DNA of 64,000 bases. Source: Rubrivirga marina (GTDB lineage: Bacteria; Bacteroidota; Rhodothermia; Rhodothermales; Rubricoccaceae). Location: positions 3,761,985-3,825,984 of the forward strand of contig NZ_MQWD01000001.1 of assembly GCF_002283365.1 (NCBI RefSeq), given 5' to 3'. The notes under the pieces are model-generated. The model was not told the DNA's origin. It saw only the letters and a program-made list of their open reading frames with translations, and made no database searches. Positions 1 to 64,000 of the stretch are shown here, piece by piece (the first letter of the stretch is position 1; every line of letters starts with the position of its first letter). Position numbers and translations under genes: made by a program.

Positions 1-1
1 C

Positions 2-67
2 GAGCGCGTCGTGCTCGCCTCCCGCGCCACCCCGCCCGCGTCCTCGAACGACGCCCCCGACGCCTAA
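2..67 (+). CDS. parA: C-terminal end of ParA-like protein (partial)
   Basis: The window opens inside a reading frame whose last 21 codons (ending ERVVLASRATPP...DAPDA) run to a TAA stop 12 bases before parB. No domain is visible in this tail. The assignment to ParA, the Walker-type ATPase that works with ParB, rests only on the near-universal parA-parB order. The upstream sequence outside the window would settle it. Confidence 0.5.
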   Translation, partial: ERVVLASRATPPASSNDAPDA

Positions 68-79
68 CCCCTGCCCGCC

Positions 80-1036
80 ATGGCCTCCCCCAAGAAAGCG
101 GCCCTCGGGAAGGGTCTCAGCGCCCTCCTCCCCTCCCAGCCCGACGCGCCCGGCGACGAGACCGGCTCGCGCACGCGGCTCTACAACTTCGAAGAGCGCC
201 GTCGCCTCGCGGGCCGCGTGGCCGACCTCGACATCGAGGCGATCCGCCCCAATCCCTACCAGCCGCGGACGGACTTCGACGAGGGCGCGCTCGACGAGCT
301 CGCCGCGTCGGTCCAGCAGCTCGGCATCATCCAGCCGCTCACGGTCCGCGCCCTCGGCGACGGCCGCTACGAGCTCATCTCGGGCGAGCGCCGGCTCCGG
401 GCCAGCCGCCGCGCCGGGCTCAAGCGCGTCCCGGCCTACGTCCGCGAGGCGGACACCGAGGCGATGCTGGAGATGGCAATCGTCGAGAACGTCCAGCGTG
501 AGGACCTCAATCCGGTCGAGGTCGCTCTCGGCTACCAGCGCCTGATGGAGGAGGTCGGGCTGACGCAGGAGGAGGTGGCTGAGAAGGTCGGCAAGAGCCG
601 GCCGACGATCGCCAACACGCTCCGGCTCCTCCGGCTCCCGCCGCGCGTCCAGGCGTCGCTCCGCGAGGGGGCCCTGTCGTCCGGCCACGCCCGCGCGCTC
701 GTCGGCGTCGACGACGAGAAGGCGATGCTGGACCTCCACCGCGCGATCCTCGACGACGATCTCTCGGTCCGCGAGGTCGAGACGCGTGCGAAGCGGCTCC
801 GCGAGGGGGATAAGCCGACGGCCAAGCCGGGCAAGACCGAGAAGCCCGCCTCGGAGGACCCGCTCGCGCCGCGCGACCGGCTCCAGATCGAGGCGATGCA
901 GGACAAGCTCCGCGAGCACGTCGCCAGCCGCGTCCAGGTCAAGCACCGCGCGAGCGATGGCGGCGGGACGATCGAGATCTCGTACTACTCCGTCGACGAC
1001 CTCGAGCGCGTCGTGACCCGCCTCTTGGAGTCGTAG
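80..1036 (+). CDS. parB: Chromosome-partitioning protein ParB
   Basis: ParB is the CTP-dependent DNA clamp that binds parS sites near the origin and guides chromosome segregation with ParA. The 318-residue protein has the expected layout. A basic N-terminal segment (KKAALGKGLSALL) is of the kind that stimulates ParA. The N-terminal ParB/Noc domain carries SGERRLRASRR at about 101-111 (CTP-binding GERR box) and ENVQREDLNP at about 136-145. A helix-turn-helix follows at about 161-182 and a dimerisation domain lies at the C-terminus. The ATG is 12 bases after the preceding stop, and the next gene begins 5 bases after this one, so it sits in an operon. I saw no obvious parS palindrome nearby. The family call is secure. 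Confidence 0.97.
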   Translation: MASPKKAALGKGLSALLPSQPDAPGDETGSRTRLYNFEERRRLAGRVADLDIEAIRPNPYQPRTDFDEGALDELAASVQQLGIIQPLTVRALGDGRYELISGERRLRASRRAGLKRVPAYVREADTEAMLEMAIVENVQREDLNPVEVALGYQRLMEEVGLTQEEVAEKVGKSRPTIANTLRLLRLPPRVQASLREGALSSGHARALVGVDDEKAMLDLHRAILDDDLSVREVETRAKRLREGDKPTAKPGKTEKPASEDPLAPRDRLQIEAMQDKLREHVASRVQVKHRASDGGGTIEISYYSVDDLERVVTRLLES

Positions 1037-1041
1037 CAGGG

Positions 1042-1659
1042 GTGCGCTCGCTTTTCGCGGCCGCCCTCGCCCTCGGGCTGGCGGCGGCGCCGACGGCCCA
1101 GGTCGTCGACTCCCTCGCCGCGCCCACCGAGGCGGCCGTACTGGACTCGCTCAGCGGCCGGACGCCCCGCGGCGCCGTTACGCGCGCCCTCGTCATCCCG
1201 GGGCTCGGCCAGCTCTACAACCGCCAGCCGGTCAAGGCGCCCGTCGCGACGGCCCTCGTCGTCGGCGCCGTCGTCTACTTCGTGGACCGCCAGCGGCAGT
1301 ACATCCTCTACCGCCGCGCCACGGCGTACGCGGGCTGCCTCGAGGTCCCGGGCGACCCGGAGACGACGCCCGACCGGATCGAGATCTGCGCGGAGCCGCT
1401 CGACGAGTACGGCGACGAGTACGAGGTCGCCAGGGAGCGGGTCGCGACGCCGACCTTCTCGACGCTCAGCTCGGTCCGCAGCCGAGCGCGGGGTCAGCGC
1501 GACATCGGAGGCGTGGTGGTGCTCGCGGCCTATGCCCTCCAAGCGCTCGACGCCTACGTCTCCGCGGAGCTGGCCGACTTCGACGTCAGTGAGGACCTCA
1601 GCCTCCGCGTGGACCCAACGCCGGACGGTCCCGCGCTCGGCCTCCGCATTCGGCTCTGA
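1042..1659 (+). CDS. DUF5683 membrane protein
   Basis: This 205-residue protein has an N-terminal signal (about 1-19) and the signature RALVIPGLGQLYNRQPVKAP at about 48-67. That leads into a hydrophobic helix and then VDRQRQYILYRRA, the pattern of DUF5683. A second hydrophobic segment (about 156-172) includes AYALQALDAYV. DUF5683 proteins commonly follow parB in Bacteroidota and Rhodothermota, but their function is unknown. The start is GTG, 5 bases after the parB stop, which implies co-transcription. It is probably an inner-membrane protein. Confidence 0.85.
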   Translation: MRSLFAAALALGLAAAPTAQVVDSLAAPTEAAVLDSLSGRTPRGAVTRALVIPGLGQLYNRQPVKAPVATALVVGAVVYFVDRQRQYILYRRATAYAGCLEVPGDPETTPDRIEICAEPLDEYGDEYEVARERVATPTFSTLSSVRSRARGQRDIGGVVVLAAYALQALDAYVSAELADFDVSEDLSLRVDPTPDGPALGLRIRL

Positions 1660-1710
1660 GTTTATCCGGAGTCCAGGGAGGCCGATACCGGGACGAAAGC
1701 CGGTCGTCCC

Positions 1711-2379
1711 ATGCGCCTCGTCGTCCTCATCGCCCTCCTCTCCCCCGTCGCGTTCGGGCAGTCCGCCCCCGCGAGCGCGCCCGACACGACGGTGGCGGAT
1801 ACAGCGACCGTGGCCTTCCTCCGCCTCGACCGCGTCGCGGACACCCTCGCCGCCGTCCGCGCCGAGCGCGAGCGAATCGAACGAGAGCAGGCCGAGCGGC
1901 AGCGTGAGGAGATCGCTGCCGACGTCGCGCGCGCCCAGGCCCAGCTTCCCCACACCGAAGCGCTCGGGACCACAGGCGCCGCGGTGGTCCTCCCGGGAAG
2001 TTGGACCGGCCCCGTCACAGTCGCGGAGGGCGAGCTCCCCGACTACGCCCTGTACACGGCGCGGAACGTCAACCCCGCCAGCCCGCTCGAAGGCGCCGTC
2101 CTGCGCGTCGAGCGCGTGACGGGCCTCAACGCCCTCTACCGCGAACGGTGGTCGAAGGGCCAGACGACATACGGGTACCACGGCGCGTCGCCCGTCGGGC
2201 CGATAGCGGTGCCGGAGGGGCTGGGCCTGGAGGTCTCCGGACCGGGGACGGGCGGCGCCGTCGCGTTCACCCAGCGCGGCGCGACGCTGTGGGCCGTCGC
2301 CGTCGAAGCGCCGGCCGGCACCTGGGCGACGCACCGGGCCGACGTCCTGGCGATCCTGGCGAGCGTCCGCCTCCCCTGA
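1711..2379 (+). CDS. Secreted hypothetical protein with coiled coil
   Basis: I do not recognise this 222-residue protein. It begins with a signal peptide (about 1-17, ending ALLSPVAFGQ). A charged, Arg/Glu-rich helix follows at about 43-75 (AAVRAERERIEREQAERQRE) that is likely a coiled coil. A glycine-rich C-terminal part (about 85-222) contains hydrophobic beta-like segments and no cysteines. It follows the DUF5683 gene by 51 bases on the same strand and is probably periplasmic. A perfect hairpin lies 34 bases after its stop. Confidence 0.75.
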   Translation: MRLVVLIALLSPVAFGQSAPASAPDTTVADTATVAFLRLDRVADTLAAVRAERERIEREQAERQREEIAADVARAQAQLPHTEALGTTGAAVVLPGSWTGPVTVAEGELPDYALYTARNVNPASPLEGAVLRVERVTGLNALYRERWSKGQTTYGYHGASPVGPIAVPEGLGLEVSGPGTGGAVAFTQRGATLWAVAVEAPAGTWATHRADVLAILASVRLP

Positions 2380-2412
2380 CGCCGAAGCCGAGGCGGGCAG
2401 GGTCCAACGAAA

Positions 2413-2441
2413 ACGGGGCGTGCCGCGGTGGCACGCCCCGT
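2413..2441 (-). terminator. Intrinsic terminator of the zinc-ribbon gene
   Basis: A perfect 12-bp stem (ACGGGGCGTGCC / GGCACGCCCCGT) with a 5-base loop lies between two convergent genes. Read on the minus strand, the stem is followed by TTTTCGTT, a good U-tract for the gene at 2465-2839. On the plus strand there is no T-run, so it may stop the other gene less efficiently. Confidence 0.85.
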
Positions 2442-2464
2442 CGCGTTCGGGCGCCGGTCGGGGG

Positions 2465-2839
2465 CTAGTTGGAGCAGATCGAGCGGAGGATCCGCCGGCG
2501 CTCGTCGAGGGTGTCGAGCCAGCGGTGCTCCCCGACCTCGGAGTCCCCAAGGAAGTAGTCCCAGCGGTCGACCGTGTCCTCGTTGAGGACGACCGGCGTG
2601 GTCATCGTGGCCGTCCGCTTGAGGAGCGGCTGGAGGCCCATCTGGTGGACGAACGTGATGCGGCAGTCCTCGCCCTCGACGCGACGGACGGAGAGCCAGT
2701 TGTCGCCGCAGACGTGGCAGGTGAAGAAGCGAGCCTCGTGCTCGTCGGTCATGAAGTCGAGGTCGTCGGTCTCGTCGGCATCGAGGTCCATCGGGAGCAT
2801 CGAGTACGAGCCGCAGGCCTTGCACTGGAGGCGATCCAT
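2465..2839 (-). CDS. Small two-knuckle zinc-ribbon protein
   Basis: This 124-residue protein carries CKAC at residues 6-9 and CHVC at 41-44. Such a CxxC...CxxC pair is expected to bind one zinc ion. The linker between them is acidic (DLDADETDDLDF) and the rest is soluble, with no signal or membrane segment. I chose the ATG giving MDRLQCKACGS; an in-frame upstream extension to 2950 has low-complexity shadow-like sequence. I do not recognise the family beyond the zinc ribbon. It may be a nucleic-acid or protein adaptor, but nothing here shows a partner. Confidence 0.75.
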   Translation of the reverse strand: MDRLQCKACGSYSMLPMDLDADETDDLDFMTDEHEARFFTCHVCGDNWLSVRRVEGEDCRITFVHQMGLQPLLKRTATMTTPVVLNEDTVDRWDYFLGDSEVGEHRWLDTLDERRRILRSICSN

Positions 2840-3002
2840 AAGGGGCGGGAGATTCTGTCGGAGGATAACGGATGACGTGGGATCGTCGCACCTTACCTCC
2901 CCGTCTTCACCCCCGATTGTCGCCGTCTCCGTGGCCCGTCCCACTCGCATTTCCCCCTATCTCGCCGAGCTCCTGGCCGCCCCCCCCACGGAGCCCATAC
3001 CG

Positions 3003-3725
3003 ATGGGCCGCCGGCTCCGTGTGGCGTCGTACAACATCCACCGCTGGGCCGGCGTCCGCGGGGGACGCCAGTACGAGCCAGAGCGGGCGTCCGCCGTGGT
3101 CAACGAACTCGACGCTGACGTGCTCGCGCTCCAGGAGGTCCTCCGGCCCTTCAACGGCGACGATCCCCTCCGGCAGCTCGCTCAAGACCTGGGCTTCCAC
3201 CTCGCGTTCGTCGTCACTCGGCTCCACAAACGGGGCGAGCTCGGGAACGCCGTCCTGTCACGGTGGCCCCTCTCTGGGGCTCTGACCATCGACCTTTCGT
3301 TCGGTCGGCTGGAGCGGCGTGCGGCCCTCGCCGTCCGAGTCGGCGATGAGGAGCAGAGCCTGCAGGTGGCCGCGACCCACCTCGCCCTCGTCGACCGGAC
3401 CCGCGCGCGTCAGGTCCGCCACCTCCTCGACCACCCGCACCTCGTCGACGGTCCGGCCGTCCTCCTCGGCGACATGAACGCGTGGCGGCCCACGAAGGCG
3501 TCGCGGGCGCTCGACGACCACTTCCGCGACCGCCACCACAACGCGAACTGGCCGGCCTCCTACCCGTCAGTCCGCCCCGTCCTCGCGCTCGACCGGCTGT
3601 ACGCTCGAGGCGCCCAGGTGGTCGCCCTCGAGACGCACACGAGCGAGGCCGCCCGCCGTGGCTCGGACCACCTCCCGATCATCGGCACGCTAGAGATCGA
3701 CGAGCGGGACGCGGAGGGCGCCTAG
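3003..3725 (+). CDS. Endonuclease/exonuclease/phosphatase (EEP) family hydrolase
   Basis: This 240-residue protein is a cytosolic member of the Mg-dependent EEP fold (DNase I, exonuclease III and sphingomyelinase relatives). The ordered motifs are present: VASYNIHRW (metal/Asn site), LALQEVLRP (catalytic Glu), GNAVLSRWPL, ATHLALVDR, LLGDMNAW (Asp/Asn pair), LALDRLYARG and GSDHLPIIG (the SDH general-base motif). The frame extends upstream to 2574, but conservation starts at ATG 3003 (MGRRLRVASYN). The substrate is unknown. It has no signal peptide, unlike the second EEP protein at 29476. Confidence 0.88.
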   Translation: MGRRLRVASYNIHRWAGVRGGRQYEPERASAVVNELDADVLALQEVLRPFNGDDPLRQLAQDLGFHLAFVVTRLHKRGELGNAVLSRWPLSGALTIDLSFGRLERRAALAVRVGDEEQSLQVAATHLALVDRTRARQVRHLLDHPHLVDGPAVLLGDMNAWRPTKASRALDDHFRDRHHNANWPASYPSVRPVLALDRLYARGAQVVALETHTSEAARRGSDHLPIIGTLEIDERDAEGA

Positions 3726-3740
3726 ACTCCTCTCCCGGAT

Positions 3741-3974
3741 CTACTCGTCGACCGAGAGGAACCACTCGGCGTGCTCGCAGACGTCCGACTGGCGGTCTTC
3801 GTGGAGTACGAGCGTCTCCTCACGGAAGACGATCTCGAAGGCGCCCGTGACCGGCACGGCCCGGTAGCGCTCGTACGTCATCCGGTCGCCCGGCAGCACG
3901 AGCGTACCGCGGTCGTCGCGGAACGACTGGCGGACGACGTAGGCCTCGCCGGCGTCGAGGTCGGTGATGCGCAT
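3741..3974 (-). CDS. Small conserved protein, possibly DUF3601-like
   Basis: This 77-residue protein reads MRITDLDAGEAYVVRQSF at its start and continues with a mix of beta-type and acidic segments. The pattern 'aspartate/glycine, then y-V-r-sF-D, then l-l-pGd-y' resembles small DUF3601 beta-barrel proteins, but this is a recollection of pattern and not a search. It lies 34 bases downstream of the acyl-CoA oxidase gene on the same strand and may be co-transcribed. Confidence 0.6.
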   Translation of the reverse strand: MRITDLDAGEAYVVRQSFRDDRGTLVLPGDRMTYERYRAVPVTGAFEIVFREETLVLHEDRQSDVCEHAEWFLSVDE

Positions 3975-4008
3975 GAGGGGGTCGGCCTCGGTGTCGAGGC
4001 GGGCGTGG

Positions 4009-6384
4009 CTAGGGGTCGAGCGGCAGGCGACCGGAGCCGATCTCGGAACCCAGCACCTCGTCCGGGATGCCGAACGCGTCGACGAGTTCGACGGCGACGG
4101 GGCGGAGCCGGTGGAGCAGCCGGTTGACTTCGGTGCGGATGGCCTTCGAAACCGGTGCGTCGATCAGGTTCTGCTCGAGGAACCAGCCGCGGTCCTGCTC
4201 GAGGTGCTCCAGGGCGTAGAGGGCGCAGACGAGGCCGAGGAGCGTCTTGATCTGCCCATCCTCGACGGCCTCGACGGCGTCCTGAAACGCCTCCAACACC
4301 AACCGCTCGGCGTTCGCGGAGGCGAGGGTGAGCAAGTGATCCTGCACCTCGACGAACGCCTCGAACGAGTCGACGCCGGCGTCGAGGCGGCCCTTGAGCC
4401 GGGCGGCGACCTGGACGAGCAGCATCCGCTCGCGTCGCTCGAAGAGGTCGCGGTGCCAGGCCGGATCGAGGAGGTGGTCGCGGTCCGTGTTGCGTCGCGT
4501 GAGCGGGTTGATCTCGCCGATACGGACGGCCGCCTGCTCGCGGAGATAGCGGACGAGCCCCCACGCGTTGAGGTCCGAGAACTCCTGCCGGTAGCCGGCC
4601 AGGAGGCCCTTCGCGACCTGGAGTTGGAGGACCGTGTTGTCGCCCTCGAACGTGGTGAAGATGTCGGAGTCGGCCTTGCGGTGGGCGATGCGGGCGGACC
4701 ACCGGAAGCCCTCGCCGCCGCACGCCTCGCGGGCCTCCTGAAGCGTCCGCGTGGCGTGCCACGAGGCCATCGATTTGAGCGCCGCCGCGCGACCCTCGAT
4801 CTCGCGCGTGTCGCCGCCCATCTCGAGCGCGGCGAAGTCCTCCGCCAGCCGCGCGAGCGCGAACGTCAGGCCGTAGCTCGTGGCGACGAGCGGGAGCAGG
4901 CGCCGTTGGTGGCTGAGGTAGTCGAGGATGGCGACCTCGGGCCCGCCCGCCGGCCCGAACTGGCGTCGCCGATCGCCGTAGCGGACGGCCACGGTGAGCC
5001 CGGCCTTGGCCGCCGAGTTGGCCGCCGTCCCGACCGCGATCCGCCCGCCCACGAGCGTGCCGAGCATGGTGAAGAACCGCTTGCCGGCGCTCGGAATCGG
5101 GCTTTCGTAGGTGCCCTCGGCCGAGACCTCCGCGTAGCGGCTGAGGAGTGCCGTGCGCGGGACGCGGACGTCGTCGAACCAAAGTTGGCCGTTGTCGACG
5201 CCGTTGAGGCCCATCTTGTGACCGCTGTCGTCGATCCGCACGCCCGGCATCGGCTCGCCGGACGCGTCGCGGATCGGGACGACGAACGCGTGGACGCCGT
5301 AGCCCTCGCCGTCGATCTCGAGCTGGGCGAAGACGGTCGCCATCTGCCCGTGCGCCGCCGCGTTGCCGATCCACTCCTTGTGATCGTGATCACTCGGCGT
5401 CCGGATCACCCACTCCTCGGCATCGCGGTCGTAGGTCGCCGTCGTGTTGAGGTCGCGGACGTTCGAGCCGTGGCCGCGCTCGGTCATGGCGAAGGCTCCG
5501 GGCATCTCGAGCGAGCCGATCTGAGGCAGCAACTCGCGCCGCTGGTCGTCGCTCCCGAGCGCGTTGACGCTCCCGCCCCACAGCCCGAACTGGACGCCGT
5601 ACTTCACCACGAGGCTGAGATCGTGCGTGGCGAGGATCTCGAAGACGGCGATGAACTTGGCGATGTCCCCGTCGCCGCCGGCCCACGTCGGATAGGCGAC
5701 GGCGCCGAGCCCTTCGTCGGCCAGCTTCTGAGTCCACGAGAGGACGACGTCGCGGTAGGCCTCGTTCGAGATCGACGGCTCGGGGTAGGCGAAGAACGGG
5801 TCCGAGAGGAGGTCGCGGACGCGGTCCTTCGTCTCGGCGTAGCGCCCGTCGAGGAGCGCCTGCACGGCCGCGACGTCGAACGCGGGTCGTGGGATGCCAA
5901 CCGGCTCCGCCTCGGGACGGTCCTCGACCAGGTCGCGGAGGACCTCCGGCCCCACCACGCCCAACATGTCCTCGACCTCGCGGAGGGCGCGCGCCGCCTC
6001 GGGTGCCAGCCCGGCCCCGTCGCCCGCGCCCACGAGGGCGGCGAGGTCCACGCCGAGGTCGGCGAGGGACTTCTCTGCGAGGTCCGGGACGTGGCGCGCG
6101 GCGCGGCGGATCGTGCGGACCCATCCGAAGTAGGTCGTCGCGTCCGGGGGCGAGTCGGGGTCGAGCCACGCAGCGACCTGCTGGCGGTCGGCGTCAGTCA
6201 TCCACGCCTCGCCCGCGAGGCGATCGCGGGCCGCCGCGATCTCGGCCGGCGTGAGGAAGCCGTCGGCCCAGGCGACGTAGAGGAGCGGGAGGACGGAGGC
6301 CACCCCGCAGGAGAGCTCGGCGACGGGGTTGTCGCCCGGGCCAGCGCTCGGCGTGTCGGGCGGGAGGGTCGGCGTGTCGGCCAT
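4009..6384 (-). CDS. Acyl-CoA dehydrogenase/oxidase family protein with N-terminal extension
   Basis: This 791-residue flavoenzyme should oxidise acyl-CoA to trans-2-enoyl-CoA in fatty-acid breakdown. The middle domain has AMTERGHGSNV, as in acyl-CoA oxidases. HKEWIGNAA and DNGQLWFDDVRVPR mark the FAD and acyl-CoA region. The late motif EACGGEGFRWS...FTTFEGDNTVL matches the ACOX type, in which the Glu of the YEGDNT-like motif is the catalytic base. A C-terminal oxidase-type helical domain follows. About 170 residues precede the dehydrogenase domain and include LLYVAWADGFLTPAEI, reminiscent of TerB-like helical repeats. I chose ATG 6384 (MADTPTLPPD) over an in-frame TTG at 6411. Whether O2 or an electron-transfer flavoprotein is the acceptor cannot be told from sequence. 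Confidence 0.88.
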   Translation of the reverse strand: MADTPTLPPDTPSAGPGDNPVAELSCGVASVLPLLYVAWADGFLTPAEIAAARDRLAGEAWMTDADRQQVAAWLDPDSPPDATTYFGWVRTIRRAARHVPDLAEKSLADLGVDLAALVGAGDGAGLAPEAARALREVEDMLGVVGPEVLRDLVEDRPEAEPVGIPRPAFDVAAVQALLDGRYAETKDRVRDLLSDPFFAYPEPSISNEAYRDVVLSWTQKLADEGLGAVAYPTWAGGDGDIAKFIAVFEILATHDLSLVVKYGVQFGLWGGSVNALGSDDQRRELLPQIGSLEMPGAFAMTERGHGSNVRDLNTTATYDRDAEEWVIRTPSDHDHKEWIGNAAAHGQMATVFAQLEIDGEGYGVHAFVVPIRDASGEPMPGVRIDDSGHKMGLNGVDNGQLWFDDVRVPRTALLSRYAEVSAEGTYESPIPSAGKRFFTMLGTLVGGRIAVGTAANSAAKAGLTVAVRYGDRRRQFGPAGGPEVAILDYLSHQRRLLPLVATSYGLTFALARLAEDFAALEMGGDTREIEGRAAALKSMASWHATRTLQEAREACGGEGFRWSARIAHRKADSDIFTTFEGDNTVLQLQVAKGLLAGYRQEFSDLNAWGLVRYLREQAAVRIGEINPLTRRNTDRDHLLDPAWHRDLFERRERMLLVQVAARLKGRLDAGVDSFEAFVEVQDHLLTLASANAERLVLEAFQDAVEAVEDGQIKTLLGLVCALYALEHLEQDRGWFLEQNLIDAPVSKAIRTEVNRLLHRLRPVAVELVDAFGIPDEVLGSEIGSGRLPLDP

Positions 6385-6486
6385 CGGGTCAAAGGCGGTT
6401 CCCGTCGTCAACGGGCGAGGCGCGCGGGGGATGCCCCGCCCCGAACTTTCACTCGCGCCTGAAAACCCAGGGCCCGCGTCCCGTCC

Positions 6487-6951
6487 TCAGTCTCCCCCCG
6501 CATCGACGGCCCGGTTGGCATAGGCCTCGTAGTCGGGGAGCTCCCGCTCGTACGGCCCGCTCATCAACGGCGAGGAGAACACGAAGTCGGCCGAGGCCCG
6601 ATTGCAGGCGACGGGCACGTTCCACACGACGGCGATGCGAAGGAGCGCCTTGACGTCGGGGTCGTGGGGGACCGGCTCGAGGGGGTCCCAGAAGAACACG
6701 AGCACGTCGACCTCGCCCTCGGCGATCCGCGCGCCGAGCTGCTGGTCGCCGCCGAGCGGCCCGCTCCGGAGGCGCTCGACATCGAGGTCGAGCGTCTCGG
6801 CGAGGAGCCGGCCCGTCGTGCCCGTGGCGACGATGTGGTGCTCGGCGAGCGCGTCGCGGTTGTAGTGAGCCCAGGCGAGCAGGTCCGCCTTCTGGTGGTC
6901 GTGGGCGACGAGGGCGATCCGCTTGCGGGCGGGCGTGGCGAGGGTGGGCAT
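6487..6951 (-). CDS. mgsA: Methylglyoxal synthase
   Basis: MgsA converts dihydroxyacetone phosphate to methylglyoxal and phosphate, a bypass of lower glycolysis used when phosphate is limiting. The 154-residue length matches the family (about 150). Hallmarks are [37 protein letters not shown] (catalytic Asp in GGDQQ), [28 protein letters not shown] and CNRASADF, and the order of motifs is that of E. coli MgsA. The ATG 6951 gives [14 protein letters not shown]; the frame extends further upstream as non-conserved sequence. The gene stands alone between the oxidase and the LytM gene. Confidence 0.95.
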
Positions 6952-7027
6952 GGCGCCGAGGAGACGGGCCGGCAAGGTCGCGCCCTGCAGCGCCACCGTC
7001 ACCACCGAATTGGGACCGCGGCCCGGC

Positions 7028-7047
7028 CCGCCTCGGCGCCGAGGCGG
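7028..7047. repeat. Perfect 20-bp palindrome of the CCGCCTCGG family
   Basis: The two half-sites CCGCCTCGGC and GCCGAGGCGG abut directly. The palindrome starts 3 bases past the stop of the M23 gene, between it and mgsA on the same strand. It is one of at least nine such inverted pairs in the window. A terminator role is plausible, although no T-tract follows. Confidence 0.85.
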
Positions 7048-7049
7048 AG

Positions 7050-8195
7050 CTACCAGCGGGGGGCGCCCTCGGCGGTCGTGGCGTAAAGGGCGAAGTAGCT
7101 GTACCCGCGGCGGGCCGGCTCGTAGCTGATGCCGCGGCGCTGGAGCATCCGGTTCGTGCTCCCGTCGGTCAGCCAGATGCCGAGCGAGACGCCCTCGACG
7201 GTCGGCCGGTCGACGGGCTCGGGGCCGACCTCGACGCGGATCGGGGCGCCCTCCTGCGTGAACGCGATCCGCCACGCCGGGACGTCGGCGGGGTTCGCGG
7301 CGGCGGCCTCCTCCCCCAGCCACGGGTAGCGTTCCAAGAGATCGAGTGGCTTCCCGCCCGGGAGGTCCACGACGTAGCCCTCGTCGAGCGAGCGGACGTA
7401 CTCGGGGAACGTCAGGCCCGGGTTCTCGCGGAGCGCGAGGTAGAGCTCGGCGGGCGGCACGCCGGCGAGGTTCGTCCCAAAGAACCGGCCGTGGAGGTCG
7501 TTCGAGCCGAAGTACGCGGCGAACCAGAGCGGCTCGTGCTCATTGACCATGAACGCGATCTCGAGGTGCGTGTGGGCCCGCGCCCGCCCGAGGCCCCGGC
7601 CGGTGTAGCCCATCTTCCCGAGCTGCGCCCCCTGCGCGACGGCCTCACCTTCCGACACGAAAACCTCCGAGAGGTGCGCGTAGAGGCTGTAGATCGGGCT
7701 CCCGCTCCACTCGTGCTCGACCACGACGTACTTCCCGTAGCTCGACGCGCCCGCGCTCATGTTGGCGTAGGCCACGCGGCCCCGGTCGATGGCGAACACG
7801 GTGTCGATCGGCTCGCCCTGCGCGTCGCGGCCGACGGGCGCGATGTCGACGCCCTCGTGGACGCGCCGGAAGGTCCGCTGCCCGAAGATGGTCGGGACGG
7901 GGTCGCGGACGAACCCGTACTGGCCGCCCTCCCACTTTTCCGGCCGGAGCGAGTCGACCGTCATGTTGAGCCCCATGTAGAACTTGTCGGGCGCGTCGTT
8001 GAAGAGCGCGCCGTTCTCCGTCGGCAGGACGAGGTCGAGTCCGCCCGCCTCGGTCGACCCGCCGGACGGCTCCGATCGGGCGTCCGAGACGGACCGGGCC
8101 GTCGGAGACGACGGGGCATCGACAGGGGCGTCGCCCGACAGCTCACAGCCGGCGAGGACGAGGACGAGAAGGGCGAGGAGCGGCCGGAAGGGCAT
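7050..8195 (-). CDS. LytM/M23-family peptidase lipoprotein
   Basis: This 381-residue protein is a predicted outer-membrane or periplasmic lipoprotein (lipobox LVLAGC at about residues 11-16). It has a zinc metallopeptidase domain of the M23 (lysostaphin/LytM) type, which cuts peptidoglycan cross-links. The metal motif is intact: [10 protein letters not shown] (H-x3-D, about residue 112) and HTHLEIAFM (HxH, about residue 208). The region between holds the usual beta-strands ([31 protein letters not shown]). About 130 C-terminal residues beyond the domain are unassigned. The start at ATG 8195 precedes a clean signal sequence; the frame extends upstream without conservation. Confidence 0.88.
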
Positions 8196-8319
8196 GGGTC
8201 GGCACAGAGAGGGACGGTTTGAACCGGGTGCGTGGGGCCATCCGTTCCGCTCCGCCGATGCGAACCGGGCGAATCCCTGACGCCGGCCGGGCGTCCCCCT
8301 CTCCCCCACCCGCCTGCCC

Positions 8320-8850
8320 GTGACCCGGACCCTCATCGTCGCCCTCCTGTCGCTCGCCGTCGCGTTGCTGTCGCTCCTGACGGCTCTGTTCGCCGCGTTC
8401 GCCCCGGACATCCCCACGGTCGCCTCCCGCGACACGGAGCGAGCCACGCGGGCCCGCGCCGACGAGGCGACGCTCCTCGACCACATGGTGCTCATGCAGC
8501 GCTACGTGGAGAAGGCCGCGCTCGCCGCCGACGCCGGGAACGGGCCGCTCACCGAGTTCTACGCCCAGAAGATCGACGAGCGCGCCGCGCGCGTGGTCGA
8601 CGGCGGCTACGTGGTCGACGGGATCGACGTAAGCGCCATCGCGGCCGAGGTGGCGAACCCGCGCGCGGCGGCGCTCGCGGAGGCCGCCGCCAGCCGCGAC
8701 AGCGCCCGCTTCCGCGAGGCCTACGCCCAGATGGTCGACGGGTGCAACACGTGCCACCGGCGCGCCGGCTACGGCCTCATCCGCATCCAGCGCCCCGACG
8801 CCGCGCGCTACCCGTCGCAGGCGTTCGGAGACGAGGCCCCTCCCGAGTAG
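8320..8850 (+). CDS. Membrane-anchored CxxCH (cytochrome c-like) protein
   Basis: This 176-residue protein has an N-terminal hydrophobic segment (about 5-28) acting as signal or anchor, then a mostly helical, alanine-rich body. A single haem-attachment motif CNTCH sits at about residues 142-146, within VDGCNTCHRRAGYGLI. The late position of CxxCH in a helical protein resembles class II (cytochrome c') folds, in which the motif lies near the C-terminus. The start is GTG. No other cytochrome or maturation gene is adjacent. The redox partner and role are unknown. Confidence 0.75.
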   Translation: MTRTLIVALLSLAVALLSLLTALFAAFAPDIPTVASRDTERATRARADEATLLDHMVLMQRYVEKAALAADAGNGPLTEFYAQKIDERAARVVDGGYVVDGIDVSAIAAEVANPRAAALAEAAASRDSARFREAYAQMVDGCNTCHRRAGYGLIRIQRPDAARYPSQAFGDEAPPE

Positions 8851-8949
8851 CACGGACCTGCGAGGCCCACCCGACGTGACGTCGCACAGGTTCTCGGCGG
8901 CGTATCGTGTACCGGTCCCGTGCGGAGGACCGGTCCCCTCGCCCGCTCC

Positions 8950-10740
8950 ATGTCACGCCTCCACGTCGCGCTCGCCGCCCTCCTCGTCACTGGGACCGCG
9001 GCATGCGGGGGCCCGTCGGCGCTCACGACCTCGGACGGCGGCTTCCCGCTCGCCGCCGCCGACTCGCTCGCCCGGACGCCCGAGGCGGACCTCGACCGGG
9101 CCGCCGCCGGCTACCGAGCCCTCCTCGCCGCCGCCGACTGGGCCCTCGCGCCGGACGACTCGGCCCACGTCCGGCGCCACCTCGCCCGCCTCGCGCCGCT
9201 GGCCCCCAGGCTCGGCCTCGATGGCGACCTCCGTACCTGGCCGACCGGCACCGGCGCCGACGCCCTCCGCTGGTGGCGTGCCCACGACCCGGCCCCGGCG
9301 ACCGTCCCGAACGAGCGGCTCCGTGAGCACCTCGAACGCGGCCGGCTCGCCGACGCCGAGTACGTCAGCACGCGCCACCCCTCCGGCCTCGACGGCCGCG
9401 GGCGCCTCCTCCTCCGCCTCGGCGAGCCCGAGTGGGTCCGCAGTCCCTACAGCCTTACGCTGGCCCTCGCGTCCGGGGCGGCAGACGGCCTGTTCGTCCG
9501 CCCCGAGATCTGGGGCTACCCCTCCGTCTCTGACGCCGCCGTCTACCTCTTCACGCGCGGCGAGGGTGGGATGGAGGAAGTCTCGGCGCGAGAGCTGCTG
9601 CCGACCGGACTGCAGATGGGCCCGTCGTTGTCGCGGAGTGGGGAGACCACGATGATCGCCCGGGGGCTCTACGACCTGCTTCGGCCCGTGGCCTTCACGA
9701 CGCCCGAGTACGCGCAGATTTGGGACCGCGCCGCCCGCTATCTGGACGAGGTCGCACTGGCGAGCGACGGCTCACGCCCGGCGGGTCTCCCGCCCGACCC
9801 GTACCTCGTCGACCTCCTCGAGGTCGACCGGATCGACCGGGAGCTCCGTCGGCGGCGCGCGGCGGAGGTCCCACTGACCCTCACGCGGGCAGCGGGAAAC
9901 GCGATGGGACTCGCCGTCGACGCCCGCCCACTCCGGTTCCGCCAGCCCGACGGCTCGACGCGCGTCGAGCTCGTGTGGACCGTCCCGCCCGACGCCCTCA
10001 CGGTGTCCCCCATCGAGTGGGCCACGCTCTCCAGCCTCACCGACGCCGACCGCGTGACGGGACTCGACGTCACGCTCACGACCTTCGACGCCGACTACGA
10101 GGCGGTCGGGTTCGGGCGCGAGCGGCTCGTGCTCGACGACGAGGCGGCCGGGTCCGGCCTCGCGCCGCGCGTGCTCCAGGTCCAACCGTTCCCGCCCGAC
10201 GGGTCGCTCGCGCTCGGCGTCGAGGCCCGCTTCGGCGATGTCGTCGCCCGCCGCGCGGTCGTCCGCGCCGACACGCTGGCGCCGCTCCGGATCGCGGGCT
10301 TCGAGGTCAGCGACATCCTCCCGGTTACGCTTCCCGCCGAACAGCTCGCGGCCGACCCCAACGAGCTCGCCCTCGCCGACTACCTCCCGTTCGCGGTCAC
10401 CGGCAGCACGCTTCGCCGCGGCGACCCGCTGGCCGTCGTGTTCGAGGTCTACGGCCTGTCGCCCGGCGACGACGGCCTCGCCCGTTACGCCGTCGCCTAC
10501 GACGTGACAACGGAGGGGCCGAGAGGCGGGCTGATCGGCCTGTTCGGCGGGCGCCGCGAGCGCCGCGCGGCCTCCGCCCTCACGAATGAGACCGAGGCCG
10601 GGCGCGTCCGCGAGGCCGTCGCCGTCGACCTCTCGGCGCTCCTCCCGGGCGACGACCACGTCACGCTCGAGCTCCGCGTGACCGACGAGGCCACGGGCGC
10701 ATCGGTCACGCGCTCGCTCCCGCTCCGGATCGTCGAGTAG
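8950..10740 (+). CDS. GWxTD-domain lipoprotein
   Basis: This 596-residue protein has a signal and lipobox-like VTGTAACGG at about residues 12-20. Near residues 108-180 it has the arrangement typical of GWxTD proteins: LRWWRAHDPAP (the W-x2-x-DP step), then VPNERLREH, then GLDGRGRLLLRLGEPEWV (the G-R-h-y-h-r-y-G-x-P step). The literal GWxTD tetrad is replaced by GLDGRG. The rest is a series of beta-rich segments. GWxTD proteins are secreted or surface proteins of Bacteroidota and relatives with no firm function. ATG 8950 is used because the signal sequence begins there; an in-frame GTG lies 30 bases upstream. Confidence 0.75.
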   Translation: MSRLHVALAALLVTGTAACGGPSALTTSDGGFPLAAADSLARTPEADLDRAAAGYRALLAAADWALAPDDSAHVRRHLARLAPLAPRLGLDGDLRTWPTGTGADALRWWRAHDPAPATVPNERLREHLERGRLADAEYVSTRHPSGLDGRGRLLLRLGEPEWVRSPYSLTLALASGAADGLFVRPEIWGYPSVSDAAVYLFTRGEGGMEEVSARELLPTGLQMGPSLSRSGETTMIARGLYDLLRPVAFTTPEYAQIWDRAARYLDEVALASDGSRPAGLPPDPYLVDLLEVDRIDRELRRRRAAEVPLTLTRAAGNAMGLAVDARPLRFRQPDGSTRVELVWTVPPDALTVSPIEWATLSSLTDADRVTGLDVTLTTFDADYEAVGFGRERLVLDDEAAGSGLAPRVLQVQPFPPDGSLALGVEARFGDVVARRAVVRADTLAPLRIAGFEVSDILPVTLPAEQLAADPNELALADYLPFAVTGSTLRRGDPLAVVFEVYGLSPGDDGLARYAVAYDVTTEGPRGGLIGLFGGRRERRAASALTNETEAGRVREAVAVDLSALLPGDDHVTLELRVTDEATGASVTRSLPLRIVE

Positions 10741-10742
10741 GC

Positions 10743-10762
10743 CCGCCTCGACGCCGAGGCGG
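10743..10762. repeat. Inverted-repeat pair of the CCGCCTCGG family
   Basis: Arms CCGCCTCG and CGAGGCGG (8 bp) flank the 4-base loop ACGC. It sits 2 bases after the GWxTD gene and 14 bases before the end of the convergent S46 gene, the expected position of a bidirectional terminator. Confidence 0.8.
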
Positions 10763-10776
10763 CCCCACCCGAGGCG

Positions 10777-12843
10777 CTACCGCCGAAGCGTCCCCTCTCG
10801 GATCTCCGTCACCAGCCCGTCGAGACCGTACACGTTGGTGAGGGCCTCGACCACCAGCCGCGTGTCGACCATCACGTTCCGTCCGCGCTCGGGCGCGTAG
10901 ATGTAGTCGCGCACGAGGCCCTCAATCGTCCGGTCGAAGTTGAGCCCGACGAGCTCCCCGTCTCGGTTGACGACGCCCGAGCCCGAGTTGCCCCCGATCG
11001 TGTCGGAGGTCGACGTGAAGTTGACCGGCGTGGAGAGATCGACGCGGTCCTCGGCGTCGAGCCAGCGGGCCGGGAGGCCCCACTCGCACGGGTCGGAGGC
11101 GCCGGACGTGCAGAAGCTGTGGTACCGGTCGTAGAGCCCGTACATCGTCGTCATCGGCGGGGCGAGCGTGCCGTTGTATGGGTAGCCGCGGACGACGCCG
11201 TCGGTGAACCGGAGCGAGAACGTGGCGTCGGGCGGGACGGTGTTGCCGTAGGTCGCGAACCGCTCGCGGCCGAGCTGGCGGGCGATCTCGGCCTCGCGCG
11301 CCTCGAACCCGGCCGCGGCCGACTGGAAGTCCTGGATCTGCGGGAGCAGCCCGCGGACGAGCGCGACCGCCTCGTCGTACTCGGCCTGCTCGGGGTCCGG
11401 CGACGGCGTGGCCGCGAGGGACTCGGCGAGGAGGCGGTCGGCGGCGGCCTCGGCCGTCTCGCCCTCAAGCGCGTCGGGGAGGGCCTCGCCCTGCGCGCGG
11501 TAGTACTGGCGGAGCGCGTCGACCTGGGCGGTGAGGTAGGCCCGCTCCAGCACGGCCGGCCGTTCGGGGACGTTCGCGACGGCCAAGGCGTCGCCGCGCG
11601 CGAGGGCGAGCGCGCGGAGCATCAGCGACGAGCTGTACGAGCCGCTGAAGAGGGTCGAGAAGACGCGGTACGCGGCCGCCAGCTTGCGCTTTTCGGCCTG
11701 GATCGCGGCCTGCTGGTCGATGAGGGCGGCCGCCTCGGGGCTCGCGTCGCGGAAGGCGCGCTCGGCGGCGGCGCGGCGCGCGACGATGTAGGGGTCCGAG
11801 AGCCCGCGGAGCCGGCCCCCATACGCCTTCCGCGCGTTGCTCAGCCCGAAGATCTGGCTCCGGAGCTCGTCCGGGCTCGGCGCCTCGCCCGTCGCGAGGT
11901 AGGCCCGGAGCGCGGCCTCGCGCGACTCGATGAATCCGAGCGTTCCGCCCAGCCCGACGTCGCGGAGGAACTCGAGCTCGGCGACCGTCAGCCCGCGCGA
12001 CGTGCTCCCAGGGTTGCCGATGACGAACACGAGGCTGCCGGCCTCGACGCCCTCCGCCGAGAGCGGGAAGTGCTCCTCCGGCTGGAGCGGCTGCCCGTCG
12101 TCGCCGTAGATCCGGAAGAACGCGAAGTCGGCCGCGTAGCGGGGGTACGTGAAGTTGTCCGGGTCGCCGCCGAAGAACCCCAGCGCCTGCTCGGGCGCCA
12201 TCGCCAGCCGCACGTCGCGGTACCGCCGGAACGTGTACGCCGAGTACCGCCCGCCGTTGTACAGCCCGACGACTTGGACCACGTAGTCGTCAGTGTCGGC
12301 GTCCGGGGTCGTGATGCCGTAGGGCTGGAGGAGCCGCGCGGTCACGGCGGCCTCGGCCGTCTCGAACGCGGCCTCCCGCTCGGCGTCGGTCTCGGCCGCG
12401 TCGACGGCCGCGCTCATCTCGTCCGTCACGTCGTCGATGGCGACGAGTTGGTCCATCGTGAGGCCGGGCACGCGGCGCTCCTCGTCGAGCGAGGTCGCGT
12501 AGAACCCGTTGTCGAGCAAGTTCTCGCCGCCCTCGTCGACGGCCACGACGTGGCGCTGGGCACAGTGGTGGTTGGTGAGGACGAGCCCGTTCGGCGACAC
12601 GAACGAGGCCGAGCAGCCAGGCATCCGGAGCGACGCGAGGCGCGCGCGGCGGTACCACGCCTCGTCGGGCGCGAAGCCGTACGTCTCCTCGAAGTACTCG
12701 GTCGGCGGGTCCTCGAACAGCCACATCTTGCCGCCGTCGAGCGGCCGGGCGCTGACGGTGTCGGGGTCGAACGCGGCCCCTTGCGCGACGGCGGGCGTGG
12801 CAACGAGGAGGACGAAAGAGACGAGAAGCGAGAGACGGCGCAT
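10777..12843 (-). CDS. S46 family dipeptidyl-peptidase (DPP7/DPP11 type)
   Basis: This 688-residue periplasmic serine peptidase removes dipeptides from the N-terminus of peptides. A signal peptide covers about residues 1-21 (ending TPAVAQG). Catalytic His is in VLTNHHCAQ (about residue 90) and catalytic Ser in GGNSGSGVVN (about residue 618). LNFDRTIEG follows, placing an Arg at the position that, in the Porphyromonas enzymes, is Arg in DPP11 (Asp/Glu at P1) and Gly in DPP7 (hydrophobic P1). DPP11-like specificity is therefore inferred. ATG 12843 begins the signal peptide. Length is normal for the family (about 700). Confidence 0.93.
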   Translation of the reverse strand: MRRLSLLVSFVLLVATPAVAQGAAFDPDTVSARPLDGGKMWLFEDPPTEYFEETYGFAPDEAWYRRARLASLRMPGCSASFVSPNGLVLTNHHCAQRHVVAVDEGGENLLDNGFYATSLDEERRVPGLTMDQLVAIDDVTDEMSAAVDAAETDAEREAAFETAEAAVTARLLQPYGITTPDADTDDYVVQVVGLYNGGRYSAYTFRRYRDVRLAMAPEQALGFFGGDPDNFTYPRYAADFAFFRIYGDDGQPLQPEEHFPLSAEGVEAGSLVFVIGNPGSTSRGLTVAELEFLRDVGLGGTLGFIESREAALRAYLATGEAPSPDELRSQIFGLSNARKAYGGRLRGLSDPYIVARRAAAERAFRDASPEAAALIDQQAAIQAEKRKLAAAYRVFSTLFSGSYSSSLMLRALALARGDALAVANVPERPAVLERAYLTAQVDALRQYYRAQGEALPDALEGETAEAAADRLLAESLAATPSPDPEQAEYDEAVALVRGLLPQIQDFQSAAAGFEAREAEIARQLGRERFATYGNTVPPDATFSLRFTDGVVRGYPYNGTLAPPMTTMYGLYDRYHSFCTSGASDPCEWGLPARWLDAEDRVDLSTPVNFTSTSDTIGGNSGSGVVNRDGELVGLNFDRTIEGLVRDYIYAPERGRNVMVDTRLVVEALTNVYGLDGLVTEIREGTLRR

Positions 12844-12956
12844 CGGAGACGGGAAGGAGGACGCGAAGAAACTAGCACCCCCTCCCACCTCGCTCGGGCC
12901 CCGCCGCGGACGGGCCGGACCGCCGCCGTAGACTGCCGGTCCCTCCCCCCGCCGCC

Positions 12957-13646
12957 ATGCCCCACCCCGCGAACGACCCGCTCCGGATCTCCGCCGCCGG
13001 CCTCGCCCTCATCGAAGGGTTCGAGGGCTTCGAGCCGGACTGGTACCTCGACCCCGTCGGCGTGCGGACCATCGCCTATGGGTGGACCGGCCCGCTCCCT
13101 GACGGCCTCGTCCCGCCGCTCTCGGAGGCCGAGGGCCGGCGCCTGCTCCGCGACACTGTCGGCGCGTACGAGACCGCCGTTCGTCGGCACGTCGAGGTCC
13201 CGCTCGCGCAGCCCCAGTTCGACGCGCTCGTCAGCTTCACCTACAACCTCGGCGCCTCGAACCTGTCGACGTCGACGCTCCTCCGGCTGCTGAACGAGGG
13301 GAAGCCCGGCGAAGCCGCGAAAGAGTTCGACAAGTGGGTGCTGGCGAACGGAACGCAGCTCGCGGGCCTCGTCCGCCGCCGCGCCGCCGAGCGCGCCCTG
13401 TTCGAGTCCGCCCCGGCCCCGCCGATGCCGAGCCCACCGGATCCGCCGCCGGTCGACCCCGGCCCGGAGCCCTACCGGCCCGTCCCGATCACCGACGTCG
13501 ATCCGATCCCACCGCGACCGCCCCATTTCGTAGAGTCGGACCTCCCCGACCCACTTCCGGTCGACGACCCGCCGCACCCGCGCGTCCACCCCGAGCCGGA
13601 CCCCGACGATCCTCCCGCCCCACCGGCCGGTCGGTCAGGCTGGTGA
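12957..13646 (+). CDS. GH24 (T4/phage-type) lysozyme with proline-rich tail
   Basis: This 229-residue protein has an N-terminal muramidase domain (about 1-155) and a C-terminal tail of about 75 residues very rich in Pro and Asp. The triad of T4-type lysozymes can be placed as Glu23 (FEGFEPDWYLD), Asp32 (LDPVG) and Thr38 (VRTIAYGWTG), with the usual 9- and 6-residue spacings. FTYNLGASNLSTSTLLR and GLVRRRAAERALF are family landmarks. There is no signal peptide, holin or other phage gene nearby, so it is not part of a visible prophage. Its export route and role (recycling, predation or remnant) are unknown. Confidence 0.85.
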   Translation: MPHPANDPLRISAAGLALIEGFEGFEPDWYLDPVGVRTIAYGWTGPLPDGLVPPLSEAEGRRLLRDTVGAYETAVRRHVEVPLAQPQFDALVSFTYNLGASNLSTSTLLRLLNEGKPGEAAKEFDKWVLANGTQLAGLVRRRAAERALFESAPAPPMPSPPDPPPVDPGPEPYRPVPITDVDPIPPRPPHFVESDLPDPLPVDDPPHPRVHPEPDPDDPPAPPAGRSGW

Positions 13647-13655
13647 CAACCCTGT

Positions 13656-13681
13656 CCGCCTCGGGCGGCCCACCGAGGCGG
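13656..13681. repeat. Inverted-repeat pair of the CCGCCTCGG family
   Basis: Arms CCGCCTCGG and CCGAGGCGG (9 bp, perfect) flank an 8-base loop. It lies 9 bases after the lysozyme gene, in a convergent intergenic region next to a second hairpin that serves rplI. Confidence 0.85.
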
Positions 13682-13702
13682 GCCGGCCCGAGAAACGCAC
13701 GG

Positions 13703-13731
13703 CGGGGCGCCTCCCAGAGGGAAGCGCCCCG
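13703..13731 (-). terminator. Terminator hairpin of the rpsF-rpsR-rplI operon
   Basis: Arms CGGGGCGC and GCGCCCCG, extended inward by TCCC/GGGA with one mismatch, form a long stem with a 3-base loop. It lies 34 bases beyond the rplI stop. On the minus strand the stem is followed after a few bases by GTTTCTC, a short T-rich run. Confidence 0.65.
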
Positions 13732-13765
13732 CGCGCGGTGGGAGCCGTTCTGTCCGAGGGCTCGG

Positions 13766-14221
13766 CTAGACCGAGGCCTCTTCCGGGACGACCTTGATCT
13801 TGAGCTCGGCCGTGATCTCCGGGTGGACCCGGACGGTCGCCGGGTAGACGCCCGTCGTCCGGATGTCCTCCGAGATCGTGATCTTGCGGCGGTCGATCTC
13901 GATGCCCTTGGCCTTGAGCTCGTCGGCGATCTGCTGGTTCGTGATCGAGCCGAAGATCCGGTTCTCCTCGCCCGTCTGGACGGGGATGAGGATCTCGGTG
14001 TCGTTGAGCTTGGCGGCCAGCTTCTCGGCGTTCTCGCGGGCGGCCTCGATCTTGTGCGAGGCCTGCTTCCGCTCCTCGGCGTACCGCTTGAGGGCGGACG
14101 GCGTGGCGGTGACGGCCATCTGGCGTGGGATGAGGAAGTTCCGCCCGTAGCCGGGCTTCACGTCGACGACGTCGCCCTTGATGCCGAGCGTGTCGTGGTC
14201 CTCGGTGAGGATGACTTTCAT
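13766..14221 (-). CDS. rplI: 50S ribosomal protein L9
   Basis: L9 binds 23S rRNA near the L1 stalk. The 151-residue protein has the N-terminal rRNA-binding domain (MKVILTEDHDTLGIKGDVVD, then VKPGYGRNFLIPRQMA). The long connecting helix rich in Lys/Glu/Ala spans about 50-78, and a C-terminal domain follows (IFGSITNQQIADELKAKG, LKIKVVPEE). It is the last gene of an rpsF-rpsR-rplI operon, 76 bases after rpsR, with a terminator downstream. Confidence 0.97.
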   Translation of the reverse strand: MKVILTEDHDTLGIKGDVVDVKPGYGRNFLIPRQMAVTATPSALKRYAEERKQASHKIEAARENAEKLAAKLNDTEILIPVQTGEENRIFGSITNQQIADELKAKGIEIDRRKITISEDIRTTGVYPATVRVHPEITAELKIKVVPEEASV

Positions 14222-14297
14222 GTCGGTGTTGGTTGTCGGTGGTCGGTCCGCCGGTCGGCCGGTGGGGTCACCGGGGCCGGGCGCGCGGGCCGAGTCC

Positions 14298-14783
14298 CTA
14301 CTTGACGTTGTCGGCGGCGAACGGGAGGAGGGCGACCTGACGGGCCCGCTTGATGGCCGTCGTCAGCTGGCGCTGGTACTTGGCCGAGACGCCGGTCATC
14401 CGGCGCGGGAGCATCTTGCCCTGCTCGTTGACGAACCGCTTGAGCGTCTCGACGTCCTTGTAGTCGATGTACTCGATGCCGGCCTCGCGGAACGGGCACT
14501 TCATCTGCGTGCTCGCGGCGCCGGGCGCCGCGATCCGCTGGAGGTCTTCCGGGTTGGAGGCGGCGACGAGGCGGCGGGCGACCTCGGGCGAGACGGCGCG
14601 CGGGGCGGGCTCGGAGCCCATCTGCTGCGCGGCCTGCTCGACGGCCGTCGGCGCGTCGGCGGACGTGGGGACCTCGGCGCTCTCGAGCGCGGCGCCGACG
14701 TTGGTCTCCTCGATCTTCGTGACCTCGGGGCCGTCGCCGTCGGCGGCGTCGGTGCCCGAGTTGGAGTTCTGGACTTCTGCCAT
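14298..14783 (-). CDS. rpsR: 30S ribosomal protein S18 with long N-terminal extension
   Basis: S18 pairs with S6 on the 30S platform. The conserved domain begins at about residue 94 ([20 protein letters not shown]) and runs through [17 protein letters not shown] and [12 protein letters not shown] to the end, normal for the family. Ahead of it are about 93 extra residues, acidic and Ala/Ser/Glu-rich in the first half ([16 protein letters not shown]). The second half is more basic ([20 protein letters not shown]). Bacterial S18 is usually about 75-90 residues in total, so this is an unusual build. The ATG is 18 bases after the rpsF stop. An internal start near residue 94 cannot be excluded, but no break in coding character is seen. 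Confidence 0.93.
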
Positions 14784-14801
14784 CGTGTTGGGGGTCTCGG
14801 G

Positions 14802-15212
14802 TTAGGCGCGCTGGACGGGCGGCGCGAGCTTGGGGAGGTCCTGGCCCGACTGCTGGGCCTGGTAGTGCCGCTCCATCTTGGCGTCGTAGCGGAGGACGAG
14901 GTGGCGCATGATGTCGTCGTTGATGATCAACGCGCGCTCGATCTTGACCAGCCCGTCGTTCTTGCCGACCGGGAGGCGGAAGTTGACGACGACGTAGTAG
15001 CCGTTCCGCTTCTTCTCGATCGGGTACGCCAGCCGCTGGCTGCCGCGCTCCTCGACGTTCTCGACGTGCGCGCCGTTCTCGCTGAGGTACTGCGTCACGC
15101 GCTGGACGATGTCCTTCGTCTGGTCCTCGTTGAGGACCGGGTTGATGATGTACATCATCTCGTACATCGGGCCGTTCTCGGCCTGGGCCGGAGCCCCGTT
15201 GGCGTCTGCCAT
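14802..15212 (-). CDS. rpsF: 30S ribosomal protein S6
   Basis: S6 is the partner of S18 on the 30S platform. The 136-residue protein has YEMMYIINPVLNEDQTKDIV near the start, RGSQRLAYPIEKKRNGYYVV in the middle and LIINDDIMRHLVLRYD toward the end, all standard. It carries short N- and C-terminal extensions. It is first in the rpsF-rpsR-rplI operon. No ssb gene lies between rpsF and rpsR, unlike in many bacteria. Confidence 0.97.
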   Translation of the reverse strand: MADANGAPAQAENGPMYEMMYIINPVLNEDQTKDIVQRVTQYLSENGAHVENVEERGSQRLAYPIEKKRNGYYVVVNFRLPVGKNDGLVKIERALIINDDIMRHLVLRYDAKMERHYQAQQSGQDLPKLAPPVQRA

Positions 15213-15226
15213 GGTGTCCCTGTGGG

Positions 15227-15244
15227 ATACGGTGAGTGTCGTAT
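15227..15244 (-). promoter_or_regulatory. Small hairpin in the rpsF leader
   Basis: In the 239-base gap between prfA and rpsF, 15 bases before the rpsF start, the minus strand reads ATACG, an 8-base loop and CGTAT. Leaders that bind the S6:S18 complex are known in many phyla and contain a hairpin with a CCG element; a CCG is present at the loop edge here. This resemblance is weak. Confidence 0.25.
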
Positions 15245-15451
15245 GCCCGCGGCGCGCCGGGTTGTCTCCCCCGGAATCGGTCCTCCGCGAGCAGGGCGAA
15301 CGTCCAACCTACCCCACCGTCGCCCCGAGGCGGGCGAAGCGGGGGCGAAGACGGGGTGGGAGAGCGGGCACGACCCGGCAGCTCCACCTCCCCGAGGGCA
15401 CGCTGCCATGTCCCGGTTCCCCCTTCCCCAGTTCCCGGCGAGCGAAGCGCG

Positions 15452-16534
15452 CTACCCGTTCGCCGCCTCCTCCATGCGCGCCTCGCGGTCGGCGAGGGCG
15501 AGCGCCTTGACGATGGCGTCGAGGTCGCCGTCGAGGACGCCCTGGAGCGCGTGGTTCTTGTCGTCGCCCTCGAGGCGGTGGTCCGTCACGCGGCCCTGGG
15601 GCCAGTTGTACGTCCGGATCTTGCCGGAGCGGTCGCCCGAGCCCACCATCTCCTTCCGGGCCGCCGCGCGCTCGTTGTGGACGCGGTCGAGCTCGAGCTG
15701 GTAGAGCCGGCTGCGGAGCACCCGGAACGCCTTCTCCTTGTTCTTGATCTGGCTCTTCTCGTCCTGGATCGAGACCACGAGCCCCGTCGGCTCGTGCGTG
15801 AGACGGACCGCCGAGTCCGTGGTGTTGACCGACTGGCCGCCCGGCCCCGACGACCGGTACACGTCGACGCGGACGTCCTGCGCGCGGATCTCGACGTCGA
15901 CCTCCTCGGCCTCGGGCAGCACGGCGACCGTCGCGGCGGACGTGTGGATCCGGCCCTGGCTCTCGGTCTGCGGCACGCGCTGGACGCGGTGGACGCCGGA
16001 CTCGTACTTCATCCGCCCGAACACGTCCTTCCCCTTCAGCGCGAACGTGATCTCGCGGAACCCGCCGGCCGTGCCCTCGGACGTGTCCATAACCTCGATC
16101 TTCCAGCCCTTGCCGGCCGCGTACTTCTGATACAGCTCGAACAGGTCGCCCGCGAAGAGCGCCGCCTCGTCGCCGCCCGTCCCCGCCCGGATCTCGACGA
16201 TCGCGTCGCGCGCGTCCTCGGGGTCCTTCGGCACGAGCTCCTCCTCGAGGTCCTTTGCCGCCGCCGCCAGCCGTTCGCGGACCTCCTCGAGCTCCACCCG
16301 CGCCATCTCGGCGAGCTCGCCCTCTTCCGAGGCCGCCATCTCCTTCAGCCCGTCGGCCTCCTCCTTGAGGTCCTTCCAGCGGCCGGCGGCTTTCACGGCC
16401 GGCTCCAGCGACGAGAGCTCACGGCCGAGCTTCGCGAGCTGGCCGGGGTCGCCGGCCACCTCGGGCGTCGACATCTCGGCCAGGACCTCCTGGTACCGAG
16501 CGAGCAGGTTGTCGAGGGCGTCGGTGTTGATCAT
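15452..16534 (-). CDS. prfA: Peptide chain release factor 1
   Basis: RF1 recognises UAA and UAG and triggers peptide release. The 360-residue protein contains the catalytic GGQ in SSGPGGQSVNTTDSAVR and the adjoining RLTHEPTGLVVS. The codon-recognition tripeptide of RF1 (usually PAT, PVT or another PxT) reads PQT within RVPQTESQGRIHTSAATVAV; the SPF of RF2 is absent. The acidic Glu/Asp-rich N-terminal coiled domain is also present. It is separated from the downstream rpsF operon by 239 bases. Confidence 0.97.
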   Translation of the reverse strand: MINTDALDNLLARYQEVLAEMSTPEVAGDPGQLAKLGRELSSLEPAVKAAGRWKDLKEEADGLKEMAASEEGELAEMARVELEEVRERLAAAAKDLEEELVPKDPEDARDAIVEIRAGTGGDEAALFAGDLFELYQKYAAGKGWKIEVMDTSEGTAGGFREITFALKGKDVFGRMKYESGVHRVQRVPQTESQGRIHTSAATVAVLPEAEEVDVEIRAQDVRVDVYRSSGPGGQSVNTTDSAVRLTHEPTGLVVSIQDEKSQIKNKEKAFRVLRSRLYQLELDRVHNERAAARKEMVGSGDRSGKIRTYNWPQGRVTDHRLEGDDKNHALQGVLDGDLDAIVKALALADREARMEEAANG

Positions 16535-16560
16535 CGGGTCGGCGGCGGCGGACCCGGAAG

Positions 16561-17010
16561 CTAGCCCCGCGCCGCGGCGGACTCCTCAGCCGGACGCGTC
16601 GTCGTCGCGCGAATCGTCTGAAGACTCGGCCCGCCCGCCACGTCGTCGAGGAGGACGTAGAGGTCGGCGCTGTCCCGGTGGCGGACCTCCACGAACGCGC
16701 CGCCGCCCGCTCGCACCAGCGGCACGACGGCCGAGGCGGGCAGGAGGCCGTCGCAGGGTGTCTCCGGCCCGATCCCCTCGACCTCGATCCGCTGGCGCTC
16801 GGCGTCGAACCGCGTCGACACGACGAGGCGGCGGTCGCAGCCCCGGTCCTCGACTGCCACAAGGCGGAGCCCGTACGCGCTCGCGTCGAGCGCCACGACC
16901 GACACCTCGACGACGCCCCGATAGGCCTCGGGCTGGTCACCGACCGCGTCGCACCCGACGACGTGGAGCGCCAGCGCGAGGCCGGTCAGCGCGAGGAGCA
17001 CCCGCCTCAT
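16561..17010 (-). CDS. Hypothetical lipoprotein
   Basis: This 149-residue protein has a lipoprotein signal (LALHVVGCDAVGD, Cys at about residue 20). The following domain is beta-rich with two further cysteines (RGCDRRL, ETPCDGLL) that may form a disulfide. Its ATG overlaps the stop of the upstream gene as ATGA, so translation is probably coupled. Both proteins begin alike (short Leu-rich signal, then CD-VG), suggesting they are distant paralogues. No known domain is recognised. Confidence 0.7.
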   Translation of the reverse strand: MRRVLLALTGLALALHVVGCDAVGDQPEAYRGVVEVSVVALDASAYGLRLVAVEDRGCDRRLVVSTRFDAERQRIEVEGIGPETPCDGLLPASAVVPLVRAGGGAFVEVRHRDSADLYVLLDDVAGGPSLQTIRATTTRPAEESAAARG

Positions 17011-17432
17011 TCCGCCAGCGACGAGAACGACGTCCGGACCTCCCGGATGCCAAGCCCCGCGAACCCGAGGCGGATTTCGTACTCGTCCGTCTGTTGACCC
17101 TGCGACAGGAACACCCGGTAAGCGGCCCCGCCGATGTCGCGCGGGAGGTCGATCGCCACCTCCGCAGGGCCTTCGGCTGTTGCGCAGACGTCGCCGGCCG
17201 GCGGCAGCACGTCGCCGAGAGCGATCTCCAGTTCCCCATCGCCCCTATCCGCATCCGCCTCGATCCGGTAGCCGAGGCAGCCGTAGAGGTCGACCGTGCG
17301 GACCCGCAGGAAGGGGCCGTCTTCGTAACCGAGGTCGACGACGACGTTCCCCGGCGGCCCGACGGGCTCGGGGCCGACCGTATCACAGGCGACGAGGAGA
17401 CCCGTGAGGGCGAGGACTGAGAGGAGACGCAT
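17007..17432 (-). CDS. Hypothetical lipoprotein
   Basis: This 141-residue protein has a lipobox (LTGLLVACDTVG, Cys at about residue 16) followed by a beta-rich domain with a likely disulfide pair (DLYGCLGYRIEA and AGDVCATAEG). It overlaps the next lipoprotein gene by 4 bases. I chose ATG 17432 because the frame upstream (to 17555) runs into glmS sequence and lacks a signal. Function is unknown; envelope location is inferred from the signal. Confidence 0.7.
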   Translation of the reverse strand: MRLLSVLALTGLLVACDTVGPEPVGPPGNVVVDLGYEDGPFLRVRTVDLYGCLGYRIEADADRGDGELEIALGDVLPPAGDVCATAEGPAEVAIDLPRDIGGAAYRVFLSQGQQTDEYEIRLGFAGLGIREVRTSFSSLAE

Positions 17433-17503
17433 GGCGGGAGGTGGAGGGCGTCTCAGGCTAGGCCGACCGCGACGCCTCCGAAATCCCATTCCAGGTCTCC
17501 CCT

Positions 17504-19342
<1,839 letters not shown>

Positions 19343-19437
19343 AGGGGTGTTGGGGGTCTACTAGATGGGGAACTCGACGTGGTACCCGACGCGGCCCGGG
19401 CCGTTCTCCAAGTCCGGTCACTTCCCCCAAACGTCGC

Positions 19438-19468
19438 GCGCGGACGCTCCGTGTGGGACCGTCCGCGC
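19438..19468 (-). terminator. Hairpin between aroF and glmS
   Basis: Arms GCGCGGACG and CGTCCGCGC (9 bp, perfect) flank a 13-base loop, 24 bases past the aroF stop and about 95 bases before the glmS start. Minus-strand sequence after the stem is GCGACGTTTGGGG, a weak T-run. It may end aroF transcription or lie in the glmS leader. Confidence 0.45.
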
Positions 19469-19492
19469 CTCGGGGGACCGCTGAAACCTACG

Positions 19493-20542
19493 CTACGCCA
19501 GCGCCGGCGCGCGCTCGCCAGTCGGGAGCGTCCGCCCCACCACCTCGGCGACCCTGCGGACCTGGTCCATCAGGTCGGCGAACGCGTCGAGGTAGAGCGA
19601 CTGGGGCCCGTCGGAGAGCGCCTCCGGCGGGTTCGGGTGCGCCTCAATCATGAGCCCGTCGGCCCCGCAGGCGACGGCGGCCATCGCCATCGGGCCCACC
19701 TTGTCGCGGATGCCGACGCCGTGGCTCGGGTCGACGATGACGGGCAGGTGGCTGAGCTGCTTGACGACGGGCACGGCGCTGAGGTCGAGCGTGTTGCGCG
19801 TGGCCGTCTCGAACGTCCGGATCCCCCGCTCGCACAGGATCACGTCGGGGTTGCCCTCGGCGAGGACGTACTCGGCCGACATCAGCCATTCCTCGACGGT
19901 CGCGCTCATCCCCCGTTTGAGGAGGACCGGCAGGCCCGCCCGCCCGACCTCCTTGAGGAGCGAGAAGTTCTGCATGTTCCGCGCGCCGATCTGAAACACG
20001 TCGGCGTAGCGCCCGACGACATCGACCTGGCTCTCGGTCATGACCTCGGTCACGACCTTGAGGCCGTGGGCGTCGGCCGCGGCGCGCATGATCCGGAGGC
20101 CCTCCTCCCCCAGCCCCTGGAACGAGTACGGACTCGAACGCGGCTTGAAGGCGCCGCCGCGCAGGATCCGGGCGCCCGCCGCGGCGACCGCCGCCGCGCT
20201 CGTCTCGATCTGGGCCTCGCTCTCGACCGAACACGGCCCGGCCATCACCACCAGCGCGGGCCCGCCGACCGGTACGCCCTCCACGTCGACGACGGTGTCC
20301 GTGGGGTGCCCGGCGCGCGCGGCGAACGTGTACGGGCTGGTGACGCGGACCACGTCGCGCACGTCGGCCAGCACCTTGATGTGGCGGAGGTCGAAGTCGG
20401 GTGGGACGCCCGTCGCACCGAGGACGACGGGCTCGGCGCCCGTGCGGTGGACGGCGAACCCGAACCCTTCGAGCGCGGCCTCGACGGCGTCGACGCGGGG
20501 GCCGTCGGCAGAGGGATCGGGGATGACGACGAGGCCGGCCAT
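19493..20542 (-). CDS. aroF: 3-deoxy-7-phosphoheptulonate (DAHP) synthase, type I-beta
   Basis: This enzyme condenses phosphoenolpyruvate and erythrose-4-phosphate, the first step of the shikimate pathway. The 349-residue protein has an N-terminal ferredoxin-like domain (about 1-70), as in the Thermotoga enzyme, then the TIM barrel. Landmarks are VVMAGPCSVES, LRGGAFKPRSSPYSFQGLG, FQIGARNMQNF, VLLKRGMSAT, ILCERGIRTFET, LPVIVDPSHGVG (metal His) and MIEAHPNP (Glu/His metal ligands). No chorismate mutase domain is attached. A strong hairpin ends 2 bases upstream of the ATG and may regulate expression. Confidence 0.95.
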   Translation of the reverse strand: MAGLVVIPDPSADGPRVDAVEAALEGFGFAVHRTGAEPVVLGATGVPPDFDLRHIKVLADVRDVVRVTSPYTFAARAGHPTDTVVDVEGVPVGGPALVVMAGPCSVESEAQIETSAAAVAAAGARILRGGAFKPRSSPYSFQGLGEEGLRIMRAAADAHGLKVVTEVMTESQVDVVGRYADVFQIGARNMQNFSLLKEVGRAGLPVLLKRGMSATVEEWLMSAEYVLAEGNPDVILCERGIRTFETATRNTLDLSAVPVVKQLSHLPVIVDPSHGVGIRDKVGPMAMAAVACGADGLMIEAHPNPPEALSDGPQSLYLDAFADLMDQVRRVAEVVGRTLPTGERAPALA

Positions 20543-20544
20543 AC

Positions 20545-20583
20545 GGGGGGGCTTTCAGTTCGGAATGAAAGTACGAGCCCCCC
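20545..20583 (-). promoter_or_regulatory. Leader hairpin abutting the aroF start codon
   Basis: In the minus-strand RNA, GGGGGGC pairs with GCCCCCC. Inside that stem CTTTCA pairs with TGAAAG around an 8-base loop, with one 5-base bulge (TCGTA) on the 5' side. The structure ends only 2 bases before the aroF ATG, where it would cover the ribosome landing site. It lacks a following U-tract and lies 55 bases past the upstream gene's stop, so a plain terminator is less likely. Confidence 0.5.
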
Positions 20584-20637
20584 GCGCCTCAGTTCGCCCT
20601 TCACGCCGAGTCCGCCCGCTTCGGCATCGCGGCCGGG

Positions 20638-21060
20638 CTAGCGCCGACCGTTCGTGGTCGTGACGACGATGACGCCGTTCGCACCCCGCGGCCCGTAGCT
20701 CGACGTCTCGGCCGCGCTCTTGAGCACCCGGATGTCGACGATGTCGGCCCGGCGGACGCCCACGAGCGCGCCGCCGATGCCCGGCGACATGGGGGTCCCA
20801 TCGACCACGTAGAGCGGCTCCTGCCCGCCCATGAACGACGACTCGCCGCGGACACGGACCTCGACGCCGTCGCCCGTCTCGATGACGGTGACGCCCGGGA
20901 ACCGGCGGAGCTCGGCCTCGACGGGGCCCGTCGGGTTGGCCCCGCGGTCGCCCGCCTCGGCGTCCGTGGCGGAGGTGCCGCCGCCGTCCGTGCTCGACGA
21001 GGTCGATCCGCAGGCGGCGAGGGCGAGGGCCGTGGCGAGGAGGAGCGTCGCGCGGAGCAT
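20638..21060 (-). CDS. Stand-alone TonB-plug-like lipoprotein
   Basis: This 140-residue protein has a lipobox (ALALAACGS, Cys at about residue 17) and a Ser/Gly/Thr-rich spacer. It then has a domain matching the plug of SusC/RagA-type TonB-dependent receptors: PLYVVDGTPM, then IVDIRVLKSAAETSSYGPRG, then ANGVIVVTTTNGRR at the extreme C-terminus. In full receptors this plug precedes a barrel of more than 600 residues; here the protein stops right after it. Small plug lipoproteins of this kind occur in Bacteroidota and relatives without known function. It is envelope-located by its signal. Confidence 0.8.
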   Translation of the reverse strand: MLRATLLLATALALAACGSTSSSTDGGGTSATDAEAGDRGANPTGPVEAELRRFPGVTVIETGDGVEVRVRGESSFMGGQEPLYVVDGTPMSPGIGGALVGVRRADIVDIRVLKSAAETSSYGPRGANGVIVVTTTNGRR

Positions 21061-21100
21061 GGGAGGCCCGGTGGTTCGGAGCGCAACGTACGGCGCGGGC

Positions 21101-21128
21101 GTAGGGGCACCACGCGCGGTGCCCCTAC
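21101..21128 (-). terminator. Hairpin downstream of the nuclease gene
   Basis: A perfect 11-bp stem (GTAGGGGCACC / GGTGCCCCTAC) with a 6-base loop lies 21 bases beyond the nuclease stop on the minus strand and before the plug lipoprotein. There is no strong T-tract, so the terminator call rests on position and stem strength. Confidence 0.6.
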
Positions 21129-21149
21129 CGCCGATGCCGACCGAGGGCG

Positions 21150-21962
21150 CTAGTAGCAGCCCTTGCCCTGGAGCCAGGACACCATGCTGTTCGCCTGCGA
21201 CGTCCCCGACGATCCGCCGTAGGTCGTGTTCGTGAAGTCGGCCCCCTTCCAGACGCCGCCGATCTTGACGTCGGCGTGGAACTGGCTCGGCGTGAGCGTC
21301 GACGAGCTCGGGTAGTCGACGTCGACGTGGAACTCGACGGCGCCGCTCCCGAGGCGGCCGCACTTGGCGAGCGCGTTCTCGATCTTGACCCAGTTGCCGC
21401 GGTTGAAGTTGTAGTGCTGCGGGACGAGGTTCGCCCGTCCGCCCCAGCCGCCGAGTTGGCTCCCGACGAGGTGCCCGCCGTCGTACGTCGACGACGGCGA
21501 GCCCCAGTTGCCCACCGTCGTCTGGCACGACGACTGACGGGAAGCCGTGACGATCGGGCCAAGGCTCTTGAACGCGTTCGCCGGGCGCCCGCGCGAGTCG
21601 ATGTAGTGGTCCTCGGGCCCGCCCGCACCGATCAGCCGAAACCACTTCACGCGGTCGCTGGTGGGGTAGTACTGCACGCAGGCTGTGATGTCGCGCCGGA
21701 GAACCTCTTCCTGGCCGAGGTCGATTACTTCGAACGCGATGCCATGGCGAGCGACGGCGGCGGCGACCTCGTCGTTGGAGGCCGAACTCAGGAAGTCCGA
21801 GAGGCCGTCGAGGCCGCCCAGGTCGGCGAGGAGCGCGGCGTACTCGGGGTCTTCCTCAGCCGCCTGGGGCGGCGCGACGGGCGCGTTCGTGTCGCAGCCG
21901 GCGAGGGCGACGAGGAGGGCGAGGGCCGCGAGCGGCAGGCGGAGCGTCGTAGAGAGGCGCAT
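21150..21962 (-). CDS. DNA/RNA non-specific endonuclease-like lipoprotein
   Basis: This 270-residue protein has a lipobox (ALLVALAGCDTN, Cys at about residue 20) and an N-terminal helical region of about 90 residues. A C-terminal beta-beta-alpha-metal nuclease-like domain follows, with YDGGHLVGSQLGGWGGRANLV (the DGH-type metal/base motif, about residue 160) and PQHYNFNRGNWVKIENALAK (Asn ligand and helix). This matches the secreted-nuclease family Endonuclease_NS_2 and the nuclease toxins related to it. Four extra cysteines (TACVQ, SSCQT, AKCGR, KGCY) suggest disulfides. It is unusual in being lipid-anchored. No immunity gene is evident beside it. Confidence 0.8.
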   Translation of the reverse strand: MRLSTTLRLPLAALALLVALAGCDTNAPVAPPQAAEEDPEYAALLADLGGLDGLSDFLSSASNDEVAAAVARHGIAFEVIDLGQEEVLRRDITACVQYYPTSDRVKWFRLIGAGGPEDHYIDSRGRPANAFKSLGPIVTASRQSSCQTTVGNWGSPSSTYDGGHLVGSQLGGWGGRANLVPQHYNFNRGNWVKIENALAKCGRLGSGAVEFHVDVDYPSSSTLTPSQFHADVKIGGVWKGADFTNTTYGGSSGTSQANSMVSWLQGKGCY

Positions 21963-22085
21963 GGGGCGCGGGGGGGTGAGGGAGCCCGAGGCTACCCACT
22001 TTGCACGTCGTTCACATTGCCCGTGCGTCACGCCTGGACTGGGCGCCTCTCCCCTTTCCCGCTAGTGCCCCAAGACGGCCCCGTC

Positions 22086-22103
22086 CGCCTCGGCGTCGAG
22101 GCG
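22086..22103. repeat. Inverted-repeat pair of the CCGCCTCGG family
   Basis: Arms CGCCTCG and CGAGGCG (7 bp) flank GCGT, 3 bases past the lptB stop and before the nuclease gene on the same strand, a terminator-like position. Confidence 0.7.
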
Positions 22104-22106
22104 AGG

Positions 22107-22895
22107 CTAGTCGGGGCGGTACCGCTCCAGGGTGAAGCTCTCCCCGAGGTACCGCCGCCGGACCTCCTCGTTGGCCGCCAGCTCCTCGGCCGTCCCCTCG
22201 ACGAAGATCTTCCCGTCGTACAGGAGGTATGCCCGGTCCGTGATGGCCAGCGTCTCGTGGACGTTGTGGTCAGTGATGAGCACGCCGATGCCGCGCTCGC
22301 GGAGCTGGGCCACGATCCGCATGATGTCCTCGACCGCGATCGGGTCGACGCCGGCGAACGGCTCATCGAGGAGAATGAACCGGGGCCGCGTGGCGAGCGC
22401 CCGCGCGATCTCCGTCCGCCGCCGCTCGCCGCCCGAGAGCTGGTGGCCCTTCGACTTCCGGACGGTGTGGAGGCCGAACTCGCCGATGAGCTCCTCGACG
22501 CGCGCCTCCTTCTCGTCGCGCGCCATGTCCTGGAAGTCGAGGACCGCGCGGAGGTTGTCCTCGACCGACATCGCGCCGAACACGGAGGCCTCCTGGGCGA
22601 GGTAGCCGATGCCGAGGCGAGCGCGCTGGTACATCGGCGTCCGCGTGATGCGTTTTTCGGGGCCGCCTGCCGAACCGAGGTAGACCTCCCCGGCGTCGGG
22701 GCGGATCATCCCAACGACCATGTAAAACGTCGTCGTCTTGCCGGCGCCGTTGGGTCCGAGGAGGCCGACGCACGTCCCCTGCTTCACGGAGACGGAGACA
22801 CCGTCGACGACGGTCCGGCGGCGGTAGCGCTTGACGAGGCCCTCGGCGCGGAGGACGAGCGGGGCGTCGGGGTCGGAGGTCGGGGCGTCGCTCAT
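22107..22895 (-). CDS. lptB: LPS export ABC transporter ATP-binding protein
   Basis: LptB is the cytoplasmic ATPase that drives LPS extraction by LptFG. The 262-residue protein has Walker [17 protein letters not shown]-loop YLAQEASVF, signature [16 protein letters not shown], Walker [16 protein letters not shown] and switch [10 protein letters not shown], all in LptB-specific form. Its ATG overlaps the stop of the upstream lptA-like gene (ATGA), completing an lptC-lptA-lptB operon. The C-terminal [11 protein letters not shown] is typical. lptF and lptG are not in the window. Confidence 0.96.
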
Positions 22896-24670
22896 GGGCG
22901 CCCGGAAGATCGGTCGGCCTCGGCGGTCGCGTCGTCGTCTCCGCCCTCCTCCGCCTCGGGCGGGGCGTCGGCCGGGTCCTCCGGTGGATCGAACGAGGCG
23001 GGCGGGGCGAACGTCGGGCCGTAGCGCTCGAGCCAGCCGACCTCCCACCCGTCACCGAGCACGCTCGCGCGCGTCGGCGCGTCGGGGTCGTAGGCGAAGC
23101 CGGGCAGGCGCGGGTCGTCGGGGACGACGGTCGCGCCGTAGGTCGTCCCCTCGATGCCTCCGTAGCCAGTGACGCCGCGCAGTTCGCCGTCGGCGAACTG
23201 GAACGTGAGCGTGTCGGCCGAGAGCTCGTCGGCGCCCGAGAGCAAGCCGTCGGCGGTCGCGCGGTAGTAGACGACCTGGGCGTTCGGGCCGACGCCGAGC
23301 GAGCGGATCGCGTCGCCGTCGAACAGGCCGAGCATCCGGGCGCCCGCGATCTGCTGGAGCCGGCCGAGCGTCGAGTCGAGGCGGGCGGCGAACGCCTGGC
23401 CGCGCACCCGCAGTGAGTCGGCCGTGCCGTCGCGGACGCTCACGAACAGGCTGTCGCCGGTGAGCTGCGACCCATCCGCCCAGACGGACGGGCGCGAGCC
23501 GTAGAGGCCCAGCCAGTCGAGCGCGGGCGCGGTCGAATCCGCCGCGGGGGTGCGGACGAACCGGGCGGAGTCGGCGACGGCCGCCAGCCGGCGCTCCCAC
23601 AGCCGCGCGCCGCCGGCGGCCGTGATCACCGTGCTCGTGTCGGCGCCCGCGACGAGGCGCGCGGCGTCGATCCGCGGGGCGCGGACGACCGTCGAGTCCA
23701 CCCGACCCGTCGAGTCGGCGCTCAGAACCAGCAGCAGCGGCGGGCGAGCGGGTCTCCCCTCTCCAGCCTCCTCGCCACGGATCGACGCCGTCTCCTCCTG
23801 CCCGTCGAACAGGAGCGTCTCGCCGAAGAGGAACGTCCGCCGCGTCGAGTCCGGGTCCGCCTCGGGCGACCGTTCGACCGAGCCGCCGTCGCCGATCCGT
23901 TCGAGGACGACGCGGCCGTAGGCACGCGCCCGCTCGGTGCGGCGGAAGTAGACGACCGAGTCGGCGTCGAGCGCGGCGTCGGGACGGCGGAGCCGGACGG
24001 TCCCCGCGAAGTCGGCCCGCCGGATGTTGGCGTCGTAGGTCCCGCGCTCCGCGACGAGCGTCCCCGACGAGTCGTCCAGCGTCACCGGCCCCTCGAACTC
24101 GGCGACCCGCCGGGCCGACGAGTAGGTGCCCGACGGCGACGTGAGGACGGCCCCGCGGTGGAGGATCCGCCCCCCGCCCGAGAACGCCGAGACCTCGGCC
24201 CGGCTGTCGTACGTCGCCGTCGGCGCCAGCAACACCGACTCGCCATCCCCGACGCGGACGGCGCCGTCGGCGAGGGCCGTCTTGGTGTTCGAGTCGTAGG
24301 TGACGGTCGCCGCCGTGAGCGTGTCGCGCCCCGAGACGATGCGGACGGCGCCGTCGAGGACGACCTCGCCGCGCGTCTCGTAGTAGACCGCGCGGTTCGA
24401 GCGGAGGTCGGTCGTGTCCTGCCGGAGCCGGACGTTCCCCTCCAGCCGCCGCGTCGTCCCGGCCGAGTCCGACGTGACCTCGACGTAGTCGGCGTTGAGG
24501 ATTTCCACCCGCCGCGTTTGCGCGGAGGAAGAGCTGGGAATCAAGAGACAGAAGAGGGCCAACCAAGCCACGAGCCGTGCCCGCTCGTGCGACGCATCAG
24601 GATGCCAGGGCCCAGATCGGCTCAGCCCCCAGGTCCCAGTCCCCCGTCCCGCGAGTGACGCGAGCCTCAT
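22892..24670 (-). CDS. LptA/OstA-like LPS transport protein, extended
   Basis: This 592-residue protein has an OstA-type beta-jellyroll built from repeats such as [51 protein letters not shown] and [15 protein letters not shown]. The pattern of h-x-G-x-V-x-h is that of LptA and LptD N-domains. E. coli LptA has under 200 residues, so the extra repeats predict a longer periplasmic bridge. The signal is odd: about 32 polar residues ([20 protein letters not shown]) precede the hydrophobic stretch [19 protein letters not shown]. The C-terminus is acidic and Pro-rich. It overlaps lptC and lptB by 4 bases at either end. Confidence 0.82.
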
Positions 24671-25503
24671 TCCCGCACCTCGATCTCGCCGGTAGCGCGG
24701 CGGAACGAGTACCGCGAGAGGTCGGCCGAGGCGGAGAGGCCCACGCCGCGGACGCGCTCGCCCGGCCCGTCGAACGCGAACGCGCCCGGCGCCGAGAACC
24801 GCCCAGCCGACTCGCTCCACACCACCCGCTCCGCCTCGAGCGTCCGCCCGCCGGAGGCGAGGACGCGGACGCCGCCCGTCGCCGTGTAGCGCCCGTCGCT
24901 CCCGCTCACCGTCCGCGCGCGGACGGTCGCGTTGGCCTGCCCACCCAGCTCGACGACGGCGCCGCCGGAGGCCGTGAACGCCCCGCCCGGCGCCACCCGG
25001 AGCCTCGCCGCCTGGACGCGCGCGCTCGGCTCGCCCTGGATCTCGGCGCGGACGCGCCCGATGGCGGTGATCGTGTCGGCCTCGACCGTCAACCGCTGGG
25101 CCTCGATCTGGGCGCCGTCGCGGCCGGAGACGGTCGCCCAGACCTCGCCGTCGGCCTCGACGCGCGCGCCGTCGTCGTAGAGCCGGACCTCGCGGGCGCG
25201 GACCGAGCCGCGAGGGGCGCCCTCGTCGAACAGGCGGATCTGGACGGGCGCTGAGGCCGTGTCGCCGGGCGGCGGGCCGAGGTAGACGTACGGCGTGTCG
25301 CGCGCGAATTGGGCGAGGTAGGGCGCCTCGATCTCGAGCTGGGGCAGGCCGTCGGCGCTCGTGCGGAGGCGGGCGTTCCAGCTCTCGCTCTCCGGGAGGT
25401 CCTCGACGCCGACGCCCGGCGGCAGCCCCTCCACCGCGCGCCGCGTGCAGCCGACGGCGGCGAGCGCGGCGAGGACGACGAGCAGGAGGCGGGGGGGACG
25501 CAC
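24667..25503 (-). CDS. lptC: LptC-like LPS export protein
   Basis: This 278-residue protein has a lipobox-like signal (LAALAAVGCTRR, Cys at about residue 19) and an LptC-type jellyroll. Repeats include VRLYDDGARVEADGEVW, LTVEADTITAIGRVRAEI and ARTVSGSDGRYTATGGV. In E. coli LptC is anchored by a helix and hands LPS to LptA; here a lipid anchor is possible. The start is GTG 25503 and the stop overlaps the lptA-like ATG. It is first in the operon, with a 276-base divergent promoter region upstream. Confidence 0.78.
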   Translation of the reverse strand: MRPPRLLLVVLAALAAVGCTRRAVEGLPPGVGVEDLPESESWNARLRTSADGLPQLEIEAPYLAQFARDTPYVYLGPPPGDTASAPVQIRLFDEGAPRGSVRAREVRLYDDGARVEADGEVWATVSGRDGAQIEAQRLTVEADTITAIGRVRAEIQGEPSARVQAARLRVAPGGAFTASGGAVVELGGQANATVRARTVSGSDGRYTATGGVRVLASGGRTLEAERVVWSESAGRFSAPGAFAFDGPGERVRGVGLSASADLSRYSFRRATGEIEVRE

Positions 25504-25779
25504 GGGGGCAAGCTAGCGAGGGGCGCCCTGGAGACCCCATTTGGGGTTCGAAACGCCCGGCGGGGTTACGGAATGAGCCGAGGGGCCGATACCGCCGGGG
25601 CCACCGCGGAGGGGCCGAGGCCGCCGAGAACGGCCGGAGCCTTTGATTTCGCGTCGTGTCGCGCCCGCGTGACACCCGCCGCCGATCCCGCGCACCGCGT
25701 GGTATGATATCTGTCGCGGGTTCCGATGCCGCCGCATCCCGGCCCCCTGCGATCCCCACCCGCCCGCCCGGGCGCACCC
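25504..25779. promoter_or_regulatory. Divergent intergenic region, lptC / partner-switch operon
   Basis: These 276 bases separate two divergent operons and must hold both promoters. A TATGAT hexamer at 25703-25708 (in GGTATGATATC, plus strand) could be a -10 element for the STAS gene 75 bases on. No clear -35 element lies 17 bases before it. Nothing equally clear is seen for lptC. Confidence 0.35.
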
Positions 25780-26166
25780 ATGAGCTTCACCTTCCAAAAA
25801 GCGTCCCCCACCGCGGCCGTCGTCCGCATCGGCAAGGCGCTCGACTTCCGCAACGCCGCCGAGTTCAAGGCCGCCTGCCAGGAGCACGCCCGCCAGGGCA
25901 TCCGGTACTACGTCCTCGACTTCTCCGGCACCGGCATCCTCGACTCGACCGGGCTCGGCGTCATCTTCTCGCTGTACCGCCAGCTCACGCCGGCCGGCGG
26001 GCAGGTCGTGTTCGCGTCGGTCAGCCGGCCCGTCCAGGTCGTCGTGCAGCTGACGCGGACCTACAAGGTCTTCCGCCAGTTCCCGACCGTCGAGGCCGCG
26101 CTCCAAGCGCACGCCGCGCCGGCCGCACAGGCCCAGATCCCGCAGCGCCCGACGGGCACCGCGTAA
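25780..26166 (+). CDS. STAS-domain anti-sigma factor antagonist
   Basis: This 128-residue SpoIIAA/RsbV-type protein spans one STAS domain: VVRIGKALDFRNAAEFKAAC, then VLDFSGTGILDSTGLGVIFS with the usual phosphorylatable Ser at about residue 56 (DSTGLG). In such systems the unphosphorylated form sequesters an anti-sigma kinase. An Ala/Gln/Pro-rich tail of about 15 residues is present. It is followed 37 bases later by a HATPase gene and then a PP2C gene, the three parts of a partner-switching module. Confidence 0.93.
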   Translation: MSFTFQKASPTAAVVRIGKALDFRNAAEFKAACQEHARQGIRYYVLDFSGTGILDSTGLGVIFSLYRQLTPAGGQVVFASVSRPVQVVVQLTRTYKVFRQFPTVEAALQAHAAPAAQAQIPQRPTGTA

Positions 26167-26203
26167 GGGCCCCGCCGCCCCCTCGTCCCCCCGGACGCCG
26201 GCC

Positions 26204-26755
26204 ATGCCGACCCACGCCTTCACCGACCTCGACCGGGCCGTCGACGCCTTCCACGTCGTCGCCGACGGCTGGGACGCCGACCGCTCGATGGTGAAGGCGC
26301 TCGGTGCCGACGGGCTCCACGTGCTCCGGCTGACGCTCCACGAGTGGATCGCCAACCTCGTCCAGCACGCGAGCTTCCCCGGCGAGGCCGAGATCGTGCT
26401 GACGGTCGAAGTGGAAGGCGACGTCGTCCGGTGCGCCATCGAGGACACGTCGGACGGGTTCGACCTCGCGGCTCACCTCGAGACCCAGCGGTCGATCCTC
26501 GACGCGCCGGCCCCCTCCGAGCGGGGGCGCGGCCTGCTCATGCTGGTCAGCTGCGCCGAGGACCTCGACTTCCGGCCGGCCTCCGAGGGCGTCCGCCAGC
26601 GGCTGGCGTTCGCCATGCGCGACCCCGCGGGCGGCGACCTCGGCGCCCTCTTCCGTCCCGCCGACCTCGAGCTCGACCCGGACCTCGCCCGCTCGATGGG
26701 CGACGGCTACCTCTCGGACGTCCCGGCCTCGGGCCCCTCTCCCCGACACCCCTGA
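26204..26755 (+). CDS. SpoIIAB/RsbW-like HATPase (anti-sigma/serine kinase)
   Basis: This 183-residue protein has a GHKL ATPase core: N box LTLHEWIANLVQHASF, G1 box IEDTSDGFD and G2 box ERGRGLLMLVSC. These are the motifs of HATPase_c_2 proteins that phosphorylate STAS partners and bind sigma factors. A C-terminal stretch of about 45 residues after FAMRDPAG is extra. Its stop shares a base with the ATG of the next gene (TGATG), so translation is coupled. The sigma factor or other target is not adjacent. Confidence 0.85.
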   Translation: MPTHAFTDLDRAVDAFHVVADGWDADRSMVKALGADGLHVLRLTLHEWIANLVQHASFPGEAEIVLTVEVEGDVVRCAIEDTSDGFDLAAHLETQRSILDAPAPSERGRGLLMLVSCAEDLDFRPASEGVRQRLAFAMRDPAGGDLGALFRPADLELDPDLARSMGDGYLSDVPASGPSPRHP

Positions 26756-27891
26756 TGAGCGCGCGCCCCCACGTCCTGGTCGTCGAAGACAACAAGACGC
26801 TCCGGCGGCTCCTCGAGTACCGCCTGGGCAAGGTGTTCGACGTGTCCGTCGCCGAGAACGGCGAGAGGGCGCTCCAGGCCGTCGAGGTCCGGACGCCCGA
26901 CATCATCGTCTCGGACATCATGATGCCGGTGATGGACGGGTTCGCCCTCCTCGCCGCGCTCCGCGCCGACCCGGCCACGCAGGCCATCCCGTTCATCTTC
27001 CTCACGGCCAAGTCCGACGACCTCAGCCGCCAGAAGGGGCTCAAGAAGGGCGTCGACGACTACCTCACGAAGCCGTTCGACGTCGACCGGCTCATCACGC
27101 GGATCGGCCAGATCGTCCAGCGGAGCCAGGTCTACCAGACGAAGCTCAACGCCAAGATCGGCCGTGACTTCTCGGACCGGCTCCTGCCCAAGGAGATGCC
27201 CGACGAGCCGGGCTACCGGACGGTCTTCTTCTCCCGCCCCAAGGAGGACGGCGGCGGCGACCTCTTCGACTGGACGCGCGCCCAGGATGGCTCCTACCTC
27301 TTCACGGTGGGCGACATCATGGGCAAGGGGCTCCAGGCCAAGTTCTACGCCTTCAGCTTCCTCTCGTACATCCGGAGCACGGTCCACGCCATGCTCCGGC
27401 ACACGCTGAGCCCGGCGACGCTCATGACGCGGGTGAACGAGATGCTGATCCAGGACGCCGTCCTGGAGGAGACGTTCGCCTCCCTCCTCATCATGCGGTG
27501 GGAGCCGGACAAGAACCGGATCATCTACGCCAACGCGGGCCACTGCCGGCCCATCCTCGTGACGCCCGACGGGCCCGGCCTCGTCGAGTACTCGGACCTC
27601 ATCCTCGGGCTCGACCCGAACACGACCTACGAGGACCGCCAGCTGGAGCTGCCGCCCGACAGCGCGCTCCTCTGCTACACCGACGGGCTCAACGAGCAGG
27701 TCACGAAGTCGGGCGCGATGTTCGGCGAGGCCGGCGTCGCGCTCGGCGCGCAGGCCGCGCGGACGACCGACCAGCCGGTCCACTCGCTCCTGTCGTGGCT
27801 CCTCCGGCGGAGCGAGGAGCCGCAGTTCGGCGACGACGTGCTGGTGTTCTGGCTCCAGCGGCTGCCCAACGCCGAGGCCCGCGCGGCGTAG
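26755..27891 (+). CDS. Response regulator fused to PP2C-type (RsbU/SpoIIE) phosphatase
   Basis: This 378-residue protein combines an N-terminal receiver domain and a C-terminal PPM phosphatase. Receiver landmarks are acidic pocket VVEDNK, phospho-acceptor Asp54 in IIVSDIMMPVMDG, and LTAK and Lys106 in LTKPFDV. A short helical linker with RSQVYQTKLNAK follows. Phosphatase motifs are DGGGDLFDW, FTVGDIMGKGL, IIYANAGHCRP, LLCYTDGLNE and FGDDVLVFW. It should dephosphorylate the STAS protein when its receiver is activated by a sensor kinase, which is not encoded nearby. A CCGCCTCGG-family repeat follows the gene. Confidence 0.93.
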   Translation: MSARPHVLVVEDNKTLRRLLEYRLGKVFDVSVAENGERALQAVEVRTPDIIVSDIMMPVMDGFALLAALRADPATQAIPFIFLTAKSDDLSRQKGLKKGVDDYLTKPFDVDRLITRIGQIVQRSQVYQTKLNAKIGRDFSDRLLPKEMPDEPGYRTVFFSRPKEDGGGDLFDWTRAQDGSYLFTVGDIMGKGLQAKFYAFSFLSYIRSTVHAMLRHTLSPATLMTRVNEMLIQDAVLEETFASLLIMRWEPDKNRIIYANAGHCRPILVTPDGPGLVEYSDLILGLDPNTTYEDRQLELPPDSALLCYTDGLNEQVTKSGAMFGEAGVALGAQAARTTDQPVHSLLSWLLRRSEEPQFGDDVLVFWLQRLPNAEARAA

Positions 27892-27909
27892 CGCCGGCAC
27901 GGACCTCCT

Positions 27910-27929
27910 CCGCCTCGGTCCCGAGGCGG
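27910..27929. repeat. Inverted-repeat pair of the CCGCCTCGG family
   Basis: Arms CCGCCTCGG and CCGAGGCGG (9 bp, perfect) flank 2 bases, 18 bases after the PP2C gene. It marks the end of the partner-switching operon. Confidence 0.85.
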
Positions 27930-28044
27930 GCGCAGTCGGCCGCGTCGGCGACGAGCGAATACGTGGCCCCGGATCGTCGCGCGATAGGGATCTGTCCCGT
28001 TCTGCCTCCTGCGAGCCGACTATCTTGGGCGTCCATGCACGGTA

Positions 28045-28065
28045 TGCCGATTGGATGAATCGGCA
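28045..28065. promoter_or_regulatory. Perfect inverted repeat upstream of a lipoprotein gene
   Basis: TGCCGATT and AATCGGCA (8 bp) flank GGATG, ending 38 bases before the ATG of the lipoprotein at 28104. A TATCTTGG box lies just upstream (28021-28028) and could be a -10/-7 element. The repeat could be an operator or a leader hairpin. Confidence 0.4.
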
Positions 28066-28103
28066 GAAACATCGGTTGCACGGCGATCGCCACCCCGCCT
28101 CCC

Positions 28104-28631
28104 ATGAGAGCCCTCGTCCTCACTCTCGGCGCCGCCTTGCTGTCGGCCTGCTCGCTGCTGCAGAGCGACGAGCCCGACGCCCCCACCTCCGCCAGCCTCG
28201 TCGTGACCGACCGGGCGAAATACGAGGCCCGGCTTGTGAGCGACGGCCGCGACGCGATCGTCTTCGAGGTCCCGTTCGAGATCCGCAACACGACGGGCGG
28301 CCCGCTCTACCGCGTCGGCTGCCGTCGGCCCCCGAAGCCCGTGCTCGAGAAGCTCGAAGGGGGCCAGTGGGTCACAGCATACTCGACCGGCGAACTCCTG
28401 TGCTTGAGCCCGCCGTTCGTGGTCGCGTCGGGCGAGACCGGTCGGGACACGCTCCAGGTCTACGGCCACCTCTCGGGGCAGGACACGCTGCCGGAATTCA
28501 GGACGGAGGTCGAGGGGACGTACCGGCTGCAGCTCGAACTGTACTCGAGTCTGACCAACGAACAGGCACCGCTCGGGGAGGCCCTCGTGCCGCTGGCGGA
28601 CCGGGTCTCGAACACGTTCGAGGTCGAGTGA
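28104..28631 (+). CDS. Hypothetical lipoprotein
   Basis: This 175-residue protein has a lipobox (LGAALLSACSLL, Cys at about residue 16) and one domain that looks like an immunoglobulin-type beta-sandwich (VFEVPFEIRNTTGGPLYRVG, YRLQLELYS). Two cysteines (RVGCRRP, LLCLSPP) may pair. The phrase 'hxhEIRNTTG' is common in proteins of the intracellular-proteinase-inhibitor (BsuPI) type, but I would not assign it. It stands alone after an upstream inverted repeat. Confidence 0.72.
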   Translation: MRALVLTLGAALLSACSLLQSDEPDAPTSASLVVTDRAKYEARLVSDGRDAIVFEVPFEIRNTTGGPLYRVGCRRPPKPVLEKLEGGQWVTAYSTGELLCLSPPFVVASGETGRDTLQVYGHLSGQDTLPEFRTEVEGTYRLQLELYSSLTNEQAPLGEALVPLADRVSNTFEVE

Positions 28632-29027
28632 GGGGCGCCGTGCATCCCCTCAAAGAAGCTGAATAGATCGAGCGTGGCGTCTGGGCGCGACGAAACAGGG
28701 GCACTGGGCGAAGGGATGCGATTCCAAGATGAGATCTACACCGCCTCGGAGCTTCTCGGCGTTGTTGATCAAATGTGGGCCGCTCACCATCACTTGCCTG
28801 ACTGCGTCAACATGCTATTCGATGCCGGGCGATTAGACGAGGCACACGACTTCACCCGCGACTCATTTGATGAACGGAGACCGCTTTAGCGGCCCGGACG
28901 ATGGGCAACACTTTGGACCGGGGCGATGGGTGACCCAACGGAAGAAACTGAGCCAGTCTGGAGCCCCACCGAGGCGGACGCAGACGAAGATGCCCCGTCG
29001 TAGACTCGGACACGCCACGCTGCCCCG
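28632..29027. other. AT-richer 396-base stretch with two small ORFs
   Basis: Between two lipoprotein genes this stretch has visibly lower G+C and atypical codons (for example GTTGTTGATCAAATG and GATTAGACGAGGCACACG). It holds a 57-codon ORF (28716-28889). After an in-frame TAG, an acidic 25-codon ORF (28926-29003, MGDPTEETEPVWSPTEADAD...) follows in the same frame. It may be transferred DNA or the remnant of a gene split by the TAG. Confidence 0.55.
28716..28889 (+). CDS. Small hypothetical ORF in atypical DNA
   Basis: A 57-residue ORF beginning MRFQDEIYTASELLGVVDQM and ending DSFDERRPL. It is acidic and amphipathic, with a His-His-His cluster, and AAGGG lies immediately before the ATG. An in-frame GTG at 28674 would add 14 residues. 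Base use differs from neighbours. No relative is recognised; it may be a real small protein, an antitoxin-like fragment or a pseudogene. Confidence 0.4.
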   Translation: MRFQDEIYTASELLGVVDQMWAAHHHLPDCVNMLFDAGRLDEAHDFTRDSFDERRPL

Positions 29028-29474
29028 ATGCGCCTCCTCCCGCTCGCCGCCCTCCTCGCCCTCGCCGCCTGCCAGTCCGCCGCGCCGCTCCAGACGGGCG
29101 CCACCGGGCTCGACCACGCCGCGATCCACGTCTCCGACCTGGACGCCAGCGTCGCGTTCTACGAGCGGGTGTTCGACCTCGACGAGATCCCGGCCCCCGG
29201 CGACCCCGCGGTCATCCGCTGGCTCGGCCTCGACGGCGCCGAGCTCCACCTGATCCACTACGAGGGCGACGTGCCGCCGACCACGAAGGCCGTCCACTTC
29301 GCGCTCCGCGTGCCCGACCTCGACGCGCTCGTGGACCGGGTCGAGGCCCTCGGCGTGCCCTACTCCGACTGGCCCGGCGCGGCGTCGACGCTGAGCGTCC
29401 GCGGCGACGGGATCCGCCAGATCTACGTCCAGGACCCCGACGGGTACTGGATCGAGGTCAACGACGTCCGCTGA
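29028..29474 (+). CDS. VOC (glyoxalase/bleomycin-resistance fold) lipoprotein
   Basis: This 148-residue protein has a lipobox (LLALAACQSA, Cys at about residue 15), then one vicinal-oxygen-chelate domain. Landmarks are GLDHAAIHVSDLDASVAFYE (metal His and first beta-alpha unit), GAELHLIHYEG, VHFALRVPDLDALVDRVE and YVQDPDGYWIEVNDV (metal Glu). It is a member of the glyoxalase I-like superfamily with an export signal, which is unusual. The following gene starts 2 bases after its stop. Substrate is unknown. Confidence 0.87.
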   Translation: MRLLPLAALLALAACQSAAPLQTGATGLDHAAIHVSDLDASVAFYERVFDLDEIPAPGDPAVIRWLGLDGAELHLIHYEGDVPPTTKAVHFALRVPDLDALVDRVEALGVPYSDWPGAASTLSVRGDGIRQIYVQDPDGYWIEVNDVR

Positions 29475-29475
29475 C

Positions 29476-30333
29476 ATGCTGCGACTCCTCGCCCTCATTC
29501 TGTTCGCGCTCACCCTCGGCGCGTGCGCGTCGTCCCGGCCGAGCGCCGACGCCGAGCCGGTCCGCGTGATGTCGTTCAACATCCGCGTCGACGTGGCCTC
29601 CGACGGCGAGGACGCGTGGCCGAACCGGGTCGAGGCCGTCGCCGCCACGATCCGCGAGGCCGACGTGGTGGGCCTGCAGGAGGCGACGCCGGCCATGCTC
29701 GACACCCTCATGGCGCGGCTCCCCGAGTTCCGCCGGTTCGGCGTCGGCCGCGACGCCGACGGCGGCGGTGAGCAGAGCGCGATCCTCGTCCGCCGTGACC
29801 GGTTCGACATCGTCGCGGGCGGGACGTTCTGGCTCTCCCCCACCCCGTCCGAGGCGGGCAGCGTCGGGTGGGACGCCGCGCTCCCCCGCATCGCGACGTG
29901 GGCCCGCCTCGACGACGCCCGGGGCCGGACGTTCACGATCCTCAACACGCACTTCGACCACATGGGCGAGACGGCGCGGACGGAGAGCGCGGCGCTCGTC
30001 GCCGACCGCGCGGTCGAGCTCGCCGGTCGGGGCCCGCTCGTCGTCACCGGCGACATGAACGCGACGCCCGATTCCGACGCCTACGCCGCGCTGGCGGCCG
30101 CGCTCGGCGACGCCCGGCTCGTCTCGGAAACGCCGCCAGCGGGCGGCGATGCGACGTGGAACGCCTTCGGGAGCGCGACCGACGACCGGCGCATCGACTA
30201 CGTGTTCGTGAACGACCGCGTCCGCGTCCTCCAGACGGCGACGCTCGACCGGGCGATCGGCGACGTGCTCGGGACCCGCGACGCGCGGCTCCCCTCCGAC
30301 CACCACGCCGTGACGGCGACCCTCACGTTCTGA
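29476..30333 (+). CDS. EEP-family hydrolase lipoprotein
   Basis: This 285-residue protein has a lipobox (LTLGACASSRP, Cys at about residue 17) and an endonuclease/exonuclease/phosphatase domain. Motifs in order are VMSFNIRVDVASDGEDAWPN, VVGLQEATP, AILVRRDRF, FTILNTHFDHMG, VVTGDMNATPDS, DDRRIDYVFVND and PSDHHAVTATL. The DGEDAWPNR sequence after FNIR is shared with exported members thought to act on sugars, lipids or nucleotides. It begins 2 bases after the VOC lipoprotein gene. The next gene starts with GTG one base past its stop. Confidence 0.88.
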   Translation: MLRLLALILFALTLGACASSRPSADAEPVRVMSFNIRVDVASDGEDAWPNRVEAVAATIREADVVGLQEATPAMLDTLMARLPEFRRFGVGRDADGGGEQSAILVRRDRFDIVAGGTFWLSPTPSEAGSVGWDAALPRIATWARLDDARGRTFTILNTHFDHMGETARTESAALVADRAVELAGRGPLVVTGDMNATPDSDAYAALAAALGDARLVSETPPAGGDATWNAFGSATDDRRIDYVFVNDRVRVLQTATLDRAIGDVLGTRDARLPSDHHAVTATLTF

Positions 30334-30334
30334 G

Positions 30335-30925
30335 GTGCCGGAGCCGCCCCCCAACCACGTTCACCCGGAGAGCCGGGCCGAGTGGCGCGCGTGGCTCGAA
30401 GCGCACCACGACCGCGACGAGGGCGTCTGGCTCGTCCTCTACAAGAAGGCCACGGGCAAACCCACGCTCACCGTCGACGAGTACGTGTCGGAGGCCATCG
30501 CCTTCGGGTGGATCGACAGCACGCCGAAGAAGGTCGACGCCGAGCGGTCGGCGGTGTGGGTCGCCCCGCGGAAGCCGGGCTCGAACTGGTCGCGCCTCAG
30601 CAAGCAGCGCGCGGAACGGATGGAGGCGGCCGGGCTCATGACCGAGGCGGGCCGGGCCGCCATCGACCGCGCCCAGGCCGACGGCACCTGGACGATCCTC
30701 GACGACGTGGAAGACCTCGTCGTCCCCGATGACCTCGGGGCCGCGCTCGACGCGAACCCGCCGGCCCGTGCCGAATGGGACGCGTTCCCGCCCTCGGCAC
30801 GACGCGGCATCCTGGAGTGGATCGTCAACGCCAAACGGGACGCCACGCGTGCGAAGCGGATCGAGGAGACGGCCCGGCTCGCGCGGGTCGGAAAGCGCGC
30901 GAACCAGTGGCCGCGCGAGGGGTAG
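30335..30925 (+). CDS. YdeI/OmpD-associated family protein
   Basis: This 196-residue cytosolic protein is of the YdeI family (Bacteroidota/actinobacterial type). Landmarks are WRAWLEAHHDRDEGVWLVLY, KPTLTVDEYVSEAIAFGWID, RSAVWVAPRKPGSNWSRLSK and FPPSARRGILEWIVNAKRD. The last matches the helical C-terminal segment that gave the YdeI name. Known members have been linked to bacteriocin or antimicrobial tolerance, but without a defined reaction. The start is GTG, directly after the EEP gene and 24 bases before the metallo-beta-lactamase. Confidence 0.85.
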   Translation: MPEPPPNHVHPESRAEWRAWLEAHHDRDEGVWLVLYKKATGKPTLTVDEYVSEAIAFGWIDSTPKKVDAERSAVWVAPRKPGSNWSRLSKQRAERMEAAGLMTEAGRAAIDRAQADGTWTILDDVEDLVVPDDLGAALDANPPARAEWDAFPPSARRGILEWIVNAKRDATRAKRIEETARLARVGKRANQWPREG

Positions 30926-30949
30926 GCGGCTCGTCCTCCCCACCCCGGC

Positions 30950-31714
30950 ATGGCCCGCCTCGGTCTCCTCGTCGCCCTCCTCGCCGGCTGCGCCTCCGCG
31001 CCCGTCGCCCCCTACGCCCACCCGACGGCCGACGACGTGGCGCCTGGCGAGATCGCACTCCGCCAGATCCGCCCCGGCGTCTGGGTCCACGTCTCGACGT
31101 CCGACCTCGGCAACGGGCTGATCTACCCCTCGAACGGGCTCGTCGTCCGCGACGGCGACGGCGTGTGGCTGGTCGACACGGCGTGGGGCGAGGCGGCGAC
31201 GGCCGCGCTCCTCGACGCCGTCGAGGCCGAGATCGGGCTGCCGGTCCGCGGCGCCGTCGCCACGCACTTCCACGACGACCGCGTCGAGGGCGCCGACGTG
31301 CTCCGCCAGCGCGGCATCCCCGTCTACGCCTCGTCGCTGACGCAGCGGCTGGCAGCCGCGGAGGACAACGCCGTCCCGTCCGATTCTCTCGCGGGGCTGA
31401 CCGTCCCGGGCACGGCCGTCCGCCTGGGCCCGCTCGAGGTGCTGTACCCCGGCGGCGGCCACACCCGCGACAACCTCGTCGTGTACGCCCCCGGGGCCGG
31501 CGTCCTCCACGGCGGCTGCGCCGTCCACGAGATGGCGCGGACGCACGCCGGCAACGTCGCCGACGCCGACCTCGACGCGTGGCCGGAGTCGCTCCGGCTC
31601 GTGCGCGAGCGCTACCCCGAGGTGGAGGTCGTCGTCCCCGGCCACGGCTACCCCGGGGGGGCCGAGTTGCTCGACCACTCGATCGAGATCGTCGAGGCGG
31701 CGCAACAGGACTGA
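30950..31714 (+). CDS. Subclass B1 metallo-beta-lactamase, VIM-like lipoprotein
   Basis: This 254-residue di-zinc enzyme should hydrolyse beta-lactams, including carbapenems, outside the cytoplasm. The lipobox LLAGCAS (Cys14) predicts lipidation, as in NDM-1. Zn1 ligands are His106, His108 (THFHDD) and His171 (GGHTRDNL). Zn2 ligands are Asp110, Cys190 (HGGCAVHE) and His232 (PGHGYPGG), which define subclass B1. The segments YPSNGLVVRDGD, LVDTAWG, EIGLPV, ATHFHDDRVEGADVLR, DNLVVY and AGNVADADL closely match VIM enzymes as I recall them. His193 and Arg197 occupy the positions of VIM-1 His224 and Arg228. There is no integron or cassette signal around it. Activity is inferred. Confidence 0.92.
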   Translation: MARLGLLVALLAGCASAPVAPYAHPTADDVAPGEIALRQIRPGVWVHVSTSDLGNGLIYPSNGLVVRDGDGVWLVDTAWGEAATAALLDAVEAEIGLPVRGAVATHFHDDRVEGADVLRQRGIPVYASSLTQRLAAAEDNAVPSDSLAGLTVPGTAVRLGPLEVLYPGGGHTRDNLVVYAPGAGVLHGGCAVHEMARTHAGNVADADLDAWPESLRLVRERYPEVEVVVPGHGYPGGAELLDHSIEIVEAAQQD

Positions 31715-31753
31715 GCGGCGGGCCGTACCCGACATTCGCTGCCTCCCGTCGCC

Positions 31754-32074
31754 ATGACCCGCGTCTTCAGCCACCCCGACCCCGCCATCACGCACCTCGT
31801 GCTCAACCGCCTCGAGCAGCTCGGGGTCGACGCCGTGGTCCAGGGTCAGGCGAATGGCCGGGGGATGGGCGAGATCCCGCCGATCGCCGCGTGGTCCGAG
31901 GTCTGGGTCGCCGACGGCGCGTCTCTGGCGGACGTCGAGGCCGCCGTGGCCGAGGTCACGGCCGAGCCCGTTCCGGACTCCGAGAACTGGACGTGCCCGA
32001 CCTGCGACGAAGTCGTCGGAGGCCAGTTCAGCGCGTGCTGGGCGTGCGGGACGTCCGCGCCCGACGTGGCATAG
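31754..32074 (+). CDS. DUF2007-like protein with C-terminal zinc ribbon
   Basis: This 106-residue protein has an N-terminal ACT-like domain of the DUF2007 'putative signal-transducing protein' type (VFSHPDPAITHLVLNRLEQL, then SEVWVADGASLADVEAAVAE). A two-knuckle zinc ribbon follows, with CPTC at about 84-87 and CWAC at about 98-101. The combination is common in Bacteroidota and proteobacteria; no function has been established. It is followed by a perfect palindrome and a convergent gene. Confidence 0.82.
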   Translation: MTRVFSHPDPAITHLVLNRLEQLGVDAVVQGQANGRGMGEIPPIAAWSEVWVADGASLADVEAAVAEVTAEPVPDSENWTCPTCDEVVGGQFSACWACGTSAPDVA

Positions 32075-32085
32075 ACGCCGCCTCC

Positions 32086-32109
32086 GCCCGCCTCGACGTC
32101 GAGGCGGGC
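32086..32109. repeat. Perfect 24-bp palindrome of the CCGCCTCGG family
   Basis: Half-sites GCCCGCCTCGAC and GTCGAGGCGGGC abut directly, between two convergent genes (11 bases after one stop, 4 before the other). It is a likely bidirectional terminator. Confidence 0.85.
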
Positions 32110-32113
32110 CGGG

Positions 32114-32683
32114 TCAGCCGTCGAAGTCGGCCGCGAGGAGGCCGTACATCGCGCTGTCCTTCCACGAGCCAAACGTGAACCACCGCTCGCGGAAGTAGCC
32201 CTCGCGCACGAACCCGAGCCGTTCCAGCAGCCGGATCGACCCGGTGTTGGCGGGGTCCACGTCCGCCTCGACGCGGTGGAGGTCCATCCCGTCGATCCCG
32301 AACCGGATCAGCGTGCGGACGGCGTCGGACGCCAGCCCGCGCCCGACGCGGTCGGGCCGGAGGATGAACCCGACGTCAGCGCGTCGATTTTGCCGGTTCC
32401 AGGCCCCGAGCGTCGCCGACCCAATCATCCGGTCGTCCGCCGGTTCGGTGATGGCCCACTGAAAGAGCGCCCGGTCACGGGCGTTCGCCTCGATGCCCTC
32501 GCGATAACGGCGGGCGGCGTCGAGGTCGTCGAGGGGTCCGTGGCTCCAATAGCGGAGGTGCGCGGGGTCCTCGAAGACGGCCAGCAGGTCGGCGTCGTCG
32601 GCCGGACGGACGGCGCGGAGGCGAACCCTCCCGCCGTCAAGCGTCGGGAGGCCAGCGGCGAACGGGTTGGAGGCATCAGCCAT
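32114..32683 (-). CDS. GNAT acetyltransferase (RimJ-like)
   Basis: This 189-residue protein is a GCN5-related N-acetyltransferase of the RimJ/RimL type. Landmarks are GGRVRLRAVRPADDADLLAV at the start, LFQWAITEPADDRMIGSATL, VGFILRPDRVGRGLASDAVR (acetyl-CoA-binding Q/RxxGxG/A loop) and LHRVEADVDPANTGSIRLLE, with RLGFVREGYFRERWF at the end. The substrate is not predictable. The gene is monocistronic, running toward the DUF2007 gene. Confidence 0.88.
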   Translation of the reverse strand: MADASNPFAAGLPTLDGGRVRLRAVRPADDADLLAVFEDPAHLRYWSHGPLDDLDAARRYREGIEANARDRALFQWAITEPADDRMIGSATLGAWNRQNRRADVGFILRPDRVGRGLASDAVRTLIRFGIDGMDLHRVEADVDPANTGSIRLLERLGFVREGYFRERWFTFGSWKDSAMYGLLAADFDG

Positions 32684-32799
32684 GGCGACGGGAGGCGGGA
32701 GGTGGCACAGACGGCCGTTTCCGAGCGGTCTCCACTACACGCGGGGACAGCGACCCCGGGTTCGTCGTTAGCCTCCGACTCGCCCCCCTCCCCCGCTCC

Positions 32800-35094
32800 G
32801 TGGACCGAGAGACCCCGAAGAACAACTTCCTCCGCGACATCGTCGCCGCCGACGTCGAGGCCGGCACCTACGACGGGCGTGTCGTGACGCGCTTCCCGCC
32901 CGAGCCCAACGGCTACCCACACATCGGCCACGCCCAGTCGATCTGCCTCAACTTCGGGCTGGCCGAGCAGTTCGGCGGGGCGACCAACCTCCGCTACGAC
33001 GACACGAACCCGGAGGCCGAGTCCCAGGAGTTTGCCGACGCCCTCCTCGACGCCGTCCGCTGGCTGGGCTTCGAGCCGGCCGAGGTCCGCTACGCGAGCG
33101 ACTACTTCGAGCAGTTCTACGCGTGGGCGCAGGGCCTCGTCCGGAAGGGGCTCGCCTACGTCGACAGCCAGTCGGACGAGGAGATCCGCCAGACCCGGGG
33201 GACGGTCACCGAGGCGGGGACCCCCAGCCCGTATCGCGACCGGTCCGTCGAGGAGAACCTCCGCCTGCTCGAGGAGATGAAGCGGGGCGAGCACCCCGAC
33301 GGCGCCCACGTCCTCCGTGCGAAGGTGGACCCCGGGCCCGGCGACGACTGGCCCGTGATGGGCCACCCCAACATGAAGCTCCGGGACCCGCTGATGTACC
33401 GGATCCGCCGCGACGCCCACCACTACCGCCGCGGCGACGAGTGGGCCATCTACCCGCTCTACGACTGGGCCCACGGCCAGGGCGACGCCATCGAGGGGAT
33501 CACGCACTCGATCTGCACGCTCGAGTTCGACGTCAACCGCCCGCTCTACGACTGGTACCTCGACGCGATCGGGGTCGAGGAGCCGCGGAACCACCAGCAC
33601 GAGTTCGCGCGGTTCAACCTCGACTACACCGTGATGAGCAAGCGGAAGCTCCGCCAACTCGTCGAGGGCGGCCACGTCTCGGGCTGGGACGACCCCCGGA
33701 TGCCGACGATCGCCGGGCTCCGCCGCCGCGGCGTCCGTCCCGAGGCGCTCCGGCGCTTTTTCGCCGACCTCGGCGTGACGAAGGTCAACGGCTCCGTCGA
33801 GATCCAGCAGCTCGAGTACGCCCTCCGCGACGACCTCAACCACGTCGCCCGGCGCGTGATGGCCGTGACGGACCCGGTCAAGCTCACGATCGAGGGCGTC
33901 GACGGGACGACCGAGGTCGACGCGCCGTACTGGCCCCACGACGTGACCCCGCCCGCCTCGGCCCCCGAGTCCCGGACGCTGCCGCTCTCCGCCGCGGTCT
34001 GGATCGAGCGCGACGATTTTTCCGACGACCCGCCGAAGGGCTGGAAGCGCCTCGCGCCCGGCGTGGCCGTCCGCCTGCGGCACGGGCCCGTCGTCGAGTG
34101 CCTCGGCGCCGAGCGCGACGAGGCCGGCGAGATCACCCACATCCACGCCCGGCTGACGGAGGACGCCAAGCCGACCGGCGTGATCCACTGGGTCGACGCC
34201 GAGCAGGGGCTGCCCGCGTCGTTCCGGATGTACGACCGCCTCTTTTCGGTCCCCGACCCCGCCGGGGCCGACGACTTCCTGAGCACGCTCAACCCGGACT
34301 CGCTGGTCGAGAAGACCGGCTACGTCGAGCCTAGCGTGGCCGACGATCCGCCCGACACGCGGTACCAGTTCGAGCGCATCGGGTACTTCTGGCGCGACCC
34401 CGAGGACTCGCTGCCCGGGGCGCTCGTGTTCAACCGGATCGTGGCGCTCCGCGACAGTTGGGCCAAGAAGGAGGAGCCGGCCGCTCCCGCCTCGGCGCCC
34501 GAGCCGAAGGAGCCGGCCGCGCCCGCCGGTCCTCGAGATCCCGCCTCGGCACTCTCGGACAAGGAGCGAGAGACGTACAGCGCGCTCGTCGTGCGCGGCG
34601 TGGGCGAGGAGGAGGCTGCCGTGCTCGCCGCCGACCCGACGCTCCGGTCGCTGTTCGAGTCGGTCCTGACGGCGTCCGGCAAGCCCCGCGAGGCCGGTGC
34701 CCTCGTGGTCCACGACCTCCGACGCGCGCTCGGCGACCGCGACCTCTCCGACTCGAAGGCCGAGGCGGACCAACTCGCGGCCGTGCTCGGGCTCGTTGAC
34801 GACGGGACGCTGACGCGGAACGCCGCGGGCGAGGCCGTCGCCGCGCTCGTCGAGGAGGGCGGGACGGCCGAGGCGGCCGTCGAGCGCCGTGGCCTGGCCG
34901 CCGTCCGCTCCGCCGACGCCCTCACGCCGGCGGTGGACGCGGCCCTCGCCGACAACCCGGATGAGGTCGCGCGCTACCGCGCCGGGGAGGAGCGGCTGTT
35001 CGGCTTCTTCGTCGGCCAGGTCATGCGGCGGGCCGGCAAGGGCGCCGACCCGAGGGCAGTCCAGGAACTGCTCCGCCAAAGGCTAGCCGGGTAG
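32800..35094 (+). CDS. glnS: Glutamine-tRNA ligase with C-terminal YqeY/GatB-like domain
   Basis: GlnRS charges tRNA-Gln directly. The 764-residue protein has the class I signatures PNGYPHIGHAQS (about residue 42) and VMSKRKLRQL (about residue 278), plus the family motifs LRYDDTNPEAE and YPLYDWAHGQGDAIE. The anticodon-binding domain ends near residue 555. A Pro/Ala-rich linker (about 555-590) leads to a domain of about 170 residues (SDKERETYSALVVRGVGEEE ... AGEERLFGFFVGQVMRRAGK) like the GatB/YqeY tail. That tail is also fused to Deinococcus GlnRS, where it aids tRNA binding. The start is GTG. Confidence 0.95.
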   Translation: MDRETPKNNFLRDIVAADVEAGTYDGRVVTRFPPEPNGYPHIGHAQSICLNFGLAEQFGGATNLRYDDTNPEAESQEFADALLDAVRWLGFEPAEVRYASDYFEQFYAWAQGLVRKGLAYVDSQSDEEIRQTRGTVTEAGTPSPYRDRSVEENLRLLEEMKRGEHPDGAHVLRAKVDPGPGDDWPVMGHPNMKLRDPLMYRIRRDAHHYRRGDEWAIYPLYDWAHGQGDAIEGITHSICTLEFDVNRPLYDWYLDAIGVEEPRNHQHEFARFNLDYTVMSKRKLRQLVEGGHVSGWDDPRMPTIAGLRRRGVRPEALRRFFADLGVTKVNGSVEIQQLEYALRDDLNHVARRVMAVTDPVKLTIEGVDGTTEVDAPYWPHDVTPPASAPESRTLPLSAAVWIERDDFSDDPPKGWKRLAPGVAVRLRHGPVVECLGAERDEAGEITHIHARLTEDAKPTGVIHWVDAEQGLPASFRMYDRLFSVPDPAGADDFLSTLNPDSLVEKTGYVEPSVADDPPDTRYQFERIGYFWRDPEDSLPGALVFNRIVALRDSWAKKEEPAAPASAPEPKEPAAPAGPRDPASALSDKERETYSALVVRGVGEEEAAVLAADPTLRSLFESVLTASGKPREAGALVVHDLRRALGDRDLSDSKAEADQLAAVLGLVDDGTLTRNAAGEAVAALVEEGGTAEAAVERRGLAAVRSADALTPAVDAALADNPDEVARYRAGEERLFGFFVGQVMRRAGKGADPRAVQELLRQRLAG

Positions 35095-35095
35095 C

Positions 35096-35617
35096 GTGGA
35101 GATTCGTCCCGCCACGCTCTCCGACGTCGGCCCGCTCCGCGACCTCGCCGAGCGGTCGTTCCGCGCGGCGTTCGCCGACCAGAACGATCCGGCCGACATG
35201 GACGCGTACGTCCTGGAGACCTTCACGTCGGAGCGCGTCCGCGCCGAGATCGACGATCCCGACAACCGCTTCCTCCTGGCGGTAGACGGCGGCGCGCTCC
35301 TCGGCTACGCCAAGCTCCGCGACGGCGACGCGGACCCGTCGGTGACCGGCCCGGCGCCGATCGAAATCGAGCGGATCTACGCGGCGCCCGAGTCCATTGG
35401 CCGAGGCGTCGGGCGAGCGCTCATGCAGGCGTGCCTGGACACGGCCGCCGCGATGGACCGCGAGACGATCTGGCTCGGCGTCTGGGAGCGAAACGACCGC
35501 GCCATTGCTTTCTACGAGCGATGGGGCTTCGAAACGGTCGGCGCGCACGGCTTCCAGCTGGGGTCGGACCCGCAGACGGACCTCGTGATGGCTCGCGCCG
35601 TCGGGCAGATCATCTGA
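35096..35617 (+). CDS. GNAT acetyltransferase
   Basis: This 173-residue GNAT protein shows IRPATLSDVGPLRDLAERSF at its start, ERIYAAPESIGRGVGRALMQ (acetyl-CoA loop), and IWLGVWERNDRAIAFYERWG with FETVGAHGF at the end. This is the layout of the RimI/PhnO-type small N-acetyltransferases. The start is GTG one base after the glnS stop, so it is likely co-transcribed. The substrate is unknown. Confidence 0.88.
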   Translation: MEIRPATLSDVGPLRDLAERSFRAAFADQNDPADMDAYVLETFTSERVRAEIDDPDNRFLLAVDGGALLGYAKLRDGDADPSVTGPAPIEIERIYAAPESIGRGVGRALMQACLDTAAAMDRETIWLGVWERNDRAIAFYERWGFETVGAHGFQLGSDPQTDLVMARAVGQII

Positions 35618-35842
35618 GGCGAGGAGGAAGCGAGTCGGTCGGCCCCCGTCGATGCGGAGGGAGCCGGATCCGTCCACCGCCTCGCCGGTGGGCGCGGTCC
35701 CGGCCGCCCACACCATGCGACTCGTCCCCCTCGGCCTCCCGCCCCGCTGAGGTCGGACGGAGCCGCACATCCGATGTGGGATCGAACAGGGACGGCGACG
35801 GCCGGTTGGATTGGTCCCGTCCCTCCTCCCCCTCTCCGACCC

Positions 35843-36142
35843 ATGGCCACCGAACAGAAAGCCCTCCTCGCCCGTCTCCACGCCAAGCCCGGCAAGGAGG
35901 CTGAAGTCGCCGCGTTCCTCAAAAGCGCGCTCCCGCTCGCCCAGCAGGAGGACGCCACGATCAGGTGGTACGCCCTCCAGCTCGACGACACGACCTTCGG
36001 CATCTTCGACACGTTCGCCGACGACGACGGCCGTCAGGCCCACCTCGACGGCGACATCGCCGCGGCCCTCATGGACAAGGCCGACGAGCTGCTGGACCGG
36101 CCGCCGCAGATCGAGCAGGTCGACCTGCTGGCCGCGAAGTAG
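35843..36142 (+). CDS. Antibiotic-biosynthesis monooxygenase (ABM) domain protein
   Basis: This 99-residue dimeric alpha-beta-barrel protein has the ABM pattern: LLARLHAKPGKEAEVAAFLK, TIRWYALQLDDTTFGIFDTF and DDGRQAHLDGDIAAALM. Such small proteins act as quinol or haem monooxygenases or simply as binding proteins. ATG 35843 gives the canonical start (MATEQKALLARL). In the 225-base gap upstream I see only a 5-bp repeat (CACAT/ATGTG) and a GGGACG/CGTCCC long-loop hairpin. Confidence 0.83.
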   Translation: MATEQKALLARLHAKPGKEAEVAAFLKSALPLAQQEDATIRWYALQLDDTTFGIFDTFADDDGRQAHLDGDIAAALMDKADELLDRPPQIEQVDLLAAK

Positions 36143-36161
36143 CGCCCGGCTCCTCCAGCCT

Positions 36162-36191
36162 GCCCGCCTCGGTCGACGCGCCGAGGCGGGC
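36162..36191. repeat. Inverted-repeat pair of the CCGCCTCGG family
   Basis: Arms GCCCGCCTCGG and CCGAGGCGGGC (11 bp, perfect) flank an 8-base loop between the convergent ABM and gltX genes, in terminator position. Confidence 0.88.
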
Positions 36192-36201
36192 GGGGTCAGG
36201 T

Positions 36202-37683
36202 TTAGCCCAGCGTGTCGGCCGCCTTCCGGAGCCGCCGGACCGTGGCCTCCCGCCCGATCACGACGAGCGTCTCGAACATCCCGGCGCCGGCCGGCGTGCC
36301 CGTCGCCGCGAGGCGGACGGGGTGGATGATCCGGCCGAAGCCGACGGCCTCGTCCTCCGCGAGCCCGCGCATGGCCGCCTCGGTGCTCGCCTCGGTAAAG
36401 TCGGCGTCGGCCTCGAGGCGGTCGGCGTAGAGGGCGACGAGGCGGGCGGAGTCGTCCTTCCAGCGCTTCTTAACGCCGGAGGGGTCATACGCGTCCGGGT
36501 CACCGAAGAGGTAGTCGGCGTCGGCGAGGTCGGACGTCTTGTCGAGCCGCTCGCGGAGGAGCCCGGCGGCCGCGACGAGCGCGGCCGCGTCGACCGCCCC
36601 GTGCTTGGCCTCGACGGCCGGGCGGGCCCGCTCGGCGATCTGCTCCGGCGACAGCTGGCGGAGGTGCTGGCCGTTGAACCAGAGGAGCTTGTCCATCGAA
36701 AACTGGACGCCGCTCTTCCCGATCCGCTCGACGTCGAACACGGTCACCAGCTCGTCGAGCGTGAACAGCTCGCGGTCGTCGCCGGGGTTCCAGCCGAGGA
36801 GCGCGAGGAAGTTGACGACGGCCTCCGGCTCGAACCCGGCCTCGCGATACTGGACCACACTGACGGGGATGTTGAGGCGGTCGGCCGAGCGCTTCGAGAG
36901 CTTCCCACCCGTCGGGCTCATAATCAGCGGGAGGTGCGCGAGGCGCGGCGGCGTCCACCCGAGCGCGCGGTACATCAGGAGGTGCTTCGGGACCGACGAC
37001 AGCCACTCCTCACCGCGGATCACGTCGGTGATCCCCATGTGATGATCATCCACGACGTTGGCGAGGTGGTACGTCGGCATCCCGTCGCTCTTGACGAGGA
37101 CCTGATCGTCGACGGTCGCCGTCTCGAACACGACGTCGCCGCGGACGCGGTCCGTGAACATCACCGTCTCCTCCTCCGGCACCATCAAGCGGACGACGTG
37201 CTCATCGCCCCGCTCGATCCGGTACTGGACCTGATCCGCGTCCAGCGTGAGCGAGTTCGCCATCTCGCCGCGCGTCGAGGCGTCGTAGGTCGGGTTCGGG
37301 TTCGCGTCCGAGCGATGGCGCTCCTTCATCGACTCGATCTCTTCCGGCGTGTCGAACGCGACGTAGGCGTGGCCGCCGTCGATGAGGCGCTGCGCGGCCT
37401 CCGCGTAGAGGTCGCGGCGCTCCGACTGGCGGTACGGGCCGGCGTCGCCGCCTTGGGTCGGTCCTTCGTCGACCGTCAGGCTGGCCCAGGCGAGACCGTC
37501 GAGGATGTCCTGCTCGGCCTCGGGGACGTAGCGGGACCGGTCGGTGTCCTCGATTCGGAGGACGAACGTGCCGCCCGTCTGCCGGGCCAGGAGGTAGTTG
37601 TAGAGCGCCGTGCGGAGGCCGCCGATGTGGAGGAGGCCGGTGGGCGAGGGCGCGAAGCGGACGCGGACCGGGGCGTCGGACAT
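36202..37683 (-). CDS. gltX: Glutamate-tRNA ligase
   Basis: GluRS charges tRNA-Glu. The 493-residue class I synthetase has VRVRFAPSPTGLLHIGGLRT (HIGH motif as HIGG, about residue 19). It also has FVLRIEDTDRSRYVPEAEQD, YADRLEADADF and the KMSKS motif as GGKLSKRSADR (about residue 261). LLMYRALGWTPP and WFNGQHLRQLSPEQI are further family landmarks. With glnS also present, tRNA-Gln need not be made by transamidation. The stop lies 10 bases past a palindromic repeat. Confidence 0.96.
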   Translation of the reverse strand: MSDAPVRVRFAPSPTGLLHIGGLRTALYNYLLARQTGGTFVLRIEDTDRSRYVPEAEQDILDGLAWASLTVDEGPTQGGDAGPYRQSERRDLYAEAAQRLIDGGHAYVAFDTPEEIESMKERHRSDANPNPTYDASTRGEMANSLTLDADQVQYRIERGDEHVVRLMVPEEETVMFTDRVRGDVVFETATVDDQVLVKSDGMPTYHLANVVDDHHMGITDVIRGEEWLSSVPKHLLMYRALGWTPPRLAHLPLIMSPTGGKLSKRSADRLNIPVSVVQYREAGFEPEAVVNFLALLGWNPGDDRELFTLDELVTVFDVERIGKSGVQFSMDKLLWFNGQHLRQLSPEQIAERARPAVEAKHGAVDAAALVAAAGLLRERLDKTSDLADADYLFGDPDAYDPSGVKKRWKDDSARLVALYADRLEADADFTEASTEAAMRGLAEDEAVGFGRIIHPVRLAATGTPAGAGMFETLVVIGREATVRRLRKAADTLG

Positions 37684-37828
37684 GCGAGGGGGGGGGAGCG
37701 GGGGTCAGAACCTATCTCGTGCCCCGACGCTTCGCCCGGAGGGTTTGTGAGGACCCGCGACAATTCTGGAGAGCCGTGAGCCCGTCTGCCCCAGGATTCC
37801 GCTTGGGGAGGAGACGCCCCCCGTTTCC

Positions 37829-38257
37829 ATGGCCCGCCTCGTCTTGCTCACCTCCCTCCTCGTCGCCGGCTGCGCCGGCACGCCCGAGGCCGCCCCTCCG
37901 GCTCCGCCCGACTTCGCGCTCGCGTTGAGCCAGGGCGGAGGCTTCGCCGGCCGCTGGAGCGGCGTCGAGGTCGACGCCCGAGGCACCGTCACCACCTGGG
38001 AGGGAACGGGAGCCGACCGCAGGACGACGACCACCGACACGCTCGACGCCGCGGAACTCAGCGCCCTCTGGGACCGCCTCGACCCGGTCTTCTTCGACAC
38101 CGACGTCGACGCCCCCGGCAACCTGACGGCCCGCATGGAGGCGTCGGGCGATGGGCGCGTCCACGCCACCGCCTGGGAGCCCGGCGCCCACGCCGCGCTC
38201 GACTCGCTCTACGCCGGCCTCACCCGCCTCCTCTCCTCAAACGCCGCAGTCCAATGA
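37829..38257 (+). CDS. Hypothetical lipoprotein
   Basis: This 142-residue protein has a lipobox (LLVAGCAGT, Cys at about residue 15) and a small domain with FALALSQGGGFAGRWSGVEV, DARGTVTTWEG and ELSALWDRLDPVFF. The pattern 'G-G-h-x-G...h-h-h-d...G-x-h' resembles small Bacteroidota lipoproteins that I cannot name. Its stop overlaps the ATG of the M4 protease gene (ATGA), so the two are translationally coupled and may function together. Confidence 0.72.
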   Translation: MARLVLLTSLLVAGCAGTPEAAPPAPPDFALALSQGGGFAGRWSGVEVDARGTVTTWEGTGADRRTTTTDTLDAAELSALWDRLDPVFFDTDVDAPGNLTARMEASGDGRVHATAWEPGAHAALDSLYAGLTRLLSSNAAVQ

Positions 38258-41200
38258 CCGTTCGCCACACGCTCTCCGTCGTCCTCGCGGTCCTGCTGGC
38301 TGCCCTCGTCGCCGTTCCCGCCACGGCACAGAAGCGAACCGACGACCGGCGCCCATTGACCGGCCTCGACGCCGCCTCGATCCCGACCTACCCGTCCGTC
38401 CAGGCCTTCCTGGACGCGCGAGGCTCCGCCGCCCAGCCGGCGCTCCGTGACGCCGCGACGCCCGTGACCTCGGGTCGTCTCGCCCCGCTGGCGGCGCCCA
38501 TCCGCCGGTCCCTCGGGGCGTTCACACCCAGCACAGGGGTCGCCCCGATCCGCGTCGAGCGGGCCCCGAACGGGACCGTCCGCTGGATGGAGGGCGATCT
38601 CAGCGCCGGCCTCGCGCAGCTCCGCACGTCCGGCACGGCAGGGCGCATCGCCGCGGCCCAGCTCGTCCTCGACGCCTATGCCCCGACGCTCCTCCTCGAC
38701 ATCCCGTCGGCCGAGCTCGCCCTGACTGACGCGGACACGGACGGGCTCGGCGCCACGCACGTCCGGTTCGCCCAGACCTACCAGGGCGTCCCTGTGTGGA
38801 ACGCGGAGGTCCTCGTCCACCTCGACCGCGACGGCGCGGTCTACGCCGTCAACGGGACGTACCAGCCGACGCCGCGCGGCGTCGGCGTCACGCCGACGCT
38901 CTCGGCTGCCGACGCCCGCAGCGCGGCCGTCGCCGCGCTCGACGCGCTCGGACGGTGGCAGCCGCTCCCGGAGGGGACGGCCCGCTGGCTCGGGATCGAG
39001 GACGAGGCGCCCCGCCTCGTGATCTACCGGGATCCCAACGGGGCGCACCGTCTCGCGTACGCCATCGACCTCCACGCCAACCTGATCGAGTCGTACGAGA
39101 TGATCGTCGACGCCCACTCGGGCGACGTGCTGGAGCGGCTGCCGCGGTTCTGCTCGTTCCTCCACGGCGAGCCCGCACCGCTCCTCTCGCTCGACGCGCC
39201 CCACCTGCTGGCGGCCCCGGCCGGCCGGGCCCAGTTCCAGAATGCCCAGGGGGTCGACTTGAACGGTGTGACGCAGTCGTTCCGGACCTGGCAGGCGGAC
39301 GACGGGACCTCCTTCATGCTCTCCGACCTCGACAACCTCAACCCGGCCGCCTCGACGCTGCCGAGCAGCCAGTCCGGCGGGACGCTCACGCTGACGGCCA
39401 ACTTCCAGGACATCGAGCAGGACCCGGGGCTCAACTACATCACGTCGACGAACAACACGTGGACGGACCCCGCGTCGGTTTCGGCGAGCTACAACATGCC
39501 CGTGACCTACGCCTACTTCCGGGACACGTTTGGCCGGCGAGCCATCGACGGCAACGACGAGTCGATGATCTCCGTCGTCCACATCAACAGCAACGGCCAG
39601 TCGCTGGCGAACGCGTTCTGGACGGGGCGGCTGATGGTCTACGGCAACGGGGACGGCGTCAACTTCGGGCCGTTCGCGGGCTCCCTCGACGTCTCGGCCC
39701 ACGAGATGTCGCACGGCGTGATCCAGCACACGGCCGACCTCGTCTACAAGAACCAGCCGGGGGCGCTCAACGAGTCCATCGCCGACGTGTTCGGGATCAT
39801 GGTCGACCGCGACGACTTCCTCTCTGCCGAGGACATCGTGATCGGGTCGATCGCGGGACGGGACCTGGAGAACCCGGACAACCCGGCCCTCGACCAGCCG
39901 CAGCCGGCCCACATGGACCAGTTCCAGCAGCTCCCCGAGAGCGTCGACAACGGCGGCGTCCACGTCAACAGCGGGATCCCCAACAAGGCCGCCGTGCTCG
40001 TGATCAAGGCCATCGGCCGCGAGAAGACGGAGCAGATCTGGTACCGCGGGCTCTCGAGCTACCTCACGCGCGAGAGCCAGTTCATCGACGCCCGGCTGGC
40101 GATGGAGCGCGCCGCACGTGACCTCTACGGCGACGGGGGCGCCGAAGTCGGCGCGGTGAGCGCGGCGTTCGCAGCGGTCGGCATCGGTGAGGCGACCGGT
40201 GGCGGGGGCGGTTCCGACGGCGGGGTCGACGACCTCCCCCCGCTCGCTGGCGGCCAGTCGCTCGTCACGTTCCTCACGGGGTCCGGCACCGTCGGCCTCC
40301 TCGACCTCACGGACCCGCAGAACGTGACGGCCGGCCTCCTCCCCGACGCCGTGGCCCGGTTCTCGGTGGAGGACGCCTCGCAGGTCTCGGCCCCGCGCGA
40401 CGGCACCTCGGTGTGGTACGTCGACGCGCAGGGGCGGCTCGCCTTCGCGGACACGCAGACCGGCGCCGTGAGCACGTTCGACGGGGTATACGTCGCGGAA
40501 CCGGGCGACCTCTGGACGGCGTCGATCGCGCCGGACGAAAGCATGGTGGCGCTCGTCTCCGCGTACCTCAACGACCCCCGGATTTACCTCTTCGACGGCA
40601 CGAACTTCGGGGCCGTCGACCTCCTGCCGGAGACGACCGTGGAGGGCATCCGCGACGAATCCATCGACTTCCCGGACGTCGTGACGTGGTCGCCGAACGA
40701 GGCCGCCCCTCTCCTCACCTTCGACGCCTACCACGAGGTCCAATACGGGCCACTCGGCGCGCCCCTCGGGTCCCAGGTCGGCTACTGGGCGCTCCACGAA
40801 CTCGACCTCGCGTCCGGGCGGATCTACGACCTCCTCCCGCCCCAGTCGTCCGGCGTCAACATCGGCAACCCGACGTACAGCAAGACCGACCCCGACGTGC
40901 TCGCCTTCGACGTGGCCGACCAGACCGGGGTCGAAACGTACGTCGTCGACTTCTCGGCCGGCACGGTGACGCCGCTCGGCACCTCGTCGTTCTCCGTCGA
41001 GGGCGCGTCCGTGACGGACGCGCAGCGGCCCTCGTTCTCCCCCGACGACCAGACCGTCGTCGTGTCGTCGCCCTCGACGGCCTCGCTCCTCTTCGTCGAC
41101 CGACAGAGCCTCCAGGCGTCGTACCTGGCGTTCTCCGAACCGATCTACAATCCGTCGTGGTTCATGCTCGGCGGGACCCCACAGGGCAACACGCCCGCCG

Positions 41201-41478
41201 AGGGCGCCCCGCTGGCGACGATCGCGTTGGGGGCCCCCACCCCGAACCCGCTCGCGTCATCGGCCCGCGTACCGTTCACGCTCGCGGCGTCCGGGGCGGT
41301 GCGGCTGTCGGTGTTTGACGCCCTGGGCCGACGGGTCGCGACGCTCGTCGACGGGGACCGACCGGCGGGTGAGCACGCCGCGACGTGGAACGCAGCGGGT
41401 CTGGCCGGGGGCGTCTACCTCGTCCGCCTCGAAGTCGCCGGCGCCGTCCGCACCCGGACGGTCACGGTCGCGCGCTGA
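38254..41478 (+). CDS. Secreted M4 (thermolysin-like) metalloprotease with T9SS sorting domain
   Basis: This 1074-residue extracellular zinc protease has a signal peptide (1-26, ending VPATAQ) and an FTP propeptide region (about 80-260; HVRFAQTYQGVPVWNAEVLV). The catalytic domain has the HExxH motif in VSAHEMSHGVIQH (about residue 484), third ligand Glu in ALNESIADVFG, and the transition-state His in NGGVHVNSGIPN. A beta-propeller-like region with TolB-type repeats (ASIAPDESMVALVSA, PTYSKTDPDVLAFDV, PSFSPDDQTVVVSS) follows at about 670-980. A type A T9SS sorting domain ends it (PTPNPLASSARVPFTL ... LSVFDALGRRVATL ... GVYLVRL). Secretion by T9SS is inferred from this tail. Confidence 0.92.
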   Translation: MTVRHTLSVVLAVLLAALVAVPATAQKRTDDRRPLTGLDAASIPTYPSVQAFLDARGSAAQPALRDAATPVTSGRLAPLAAPIRRSLGAFTPSTGVAPIRVERAPNGTVRWMEGDLSAGLAQLRTSGTAGRIAAAQLVLDAYAPTLLLDIPSAELALTDADTDGLGATHVRFAQTYQGVPVWNAEVLVHLDRDGAVYAVNGTYQPTPRGVGVTPTLSAADARSAAVAALDALGRWQPLPEGTARWLGIEDEAPRLVIYRDPNGAHRLAYAIDLHANLIESYEMIVDAHSGDVLERLPRFCSFLHGEPAPLLSLDAPHLLAAPAGRAQFQNAQGVDLNGVTQSFRTWQADDGTSFMLSDLDNLNPAASTLPSSQSGGTLTLTANFQDIEQDPGLNYITSTNNTWTDPASVSASYNMPVTYAYFRDTFGRRAIDGNDESMISVVHINSNGQSLANAFWTGRLMVYGNGDGVNFGPFAGSLDVSAHEMSHGVIQHTADLVYKNQPGALNESIADVFGIMVDRDDFLSAEDIVIGSIAGRDLENPDNPALDQPQPAHMDQFQQLPESVDNGGVHVNSGIPNKAAVLVIKAIGREKTEQIWYRGLSSYLTRESQFIDARLAMERAARDLYGDGGAEVGAVSAAFAAVGIGEATGGGGGSDGGVDDLPPLAGGQSLVTFLTGSGTVGLLDLTDPQNVTAGLLPDAVARFSVEDASQVSAPRDGTSVWYVDAQGRLAFADTQTGAVSTFDGVYVAEPGDLWTASIAPDESMVALVSAYLNDPRIYLFDGTNFGAVDLLPETTVEGIRDESIDFPDVVTWSPNEAAPLLTFDAYHEVQYGPLGAPLGSQVGYWALHELDLASGRIYDLLPPQSSGVNIGNPTYSKTDPDVLAFDVADQTGVETYVVDFSAGTVTPLGTSSFSVEGASVTDAQRPSFSPDDQTVVVSSPSTASLLFVDRQSLQASYLAFSEPIYNPSWFMLGGTPQGNTPAEGAPLATIALGAPTPNPLASSARVPFTLAASGAVRLSVFDALGRRVATLVDGDRPAGEHAATWNAAGLAGGVYLVRLEVAGAVRTRTVTVAR

Positions 41479-41501
41479 CTCGGGAGCCCCCCCGTTGCCG
41501 C

Positions 41502-42008
41502 TCAGTCGGTGGCGGGGCGGGCGGTCCGCGGGGCCTCGACCGTCACGCCGGGGTCGATGAGGTAGAGCGACCCGTCTTCGAGGACGGCCTCGACGACGCG
41601 TTCATCCAGCGTCTGCGGCGGAGCGGCAGGATCGGAGGCGAGGACGCTGCCCAGGAACGCGGCCACGCACACGATGGCGAGCATGGCGCCGACGGAGACC
41701 CGCTGGCGGAGGGCGCCGCCGAGCGCCGAGCGGTCGGCCCGGCGCATCCGGGCGCGGCGCGACTGGCGGCGGACGCGGTCGAGCCGCGAGAACAGCGCCG
41801 CGTCGGCCGAGGCGGGCACGGCGAGGGGCTCCTGGCGCGCCGCGAGGCGGAACGTGAGGAGCGCGTCGAACTGCGTGCGGCAGTCGGCGCAGGTGGCGAG
41901 GTGGGCGAACAGGTCGGGCTGGCGGGCCGGGTCCAGCTCGCCGTCGACGTACTCGTTGAGGAGGACTTCGGCGTCCTCGTCGGGGCAGGGGAACAAGGCG
42001 AACGTCAT
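41502..42008 (-). CDS. Zinc-finger anti-sigma factor
   Basis: This 168-residue membrane protein has an N-terminal zf-HC2 domain (LLNEYVDGELDPARQPDLFA, then HLATCADCRTQF with the H-x3-C-x2-C zinc motif). An Arg-rich linker follows, then a transmembrane helix (VGAMLAIVCVAAFLGSVLAS) and a periplasmic tail. It follows the ECF sigma gene by one base on the same strand and should hold that sigma inactive until a periplasmic signal arrives. Confidence 0.88.
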   Translation of the reverse strand: MTFALFPCPDEDAEVLLNEYVDGELDPARQPDLFAHLATCADCRTQFDALLTFRLAARQEPLAVPASADAALFSRLDRVRRQSRRARMRRADRSALGGALRQRVSVGAMLAIVCVAAFLGSVLASDPAAPPQTLDERVVEAVLEDGSLYLIDPGVTVEAPRTARPATD

Positions 42009-42009
42009 C

Positions 42010-42606
42010 TCAGCGGACGGGGGCGGCGACGGCAGGGACGGACGCCGGCCCCGGCGCCTCGTCGGGGTGGAGCCACGGCCGGAGGATCTCGCCGATCTTC
42101 CGGCGGGCCTTGAACAGCTTGCTCTTGACCGAGGACTCGGTCGTCTTGGTCACGGCCGCGATCTCGGCGTAGCTCAGGTTCTGGTACTCCCGGAGCACGA
42201 CGACCTCGCGGTAGCTCGGCGAGAGCTGGTCGAGCGTCCGGCTCACGAGCTCGGCCTGCTCGCTCTTGAGGAGGTTCCCGAACGGCGTGGCGCCGCGCGA
42301 CGGGGGCTCTGGCGCCTCGGGCTCGAAGCCGACCTCGCGGCCCCGCTTGCGGAGCGCGTTGAGGCACTGGTTCCGGGCGATTGTGAAGAGCCACGCCTTG
42401 AACGACGTCGAGTTGAGGAGGCGCTCGCGGTGCTCGTAGGCCCGCGCGAACGTCTCCTGGAGGAGGTCCTCCGCGGCCGTCCGGTCGAGCAGCATCTTGG
42501 CGCAGTAGGCGAAGATGGCGCCCTTGTAGCGGTCGTAGAGCGCGACGAAGGCGAACTCGTCGCCCTGGCGGAACGCGTCGATCAGGGCAGGGTCGTCGGG
42601 CGGCAT
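42010..42606 (-). CDS. ECF-type RNA polymerase sigma factor
   Basis: This 198-residue sigma factor has region 2 (FVALYDRYKGAIFAYCAKML, TAAEDLLQETFARAYEHRER, FKAWLFTIARNQCLNALRK) and region 4 (LDQLSPSYREVVVLREYQNL, SYAEIAAVTKTTESSVKSKL). No region 3 is present, hence the ECF class. ATG 42606 starts MPPDDPALIDAFR. An inverted repeat (GTGTCT/AGACAC) lies 15 bases upstream, in a region that could carry an autoregulated promoter. The anti-sigma gene follows immediately. Confidence 0.94.
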   Translation of the reverse strand: MPPDDPALIDAFRQGDEFAFVALYDRYKGAIFAYCAKMLLDRTAAEDLLQETFARAYEHRERLLNSTSFKAWLFTIARNQCLNALRKRGREVGFEPEAPEPPSRGATPFGNLLKSEQAELVSRTLDQLSPSYREVVVLREYQNLSYAEIAAVTKTTESSVKSKLFKARRKIGEILRPWLHPDEAPGPASVPAVAAPVR

Positions 42607-42620
42607 CGGCGACGGAGGGT

Positions 42621-42639
42621 GTGTCTGGTGTCGAGACAC
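42621..42639. promoter_or_regulatory. Inverted repeat upstream of the ECF sigma gene
   Basis: GTGTCT and AGACAC (6 bp) flank 7 bases and end 15 bases before the sigma start. A GCAAC box lies about 15 bases further up on the minus strand, vaguely like an ECF -35 element (GAAC). An operator, leader hairpin or autoregulated promoter are all possible. Confidence 0.3.
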
Positions 42640-42716
42640 GCGATCGAACGGATCGTTGCTCTCCGCTCGTGTTTTTCTCCATCGTCCCTTGACGGACCGC
42701 CCTCAAGCGGCGGCGG

Positions 42717-42751
42717 CCTCCGCCTCGGCGAGGCGGCGCCCGAGGCGGAGG
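42717..42751. repeat. Inverted-repeat pair of the CCGCCTCGG family, divergent region
   Basis: Arms CCTCCGCCTCGG and CCGAGGCGGAGG (12 bp, perfect) flank an 11-base spacer. Unlike most copies it lies between divergent genes (sigma and PPIase), so a terminator role is unlikely here. A second hairpin (CGCGCCGG/CCGGCGCG, 42856-42876) lies 24 bases before the PPIase ATG. Confidence 0.85.
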
Positions 42752-42900
42752 AGCGCGCAGCCGCTCGGGTCCGAGCGCGGGCGACCCGCCGGGGGCGTTT
42801 TCGCCGCACCTTGGAGGGACCGGGGAAACCCCGCGGTTAGCTTCCTCGCCCGAGACGCGCCGGAGAGGCCGGCGCGCAGACTCCCCCCTTTCGAGCCGAG

Positions 42901-44937
42901 ATGCCCACGCCCCGCCTCGTCCTTTTCACGTTCGCCGCCGCGATCCTCGCCGGGTGCGGCGGGTCCCGCCCGTCGACCGAGCCGGCCCCGCTGGGGCCCG
43001 ACGGGACGCCCATCGTCGCCACCTGGAGCGCCGACACCCTCACGCTCGCCGCCCTCGACGCGGCCTACGCCGCCACCGACGGCGCCGTCGTCGACACGAC
43101 GCAGACGCCGCTCGCGCGCCGCCAGGACTTCCTCGAGCGCTACGTCGACTTCCAGCTCAAGGTCCTCGCCGCGCGCCAGGCCGGCTACGCCGACGACTCG
43201 TCGTACGTCGCCGAGGTCGCTGAGTACCGCGACCAGCTCGCCGGCCCCTACTTCACCGACCGCCGGATCCTCGACGCCATCATCGAGGACCTCTACTCCA
43301 AGCAGGCCGAGCAGATCGCCGTCTCGCACGTCCTGTTCCTCCTGAGCCCGGCCGAGCGCGACACGGCCGCCGTCTACGCCCGCGCCAACGCGTTGCGCGA
43401 CTCGATCCTCGCCGGCCAGATCTCGTTCGGCGACGCCGCCGCCCAGTACTCCGAGGACCCGTCGGCCGCGTCGAACCGTGGCGACATTGGGTGGATCACG
43501 GGGGGCCGGACGGTCCTCGCCTTCGAGGACGCGGCCTACGACACGCCGGTCGGCGAGGTCTCGGAGCCGGTCCGCACCCGGTTCGGCGTCCACCTCGTCC
43601 ACCCGACGGCGCGCGAGGCCAACCGGCCGGAGATCCGCGCCAGCCACATCCTCATCCGGACCTCCGACGAGGTCTCGGTCGACTCGGCCCGCGGCGTCAT
43701 CGCGTCGCTCCGCGAGCGCGTCCTCGCGGGCGAGGACTTCGCCGAGCTGGCGCAGGAGTACTCCGAGGACCCGGGCTCCGGCGCCCGCGGCGGCGACCTC
43801 GGCATGTTCGGCCGCGGCCGGATGGTGCCGCCGTTCGAAGAGGCCGCCTTCGCGCTCCAGACCCCGGGCGACCTCTCGGAGCCGGTCGAGTCGCGCTTCG
43901 GCGTCCACCTCATCCAGCTCACCGAGGTCGCCGAGCGGCCGACGTACGAGGAGGCCTACCCCGAGCTCCGCTCGCTGGCGCTCCGGCTCCCGCGGTCGGC
44001 CGTCCGCCGTCAGGCCGTCGGGCGCGAGTACATCGACGAGGTCGGCGGGAGCTACGACGAGGCGCTCGTGCGCGAGGCCGTCGAGCAAGTCCCCTCCGAC
44101 TCCCTCGTGGCGTTCGTCCGCGCGGAGGGCTTCGGGACCTACAACGACCAGACGTTCGCGACCGTCGGCGACTCGACCTACCAGTTCTCGGAGCTCGTCC
44201 CGGTCGTCTCACGAATGCGGTTCGGGCCGCACCCGGCCGGCGAGGTGATCGAGACGTTCCGCGCCTACGTCGACGAGAAGGCCGTCGAGCTGGCGATCTC
44301 GCGCCTGGAGGACCGCGACCCCGAGTTCGCCCGCGTCTTCCGGAGCTACGCCGACGGGGTCCTCCTCTTCCGGATCGCCGAGGACAGCGTGTGGACGCCG
44401 GCCAAGGAGGACACGGCCGGGCTCCGCGCCTACTTCGACGCGCACCCGGGCGAGTTCCGCTGGCCCGAGCGCCGCCGCGCCTTCGCGTTCCGCGCCGCCT
44501 CCGACTCGCTCCTCCGCGCCGTCGCCGCCGACCTCGACGCGGGCATGAGCGCCCCCGAGGCGTTCCGCGCCCGCCAGGCCGAGATCGACGCCAACCGGAT
44601 CCGCCTCGACACGGTCTTCGTGGCCGACTCGACGGGCTCGACGCTCGACGCGGTCCTCAGCCTCCAGGTCGGCGACCGGAGCGAGGTCGCCCTCGAGCGT
44701 GCGCAGCGCGTCCTCTACGTGCTCGACGGCATCGAGGCCCCGCGGGACAAGACGTTCCAGGAGGCCCGCGCTGAGATCATCACGCGGTACCAGGACCAGG
44801 TCGAAGACGAGTGGGAGGCCCGCCTCCGCGCGCGCTACGACGCCGAGACCTACCCCGAGCGCGTGCCTGCCCAGTCGTCGGTGACGCTGCCCGAGCCGGA
44901 GGGCGCACCGACCGTGATCTCCAACGGCGCCCGGTAG
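42901..44937 (+). CDS. Peptidylprolyl isomerase lipoprotein with two parvulin domains
   Basis: This 678-residue periplasmic PPIase-chaperone has a lipobox ([11 protein letters not shown], Cys at about residue 19). Two parvulin domains follow at about 139-235 ([46 protein letters not shown]) and about 240-345 ([41 protein letters not shown]). A long helical C-terminal part is present. It should assist folding of exported or outer-membrane proteins. It is the first of three PPIase genes in a row on this strand; the next begins 2 bases after its stop. Confidence 0.9.
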
Positions 44938-44939
44938 CC

Positions 44940-45809
44940 TTGTCGGGACGCGTCCTCGTTCTCCTCGCACTGGCGGCGCTCGCCGCCTGCGCCGACACGC
45001 CGCCGCCCGACGCCCAGGGCGGCGGCACCGTCGTCGCTCGCGTGGGGGAATCGACGCTGACGGAGGGGGACGTGGCGGACGCGCTGGGCGACGTCCCCGC
45101 CAGCCTCGACAGCGTGACGGCGCGCGAGCAGGTCGTCGAGCAGTGGGTCCAGCGCGAGTTGCTCGTGCAGGAGGCCCGCCGCCAGGGGCTCGACCAGGAC
45201 CCGACGGTCCGCCGCCGCCTCGCCGAGGCGGAGCGGGCCGCGCTCGAGCTGGCCGCGCTCAACGCCCACTTCGACCGCGTCCCGGCCACGCCGTCCGACG
45301 CCGAACTCCAAGCGTACTACGACCGGCACCGCGAGGCCCTCGCCCTCCGCGAGCCGTACGTCCGGCTCCGCCACCTCCGCCTGCGCGACCCGTCGCGCGC
45401 CGAGGACGCCCGCGCCTCGTTCCAGCGCGCCGTCGCCTCGGCCGTCCCCGACTCGCTCTTCGCCCTCGTCGCCCGCGAGTACGCCGACGACCCCGAGGGG
45501 GCCGTGGCCTTCTCCTCCGAGTACGTCTCCGAGAGCCAGATCGGCGCGCTCGACGACGTGCTCGCCGAACGGGTGTCCGCGCTCCCGGCCGGCGCCCAGG
45601 TCGCCGCGGTGCCCGTCGGCCGCGTGGTCCACGTGGTCCAGGTGGTCGACCGCGTGCCGGCGGGGACGGTCCCGCCGTTCCGGCTCGTCCGCGACGAGCT
45701 CGCCGAGCGGGTCGGCGTGCAGCAGCGGCGCGACGCCTCGGCCCGGCTCCTCCAGCAGCTCCGGGCCGAGGCCCGCTCCCGCGGCGCCCTCGAGATGCCC
45801 GAGGAGTGA
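44940..45809 (+). CDS. Parvulin-like peptidylprolyl isomerase lipoprotein
   Basis: This 289-residue protein starts at TTG 44940, 2 bases after the preceding stop, giving MSGRVLVLLALAALAACADT with a clean lipobox (Cys at about residue 17). SurA-type N-terminal helices (VVARVGESTLTEGDVADAL, VVEQWVQRELLVQEARRQGL) lead to a degenerate parvulin region (PYVRLRHLRLRDPSRAEDAR). The active-site residues of the parvulin domain are not clearly preserved, so it may be a chaperone only. It is translationally adjacent to the PPIase lipoprotein and precedes surA. Confidence 0.82.
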   Translation: MSGRVLVLLALAALAACADTPPPDAQGGGTVVARVGESTLTEGDVADALGDVPASLDSVTAREQVVEQWVQRELLVQEARRQGLDQDPTVRRRLAEAERAALELAALNAHFDRVPATPSDAELQAYYDRHREALALREPYVRLRHLRLRDPSRAEDARASFQRAVASAVPDSLFALVAREYADDPEGAVAFSSEYVSESQIGALDDVLAERVSALPAGAQVAAVPVGRVVHVVQVVDRVPAGTVPPFRLVRDELAERVGVQQRRDASARLLQQLRAEARSRGALEMPEE

Positions 45810-45948
45810 CGTCCCCGGTGAGGCGCGATGGGTCCGCCCGCCTCGGCGACACGCCGGGCCCGTCCAGCGCTCCCGCTCTCCACGCCGTTCTCGCGCAATA
45901 CGGCGGCCCCTCCGGCCGTACTGCCCCCCGACCGATCCTTCCCGCCTG

Positions 45949-47301
45949 ATGCGACCGATTCTCTCCGCCCTCCTCCTCGTCGTCGCGGCCGGTGCCGTGG
46001 CCCAGCCGGTGGCCCCCGGCCAGCGCCTCGACGGCATCGCCGCCGTCGTCGGCGAGCAGGTCGTCCTCTACTCCGAGGTCGACGCCCTCGTCCAGCAGAC
46101 GACGCAGGGACGCGAGGCGCCGCCGGACCTCTGGAGCCGCGCGCTCGACCGCCTCGTCGACCAGCGCATCGTCATCGCGCGGGCCCGGCAGGACACGACG
46201 CTCAACGTCACCGACGACATCGTCTCGCAGCGGGTCGACCAGCAGGTGGCCCAACTCGCGGCGCAGGTCGGCGGCGAGCCCCAGCTCGTCCAGGCCTACG
46301 GCCGCTCGATCGACGAGATCAAGGTGTCGGTCCGCGAGGACGTCCGCGACGAGCTCCTGCTCCAGCAGTACCAGGGCCGCCGGATGCGCGAGGTCAAGGT
46401 GACGCCGGGCGAGGTCCGCGACTGGTTCGACCGGATCCCGGAGAGCGAGCGGCCCGAAGTGCCCGAGCTCGTCCGCGTGGCGCACATCGTCAAGATCCCC
46501 GCCAGCGACGAGGCCGGCGAGGCCCGCGTCCGCGCTTTCGCCGAGACCCTCCGAGACTCGATCCTCGCCGAGCAGGCCACCATCGAGGACCTCGCCAACC
46601 GGTACTCCGACGACCCCGGCAACACGAACCGCGACGGGACCCAGAACGGCGGGCTCTACACGACGCTCCGCCTGACCGACCTCGAGCCGCGCTTCCAGGC
46701 CGCCGCCGCCGCCGCCGAGCCGGGCGACATCTCGCCCGTGTTCGAGACGCCGTTCGGCTACCACGTCCTCCGCGTCAACTCCCGCGACGGCAACCGGATC
46801 TCGTTCAACCACATCCTCCTCCAGGTCGAGGTGGGCGAGGACGAGGCCGAGGCGGCGCGCGAGACGCTGTCGGTTCTCCGCGACTCGATCCAGGCCGGGA
46901 CGCCGTTCGAGGCCATCGCCCGCCGCCACTCCGAGGAGCCCCAGAGCGCGGCACGCGGCGGCTACGTCTCCGTCCCCCAGACGCGCCAGCGCGACCTCTC
47001 GGCCGAGGGCCTCGGCCCCCAGTGGCGCGCGACGATCGACACGCTCGAGGTCGGCGAGATCTCGGAGCCCGCGCCCGTCACCCTCGCCGACGCCGAGGGC
47101 ACGCAGGCCTTCCACATCGTCCTGCTCCAGAAGCGGACGCCGGCCCACCCGCTCTCCGTCACCGACGACTACGCGCTCTTGAGCCAGTACGCGCTCCAAG
47201 AGAAGCAGAACGAGGTGCTCCAGGAGTGGGTCGACGACCTCCGCGAGACGGTCTACGTCGACATCCGGGCCGAGCAGTACCAGCCGCCGGCGGGCGGCTA
47301 G
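45949..47301 (+). CDS. surA: SurA-like periplasmic chaperone/peptidylprolyl isomerase
   Basis: This 450-residue protein has a signal peptide (about 1-19) and a SurA N-domain (RLDGIAAVVGEQVVLYSEVD, ALDRLVDQRIVIARARQD). Parvulin domains follow at about 178-285 (VRVAHIVKIPASDEAG; NGGLYTTLRLTDLEPRF; PFGYHVLRVNS) and about 285-390 (ISFNHILLQVE; ARGGYVSVPQTRQRDLS). SurA escorts outer-membrane proteins to the BAM complex. A 6-bp hairpin (TACGGC/GCCGTA) lies 29 bases upstream of its ATG. An intrinsic terminator follows the gene. Confidence 0.92.
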   Translation: MRPILSALLLVVAAGAVAQPVAPGQRLDGIAAVVGEQVVLYSEVDALVQQTTQGREAPPDLWSRALDRLVDQRIVIARARQDTTLNVTDDIVSQRVDQQVAQLAAQVGGEPQLVQAYGRSIDEIKVSVREDVRDELLLQQYQGRRMREVKVTPGEVRDWFDRIPESERPEVPELVRVAHIVKIPASDEAGEARVRAFAETLRDSILAEQATIEDLANRYSDDPGNTNRDGTQNGGLYTTLRLTDLEPRFQAAAAAAEPGDISPVFETPFGYHVLRVNSRDGNRISFNHILLQVEVGEDEAEAARETLSVLRDSIQAGTPFEAIARRHSEEPQSAARGGYVSVPQTRQRDLSAEGLGPQWRATIDTLEVGEISEPAPVTLADAEGTQAFHIVLLQKRTPAHPLSVTDDYALLSQYALQEKQNEVLQEWVDDLRETVYVDIRAEQYQPPAGG

Positions 47302-47317
47302 CGGCCGTGTGATCTTG

Positions 47318-47347
47318 GAGGCCCGGAGGCGACCGTCTCCGGGCCTC
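47318..47347 (+). terminator. Intrinsic terminator after surA
   Basis: A perfect 11-bp stem (GAGGCCCGGAG / CTCCGGGCCTC) with an 8-base loop is followed by TTCTCGTTT on the plus strand. It sits 17 bases past the surA stop and ends the PPIase operon before moxR. Confidence 0.85.
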
Positions 47348-47378
47348 TTCTCGTTTCCCCTCTTCCGCGCCCCTCTCC

Positions 47379-48371
47379 ATGCCCATCGACCCGAAAGACC
47401 CCGCCGCCGTCGACGCGCTGGCGGACGCCTACCGCCAGCTCCGCGCCGAGGTCGGCCGGGTCGTGGTGGGGCAGGAGGCGGCCGTCGAGGGGCTCGTCGT
47501 GGCGCTCCTGGCGCGCGGCCACACGCTCCTCGTCGGCGTGCCGGGCCTGGCCAAGACGCTCCTCATCCGGACGCTCTCGGACGCGCTCGAGCTCTCGTTC
47601 CGGCGGATCCAGTTCACGCCGGACCTCATGCCGAGCGACATCACGGGCTCGGAGGTCGTCGAGGAGGAGCCGGGCACGGGCCGCCGCGCGTTCCGGTTCG
47701 TGAAGGGGCCCGTGTTCGCCCACGTGATTCTGGCCGACGAGATCAACCGGACGCCGCCGAAGACGCAGGCGGCGCTCCTGGAGGCGATGCAGGAGGGCCA
47801 CGTCACGGCGGCCGGCCAGACGTTCGACCTCCCGAAGCCGTTCTTCGTCCTCGCCACGCAGAACCCGATCGAGCAGGAGGGGACGTACCCGCTGCCGGAG
47901 GCCCAGCTCGACCGGTTCATGCTCAACCTGTGGCTCGACTACCCGCCGTTCGCAGACGAGGTCGCGATCGTCAAGGGCACGACCTCGGGCGAGGCGGCGG
48001 AAATCCGCCCCGTTCTCTCGGCCGACGACCTCGGCGCGTACCAGGCGCTCGTCCGCAACGCGCCCGTGGCCGACCACGTCGTCGAGCACGCCGTCCGGCT
48101 GGCGTCGCGGACGCGGCCCGGCCGTGACGGCGCGCCCGACTTTGTGACGCAGTACCTCTCGTACGGCGCCGGCCCGCGCGCGAGCCAGTACCTCGTGCTC
48201 GGGGCCAAGGCGCTCGCGCTCCTCGACGGCCGTGTGACGCCCCTCGCGGCCGACGTCGACCGGATCGCGGTGCCCGTCCTGCGGCACCGGATCGTGACCA
48301 ACTTCAACGCGGAGGCCGAGGGCGTGTCGAGCGTCGACGTGATCGAGCGGCTCGTCGGGCTGGGCGACTAG
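47379..48371 (+). CDS. MoxR-family AAA+ ATPase
   Basis: This 330-residue ATPase has Walker A GVPGLAKTLLIRTL, DLMPSDITGSEV, Walker B ILADEINRTPPKTQAALLEA, sensor ATQNPIEQEGTYPLPEAQLD and the C-terminal lid. MoxR proteins help insert cofactors or mature complexes, usually with VWA-domain partners and DUF58 proteins. Here no DUF58 or VWA gene follows, so the partner is elsewhere. A palindromic repeat lies after the gene. Confidence 0.94.
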   Translation: MPIDPKDPAAVDALADAYRQLRAEVGRVVVGQEAAVEGLVVALLARGHTLLVGVPGLAKTLLIRTLSDALELSFRRIQFTPDLMPSDITGSEVVEEEPGTGRRAFRFVKGPVFAHVILADEINRTPPKTQAALLEAMQEGHVTAAGQTFDLPKPFFVLATQNPIEQEGTYPLPEAQLDRFMLNLWLDYPPFADEVAIVKGTTSGEAAEIRPVLSADDLGAYQALVRNAPVADHVVEHAVRLASRTRPGRDGAPDFVTQYLSYGAGPRASQYLVLGAKALALLDGRVTPLAADVDRIAVPVLRHRIVTNFNAEAEGVSSVDVIERLVGLGD

Positions 48372-48391
48372 GAAGGGGGCGGGCGACCCGG

Positions 48392-48413
48392 TCCGCCTCG
48401 GGCCCGAGGCGGA
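48392..48413. repeat. Perfect 22-bp palindrome of the CCGCCTCGG family
   Basis: Half-sites TCCGCCTCGGG and CCCGAGGCGGA abut directly, 20 bases after moxR and 69 bases before the amidohydrolase gene on the same strand. Confidence 0.85.
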
Positions 48414-48482
48414 GGGAGCTGGCCTGCGGTGCGCAACTCCCGGAGCGAGCGGCCGTCGGGTGAGGCCCCTCCCCCTTCCGCC

Positions 48483-49886
48483 ATGCGCCTGCTCCTCGCC
48501 CTCCTCCTCGTCCCCCCCGCGCTCGGTCAGGACCTCGCGATCCGCGACGTCCACCTCATCGACGTCGAGGCGGGCGTGGTCGTCCCCGACCAGACCGTCG
48601 TGGTCGCCGACGGGCAGATCGTCGCCGTCGGCACTGACGTGGGGGTCCCCGACGGCGTCGAGGTCGTCGAGGGCGACGGCCGGTACCTGATGCCGGGCCT
48701 GTGGGACATGCACGCCCACCTCCGGCACCCGATCGCGCCGACGATCATCTTGCCCCAGCTCATGGCCCACGGGATCACGGGCGTCCGCGAGATGGGGTCC
48801 GAGTGCGAGAACAAGGACGACCCGGTCTGCCTCGACCAGATGCTCGCGTGGCGGGACCAGATCGCAGGCGGGACGCTCGTCGGGCCGCGGCTCATCGAGC
48901 TGAGCAGCTTCCCGCTCAACCCGCCGTGGGACTATGCCGTCGCCGAGGACGAGGCGCGGGCGATCGTCCGGGAACTCCACGGCCGCGGGGTCGACCTCAT
49001 CAAGACGTACTACCGGCTCTCGCCAGAGGCCCTGGGGTGGATCGCCGACGAGGCCGCCGCGCTCGGGATCTACGCGGCCGGCCACCTCCCGCTGGCCATG
49101 ACGACCGCCGAGGCGGCCGCGGCCGGCGTCCGGAGCGTCGAGCACACGCGCGACCTCCTGTTCGACTGCTTCCCCGGCTCGGCCGCGTTCCGCGCCGAGG
49201 CCCACTCGCAGAACCCACCGCCCGCCGTGATGCGCGCGATGGTCGAGGACCACGACCCGGCCGTCTGCGACGCGACGTTCGAGGCGATGATCGCCCACGG
49301 CACGGCGTACGTCCCGACCCACGTGACGCGCCGGATGGACGCGCTGGCCGACGACCCGGCGTTCCGCGACGACCCGCGACGTCGCTTCCTCCCCGCCATC
49401 GTCTGGGACTCGTGGCAGGCCGACGCCGACCGGATGATCGCCCTCGACCCGTCGCCCGAAGGCCGGGCGACGGGCCGCGCGTTCCACCGACTCGGGCTCG
49501 ACCTCACGCGGCGTGCCCACGAGGCCGGCGTGACGGTCCTGCTCGGGACCGACGGCGGCGACACGTACAGCTTCTTCGGGTCGAGCGCCCACGACGAGTT
49601 GGCGCTCCTCGTCGAGGCCGGCCTCTCCCCCGCCGACGCCCTCGCCGCCGCCACGATCCGCCCCGCCGAGTTCGTCGGCCTCGGGGGCACGTTCGGGACC
49701 GTCGAGGCGGGCAAGCACGCGGACCTCATCCTCGTCCGCGCCGACCCACTCACCGACATCGAAAACGTCCGCCAGATCGAGGCCGTGATCCTCGGTGGGC
49801 GGCTCTTCGACCGGGACTCGCTCGACGCCCTGCGAGAGCGCGTCGAGGCCGCCGTCGCCGCGATGGACGCTGAGGAGGCTCCTTAG
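48483..49886 (+). CDS. Exported metal-dependent amidohydrolase
   Basis: This 467-residue amidohydrolase-superfamily enzyme has a short signal (about 1-15, PPALGQ). It has the leading beta-sandwich (VVVPDQTVVVADGQIVAVGT) and the metal site HAH in LWDMHAHLRHP (about residue 76). LIKTYYRLSPEAL carries the candidate bridging Lys, and VEHTRD and a late His/Asp (VLLGTDGGDTYS) follow. The composite sandwich closes with GLGGTFGTVEAGKHADLILV. Such exported proteins often hydrolyse cyclic amides or dipeptides (Xaa-Pro dipeptidase-like members). The frame extends upstream but the signal starts at ATG 48483. Confidence 0.88.
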   Translation: MRLLLALLLVPPALGQDLAIRDVHLIDVEAGVVVPDQTVVVADGQIVAVGTDVGVPDGVEVVEGDGRYLMPGLWDMHAHLRHPIAPTIILPQLMAHGITGVREMGSECENKDDPVCLDQMLAWRDQIAGGTLVGPRLIELSSFPLNPPWDYAVAEDEARAIVRELHGRGVDLIKTYYRLSPEALGWIADEAAALGIYAAGHLPLAMTTAEAAAAGVRSVEHTRDLLFDCFPGSAAFRAEAHSQNPPPAVMRAMVEDHDPAVCDATFEAMIAHGTAYVPTHVTRRMDALADDPAFRDDPRRRFLPAIVWDSWQADADRMIALDPSPEGRATGRAFHRLGLDLTRRAHEAGVTVLLGTDGGDTYSFFGSSAHDELALLVEAGLSPADALAAATIRPAEFVGLGGTFGTVEAGKHADLILVRADPLTDIENVRQIEAVILGGRLFDRDSLDALRERVEAAVAAMDAEEAP

Positions 49887-49947
49887 CCTGAGCACGAGTC
49901 CGCGAGCGCGCTCGCCCGTAGACTCCGGGGCCCTCGCCCCCCCGCCC

Positions 49948-51177
49948 GTGCTCGACCTCCGCGACCGCTTCGTCACCCCTCCGTCACCCGCCGCCGAGCT
50001 CCGCGCCTTCACCCACGGGCTGATGCCCCGGACCGTCCCCGCCCTCATGGCCGGGTTCTGCGAGGACTGGGCCGAGCGCGGCGTCGACGCCTGGAACCGC
50101 GTGCCCGACCGGTGGGGCCTCGGCCACGACACCGGCTGGTGGTCGATGCCCGAGGACCTCGCCGACGCCTACGTCGCCCCGATGCTGGCGGCGCCGGCCG
50201 GGACGTGCGTCCTCCAGCCGAACGTCCACTGGACGGTCCAGGCGCTCTTGTCGTGCGACGGGCCGTTCGAGGGGCGCGACGAGGTGGTGATGACGGAGGG
50301 CGAGTTCCCGTCGGTCCGCCACTCGGTCCAGCGGTGGGCCGGCCTGCGCGACCTCCGCCCCGTCGACGTGTCCGCAAACGCCGATTGGGCCGTCGACCTC
50401 GATGCCATCGCCGACGCCATCACCGACCGTACGGCCTGGGTCATCGTCTCACACGTCGGGTTCGCGACCGGCGAGGTGATCCCCGACGCCGACCTCCGCC
50501 GGCTCGCCGATGCCGCGCACGCCCGGGGGGCGCTCCTCGCCGTCGACGGCTACCACGCGACGGCCTCCCTGCCTCAGGACGTCGAGGCCATCGGGGCCGA
50601 CGTCTACTTCGGCGGCTTGCTGAAAGAGGCCTGCGGGTCGAGCGGGAACGCCTACCTCTACGTCCGCCCCGGGCTCGACCTCCGGCCTCGCCTCGCCGGC
50701 TGGTTCGCCGACGCCGAGCCGTTCGCCTTCGCCCCCGCCCCGGCCGACCACCCCGAGGTGCGTCGTCGCTTCCTGGGCGGCACGACGGCCGTCGCGTCGA
50801 TGTACCACGCCGTCGAGGGCCTGCGGATTCTGCTCGACGTCGGCATCGACGCCGTCCGCGCTGACACCCTCGCCAAGGGCGCGCGCGGGATCGAGCGGGC
50901 CGACGCGCTCGGCCTCCCGCTCCGCTCGCCCCGCGAGGCCGCCCGCCGCGGCGCCATGGTCGTCTTCGAGATCGACGCCGCCGACCGGCTCGTCCGCTGG
51001 CTCAAGACGCAGGACGTCTACGTCGATGCGCGGCGCGGGCGGCTCCTCCGGTTCTCGCCGTTCGTGTGGAACCCGGTCGAGGACGTCGACCGGCTCTTCG
51101 ACGCCGTCGAGGAGGCCCTCGCCACCGGGGCCCACCGGGAGCTCCCGGAGATCGACGAGGGCGGCCCCGTCACGTAA
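49948..51177 (+). CDS. PLP-dependent aminotransferase class V-fold enzyme, kynureninase-like
   Basis: This 409-residue PLP enzyme of the class V fold has a phosphate-binding region, VIVSHVGFATGEVIP, an Asp contacting the pyridine ring in LLAVDGYHATASL, and a probable Schiff-base Lys in GGLLKEACGSSGNAYLYVRP (about residue 226). The overall shape (long N-terminal arm, DTGWWSMPEDLADAYVAPML, then CVLQPNVHWTVQALLSCDG) resembles kynureninases and related class V enzymes. A desulfurase is less likely. The start is GTG 49948. No kynurenine-pathway neighbour is present, so the substrate is open. Confidence 0.8.
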   Translation: MLDLRDRFVTPPSPAAELRAFTHGLMPRTVPALMAGFCEDWAERGVDAWNRVPDRWGLGHDTGWWSMPEDLADAYVAPMLAAPAGTCVLQPNVHWTVQALLSCDGPFEGRDEVVMTEGEFPSVRHSVQRWAGLRDLRPVDVSANADWAVDLDAIADAITDRTAWVIVSHVGFATGEVIPDADLRRLADAAHARGALLAVDGYHATASLPQDVEAIGADVYFGGLLKEACGSSGNAYLYVRPGLDLRPRLAGWFADAEPFAFAPAPADHPEVRRRFLGGTTAVASMYHAVEGLRILLDVGIDAVRADTLAKGARGIERADALGLPLRSPREAARRGAMVVFEIDAADRLVRWLKTQDVYVDARRGRLLRFSPFVWNPVEDVDRLFDAVEEALATGAHRELPEIDEGGPVT

Positions 51178-51637
51178 CGAATCTGCCCCGCGCCACGCCG
51201 ATTCTACCCGAGGGGTTACGAATCCGTACCGGCCCCGCCCGTTGATTGGGGCCCGCGCGGCGTCGGACGATTACGGACGAGGAGCGGCCCGTCGAGCCCT
51301 CTGACGCAGCGTGGGGTCGTCGGAACGTTCCATGGTGGGCGGCTGATGTGGCGCGGCGAGGCTCCCGACGAGCCCGGGCGGGGAGCGGGGCAGACGATGG
51401 CACCGCCCTTGCGGAAGGGATCGGTACGCCTCCCACCTCACCCGTGCCCGCCTGGTCCCTCCGCTCCGCCGCCGTCCTCTGCCTCGCCGCGCTCGCCGCG
51501 CGACCGGCGGCGTCGCTCCTGGAGACCCTCGGACTCGCCGCCGCCGCGCTCGTCGTGGCCGCGCTGGCCGTCCGCCCGGCGGGCCGCTCGCGCCTCGCCT
51601 GACCGGCTCACCCCACCGGGCCGCGCCGCTACCGACC
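51178..51637. other. 460-base region before the sigma-28-family gene
   Basis: This stretch probably holds the promoter of the small ORF and sigma gene downstream. It contains a perfect palindrome GGAACGTTCC at 51322-51331 and the short repeat TACGAATCCGTA near 51221, either of which could be a regulator site. From 51444 a small membrane-protein ORF begins. The minus strand has no convincing gene. No tRNA or other RNA is seen. Confidence 0.45.
51444..51602 (+). CDS. Possible 52-residue membrane protein
   Basis: A GTG-started frame encodes MPAWSLRSAAVLCLAALAAR and continues to a second hydrophobic stretch (ETLGLAAAALVVAALAV), then RPAGRSRLA and a stop 36 bases before the sigma gene. Two helices of about 15-18 residues with positive ends are membrane-protein-like. 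It could be an anti-sigma or leader-type small protein, or a chance frame in Ala-rich DNA. No relative is recognised. Confidence 0.35.
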   Translation: MPAWSLRSAAVLCLAALAARPAASLLETLGLAAAALVVAALAVRPAGRSRLA

Positions 51638-52411
51638 ATGACCTCTTCGCTCCAAGACGCCGTCGAACGCTACTGCGCCGAGCGCGACGCAAACGGAACC
51701 CGCGCTGACGACTACGCCCGCTCCGTGGCCGTCGCCGCCCTCCCGCTCGTCCGCTCGCTCTCGCGGCGGATCGCGCTCCCGGACCACCCGCTCGCGTCCT
51801 ACGCCGACCTCGAGAACGCGGGGATGCTGGGGATGCTCCAGGCGCTCGGGAGCTACGACCCCTCGCGCGGGACGCCGTTCGCGTCGTTCGCCTACGGCCG
51901 GATCCGAGGCTCCCTCGTCGACTTCCTCCGCACGATCGACTGCCTCAGCCGGGACCGACGGCGCCGCGTGGCCGAGGCCAACCGGACCGCCCAGACGCTC
52001 CAGCAGGAGCTCGGCGACGAGCCCCGCGCCGCCCAGGTCGCCGACCGACTCGGAGTGAGCGTCCGGTCCTACAACCGGCTCCTCGGCGACGCCCAGCAAC
52101 GGTTCGCCCTCTCGCTCTACGACGGCCAGGGCACCGACCGGCCCTCCCCCATCGACACGCTCCCGGCCCCCGACGTCGAGCCGGCCGACGCCGACGCCGA
52201 GCGCCGGTCGCTCTACGCCTTCGTCGAGGCCCTCGTCGAGCGGCTCCCCGAGCGCGAGCAGCGGATCGTCCACCTGTACTTCTTCGAGGGCCTGACCCTC
52301 CGCGAGATCGCCGGCGAGTTCCACCTCACCGAGGCGCGGATCTCGCAGATCCTCTCCAAGACGCTCCGGACGCTCCGCGGGCGGATGGACCAGCACGCCG
52401 TGGCCGCCTAG
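51638..52411 (+). CDS. Sigma-28-family (FliA/WhiG/SigB-type) RNA polymerase sigma factor
   Basis: This 257-residue group 3 sigma factor has region 2 (YADLENAGMLGMLQAL, then FASFAYGRIRGSLVDFLR). Region 3 (QTLQQELGDEPRAAQVADRL) and region 4 (LPEREQRIVHLYFFEGLTLR, HLTEARISQILSKTLRTLRG) follow. The presence of region 3 separates it from ECF sigmas. FliA homologues control motility and WhiG/SigB types control stress or differentiation. No flagellar gene is in the window, so a stress-type role is possible, perhaps under the partner-switching module at 25.8-27.9 kb. Confidence 0.9.
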   Translation: MTSSLQDAVERYCAERDANGTRADDYARSVAVAALPLVRSLSRRIALPDHPLASYADLENAGMLGMLQALGSYDPSRGTPFASFAYGRIRGSLVDFLRTIDCLSRDRRRRVAEANRTAQTLQQELGDEPRAAQVADRLGVSVRSYNRLLGDAQQRFALSLYDGQGTDRPSPIDTLPAPDVEPADADAERRSLYAFVEALVERLPEREQRIVHLYFFEGLTLREIAGEFHLTEARISQILSKTLRTLRGRMDQHAVAA

Positions 52412-52735
52412 CCACGCCCCCGACTCCCGAGAGGGAGAGAGAGAGCGATGGGCCGAGGCCCGGGGAGACCCGGCCTCGGTCGATCGTTTGGTGCCGGCCC
52501 TGCAGTCGGGCCCAGCGCGGGCCCGAGGCGGCCCGCCTCGGTGGCGACGCGGGGCGGGCCGACGGGACTCCTCCGTTTTTTCCCCCAGGATGCCCCCGGG
52601 GCCTCCCGTATCTTCTCCGCCCCTACGAGTCGGCCCACGTGCGCCGGCTCGTTTCTGGTTTCGGTGCCGCGCGATTCCCGCGGTGGCGCCGTTCGAGTAC
52701 GACGATCGAGACAGACTCCGCGGAGGCGGATCGAC
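52412..52735. other. 324-base gap between sigma gene and ppiD
   Basis: The gap holds an everted pair of the repeat motif (CCGAGGCGG, one base, CCGCCTCGG) at 52523-52541. Further on are a run CGTTTTTTCCC at 52574-52584 and a TATCTTCT box at 52609-52616 that could be part of the ppiD promoter. GGAGG at 52722-52726 is a good ribosome-binding site for the ATG at 52736. No gene is seen. Confidence 0.5.
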
Positions 52736-54808
52736 ATGGGAGTGATGAACAGCATTCGCGAGCGCGCCGGCGGCTTCATGGTCGGCGTCCTGGTGGTCGC
52801 CTTCGGCGGCCTCTGGGCGCTCCAGGACTCCGGCGCATTCGACGCCGTCGGCCTCGGGCCGGACGGCCGGACCATCGGCGAGGTCGACGGCGAGCCCATC
52901 GAGGGCGAGCTCTACCAGCGCGCCGTCGACCAGCAGCTCGACGCCTACCAGGCCCAGGGCCTCGAGGTCACGGGCTCGCTCCAGCGCAACATCGAGGACC
53001 GCGTGTTCGACAGCCTCGTCGACAACGCGCTCGTCGAGCGCGAGATGGACCGGCTCGGCGTCGAGGTCACCGACGACGAGGTGTTCGAGCTCATCACGGG
53101 CCCGACCCCCGACCCGCTCATCGCGCAGGTCTTCCCCGACGGGCAGGGCGGCGTCGACCGGGCCGCGCTCCAGCAAGTCGTCGAGGACCCGCAGTTCGCG
53201 GAGCAACTCCAGGCCATCGAGGAGCAGGTCCGCCGGAACCGCCGGCAGGCCAAGCTCTCGGCCCTCATCACGGCCACGACGCGCGTGACGCCGTCCGAGC
53301 TCCAGTCCGAGTTCGTCCGCCAGAACCGCCGCGCGACCGCCGAGCTCGTCGCGCTCCGCTACGCCGACGTCCCCGACGATCAGGTCGAGGTCTCGGACCG
53401 CGACCTCCGGAGCTACTACGATGACCACATCGAGGACTTCGAGCGGGACGCGTCGTACTCCATCGAGTATGTGGCCTTCGACAAGGCCCCGACCGCGGCC
53501 GACTCGGCCCGCGCGACGGACGAGCTCCAGGGCCTCGTACAGGGCTTCCGCCAGGCGCCGGACCCCGTGGCCTATGCCCGCCGCAACTCGTTCGGCGCCG
53601 CCGTCGACCCCGCGTTCGTCGGCGCCGGCGACCTCCCGGCCGAGTTGGCCTCGGCGGTCTACTCGAACCTGACCGAGGGCCGCGTGGTCGGGCCCGTGGT
53701 GGCCGGCGACCGGGCCTACGTCGCCCGGATCCAGGGCCTCCGCGACGGCGACGCGACGGCCGTCAAGGCCCGCCACATCCTCTTTCCGGCCGGCTCGGAG
53801 GACCAGGCCCGCCAGGTCCGCGAGCAGATCAACAGCGGCGACCTCTCGTTCGCCGCGGCGGCCCGTCAGTTCTCGACGGACCGGAGCAACAGCGCCCAGG
53901 GCGGCGACCTCGGCTGGTTCGGCGAGGGCCGGATGGTCGAGGCGTTCGAGCAGGCCGCCTTCGCCGCGCCCGAGGGCCAGGTGATCGGGCCCGTCCAGAG
54001 CCCGTTCGGCGTCCACCTCATCCTGGTCGAGGACCGGGCCACGTCGGAGGTGCAGCTCGTCCAGATCGAGCGGCCCGTCGAGGCCGACTTCGGCCGCGTG
54101 CTCGGCGAGGCCGAGGACTTCGCCGCCTTTATCGAGCTTGAGGACCGCGACTTCGCCGAGGAGGCCCAGGAGCGCGGCATCGCCCCGACGCCGGTCGAGG
54201 TCCAGGACAGCCAGGCCCAGGTGCCCGGCCTCGAGCTGGGCCGCGACTTCTTCCGCTTCCTCCGCCGCGCCGACGAGGGCCAGGTGTCGGAGCCGTTCGA
54301 CGCGGGGGGTAGCTTCATCGTCGCCCGACTGGTGGAGCGCCGCGAGGCCGGTCCGGCCCCCTTCGAGGAGGTCCGCGGGCAGGTCGAGACGGAGGTCCTG
54401 ACCGAACGCAAGAAGGAGGTCCAGACGGCCGCGCTCCAGAACGCGCTCGACGGCGCCTCCTCCCTCGGCGCGATCGCCGCCGCGGCCGGGACGGACGTCG
54501 AGACCGTGTCGGACCTCAGCATGGTCCAGGGGACGATCCCGAACTACGGCGTCGAGCCGCGCGCCGTCGGCGCCGCGTTCGGGCTCCAGCCGGGCCAGCG
54601 GAGCGGCGTCATCGCCGGCGACCAGGCCGCCTTCGTCGTCCGCACGACGTCGCTCACGGGCGCGACCGACGGCGAGTTCACGGCGGACGCCCGGACCTCG
54701 ATCCGCGAGCAGCTCCTCCAGCAGAAGCGCTCGCGCGTCCTCCAGGCGTGGCTCCAGGGCCTCCGCGACGAGGCCGAGGTCGACGACTTCCGCAACGACC
54801 TGCTGTAG
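52736..54808 (+). CDS. PpiD-like membrane-anchored peptidylprolyl isomerase
   Basis: This 690-residue PPIase-chaperone has an N-terminal membrane anchor (about 13-30, FMVGVLVVAFGGLWALQ), so the bulk is periplasmic. A SurA-like N-domain follows (IGEVDGEPIEGELYQRAVDQ, RVFDSLVDNALVEREMDRLG). A single parvulin domain lies at about 340-435 (VKARHILFPAGSEDQARQVR; QGGDLGWFGEGRMVEAFEQA; PFGVHLILVED), with a long helical C-terminal region. In E. coli PpiD sits at the Sec translocon and assists exported proteins. ATG 52736 is favoured by the GGAGG 10 bases upstream; the frame upstream is not conserved. Confidence 0.9.
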   Translation: MGVMNSIRERAGGFMVGVLVVAFGGLWALQDSGAFDAVGLGPDGRTIGEVDGEPIEGELYQRAVDQQLDAYQAQGLEVTGSLQRNIEDRVFDSLVDNALVEREMDRLGVEVTDDEVFELITGPTPDPLIAQVFPDGQGGVDRAALQQVVEDPQFAEQLQAIEEQVRRNRRQAKLSALITATTRVTPSELQSEFVRQNRRATAELVALRYADVPDDQVEVSDRDLRSYYDDHIEDFERDASYSIEYVAFDKAPTAADSARATDELQGLVQGFRQAPDPVAYARRNSFGAAVDPAFVGAGDLPAELASAVYSNLTEGRVVGPVVAGDRAYVARIQGLRDGDATAVKARHILFPAGSEDQARQVREQINSGDLSFAAAARQFSTDRSNSAQGGDLGWFGEGRMVEAFEQAAFAAPEGQVIGPVQSPFGVHLILVEDRATSEVQLVQIERPVEADFGRVLGEAEDFAAFIELEDRDFAEEAQERGIAPTPVEVQDSQAQVPGLELGRDFFRFLRRADEGQVSEPFDAGGSFIVARLVERREAGPAPFEEVRGQVETEVLTERKKEVQTAALQNALDGASSLGAIAAAAGTDVETVSDLSMVQGTIPNYGVEPRAVGAAFGLQPGQRSGVIAGDQAAFVVRTTSLTGATDGEFTADARTSIREQLLQQKRSRVLQAWLQGLRDEAEVDDFRNDLL

Positions 54809-54811
54809 CGA

Positions 54812-56221
54812 CTAGGACCTGGGGACGTGGGACTGGGGATCGTCCCCCCTCCCGTTCTCGCCAGACCCTGCCGCCCGGCGCTCCGCTTCACGCGTGAGCG
54901 CCGGGCGGTCCGGTTTCAGGCCTTCCGCGCCGCGCCAGGTGTGGAAGGCGACCGGCACCATGAACCCGGGCAAGGAAGCGCGAACCGCGTCCCCCAGCGC
55001 GACCCCGTTCACCTCGGCGTCGCCGTCGAGGCGGACGAAGGCGACCGGCCGGGCCCCGAACTCGGCATCAGGAACGGGCACGACGACGGCCTCTCGGACG
55101 CTGTCGAGCGCCAGCAGCGCCGCCTCGATGGCTTCTGGGCGAACGTTCTCGCCGCCCGACACGAACTGCAGATCGACGCGGCCGGTGACCACGAGCCGGC
55201 CCTCGGCGTCGAGATGCCCGACGTCGCCCGTCGGGTGCCACGTGGGCGCGGGCTGAAGGCCGTCCGGCCCGAGGGTCCCGGCGAACCGCGTCGGTCCGGA
55301 GACTTCGATCTCCCCAGACTCGGCGATGCGGAGGTCGCGGTGCGGGAGGGGCCGGCCAGAGGTCGCGAGCTCGACTCGGTCGGCGCCGGGCGCGGTCGCC
55401 GTGACGGTCGAGGTCATCTCCGTCATCCCGTAGCTGGTGACGGCGGGGACGCCCGCCTCGACCGCCGCGTCCAACAGGTCGGCCGGGACGGCGCTGCCGC
55501 CGAGCAGAACGGCGTCGAGGCCGCTCAGGTCGGCGCCGGCGTCGAGCAGCCGGCGGAGTTGGGTCGCGACGAACGAGGCGTGGGTCGGGCGGAGGCCGCT
55601 GATGCCCTCGACGAGCCCGAGGTCGGGCGGAGGAATGGCGATGGTCGCACCGGCCAGCGCGCACCGGACCACGACGCCGAGCCCACCGACGTGGTACAGC
55701 GGGAGATCGAGCAGCCACCGGCTCCGCTCGGTCACGCCCAGCGCCTCGTTCACGCCCCGCGCGCTCCACACGTGGTTGCCGACGGTGTGGAGGATCGCCT
55801 TCGGGGTTCCGGTCGAGCCCGACGTGTGGACGACGGTGAACGGTCGGTCGAGCGGGATCGACGGCGCCCCTCCCCTCGCGTCTCCCTCCGCCTCAGCGCC
55901 GAGGCGGGCGAGGTCGGCGTCGGTGAGGGCACGGTCGATACCGAGCCGGCCGAGCGCTTGGGCGACGGCGGCCGGCCTCCACCGCGTCGAGAGCGGGACG
56001 AGGACGCGGCCGGTGCGAAGCGCGGCCAGGACCCACACGACGAGGTCGGGCGACGTGTCGGCGCAGACGGCGACGCGTTCGGGCATCGCCGTTAGCCGTG
56101 CGGCGGCGTCCCCCACCCGGACGTCGAGGTCATGCCACGTCCACGTCTCGGCGCCAGTCGCCAGCGCGGGCGCCTCCGGCCGCGTCTCGGCGTGATGGCG
56201 GACGGGGTCGGGGACAGTCAC
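54812..56221 (-). CDS. menE: o-Succinylbenzoate-CoA ligase
   Basis: MenE activates o-succinylbenzoate to its CoA ester for menaquinone synthesis. The 469-residue adenylate-forming enzyme has the P-loop-like TVVHTSGSTGTPKAILHT, SYGMTEMTSTV, GDVGHLDAEGRLVVTGRVD and FVSGGENVRPEAIEAALL. The final domain includes LPGFMVPVAFHTWRG, although the usual catalytic C-terminal Lys is not obvious beyond GLKPDRPALTR. A repeat-derived stretch (ARLGAEAE, about residues 105-112) lies in a variable loop. It is last in the operon; the ATG overlaps the menC stop. Confidence 0.93.
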   Translation of the reverse strand: MTVPDPVRHHAETRPEAPALATGAETWTWHDLDVRVGDAAARLTAMPERVAVCADTSPDLVVWVLAALRTGRVLVPLSTRWRPAAVAQALGRLGIDRALTDADLARLGAEAEGDARGGAPSIPLDRPFTVVHTSGSTGTPKAILHTVGNHVWSARGVNEALGVTERSRWLLDLPLYHVGGLGVVVRCALAGATIAIPPPDLGLVEGISGLRPTHASFVATQLRRLLDAGADLSGLDAVLLGGSAVPADLLDAAVEAGVPAVTSYGMTEMTSTVTATAPGADRVELATSGRPLPHRDLRIAESGEIEVSGPTRFAGTLGPDGLQPAPTWHPTGDVGHLDAEGRLVVTGRVDLQFVSGGENVRPEAIEAALLALDSVREAVVVPVPDAEFGARPVAFVRLDGDAEVNGVALGDAVRASLPGFMVPVAFHTWRGAEGLKPDRPALTREAERRAAGSGENGRGDDPQSHVPRS

Positions 56222-57282
56222 GGGATCGAGACGGCGGGTGGCGACGCGAACAAGCCAGGCATGTCGACGCGAGCGCGGTCAAACGGGAGAGGCGAGAGCA
56301 CGTCGGCTGCCAGCCACCGGTACGTGTCGAGCCCGGCCGGCTCAGCGCCCGTCGCCGCGGCCAACGCCGCGATGCCTCGGAGCCCGACGCCGCTCTCGAA
56401 CGCCGCGCTCAGCACGGGCCGCACGCCGGCCGCCCGCGCCGCCGCCGCAAGCGCCAGCGTCCGCGCGACGCCGCCGAGGAGCGTCGGCTTGAGGACCGCG
56501 GCCTCGGCCCACCCCCGGATCGCGGTCCCGCCGCCGGGCTCCTGGAGCGTCTCGTCGAGCGCGAGAGGAAGGCCCGTGTCGTGCCAGAGCTCGGGCATCC
56601 GCTCTGGCTCGGCGAGGGGCTCCTCGACGTAATCGAGCACGACGCCGTCGACGCCCTCCGCAAACGCCACGGCCTCGTCCCACGACCACGCCCGGTTCGC
56701 GTCCAGTCGGAGCGCGACGGCCGCTGGCAACGCCTCATCGACCGCGCGGACGAGCGCCACGTCCTCGGCCACCCGCTGGCGCCCCACCTTGAGCTTTACC
56801 GCCACATACCCCGCCTTGGCGAGCCACAGGGCCGACTCGACCGCGGCATCGCCGGTCCCCATAACGAGCCCGTTGAGCGGGAGGACGACCGCGGGGTCGG
56901 GGTGAAGCACCTGCGGGGGCGTTCGCCCGACTTCGAGGGCTGCGAGGTCGAGGAGCGCCAGGTCGACGGCGAACCGTACCGAGGCGGGCAGGCCCGCGGC
57001 GTCGAGCGCAGCCGCGAGGGCTCCGCCTGGCAACCCCGCGCCCACGTCGATCTCGCGCCCCACGAGCGCCGCCCCGAGGTCACGCAGCGTGGACTCCGCC
57101 TCCGCCAGCGACTCGCGGCTGAACCCGGGGAGTGGAGCCGCGTCGCCCCACCCGACATGCCCTCCGATGCTCTCGACCCGAAAAAGAAGCCCATCTCGGG
57201 CCTCTCTCCGCTCGCTGTTCCACATGACCGGCTCCGCGAGGGGCAGCCGGTACGGCAGCACGCGAACGTCGGCGATCGTCAC
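56218..57282 (-). CDS. menC: o-Succinylbenzoate synthase
   Basis: MenC dehydrates SHCHC to o-succinylbenzoate. The 354-residue enolase-superfamily enzyme has a catalytic Lys in YVAVKLKVGRQRV. Metal ligands lie in ALRLDANRAWSW (Asp), VLDYVEEPLAEP (Glu) and PLALDETLQEPGG (Asp), and a second Lys is in AAVLKPTLLGGVAR, followed by LSAAFESGVGLRG. The two-domain organisation is complete. Its ATG overlaps the menA stop and its own stop overlaps the menE ATG, both as ATGA. Confidence 0.95.
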   Translation of the reverse strand: MTIADVRVLPYRLPLAEPVMWNSERREARDGLLFRVESIGGHVGWGDAAPLPGFSRESLAEAESTLRDLGAALVGREIDVGAGLPGGALAAALDAAGLPASVRFAVDLALLDLAALEVGRTPPQVLHPDPAVVLPLNGLVMGTGDAAVESALWLAKAGYVAVKLKVGRQRVAEDVALVRAVDEALPAAVALRLDANRAWSWDEAVAFAEGVDGVVLDYVEEPLAEPERMPELWHDTGLPLALDETLQEPGGGTAIRGWAEAAVLKPTLLGGVARTLALAAAARAAGVRPVLSAAFESGVGLRGIAALAAATGAEPAGLDTYRWLAADVLSPLPFDRARVDMPGLFASPPAVSIP

Positions 57283-58208
57283 GTCAGCACCCAGCCGAGG
57301 GCGAAGGTGACCGAATACAGGAAGAGCAGCCCGGCGGTCTTGCCGAGGAGCGGGTTGAGGACCGCCGGGTCTTCCGTCGTCGCGAGCGTGCGGACGAGGC
57401 GACGGCCGAGGAGCGCCGCCAGCACGGCCGCGGCGAGCACGCCGAGATGATCGCGCGACACGAGCGCGAGCGCGGCCGGCACAACGACGGCGCCCGAGAT
57501 GCAGTGGTTGTAGAGCCGGACGCCAAACGGCCGCCCGAACCGGACCACCAGCGTCCGCTTGTCGGCCGCCCGGTCCTCTTCCACGTCACGGACGTTGTTG
57601 GCAAGCAGGATGGCCGTGGCCAGAAACCCCGGGCCGAGGCCGGCGATGGGCACCCACCCCGGCAGGTCGAGCGCCTGCACGTAGTACGTCCCGCCGACGG
57701 CGACCGGCCCGAAGAAGACGAGGACGAAAAGGTCCGCCAGCCCGGTGTAGGCGAGGGCGTAGCGGCCGGCGGTGTAGGCGTAGCCGCTGGCGATCGACGC
57801 CAGCCCCACCGCGAGGATCGGCCAGCCGCCGCGGAGGATGAGGGCGATACCGGCCGCGAAGGCGAGCCCGAACGCGACGGCCGCCGCCGTCCGCATCTGC
57901 CCGGCCGTCACGAGACCCGCCGCCGTCGCGCGTGTCGGCCCCTTCCGCGCGGCGGTGTCGGCCCCGCGGACGAAGTCCTCGGCGTCGTTGGCGTAGTTCG
58001 TCCCGACCTGGATGAGGACGGCGCCGAGGAGCGCGCACGTCGCGGCGAGCGCGTGGAAGGCCCCGGCCTCGACCGCGAGCGCGATCCCGACCAGGACGGG
58101 CGCGATGGCGGCCGGCAGCGTCTTGGGCCGCGCGGCGTCGAGCCAGACCCTCCACCTCGGCACCGAGGCGGACGGGGTCGTGGGCGAGGCGTCGGTCACG
58201 TGATCCAC
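57279..58208 (-). CDS. menA: 1,4-Dihydroxy-2-naphthoate prenyltransferase
   Basis: MenA attaches the polyprenyl tail to 1,4-dihydroxy-2-naphthoate in the membrane. The 309-residue polytopic protein has the UbiA-type first motif NYANDAEDFVRGADTAARKG and the second motif NNVRDVEEDRAADKRTLVVR, separated by helices, with about eight hydrophobic segments in all. The N-terminal 25 residues are poorly conserved and contain a near-copy of the palindromic repeat (58151-58172). The start is GTG 58208. It overlaps the unknown gene upstream by 13 bases and menC by 4. Confidence 0.94.
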   Translation of the reverse strand: MDHVTDASPTTPSASVPRWRVWLDAARPKTLPAAIAPVLVGIALAVEAGAFHALAATCALLGAVLIQVGTNYANDAEDFVRGADTAARKGPTRATAAGLVTAGQMRTAAAVAFGLAFAAGIALILRGGWPILAVGLASIASGYAYTAGRYALAYTGLADLFVLVFFGPVAVGGTYYVQALDLPGWVPIAGLGPGFLATAILLANNVRDVEEDRAADKRTLVVRFGRPFGVRLYNHCISGAVVVPAALALVSRDHLGVLAAAVLAALLGRRLVRTLATTEDPAVLNPLLGKTAGLLFLYSVTFALGWVLT

Positions 58209-58540
58209 AGGTCGAGGCGGTCGAGGAGCGCGTCGAGCTCGCGGCGATGGCGGCGCTTGAACTTGAGAAGGAGCGCGCCTTCCGTCGCGCCGGGCACGTC
58301 GCCGATGAGGCGCATCGGTCGCGTCCGGATCGTGAGCTTGTCGCCGAAGAACCCGCGCTGGTGGCGGACCTCTTCGAGGTCCGTGAGCTCGAACCGAAAC
58401 GTCTCGGCGCTCCGGTCGAACATCCCGAACACCTTGACCTGGACCTCGATCACGACCTCGTCTTCGTCCACGCGGATCGCCCCGCGGCCTTCGGAAAAGC
58501 CGCCGTGGACGTCGCCGGTCGCGAAGGGGACGGAGAGCAC
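58196..58540 (-). CDS. Unknown small protein inside the men operon
   Basis: This 114-residue protein has no signal or membrane segment. It is rich in beta-type segments (EDEVVIEVQVKVFGMFD, TFRFELTDLEEVRHQRGFF, LTIRTRPMRLIG) and ends in a basic helix (LLLKFKRRHRRELDALLDRL). The pattern of alternating strands and a last amphipathic helix is like a PH-type fold, but I do not recognise a family. The start is GTG. It overlaps menA by 13 bases and is separated from menB by 108 bases holding a large inverted repeat. Its placement suggests a role in quinone synthesis or membrane association. Confidence 0.7.
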   Translation of the reverse strand: MLSVPFATGDVHGGFSEGRGAIRVDEDEVVIEVQVKVFGMFDRSAETFRFELTDLEEVRHQRGFFGDKLTIRTRPMRLIGDVPGATEGALLLKFKRRHRRELDALLDRLDLWIT

Positions 58541-58558
58541 GGGGAAGTCAGGTCGGGT

Positions 58559-58632
58559 GATCGGGTGAGGTCAGAAGTGAGGATCAGGAGGTGACGTTCG
58601 TTCGGGTTGCCCCCTTCTGACCTCATCCGATC
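58559..58632. repeat. 19-bp inverted repeat between menB and the unknown gene
   Basis: The arms 58559-58577 and 58614-58632 match at 18 of 19 positions (core TGAGGTCAGAAG / CTTCTGACCTCA; the mismatch is a G-U pair in one RNA). The loop is 36 bases. It begins 17 bases after the menB stop. It could attenuate the rest of the men operon, be a mobile-element relic or a site for a regulator. Confidence 0.75.
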
Positions 58633-58648
58633 CTACCTCCGCCCTATG

Positions 58649-59551
58649 CTACGGTCGGTAGCCGTCGGCGTCGAAGTTCGGGGGGCGGCCGGCGAGGTAG
58701 GCGTTCTTGCCCTCTTGGCCCTCCTCGGTCATGTAGAACAGCATCGTCGCGTGGCCCGCCAGCTCCTGGAGCCCGGCGCCGCCGTCCTCGTCGGCGTTCG
58801 CGGCGGCCTTGATCATGCGGATGGCAATGTTCGAGTTCTGGAGGATCTCGCGGCTCCACTGGACCGTCTCGCGCTCGAGCTCGGCGAGCGGGACGACCGT
58901 GTTGACGAGGCCCATGTCGAGCGCCTCCTGTGCCGAGTAGGGCCGACAGAGGAACCAGATCTCGCGCGCCTTCTTCTGCCCGACGATCCGGGCGAGGTGC
59001 GCCGTGCCATACCCCGCGTCGAAACTCCCGACCTTCGGGCCGGTCTGCATAAACCGCGCGTTGTCGCTGGCGATCGTGAGGTCGCACACGACGTGGAGCA
59101 CGTGCCCGCCGCCGACGGCCCAGCCGTTGACGGCCGCGATCACCGGCTTCGGCATCTTGCGGATCCGCGTCTGGAAGTCGAGCACGTTGAGCCGCTGCGT
59201 GCCGGTCTCCTGGCCCTCGGCCATCTCCTTGTAGCCGTGGTCGCCGCGGATCCGCTGGTCGCCGCCGGAGCAGAACGCCTTGTCGCCGGCGCCCGTCAGC
59301 ACGAACACGCCGACCGAGGGGTCGTCACGGGCGTCGTCGATGGCCCGGATCATCTCGGTGACGGTCGTCGGGCGGAACGCGTTGCGGACCTCGGGGCGGT
59401 TGATGGTCACGCGCGCGATGCCGACCGTGTCGGTCCCGGGCGCGCCCTTCTCGTAGACGATGTCCTCGAAGTCGCCGACGGACTCCCACTCGAAGGGGGC
59501 GGAGACGGTCGGGCGGTCGGTGAAGTGGTGCTTCTTCTTGGTCTCAGCCAT
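58649..59551 (-). CDS. menB: 1,4-Dihydroxy-2-naphthoyl-CoA synthase
   Basis: MenB closes the second ring of the naphthoquinone from o-succinylbenzoyl-CoA. The 300-residue crotonase-family protein has [40 protein letters not shown] (oxyanion-hole loop), [20 protein letters not shown] and [20 protein letters not shown]. It also has the C-terminal trimer segment, [15 protein letters not shown]. Length is normal. The ATG lies within the last bases of menH (8-base overlap). A long inverted repeat follows. Confidence 0.96.
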
Positions 59552-60293
59552 CGGAGGGCGGATCGGGTCGGGTCAGGAAGTCGGTGAGGAGCGCGGCGAG
59601 GGCGTCAGGGGCCTCGGCCGGGAGGAGGTGGGCGGCGCCGGGAACGATGGCCGTCTCGAACCCGCCGGCCTCGGCCATCTGCTGAGCGAGACGAACGAAC
59701 TTGGCGTCGCGGGCGCCTGCTACGGCGAGCGTCGGGGCGCGGATTCCGGCGAGCGCGTCCCAGTGGCTCGGCTGCGCGCCGGTGCCCATGCCCTCGAGGG
59801 ATCGCCCGAGGCCGGCCGGGTCGTTGTGCGCGATCCGGTCGGCCGTGAGCCGGTGGCGGAGATCGTCGGGCAGACTGAACAGCGGCATCCGGTACCAGCG
59901 ATCGACGAACGCCGGGAGGTCGGCGGCGATCTCGGCGGCGCGGGCCGCGTCGAGCGCCCGTCGCTCGGCCCGTTCCGCCTCGGCGCGGAGCCCGGGGGAG
60001 GCGGAGATGAGCACGAGCCGCCGGACGGCCTCCGGACGCGTCACGGCAACGTGGAGCGCCAGCCGTCCGCCCATCGAGTACCCGACGAGGTCGACCGGAG
60101 CTTCTGCCTGGCTTGCAACGAGGTCGGCCGCGCCGTCCACGGTGTGGGCCGCCTCGGGGAGCGCGTGGGCAGACCCGTGGCCGGGGAGGTCGGGCGCGTG
60201 GACGTCCCAGTCCGTCGGCAGGCCGAGGCGGACGGAGTCCCAGTCGGCGCCGCGGCCGAGGAACCCGTGGAGCAGGACGACGGGCGGCCTCAT
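59544..60293 (-). CDS. menH: SHCHC synthase, alpha/beta-hydrolase
   Basis: MenH removes pyruvate from SEPHCHC to give SHCHC. The 249-residue alpha/beta-hydrolase has the opening [17 protein letters not shown] and the nucleophile elbow [15 protein letters not shown] (Ser). A Ser-Asp-His triad is completed by [12 protein letters not shown] and [13 protein letters not shown]. Its ATG overlaps the menD stop as ATGA and its own end overlaps menB. Position between menD and menB supports the assignment, since generic hydrolases look similar. Confidence 0.9.
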
Positions 60294-62089
60294 CTCCCGC
60301 TCAGCGCCTGGTCGACGGCCTCGGCGCAGGCGGCCTCGATCCGACGGCGGAGCGCGGTCTGTTGCTCACGGCTTGTCCGCACCTCGATGAGCACCGACGC
60401 GCCCGACGACAACCCCTGGTCGATCGCGGCCTCCAGCGCCTCGACGGACTCCGGCGCGTTGTACGCGAGCCCGGCCTGCGCCGCGGCGTGCTCGAACGTC
60501 AGTCCGTGCGGCGTGCCGAAAAACCGCTCGAACGTGTCCTCGACTAACCGGCCCTCACCGTGGGCGATGGGGAGCCGATGGAAGATCCCGCCACCGTCGT
60601 TGTTGACGCAGACGACGATGACCGGCAACCCGTCGCGGAGCAGCGCGAGGCTCGTCTGGTCGTGGAGCAGCGCGAGGTCGCCGATGAGGAGCCCCGTCGG
60701 GAGGCCCCGTCCGCGGGCGAACCCGGCGGCCGTGGCAACCGTCCCGTCGATCCCGCTGGCGCCGCGGTTCGCGGTGACGACGACGGCCGGCCCGCCCGCC
60801 TCGGCGTACGTGTCGAGGTCCCGAACGGGCATCGACGCAGCCGCCACGAGCCCCGCCCCTTTGGGGAGCGCGCGGACGATGGCCCGGGCGACGACAGGCT
60901 CGGAGAGGCCAGACTCGGCCAGAATGGAGTCCGCCGCCCGGCGGGCGGCCTGGGACGCCGCGCGCCAGCCGGACCGCCAGCCGTCTCCCAAGCGGCCCGT
61001 GCGGCGAGCGTCGCGCGACGCCAGCGACTCGTCGAGCGCCATGGCGACCGGGCCGACCGGCGCGACCAGCCGGTGCGTCACCCGGTGGACGGGGTCGATC
61101 CGCTCTCGACGGGGATGGACGTGGACGTAGAGGTCGGGTCGGGCGTCGGCGATCCACTGGGCCACGCGCTTCGACGTCGGCCGGCCGCCGAACTGGAGGA
61201 CGGCCTCCGGGTGGAGGGCGCGGAGGGTGGCGCTCGTCAGCGCGAGATCGACCGCGACCGCCGCCTCGGGGACGTGACCGAGGCGCGCGCCCGAGAGGAG
61301 GTCCGGGAGGAGCGGCCAGCCGAGCCGGTCCGCGATCTCGGCCGCGGCGGTCGGCGTCTCGGCGTCCTCCGTGTCGAGCGGTCCGAGCACCACGACGCCC
61401 CGCTCGACCCCGTGGAGCCCATGCGCGAGCTCGCCGACTTCCGGGCGGACCGTCGGGGCGAGCCGGCGCGTGTACGGCTCCTCTCCCCCTGCCCACCCAC
61501 CCAGCGCGTCCAATCGCACCGAAGGGTCGGATCCATCTGGCGTCCCCCCCAGCGGCTCCCGAAACGGGAGGTTGAGGTGGACCGGCCCGCCGTCGCACGC
61601 CCGAGAAACGGCTTCCGCGGCCGTCGTCAGGACCACCGCCGGGTCCACGGCCGGCGTCGGTGTCCCAAGATCGTGCGCCCAGAGGGCGACGGTCGCGAAC
61701 AGGCCGGGCTGACGGATGGCCTGGTTCGCCCCGGTTTCGCGGAGCTCGGGCGGCCGGTCCGCCGTGAGGAGCACCATCGGCACGCCCGACTGGCGTGCCT
61801 CGACGGCGGCGGGGAGCAGGTTGGCGACGGCCGTCCCCGAGGTCGTCACGACGGCGGCAGGGCGGCCCGTCGCGCGGCCCCACCCGAGCGCGACGAAGCC
61901 CGCGGCCCGCTCGTCCCAGTGCACGAGCGCCTCGGCCTTCGGGTTGTTGGCGACGGCGACCGCGAGGGGCGTGCTCCGCGAGCCGGGGCAGACCACGAAG
62001 AACGTCGTCCCCTGGCGGACCAACTCCTCGACGAGCAGCGCCGCCCAGAGGTGGTTGACGTTCGGGGCGGAGACGAGGTGCGGCAGCAC
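60290..62089 (-). CDS. menD: SEPHCHC synthase
   Basis: MenD is the thiamine diphosphate enzyme that adds a succinic semialdehyde unit from 2-oxoglutarate to isochorismate. The 599-residue protein has VVCPGSRSTPLAVAVANNPK, VTTSGTAVANLLPAAVEA, the MenD-type mid-domain, and the cofactor-binding ANRGASGIDGTVATAAGFAR with LIGDLALLHDQTSL and VNNDGGGIFHRLPIA. It follows menF by 24 bases and overlaps menH by 4. The ATG is followed by HLVSAPNVNHLWAALLVEEL, typical for the family. Confidence 0.96.
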   Translation of the reverse strand: MLPHLVSAPNVNHLWAALLVEELVRQGTTFFVVCPGSRSTPLAVAVANNPKAEALVHWDERAAGFVALGWGRATGRPAAVVTTSGTAVANLLPAAVEARQSGVPMVLLTADRPPELRETGANQAIRQPGLFATVALWAHDLGTPTPAVDPAVVLTTAAEAVSRACDGGPVHLNLPFREPLGGTPDGSDPSVRLDALGGWAGGEEPYTRRLAPTVRPEVGELAHGLHGVERGVVVLGPLDTEDAETPTAAAEIADRLGWPLLPDLLSGARLGHVPEAAVAVDLALTSATLRALHPEAVLQFGGRPTSKRVAQWIADARPDLYVHVHPRRERIDPVHRVTHRLVAPVGPVAMALDESLASRDARRTGRLGDGWRSGWRAASQAARRAADSILAESGLSEPVVARAIVRALPKGAGLVAAASMPVRDLDTYAEAGGPAVVVTANRGASGIDGTVATAAGFARGRGLPTGLLIGDLALLHDQTSLALLRDGLPVIVVCVNNDGGGIFHRLPIAHGEGRLVEDTFERFFGTPHGLTFEHAAAQAGLAYNAPESVEALEAAIDQGLSSGASVLIEVRTSREQQTALRRRIEAACAEAVDQALSGR

Positions 62090-62113
62090 GGGGAGAGACG
62101 GAGGGCCGGGTGC

Positions 62114-63490
62114 CTACGCCTCGACGCGCGCGTCGAGCCCGAGCACGCGAGCGAAATCGCCGATCTTGTGCTCGATCTCGGCCCACTCGGAGGCCGGGTC
62201 GGAGCCAGCGACGATGCCGGCGCCGGAGTACAGCGAGAGCGTCCGCCCGTCGACGAGCCCGGAGCGGATGCCCACGGCGAGGTCGGCCGCCTCGCGGCCC
62301 CGCTCGTCCCGGCCGATCCAGCCGATAGGCCCGGCGTAGAGCCCGCGGTCGAACGGCTCCAGCCGGTCGATGGCGTCGAGCGCCTCCGGCGTGGGCGTCC
62401 CGCCGACGGCCGGCGTCGGGTGGAGCGCCCGCAGCACGTCGAGCACGCCGGTCGAGGCGGGCAGGGTCGCGCGGATGCCGGTGTGGAGGTGCCGGCCCCG
62501 GGCCAGCGTCATCGCGCCGGCCTCGGAATCGACCTCGACGCGCTCGGCCAGGGGCGCGAGCGCGTCCGCGATGGCGTCGCGGACGTAGACGTGCTCCCGG
62601 CGGTCCTTTTCGCTGGCCATGAGCTCGGCGCGGAGCGCGTCGTCGGCGGCGTCCGTTTCCGAGCGCGGCCGGGTTCCAGCGACGGCCTCCGTCGAGAGCT
62701 CGCGACCGTCGATCCGGACGAGCCGCTCCGGCGTGGCCGTCAGGAACGCTGACTCTCCGTCGGGCGACGTGAGGGCGTGGTAACACCGCGGCGTGGCCGC
62801 TTCGAGCCGCTGGAGCAGCCCGGCGGCGTCGACGGGCTCCTCGAACGAGAACCGCGCGCGGCGGGCGAGGACCACCTTTTCGAGATCGCCGTCCTCGAAC
62901 GCCGCCAGCGACCAGCGAAGCATCCGGTCCCATTCCGCCCGCGCGGGATCGTCCCGGCGCATGTACGGGAGTGCGAGCTCGCCCTCGGCTTCGGGCGCGG
63001 GGCCACAGAGCGCAGCGAGCGCGGCGTGCGCCACCGTCGGGGATTCGCCCGGCGCGAGGTGGACGGCGAGCCGGGCCGTCCGGCCATCCGAGCGGAGCTC
63101 GACGCGGGGCAGCACGACGCGGACCGCGCCGAACGCGGCCCACTCCTCCCCCACCTCAGCCGCGGCATCGAACCGGGCCGTCGCGAACAGGCGGGCGCCA
63201 GCCGGAAGCGAGCCCATCAGGTCATCGACCGCGTCCGCGTCCGTGAGTGACCGGGCGTCGATGGTGAGGGCGGCGCCCACGCCGGCACGGGCCTCGTCGT
63301 CTCCCCGGCCCCGCCAGTAGTGGACCGGAGCCCCCTTCTGTCTCGCCACCCACCGGAGCGGGTCGACGGGGTCGACGGGCGTTTCGACACGCAGGACGCA
63401 ACGTCCCGACCAGCCGCGGACGACTCGATCGAGGGCCTTCGCGAGGCGGAGGGCGGGCGCGGAGGCCGGGGCGAGCGGGGTGGCGGGCAC
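62114..63490 (-). CDS. menF: Isochorismate synthase
   Basis: MenF converts chorismate to isochorismate, the committed step. The 458-residue protein has the chorismate-binding domain: LEKVVLARRARFSFEEPVDA, FLTATPERLVRIDGRELSTE, AVAGTRPRSETDAADDALRA, EKDRREHVYVRDAIADAL and ALHPTPAVGGTPTPEALDAI. The N-terminal half is less conserved, as usual. The start is GTG. A 6-bp inverted repeat lies 31 bases upstream in a 156-base region divergent from menG. Confidence 0.95.
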   Translation of the reverse strand: MPATPLAPASAPALRLAKALDRVVRGWSGRCVLRVETPVDPVDPLRWVARQKGAPVHYWRGRGDDEARAGVGAALTIDARSLTDADAVDDLMGSLPAGARLFATARFDAAAEVGEEWAAFGAVRVVLPRVELRSDGRTARLAVHLAPGESPTVAHAALAALCGPAPEAEGELALPYMRRDDPARAEWDRMLRWSLAAFEDGDLEKVVLARRARFSFEEPVDAAGLLQRLEAATPRCYHALTSPDGESAFLTATPERLVRIDGRELSTEAVAGTRPRSETDAADDALRAELMASEKDRREHVYVRDAIADALAPLAERVEVDSEAGAMTLARGRHLHTGIRATLPASTGVLDVLRALHPTPAVGGTPTPEALDAIDRLEPFDRGLYAGPIGWIGRDERGREAADLAVGIRSGLVDGRTLSLYSGAGIVAGSDPASEWAEIEHKIGDFARVLGLDARVEA

Positions 63491-63521
63491 GGGCGCGGGG
63501 GGGACGTCCGAAGGTACGGGT

Positions 63522-63538
63522 GTCAGGAACTACCTGAC
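63522..63538. promoter_or_regulatory. Inverted repeat in the menF/menG divergent region
   Basis: GTCAGG and CCTGAC (6 bp, perfect) flank AACTA, ending 31 bases from the menF start on the minus strand and lying 108 bases before menG. The size and symmetry suit a dimeric regulator. The half-site GTCAGG recurs at 58548 in the operon's internal inverted repeat region. Both promoters of the men genes must lie in this gap. Confidence 0.45.
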
Positions 63539-63646
63539 CTCCCGCCTTCGGGTTTCAGAAAATAGTGAAAGCATGGAGCCTTCACCCACCCCGGGCACCC
63601 CGAGCGCCCCTGGTCGGTAACGTGGTCCCCTCCGCCCCCTCCCATC

Positions 63647-64000
63647 GTGACCAAACCGCCCATCGGCCAGGCCCCCGGCAAGCGCGAGCACGTCGAGGCC
63701 ATGTTCGACGAGATCGCCCCGCGCTACGACCTGCTCAACCGGGTCCTGTCGTTCGGCATCGACGTCCGGTGGCGGAAGCAGGCCGTGGCGTTCCTCGCCG
63801 AGGCCATCGACGGCCGCCCCGAGCGGCTCCTCGACGTGGCGACCGGCACGGCCGACCTCGCCATCGAGGCGCTCCGCCTCGGCGGCGACGTGGTCGGAGT
63901 CGACATCTCGGAGGGCATGCTGAGCGGCGGCCGCGAGAAGATCCAGAAGCGCGGGCTGACCGATCGCGTCACGCTCGTCCAGGGCGACGCGGCCGACCTC
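63647..64000 (+). CDS. menG: Demethylmenaquinone methyltransferase MenG/UbiE (partial)
   Basis: This frame runs off the right edge after 118 codons. It encodes the last step of menaquinone synthesis, SAM-dependent methylation of demethylmenaquinone. The start is GTG 63647, giving MTKPPIGQAPGKREHVEAMF, and then the UbiE/MenG signature FDEIAPRYDLLNRVLSFGID with VRWRKQAV. Motif I for SAM is LLDVATGTADLA, followed by VVGVDISEGMLSGGREKIQK and RVTLVQGDAADL. It is divergent from the rest of the men operon. Confidence 0.93.
   Translation, partial: MTKPPIGQAPGKREHVEAMFDEIAPRYDLLNRVLSFGIDVRWRKQAVAFLAEAIDGRPERLLDVATGTADLAIEALRLGGDVVGVDISEGMLSGGREKIQKRGLTDRVTLVQGDAADL

Follow-up and report, generated by a model that had tools for sequence, protein, structure and literature searches.

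A predicted chromosomal subclass B1 metallo-β-lactamase of the VIM clade in Rubrivirga marina

The stretch of DNA analyzed here (the window: 64,000 nucleotides, contig positions 3761985-3825984, on a 4.7-Mb contig) carries on its forward strand, at 30950-31714, an open reading frame for a 254-residue subclass B1 metallo-β-lactamase. Judged from its sequence, the enzyme adds a new, resident member to the VIM branch, in a marine host (Rubrivirga, family Rubricoccaceae, Rhodothermota) far from hospital pathogens. We consider it highly probable that it functions as a resident chromosomal di-zinc B1 metallo-β-lactamase of the VIM-containing clade, with the mechanism proposed below. The surrounding clade is a more interesting result than the enzyme itself: resident VIM-clade enzymes occur in Rhodothermota and in Bowmanella, with up to 70-71% identity to VIM-1 and with the distinctive substrate-binding residues of VIM.

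The gene and its zinc ligands

The ATG at 30950 is the sole possible start, because an in-frame TAG lies upstream (30923-30925, the stop codon of the upstream gene) with no start codon between. In the 62-row alignment, the six B1 zinc ligands are complete (H106/H108/D110, H171, C190, and H232), as the sequence-only reading had stated.

30950-31714, forward strand: subclass B1 metallo-β-lactamase of the VIM clade, 254 residues (open reading frame, PDB and NCBIfam matches, trees)
31265-31279, forward strand: zinc motif HFHDD, with H106, H108, and D110 = BBL H116, H118, and D120 (alignment)
31460-31462, forward strand: zinc ligand H171 = BBL H196 (alignment)
31517-31519, forward strand: zinc ligand C190 = BBL C221 (alignment)
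31643-31645, forward strand: zinc ligand H232 = BBL H263 (alignment)

The GC content near 73% in the window gives mechanically many long antisense and out-of-frame open reading frames, like the one at 30323-31795 on the minus strand, which spans the B1 gene.

Similarity to known families

The top PDB match (phmmer) is VIM-4 (E = 3.9e-87, 295 bits). Only VIM chains lead the PDB ranking; a gap separates them from the other B1 enzymes at about 175-160 bits, with NDM chains beginning at about 160 bits. The earlier statement that the framework is nearer to VIM than to generic MBL-fold proteins agrees with this ranking. The identity to VIM enzymes is 54-58% (56% to VIM-1) vs. 37% to NDM. Among the NCBIfam families, blaVIM (NF012100) scores highest with 301.5 bits; the next best are COR, PYX, and MYX (186-210 bits, about 100 bits under the blaVIM score), three families compared by NCBIfam scores only and absent from the trees. 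The generic B1 equivalog NF033088 gives 240.8 bits, above its 200-bit cut-off. The NDM model NF000259 gives 148.2 bits vs. a cut-off of 580 and, with H224 instead of Lys224, the protein is not a member of NDM. Neither is it a VIM allele, which is ruled out by the 301.5 bits vs. the blaVIM cut-off of 500 and by the identity of 54-58%.

The likeness to VIM (VIM-4, VIM-1, and VIM-2) comprises the six zinc ligands, Tyr67, Trp87, the AGNVADADL stretch, the fold, and the common clade; Lys224 is missing, with His instead, and Arg228 is present as in VIM-4 and VIM-2. On the other hand, the window gene is chromosomal with a GC content of 76% (vs. 55% in VIM), the protein has a lipobox where VIM has a plain signal peptide, and its L3 loop is one residue longer with Leu at Phe61. 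With NDM-1, the protein shares the B1 ligands and a lipobox Cys, but NDM-1 differs by the 37% identity, by Lys224 and Ala228, and by a weakly supported placement far outside the VIM clade. In the plasmid search, no relative with at least 60% identity was found, the records listed being VIM, NDM, and IMP alleles, and no relatives were found in the viral contigs and phages searched.

Phylogeny of the VIM clade

The rows of the 62-row tree come from the host family, order, and phylum, from genome contigs, and from samples taken around Bowmanella and G869 (a gammaproteobacterium) at four taxonomic ranks (family, order, class, and phylum), with VIM-1, VIM-2, NDM-1, and IMP-1 taken from plasmids as references. 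The trees were built without the COR, PYX, MYX, and FIM families and without targeted alphaproteobacterial or myxobacterial sampling, the Pseudomonadota being covered by samples. In the 62-row tree, the window protein belongs to a clade of ten members with support 98/97: VIM-1, VIM-2, two Bowmanella proteins, G869, three Rubrivirga proteins, G005 (Rubricoccaceae), and G246 (another Rhodothermales family). Thus, five of the eight environmental members are from Rhodothermota, the rest being the two Bowmanella proteins and G869. The latter is basal in the clade, the three Rubrivirga proteins group together (100/96), G005 pairs with G246, and the two Bowmanella proteins group with VIM-1 and VIM-2 (100/98). 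The same clade occurs in a 15-row tree (99/96), which is weaker for the Rubrivirga group (94/92) and for the fork separating G869 (82/81), and without a resolved position for G005 and G246. The identity to VIM-1 is 71% for G005, 67 and 70% for the Bowmanella proteins, 63% for G246, 56% for the window protein, and 55% for G869. Wider searches at the family, order, class, and phylum levels gave one further clade member, G869; among the genomes of its family and order in the collection, no other carriers of a clade gene were found.

The phylogenetic check set beforehand concerned placement within or outside the VIM/NDM side of subclass B1, and the window protein lies inside the VIM clade. According to these trees, the Bowmanella enzymes are the sister group of VIM, followed by the two other Rhodothermota genes (G005 and G246, at 63-71%); the window protein is on the VIM branch of subclass B1, outside this inner group, and not the nearest relative of VIM. 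Four alternative groupings are rejected by AU p-values that are indicative only, because the constrained groups were partly chosen after the tree was seen: VIM with Rubrivirga alone (p 0.0007, so that the window gene is not the nearest kin of VIM), VIM with G005 and G246 without Bowmanella (p 0.007-0.009), a single vertical clade of all Rhodothermota members (p 0.003-0.011), and all gammaproteobacterial members together (p 0.014).

Positions 224 and 228, the L3 loop, and the predicted structure

The absence of Lys224 and the variation at positions 224 and 228 are a VIM hallmark, with the carboxylate contact taken over by a Cys221-bound water and, in VIM-2, by Arg228 (PMC6326847).

31526-31528, forward strand: H193 = BBL 224, VIM-clade hallmark in place of Lys224 (alignment)
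31538-31540, forward strand: R197 = BBL 228, VIM-clade hallmark (alignment)
31088-31138, forward strand: L3 loop segment HVSTSDLGNGLIYPSNG, with one residue more than its counterparts in VIM, Bowmanella, G005, and G246 (alignment)

Among the 62 aligned rows, the ten clade members have His or Tyr at position 224 without exception, and the 52 remaining sequences all have Lys or Arg there. Nine of the ten, all but VIM-1 with its Ser, carry Arg228, as against none of the 52. The window protein has the pair H224/R228. This trait supports the VIM clade, although both columns are also within the alignment from which the tree was made. His193 and Arg197 had been equated with His224 and Arg228 of VIM-1; the alignment to positions 224 and 228 stands, but VIM-1 has His224/Ser228, and the His224/Arg228 pair is that of VIM-4. 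Since Arg228 is found in 8/8 and His224 in 7/8 environmental members, the VIM-4-like state looks ancestral, which suggests that Ser228 of VIM-1 and Tyr224 of VIM-2 are derived. The direction from VIM-4 to VIM-1 inferred elsewhere (PMC5941070) agrees with such an ancestral state.

In the L3 loop, the window protein has Leu where VIM has Phe61. Because of this Leu and of the extra residue, the predicted substrate or inhibitor preference may differ from that of VIM. The length of L3 does not mark the clade cleanly: a 16-residue reading is found in 16 of the 62 rows, including ten that lie outside the inner group. The AlphaFold model is of moderate quality (pLDDT 69, pTM 0.73, poor C-terminus) with a shallow input of four sequences. 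The best PDB structural alignments listed are all with VIM (Z 27-28, the better ones with rmsd 2.1-2.8 across about 200 residues); such a model adds little to the homology.

Locus, composition, and selection

The gene order is (Pfam): response-regulator/SpoIIE phosphatase, lipoprotein, glyoxalase-fold lipoprotein, endo/exonuclease/phosphatase-family lipoprotein, YdeI/OmdA, the B1 enzyme, and then DUF2007, GNAT, glutaminyl-tRNA synthetase, GNAT, and glutamyl-tRNA synthetase. The two synthetases were assigned by reading the sequences, the other neighbors being named from Pfam.

28104-31714, forward strand: accessory block of lipoprotein, glyoxalase-fold lipoprotein, endo/exonuclease/phosphatase-family lipoprotein, YdeI/OmdA, and B1 enzyme (Pfam, genome comparison)

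In three further Rubrivirga genomes, the gene is present in G006 (76%) and G007 (89%) and missing in G008; a protein 89% identical to the window protein is present in a named Rubrivirga MAG. G006 has the same gene order except that YdeI/OmdA is lacking, and G007 has it within the extent of its 5.7-kb contig; the glyoxalase, phosphatase-family, and B1 genes are common to the three genomes. In G008, 170 bases separate the SpoIIE gene from DUF2007, and the whole block is therefore absent there, through either gain elsewhere or loss in G008. With one of the four Rubrivirga genomes lacking it, the gene is accessory. The block at 28104-31714 of the window, considered together with locus L088 (5016-5491), comprises about five genes, the majority with a lipobox; no recombinase was seen.

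The GC content of the B1 gene is 75.6% vs. 72.5% for the window, and its GC3 (0.97) is within the range of the neighbors (0.89-1.00), in line with the earlier remark that its base composition matches theirs. The NG86 dN/dS values against two orthologs are 0.19 and 0.27; values around 0.2 indicate purifying selection. A chromosomal setting without integron had also been proposed, and indeed no integrase or transposase occurs among the Pfam-scanned neighbors at this conserved locus. The gene is thus not an integron cassette (it is chromosomal, in a conserved gene order, with integrase absent from the scanned neighbors); in the plasmid records from which VIM-1 and VIM-2 were taken, intI1 directly adjoins the gene. 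Nothing was found with PADLOC, or by scanning the window for Rfam families and tRNAs.

These observations bear on whether the gene could be a mobilized VIM allele or a cassette recently acquired by this genome, as the top rank of blaVIM among the family scores and the absence of the block in G008 might suggest. The identity and blaVIM score given above, the native composition, and the lack of an integrase nearby speak against it. Further, the same gene order is found in three Rubrivirga species whose orthologs are 74-89% identical, and a shared locus with such divergence among congeners refutes a recent acquisition. We regard this origin as extremely improbable.

N-terminus and lipid anchor

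The N-terminus MARLGLLVALLAGC bears a standard lipobox, LAGC, with Cys14.

30950-30988, forward strand: predicted lipoprotein signal peptide MARLGLLVALLAG, 13 residues, short, with one Arg (sequence; lipobox LAGC)
30989-30991, forward strand: lipobox Cys14, predicted lipidated first mature residue, with a short tether to about residue 24 (lipobox; inferred)

The lipobox is VTGC in G006 and VAGC in G246, and it is missing in VIM, Bowmanella, and G869; G005 is left out of the comparison, its contig ending before the N-terminus. The window protein is probably a lipoprotein, although its signal peptide has only 13 residues and the 89% ortholog reads FAGC, a nonstandard lipobox. The neighboring genes often have a lipobox too (LSAC at 28104, LAAC at 29028, and LGAC at 29476). 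The anchor therefore fits a habit of the host: of the NDM-like lipid anchor noted earlier, the lipobox with Cys14 is retained, but not a special link to NDM.

Proposed function

B1 enzymes hold two zinc ions; a bridging hydroxide attacks the β-lactam carbonyl, and Zn2 stabilizes the anionic intermediate. The window protein would be exported by the Sec pathway and lipidated at Cys14, which would anchor it to the membrane on the periplasmic side. A water activated by two zinc ions, one bound by H116/H118/H196 and the other by D120/C221/H263, would open the β-lactam ring of penicillins, cephalosporins, and carbapenems. As in VIM, the substrate carboxylate would be held by Zn2, the backbone of Asn233, Arg228, and a Cys221-bound water, and not by Lys224. 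The natural role may be to shield the marine bacterium from β-lactams of its neighbors, and VIM itself would come from a different lineage, placed further inside this clade.

A B1-fold hydrolase with a non-β-lactam physiological substrate, that is, a repurposed MBL-fold enzyme, would agree with the glyoxalase-fold and phosphatase-family lipoproteins next to the gene and with the absence of an adjoining β-lactam regulator or resistance gene. We find it unlikely: the full set of B1 ligands and the substrate-binding residues are conserved across the clade, VIM included, and the cut-off of the curated B1 equivalog is passed. Also in favor of the proposed function, six of eight tested chromosomal B1 genes from outside Proteobacteria hydrolyzed imipenem (PMC5637372).

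Origin of VIM

A paper that called the environmental source of VIM unknown also reported, in 2018, reads from ocean metagenomes with 53-55% identity to VIM (PMC5895761). In a large B1 survey, the chromosomal hosts of the VIM-holding groups were all Proteobacteria (PMC5637372). The sequence-only reading saw in Rhodothermota a reservoir close to the origin of VIM. In its favor, Rhodothermota do have a place in the VIM clade, where they supply five of its eight environmental members; however, the window gene is only 54-58% identical to VIM, the sister of VIM is Bowmanella, and monophyly of the Rhodothermota members is rejected. The proximate donor of VIM may be gammaproteobacterial.

Two histories can be considered for the deeper root. 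VIM and Bowmanella could have branched from a Rhodothermota radiation of chromosomal lipoprotein B1 enzymes, by a transfer across phyla to marine Gammaproteobacteria; the lipid anchor would have been lost and L3 shortened before capture as an integron cassette. We offer this history tentatively, as a rather doubtful one; if true, VIM would be a mobile carbapenemase with a deeper root outside Proteobacteria. Alternatively, the VIM clade would be gammaproteobacterial, with Rhodothermota as recipients more than once and the window gene in an early recipient lineage, which is compatible with the function proposed above. This second history is quite conceivable, if short of even odds. Both the basal G869 and Bowmanella, the sister of VIM, are Gammaproteobacteria, with home-like composition and chromosomal context, and the genes of G005 and G246 deviate in GC from their contigs (66.5 vs. 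72.3% and 63.8 vs. 57.4%, respectively), so that both may be transferred genes. Against it, Rhodothermota make up five of the eight environmental members, with VIM and Bowmanella nested above them; and, the gammaproteobacterial grouping being rejected (p 0.014), several transfers would be needed.

The clade supplies an outgroup for the evolution of VIM and helps to trace its source, with Rubricoccaceae, other Rhodothermales, and Bowmanella as the sampling targets indicated. In a literature search mostly outside the subscription journals, no paper on Rubrivirga and metallo-β-lactamases was found; prior description of some of the clade genes is possible.

Relatives in other genomes

The enzymes of Bowmanella denitrificans and B. 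yangjiangensis (L014 and L015) resemble the window protein in belonging to the VIM clade, in H224/R228, and in being chromosomal, with neighbors conserved in the two species; they differ in being nearer to VIM (67-70%), without lipobox, and with a short L3 loop. The G005 gene is terminal on a 6.2-kb contig whose tetranucleotide profile fits Rubricoccaceae (0.77 to another G005 contig and 0.83-0.84 to Rubrivirga). On the G246 contig, two proteins of serine β-lactamase fold (PF00144; L073, 1382-2521 and 7436-8128) and, by eye, two glyoxalase-like open reading frames flank the VIM-like gene; RND-efflux-like and P-type-ATPase-like frames are seen, also by eye, on the same contig. Two other Rubricoccaceae genomes contain B1 enzymes with Lys224 (L006, 1495-2274 on the minus strand, and L007), which form a separate lineage adjoining the VIM clade; for L006, the PYX family score is as high as that of blaVIM. 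In a relative of Bowmanella (G603, L047), the B1 gene is broken by one in-frame TAG and is possibly a pseudogene. The G869 gene (L074, 9321-10109) has genes resembling those for elongation factor G and NADH dehydrogenase in its vicinity.
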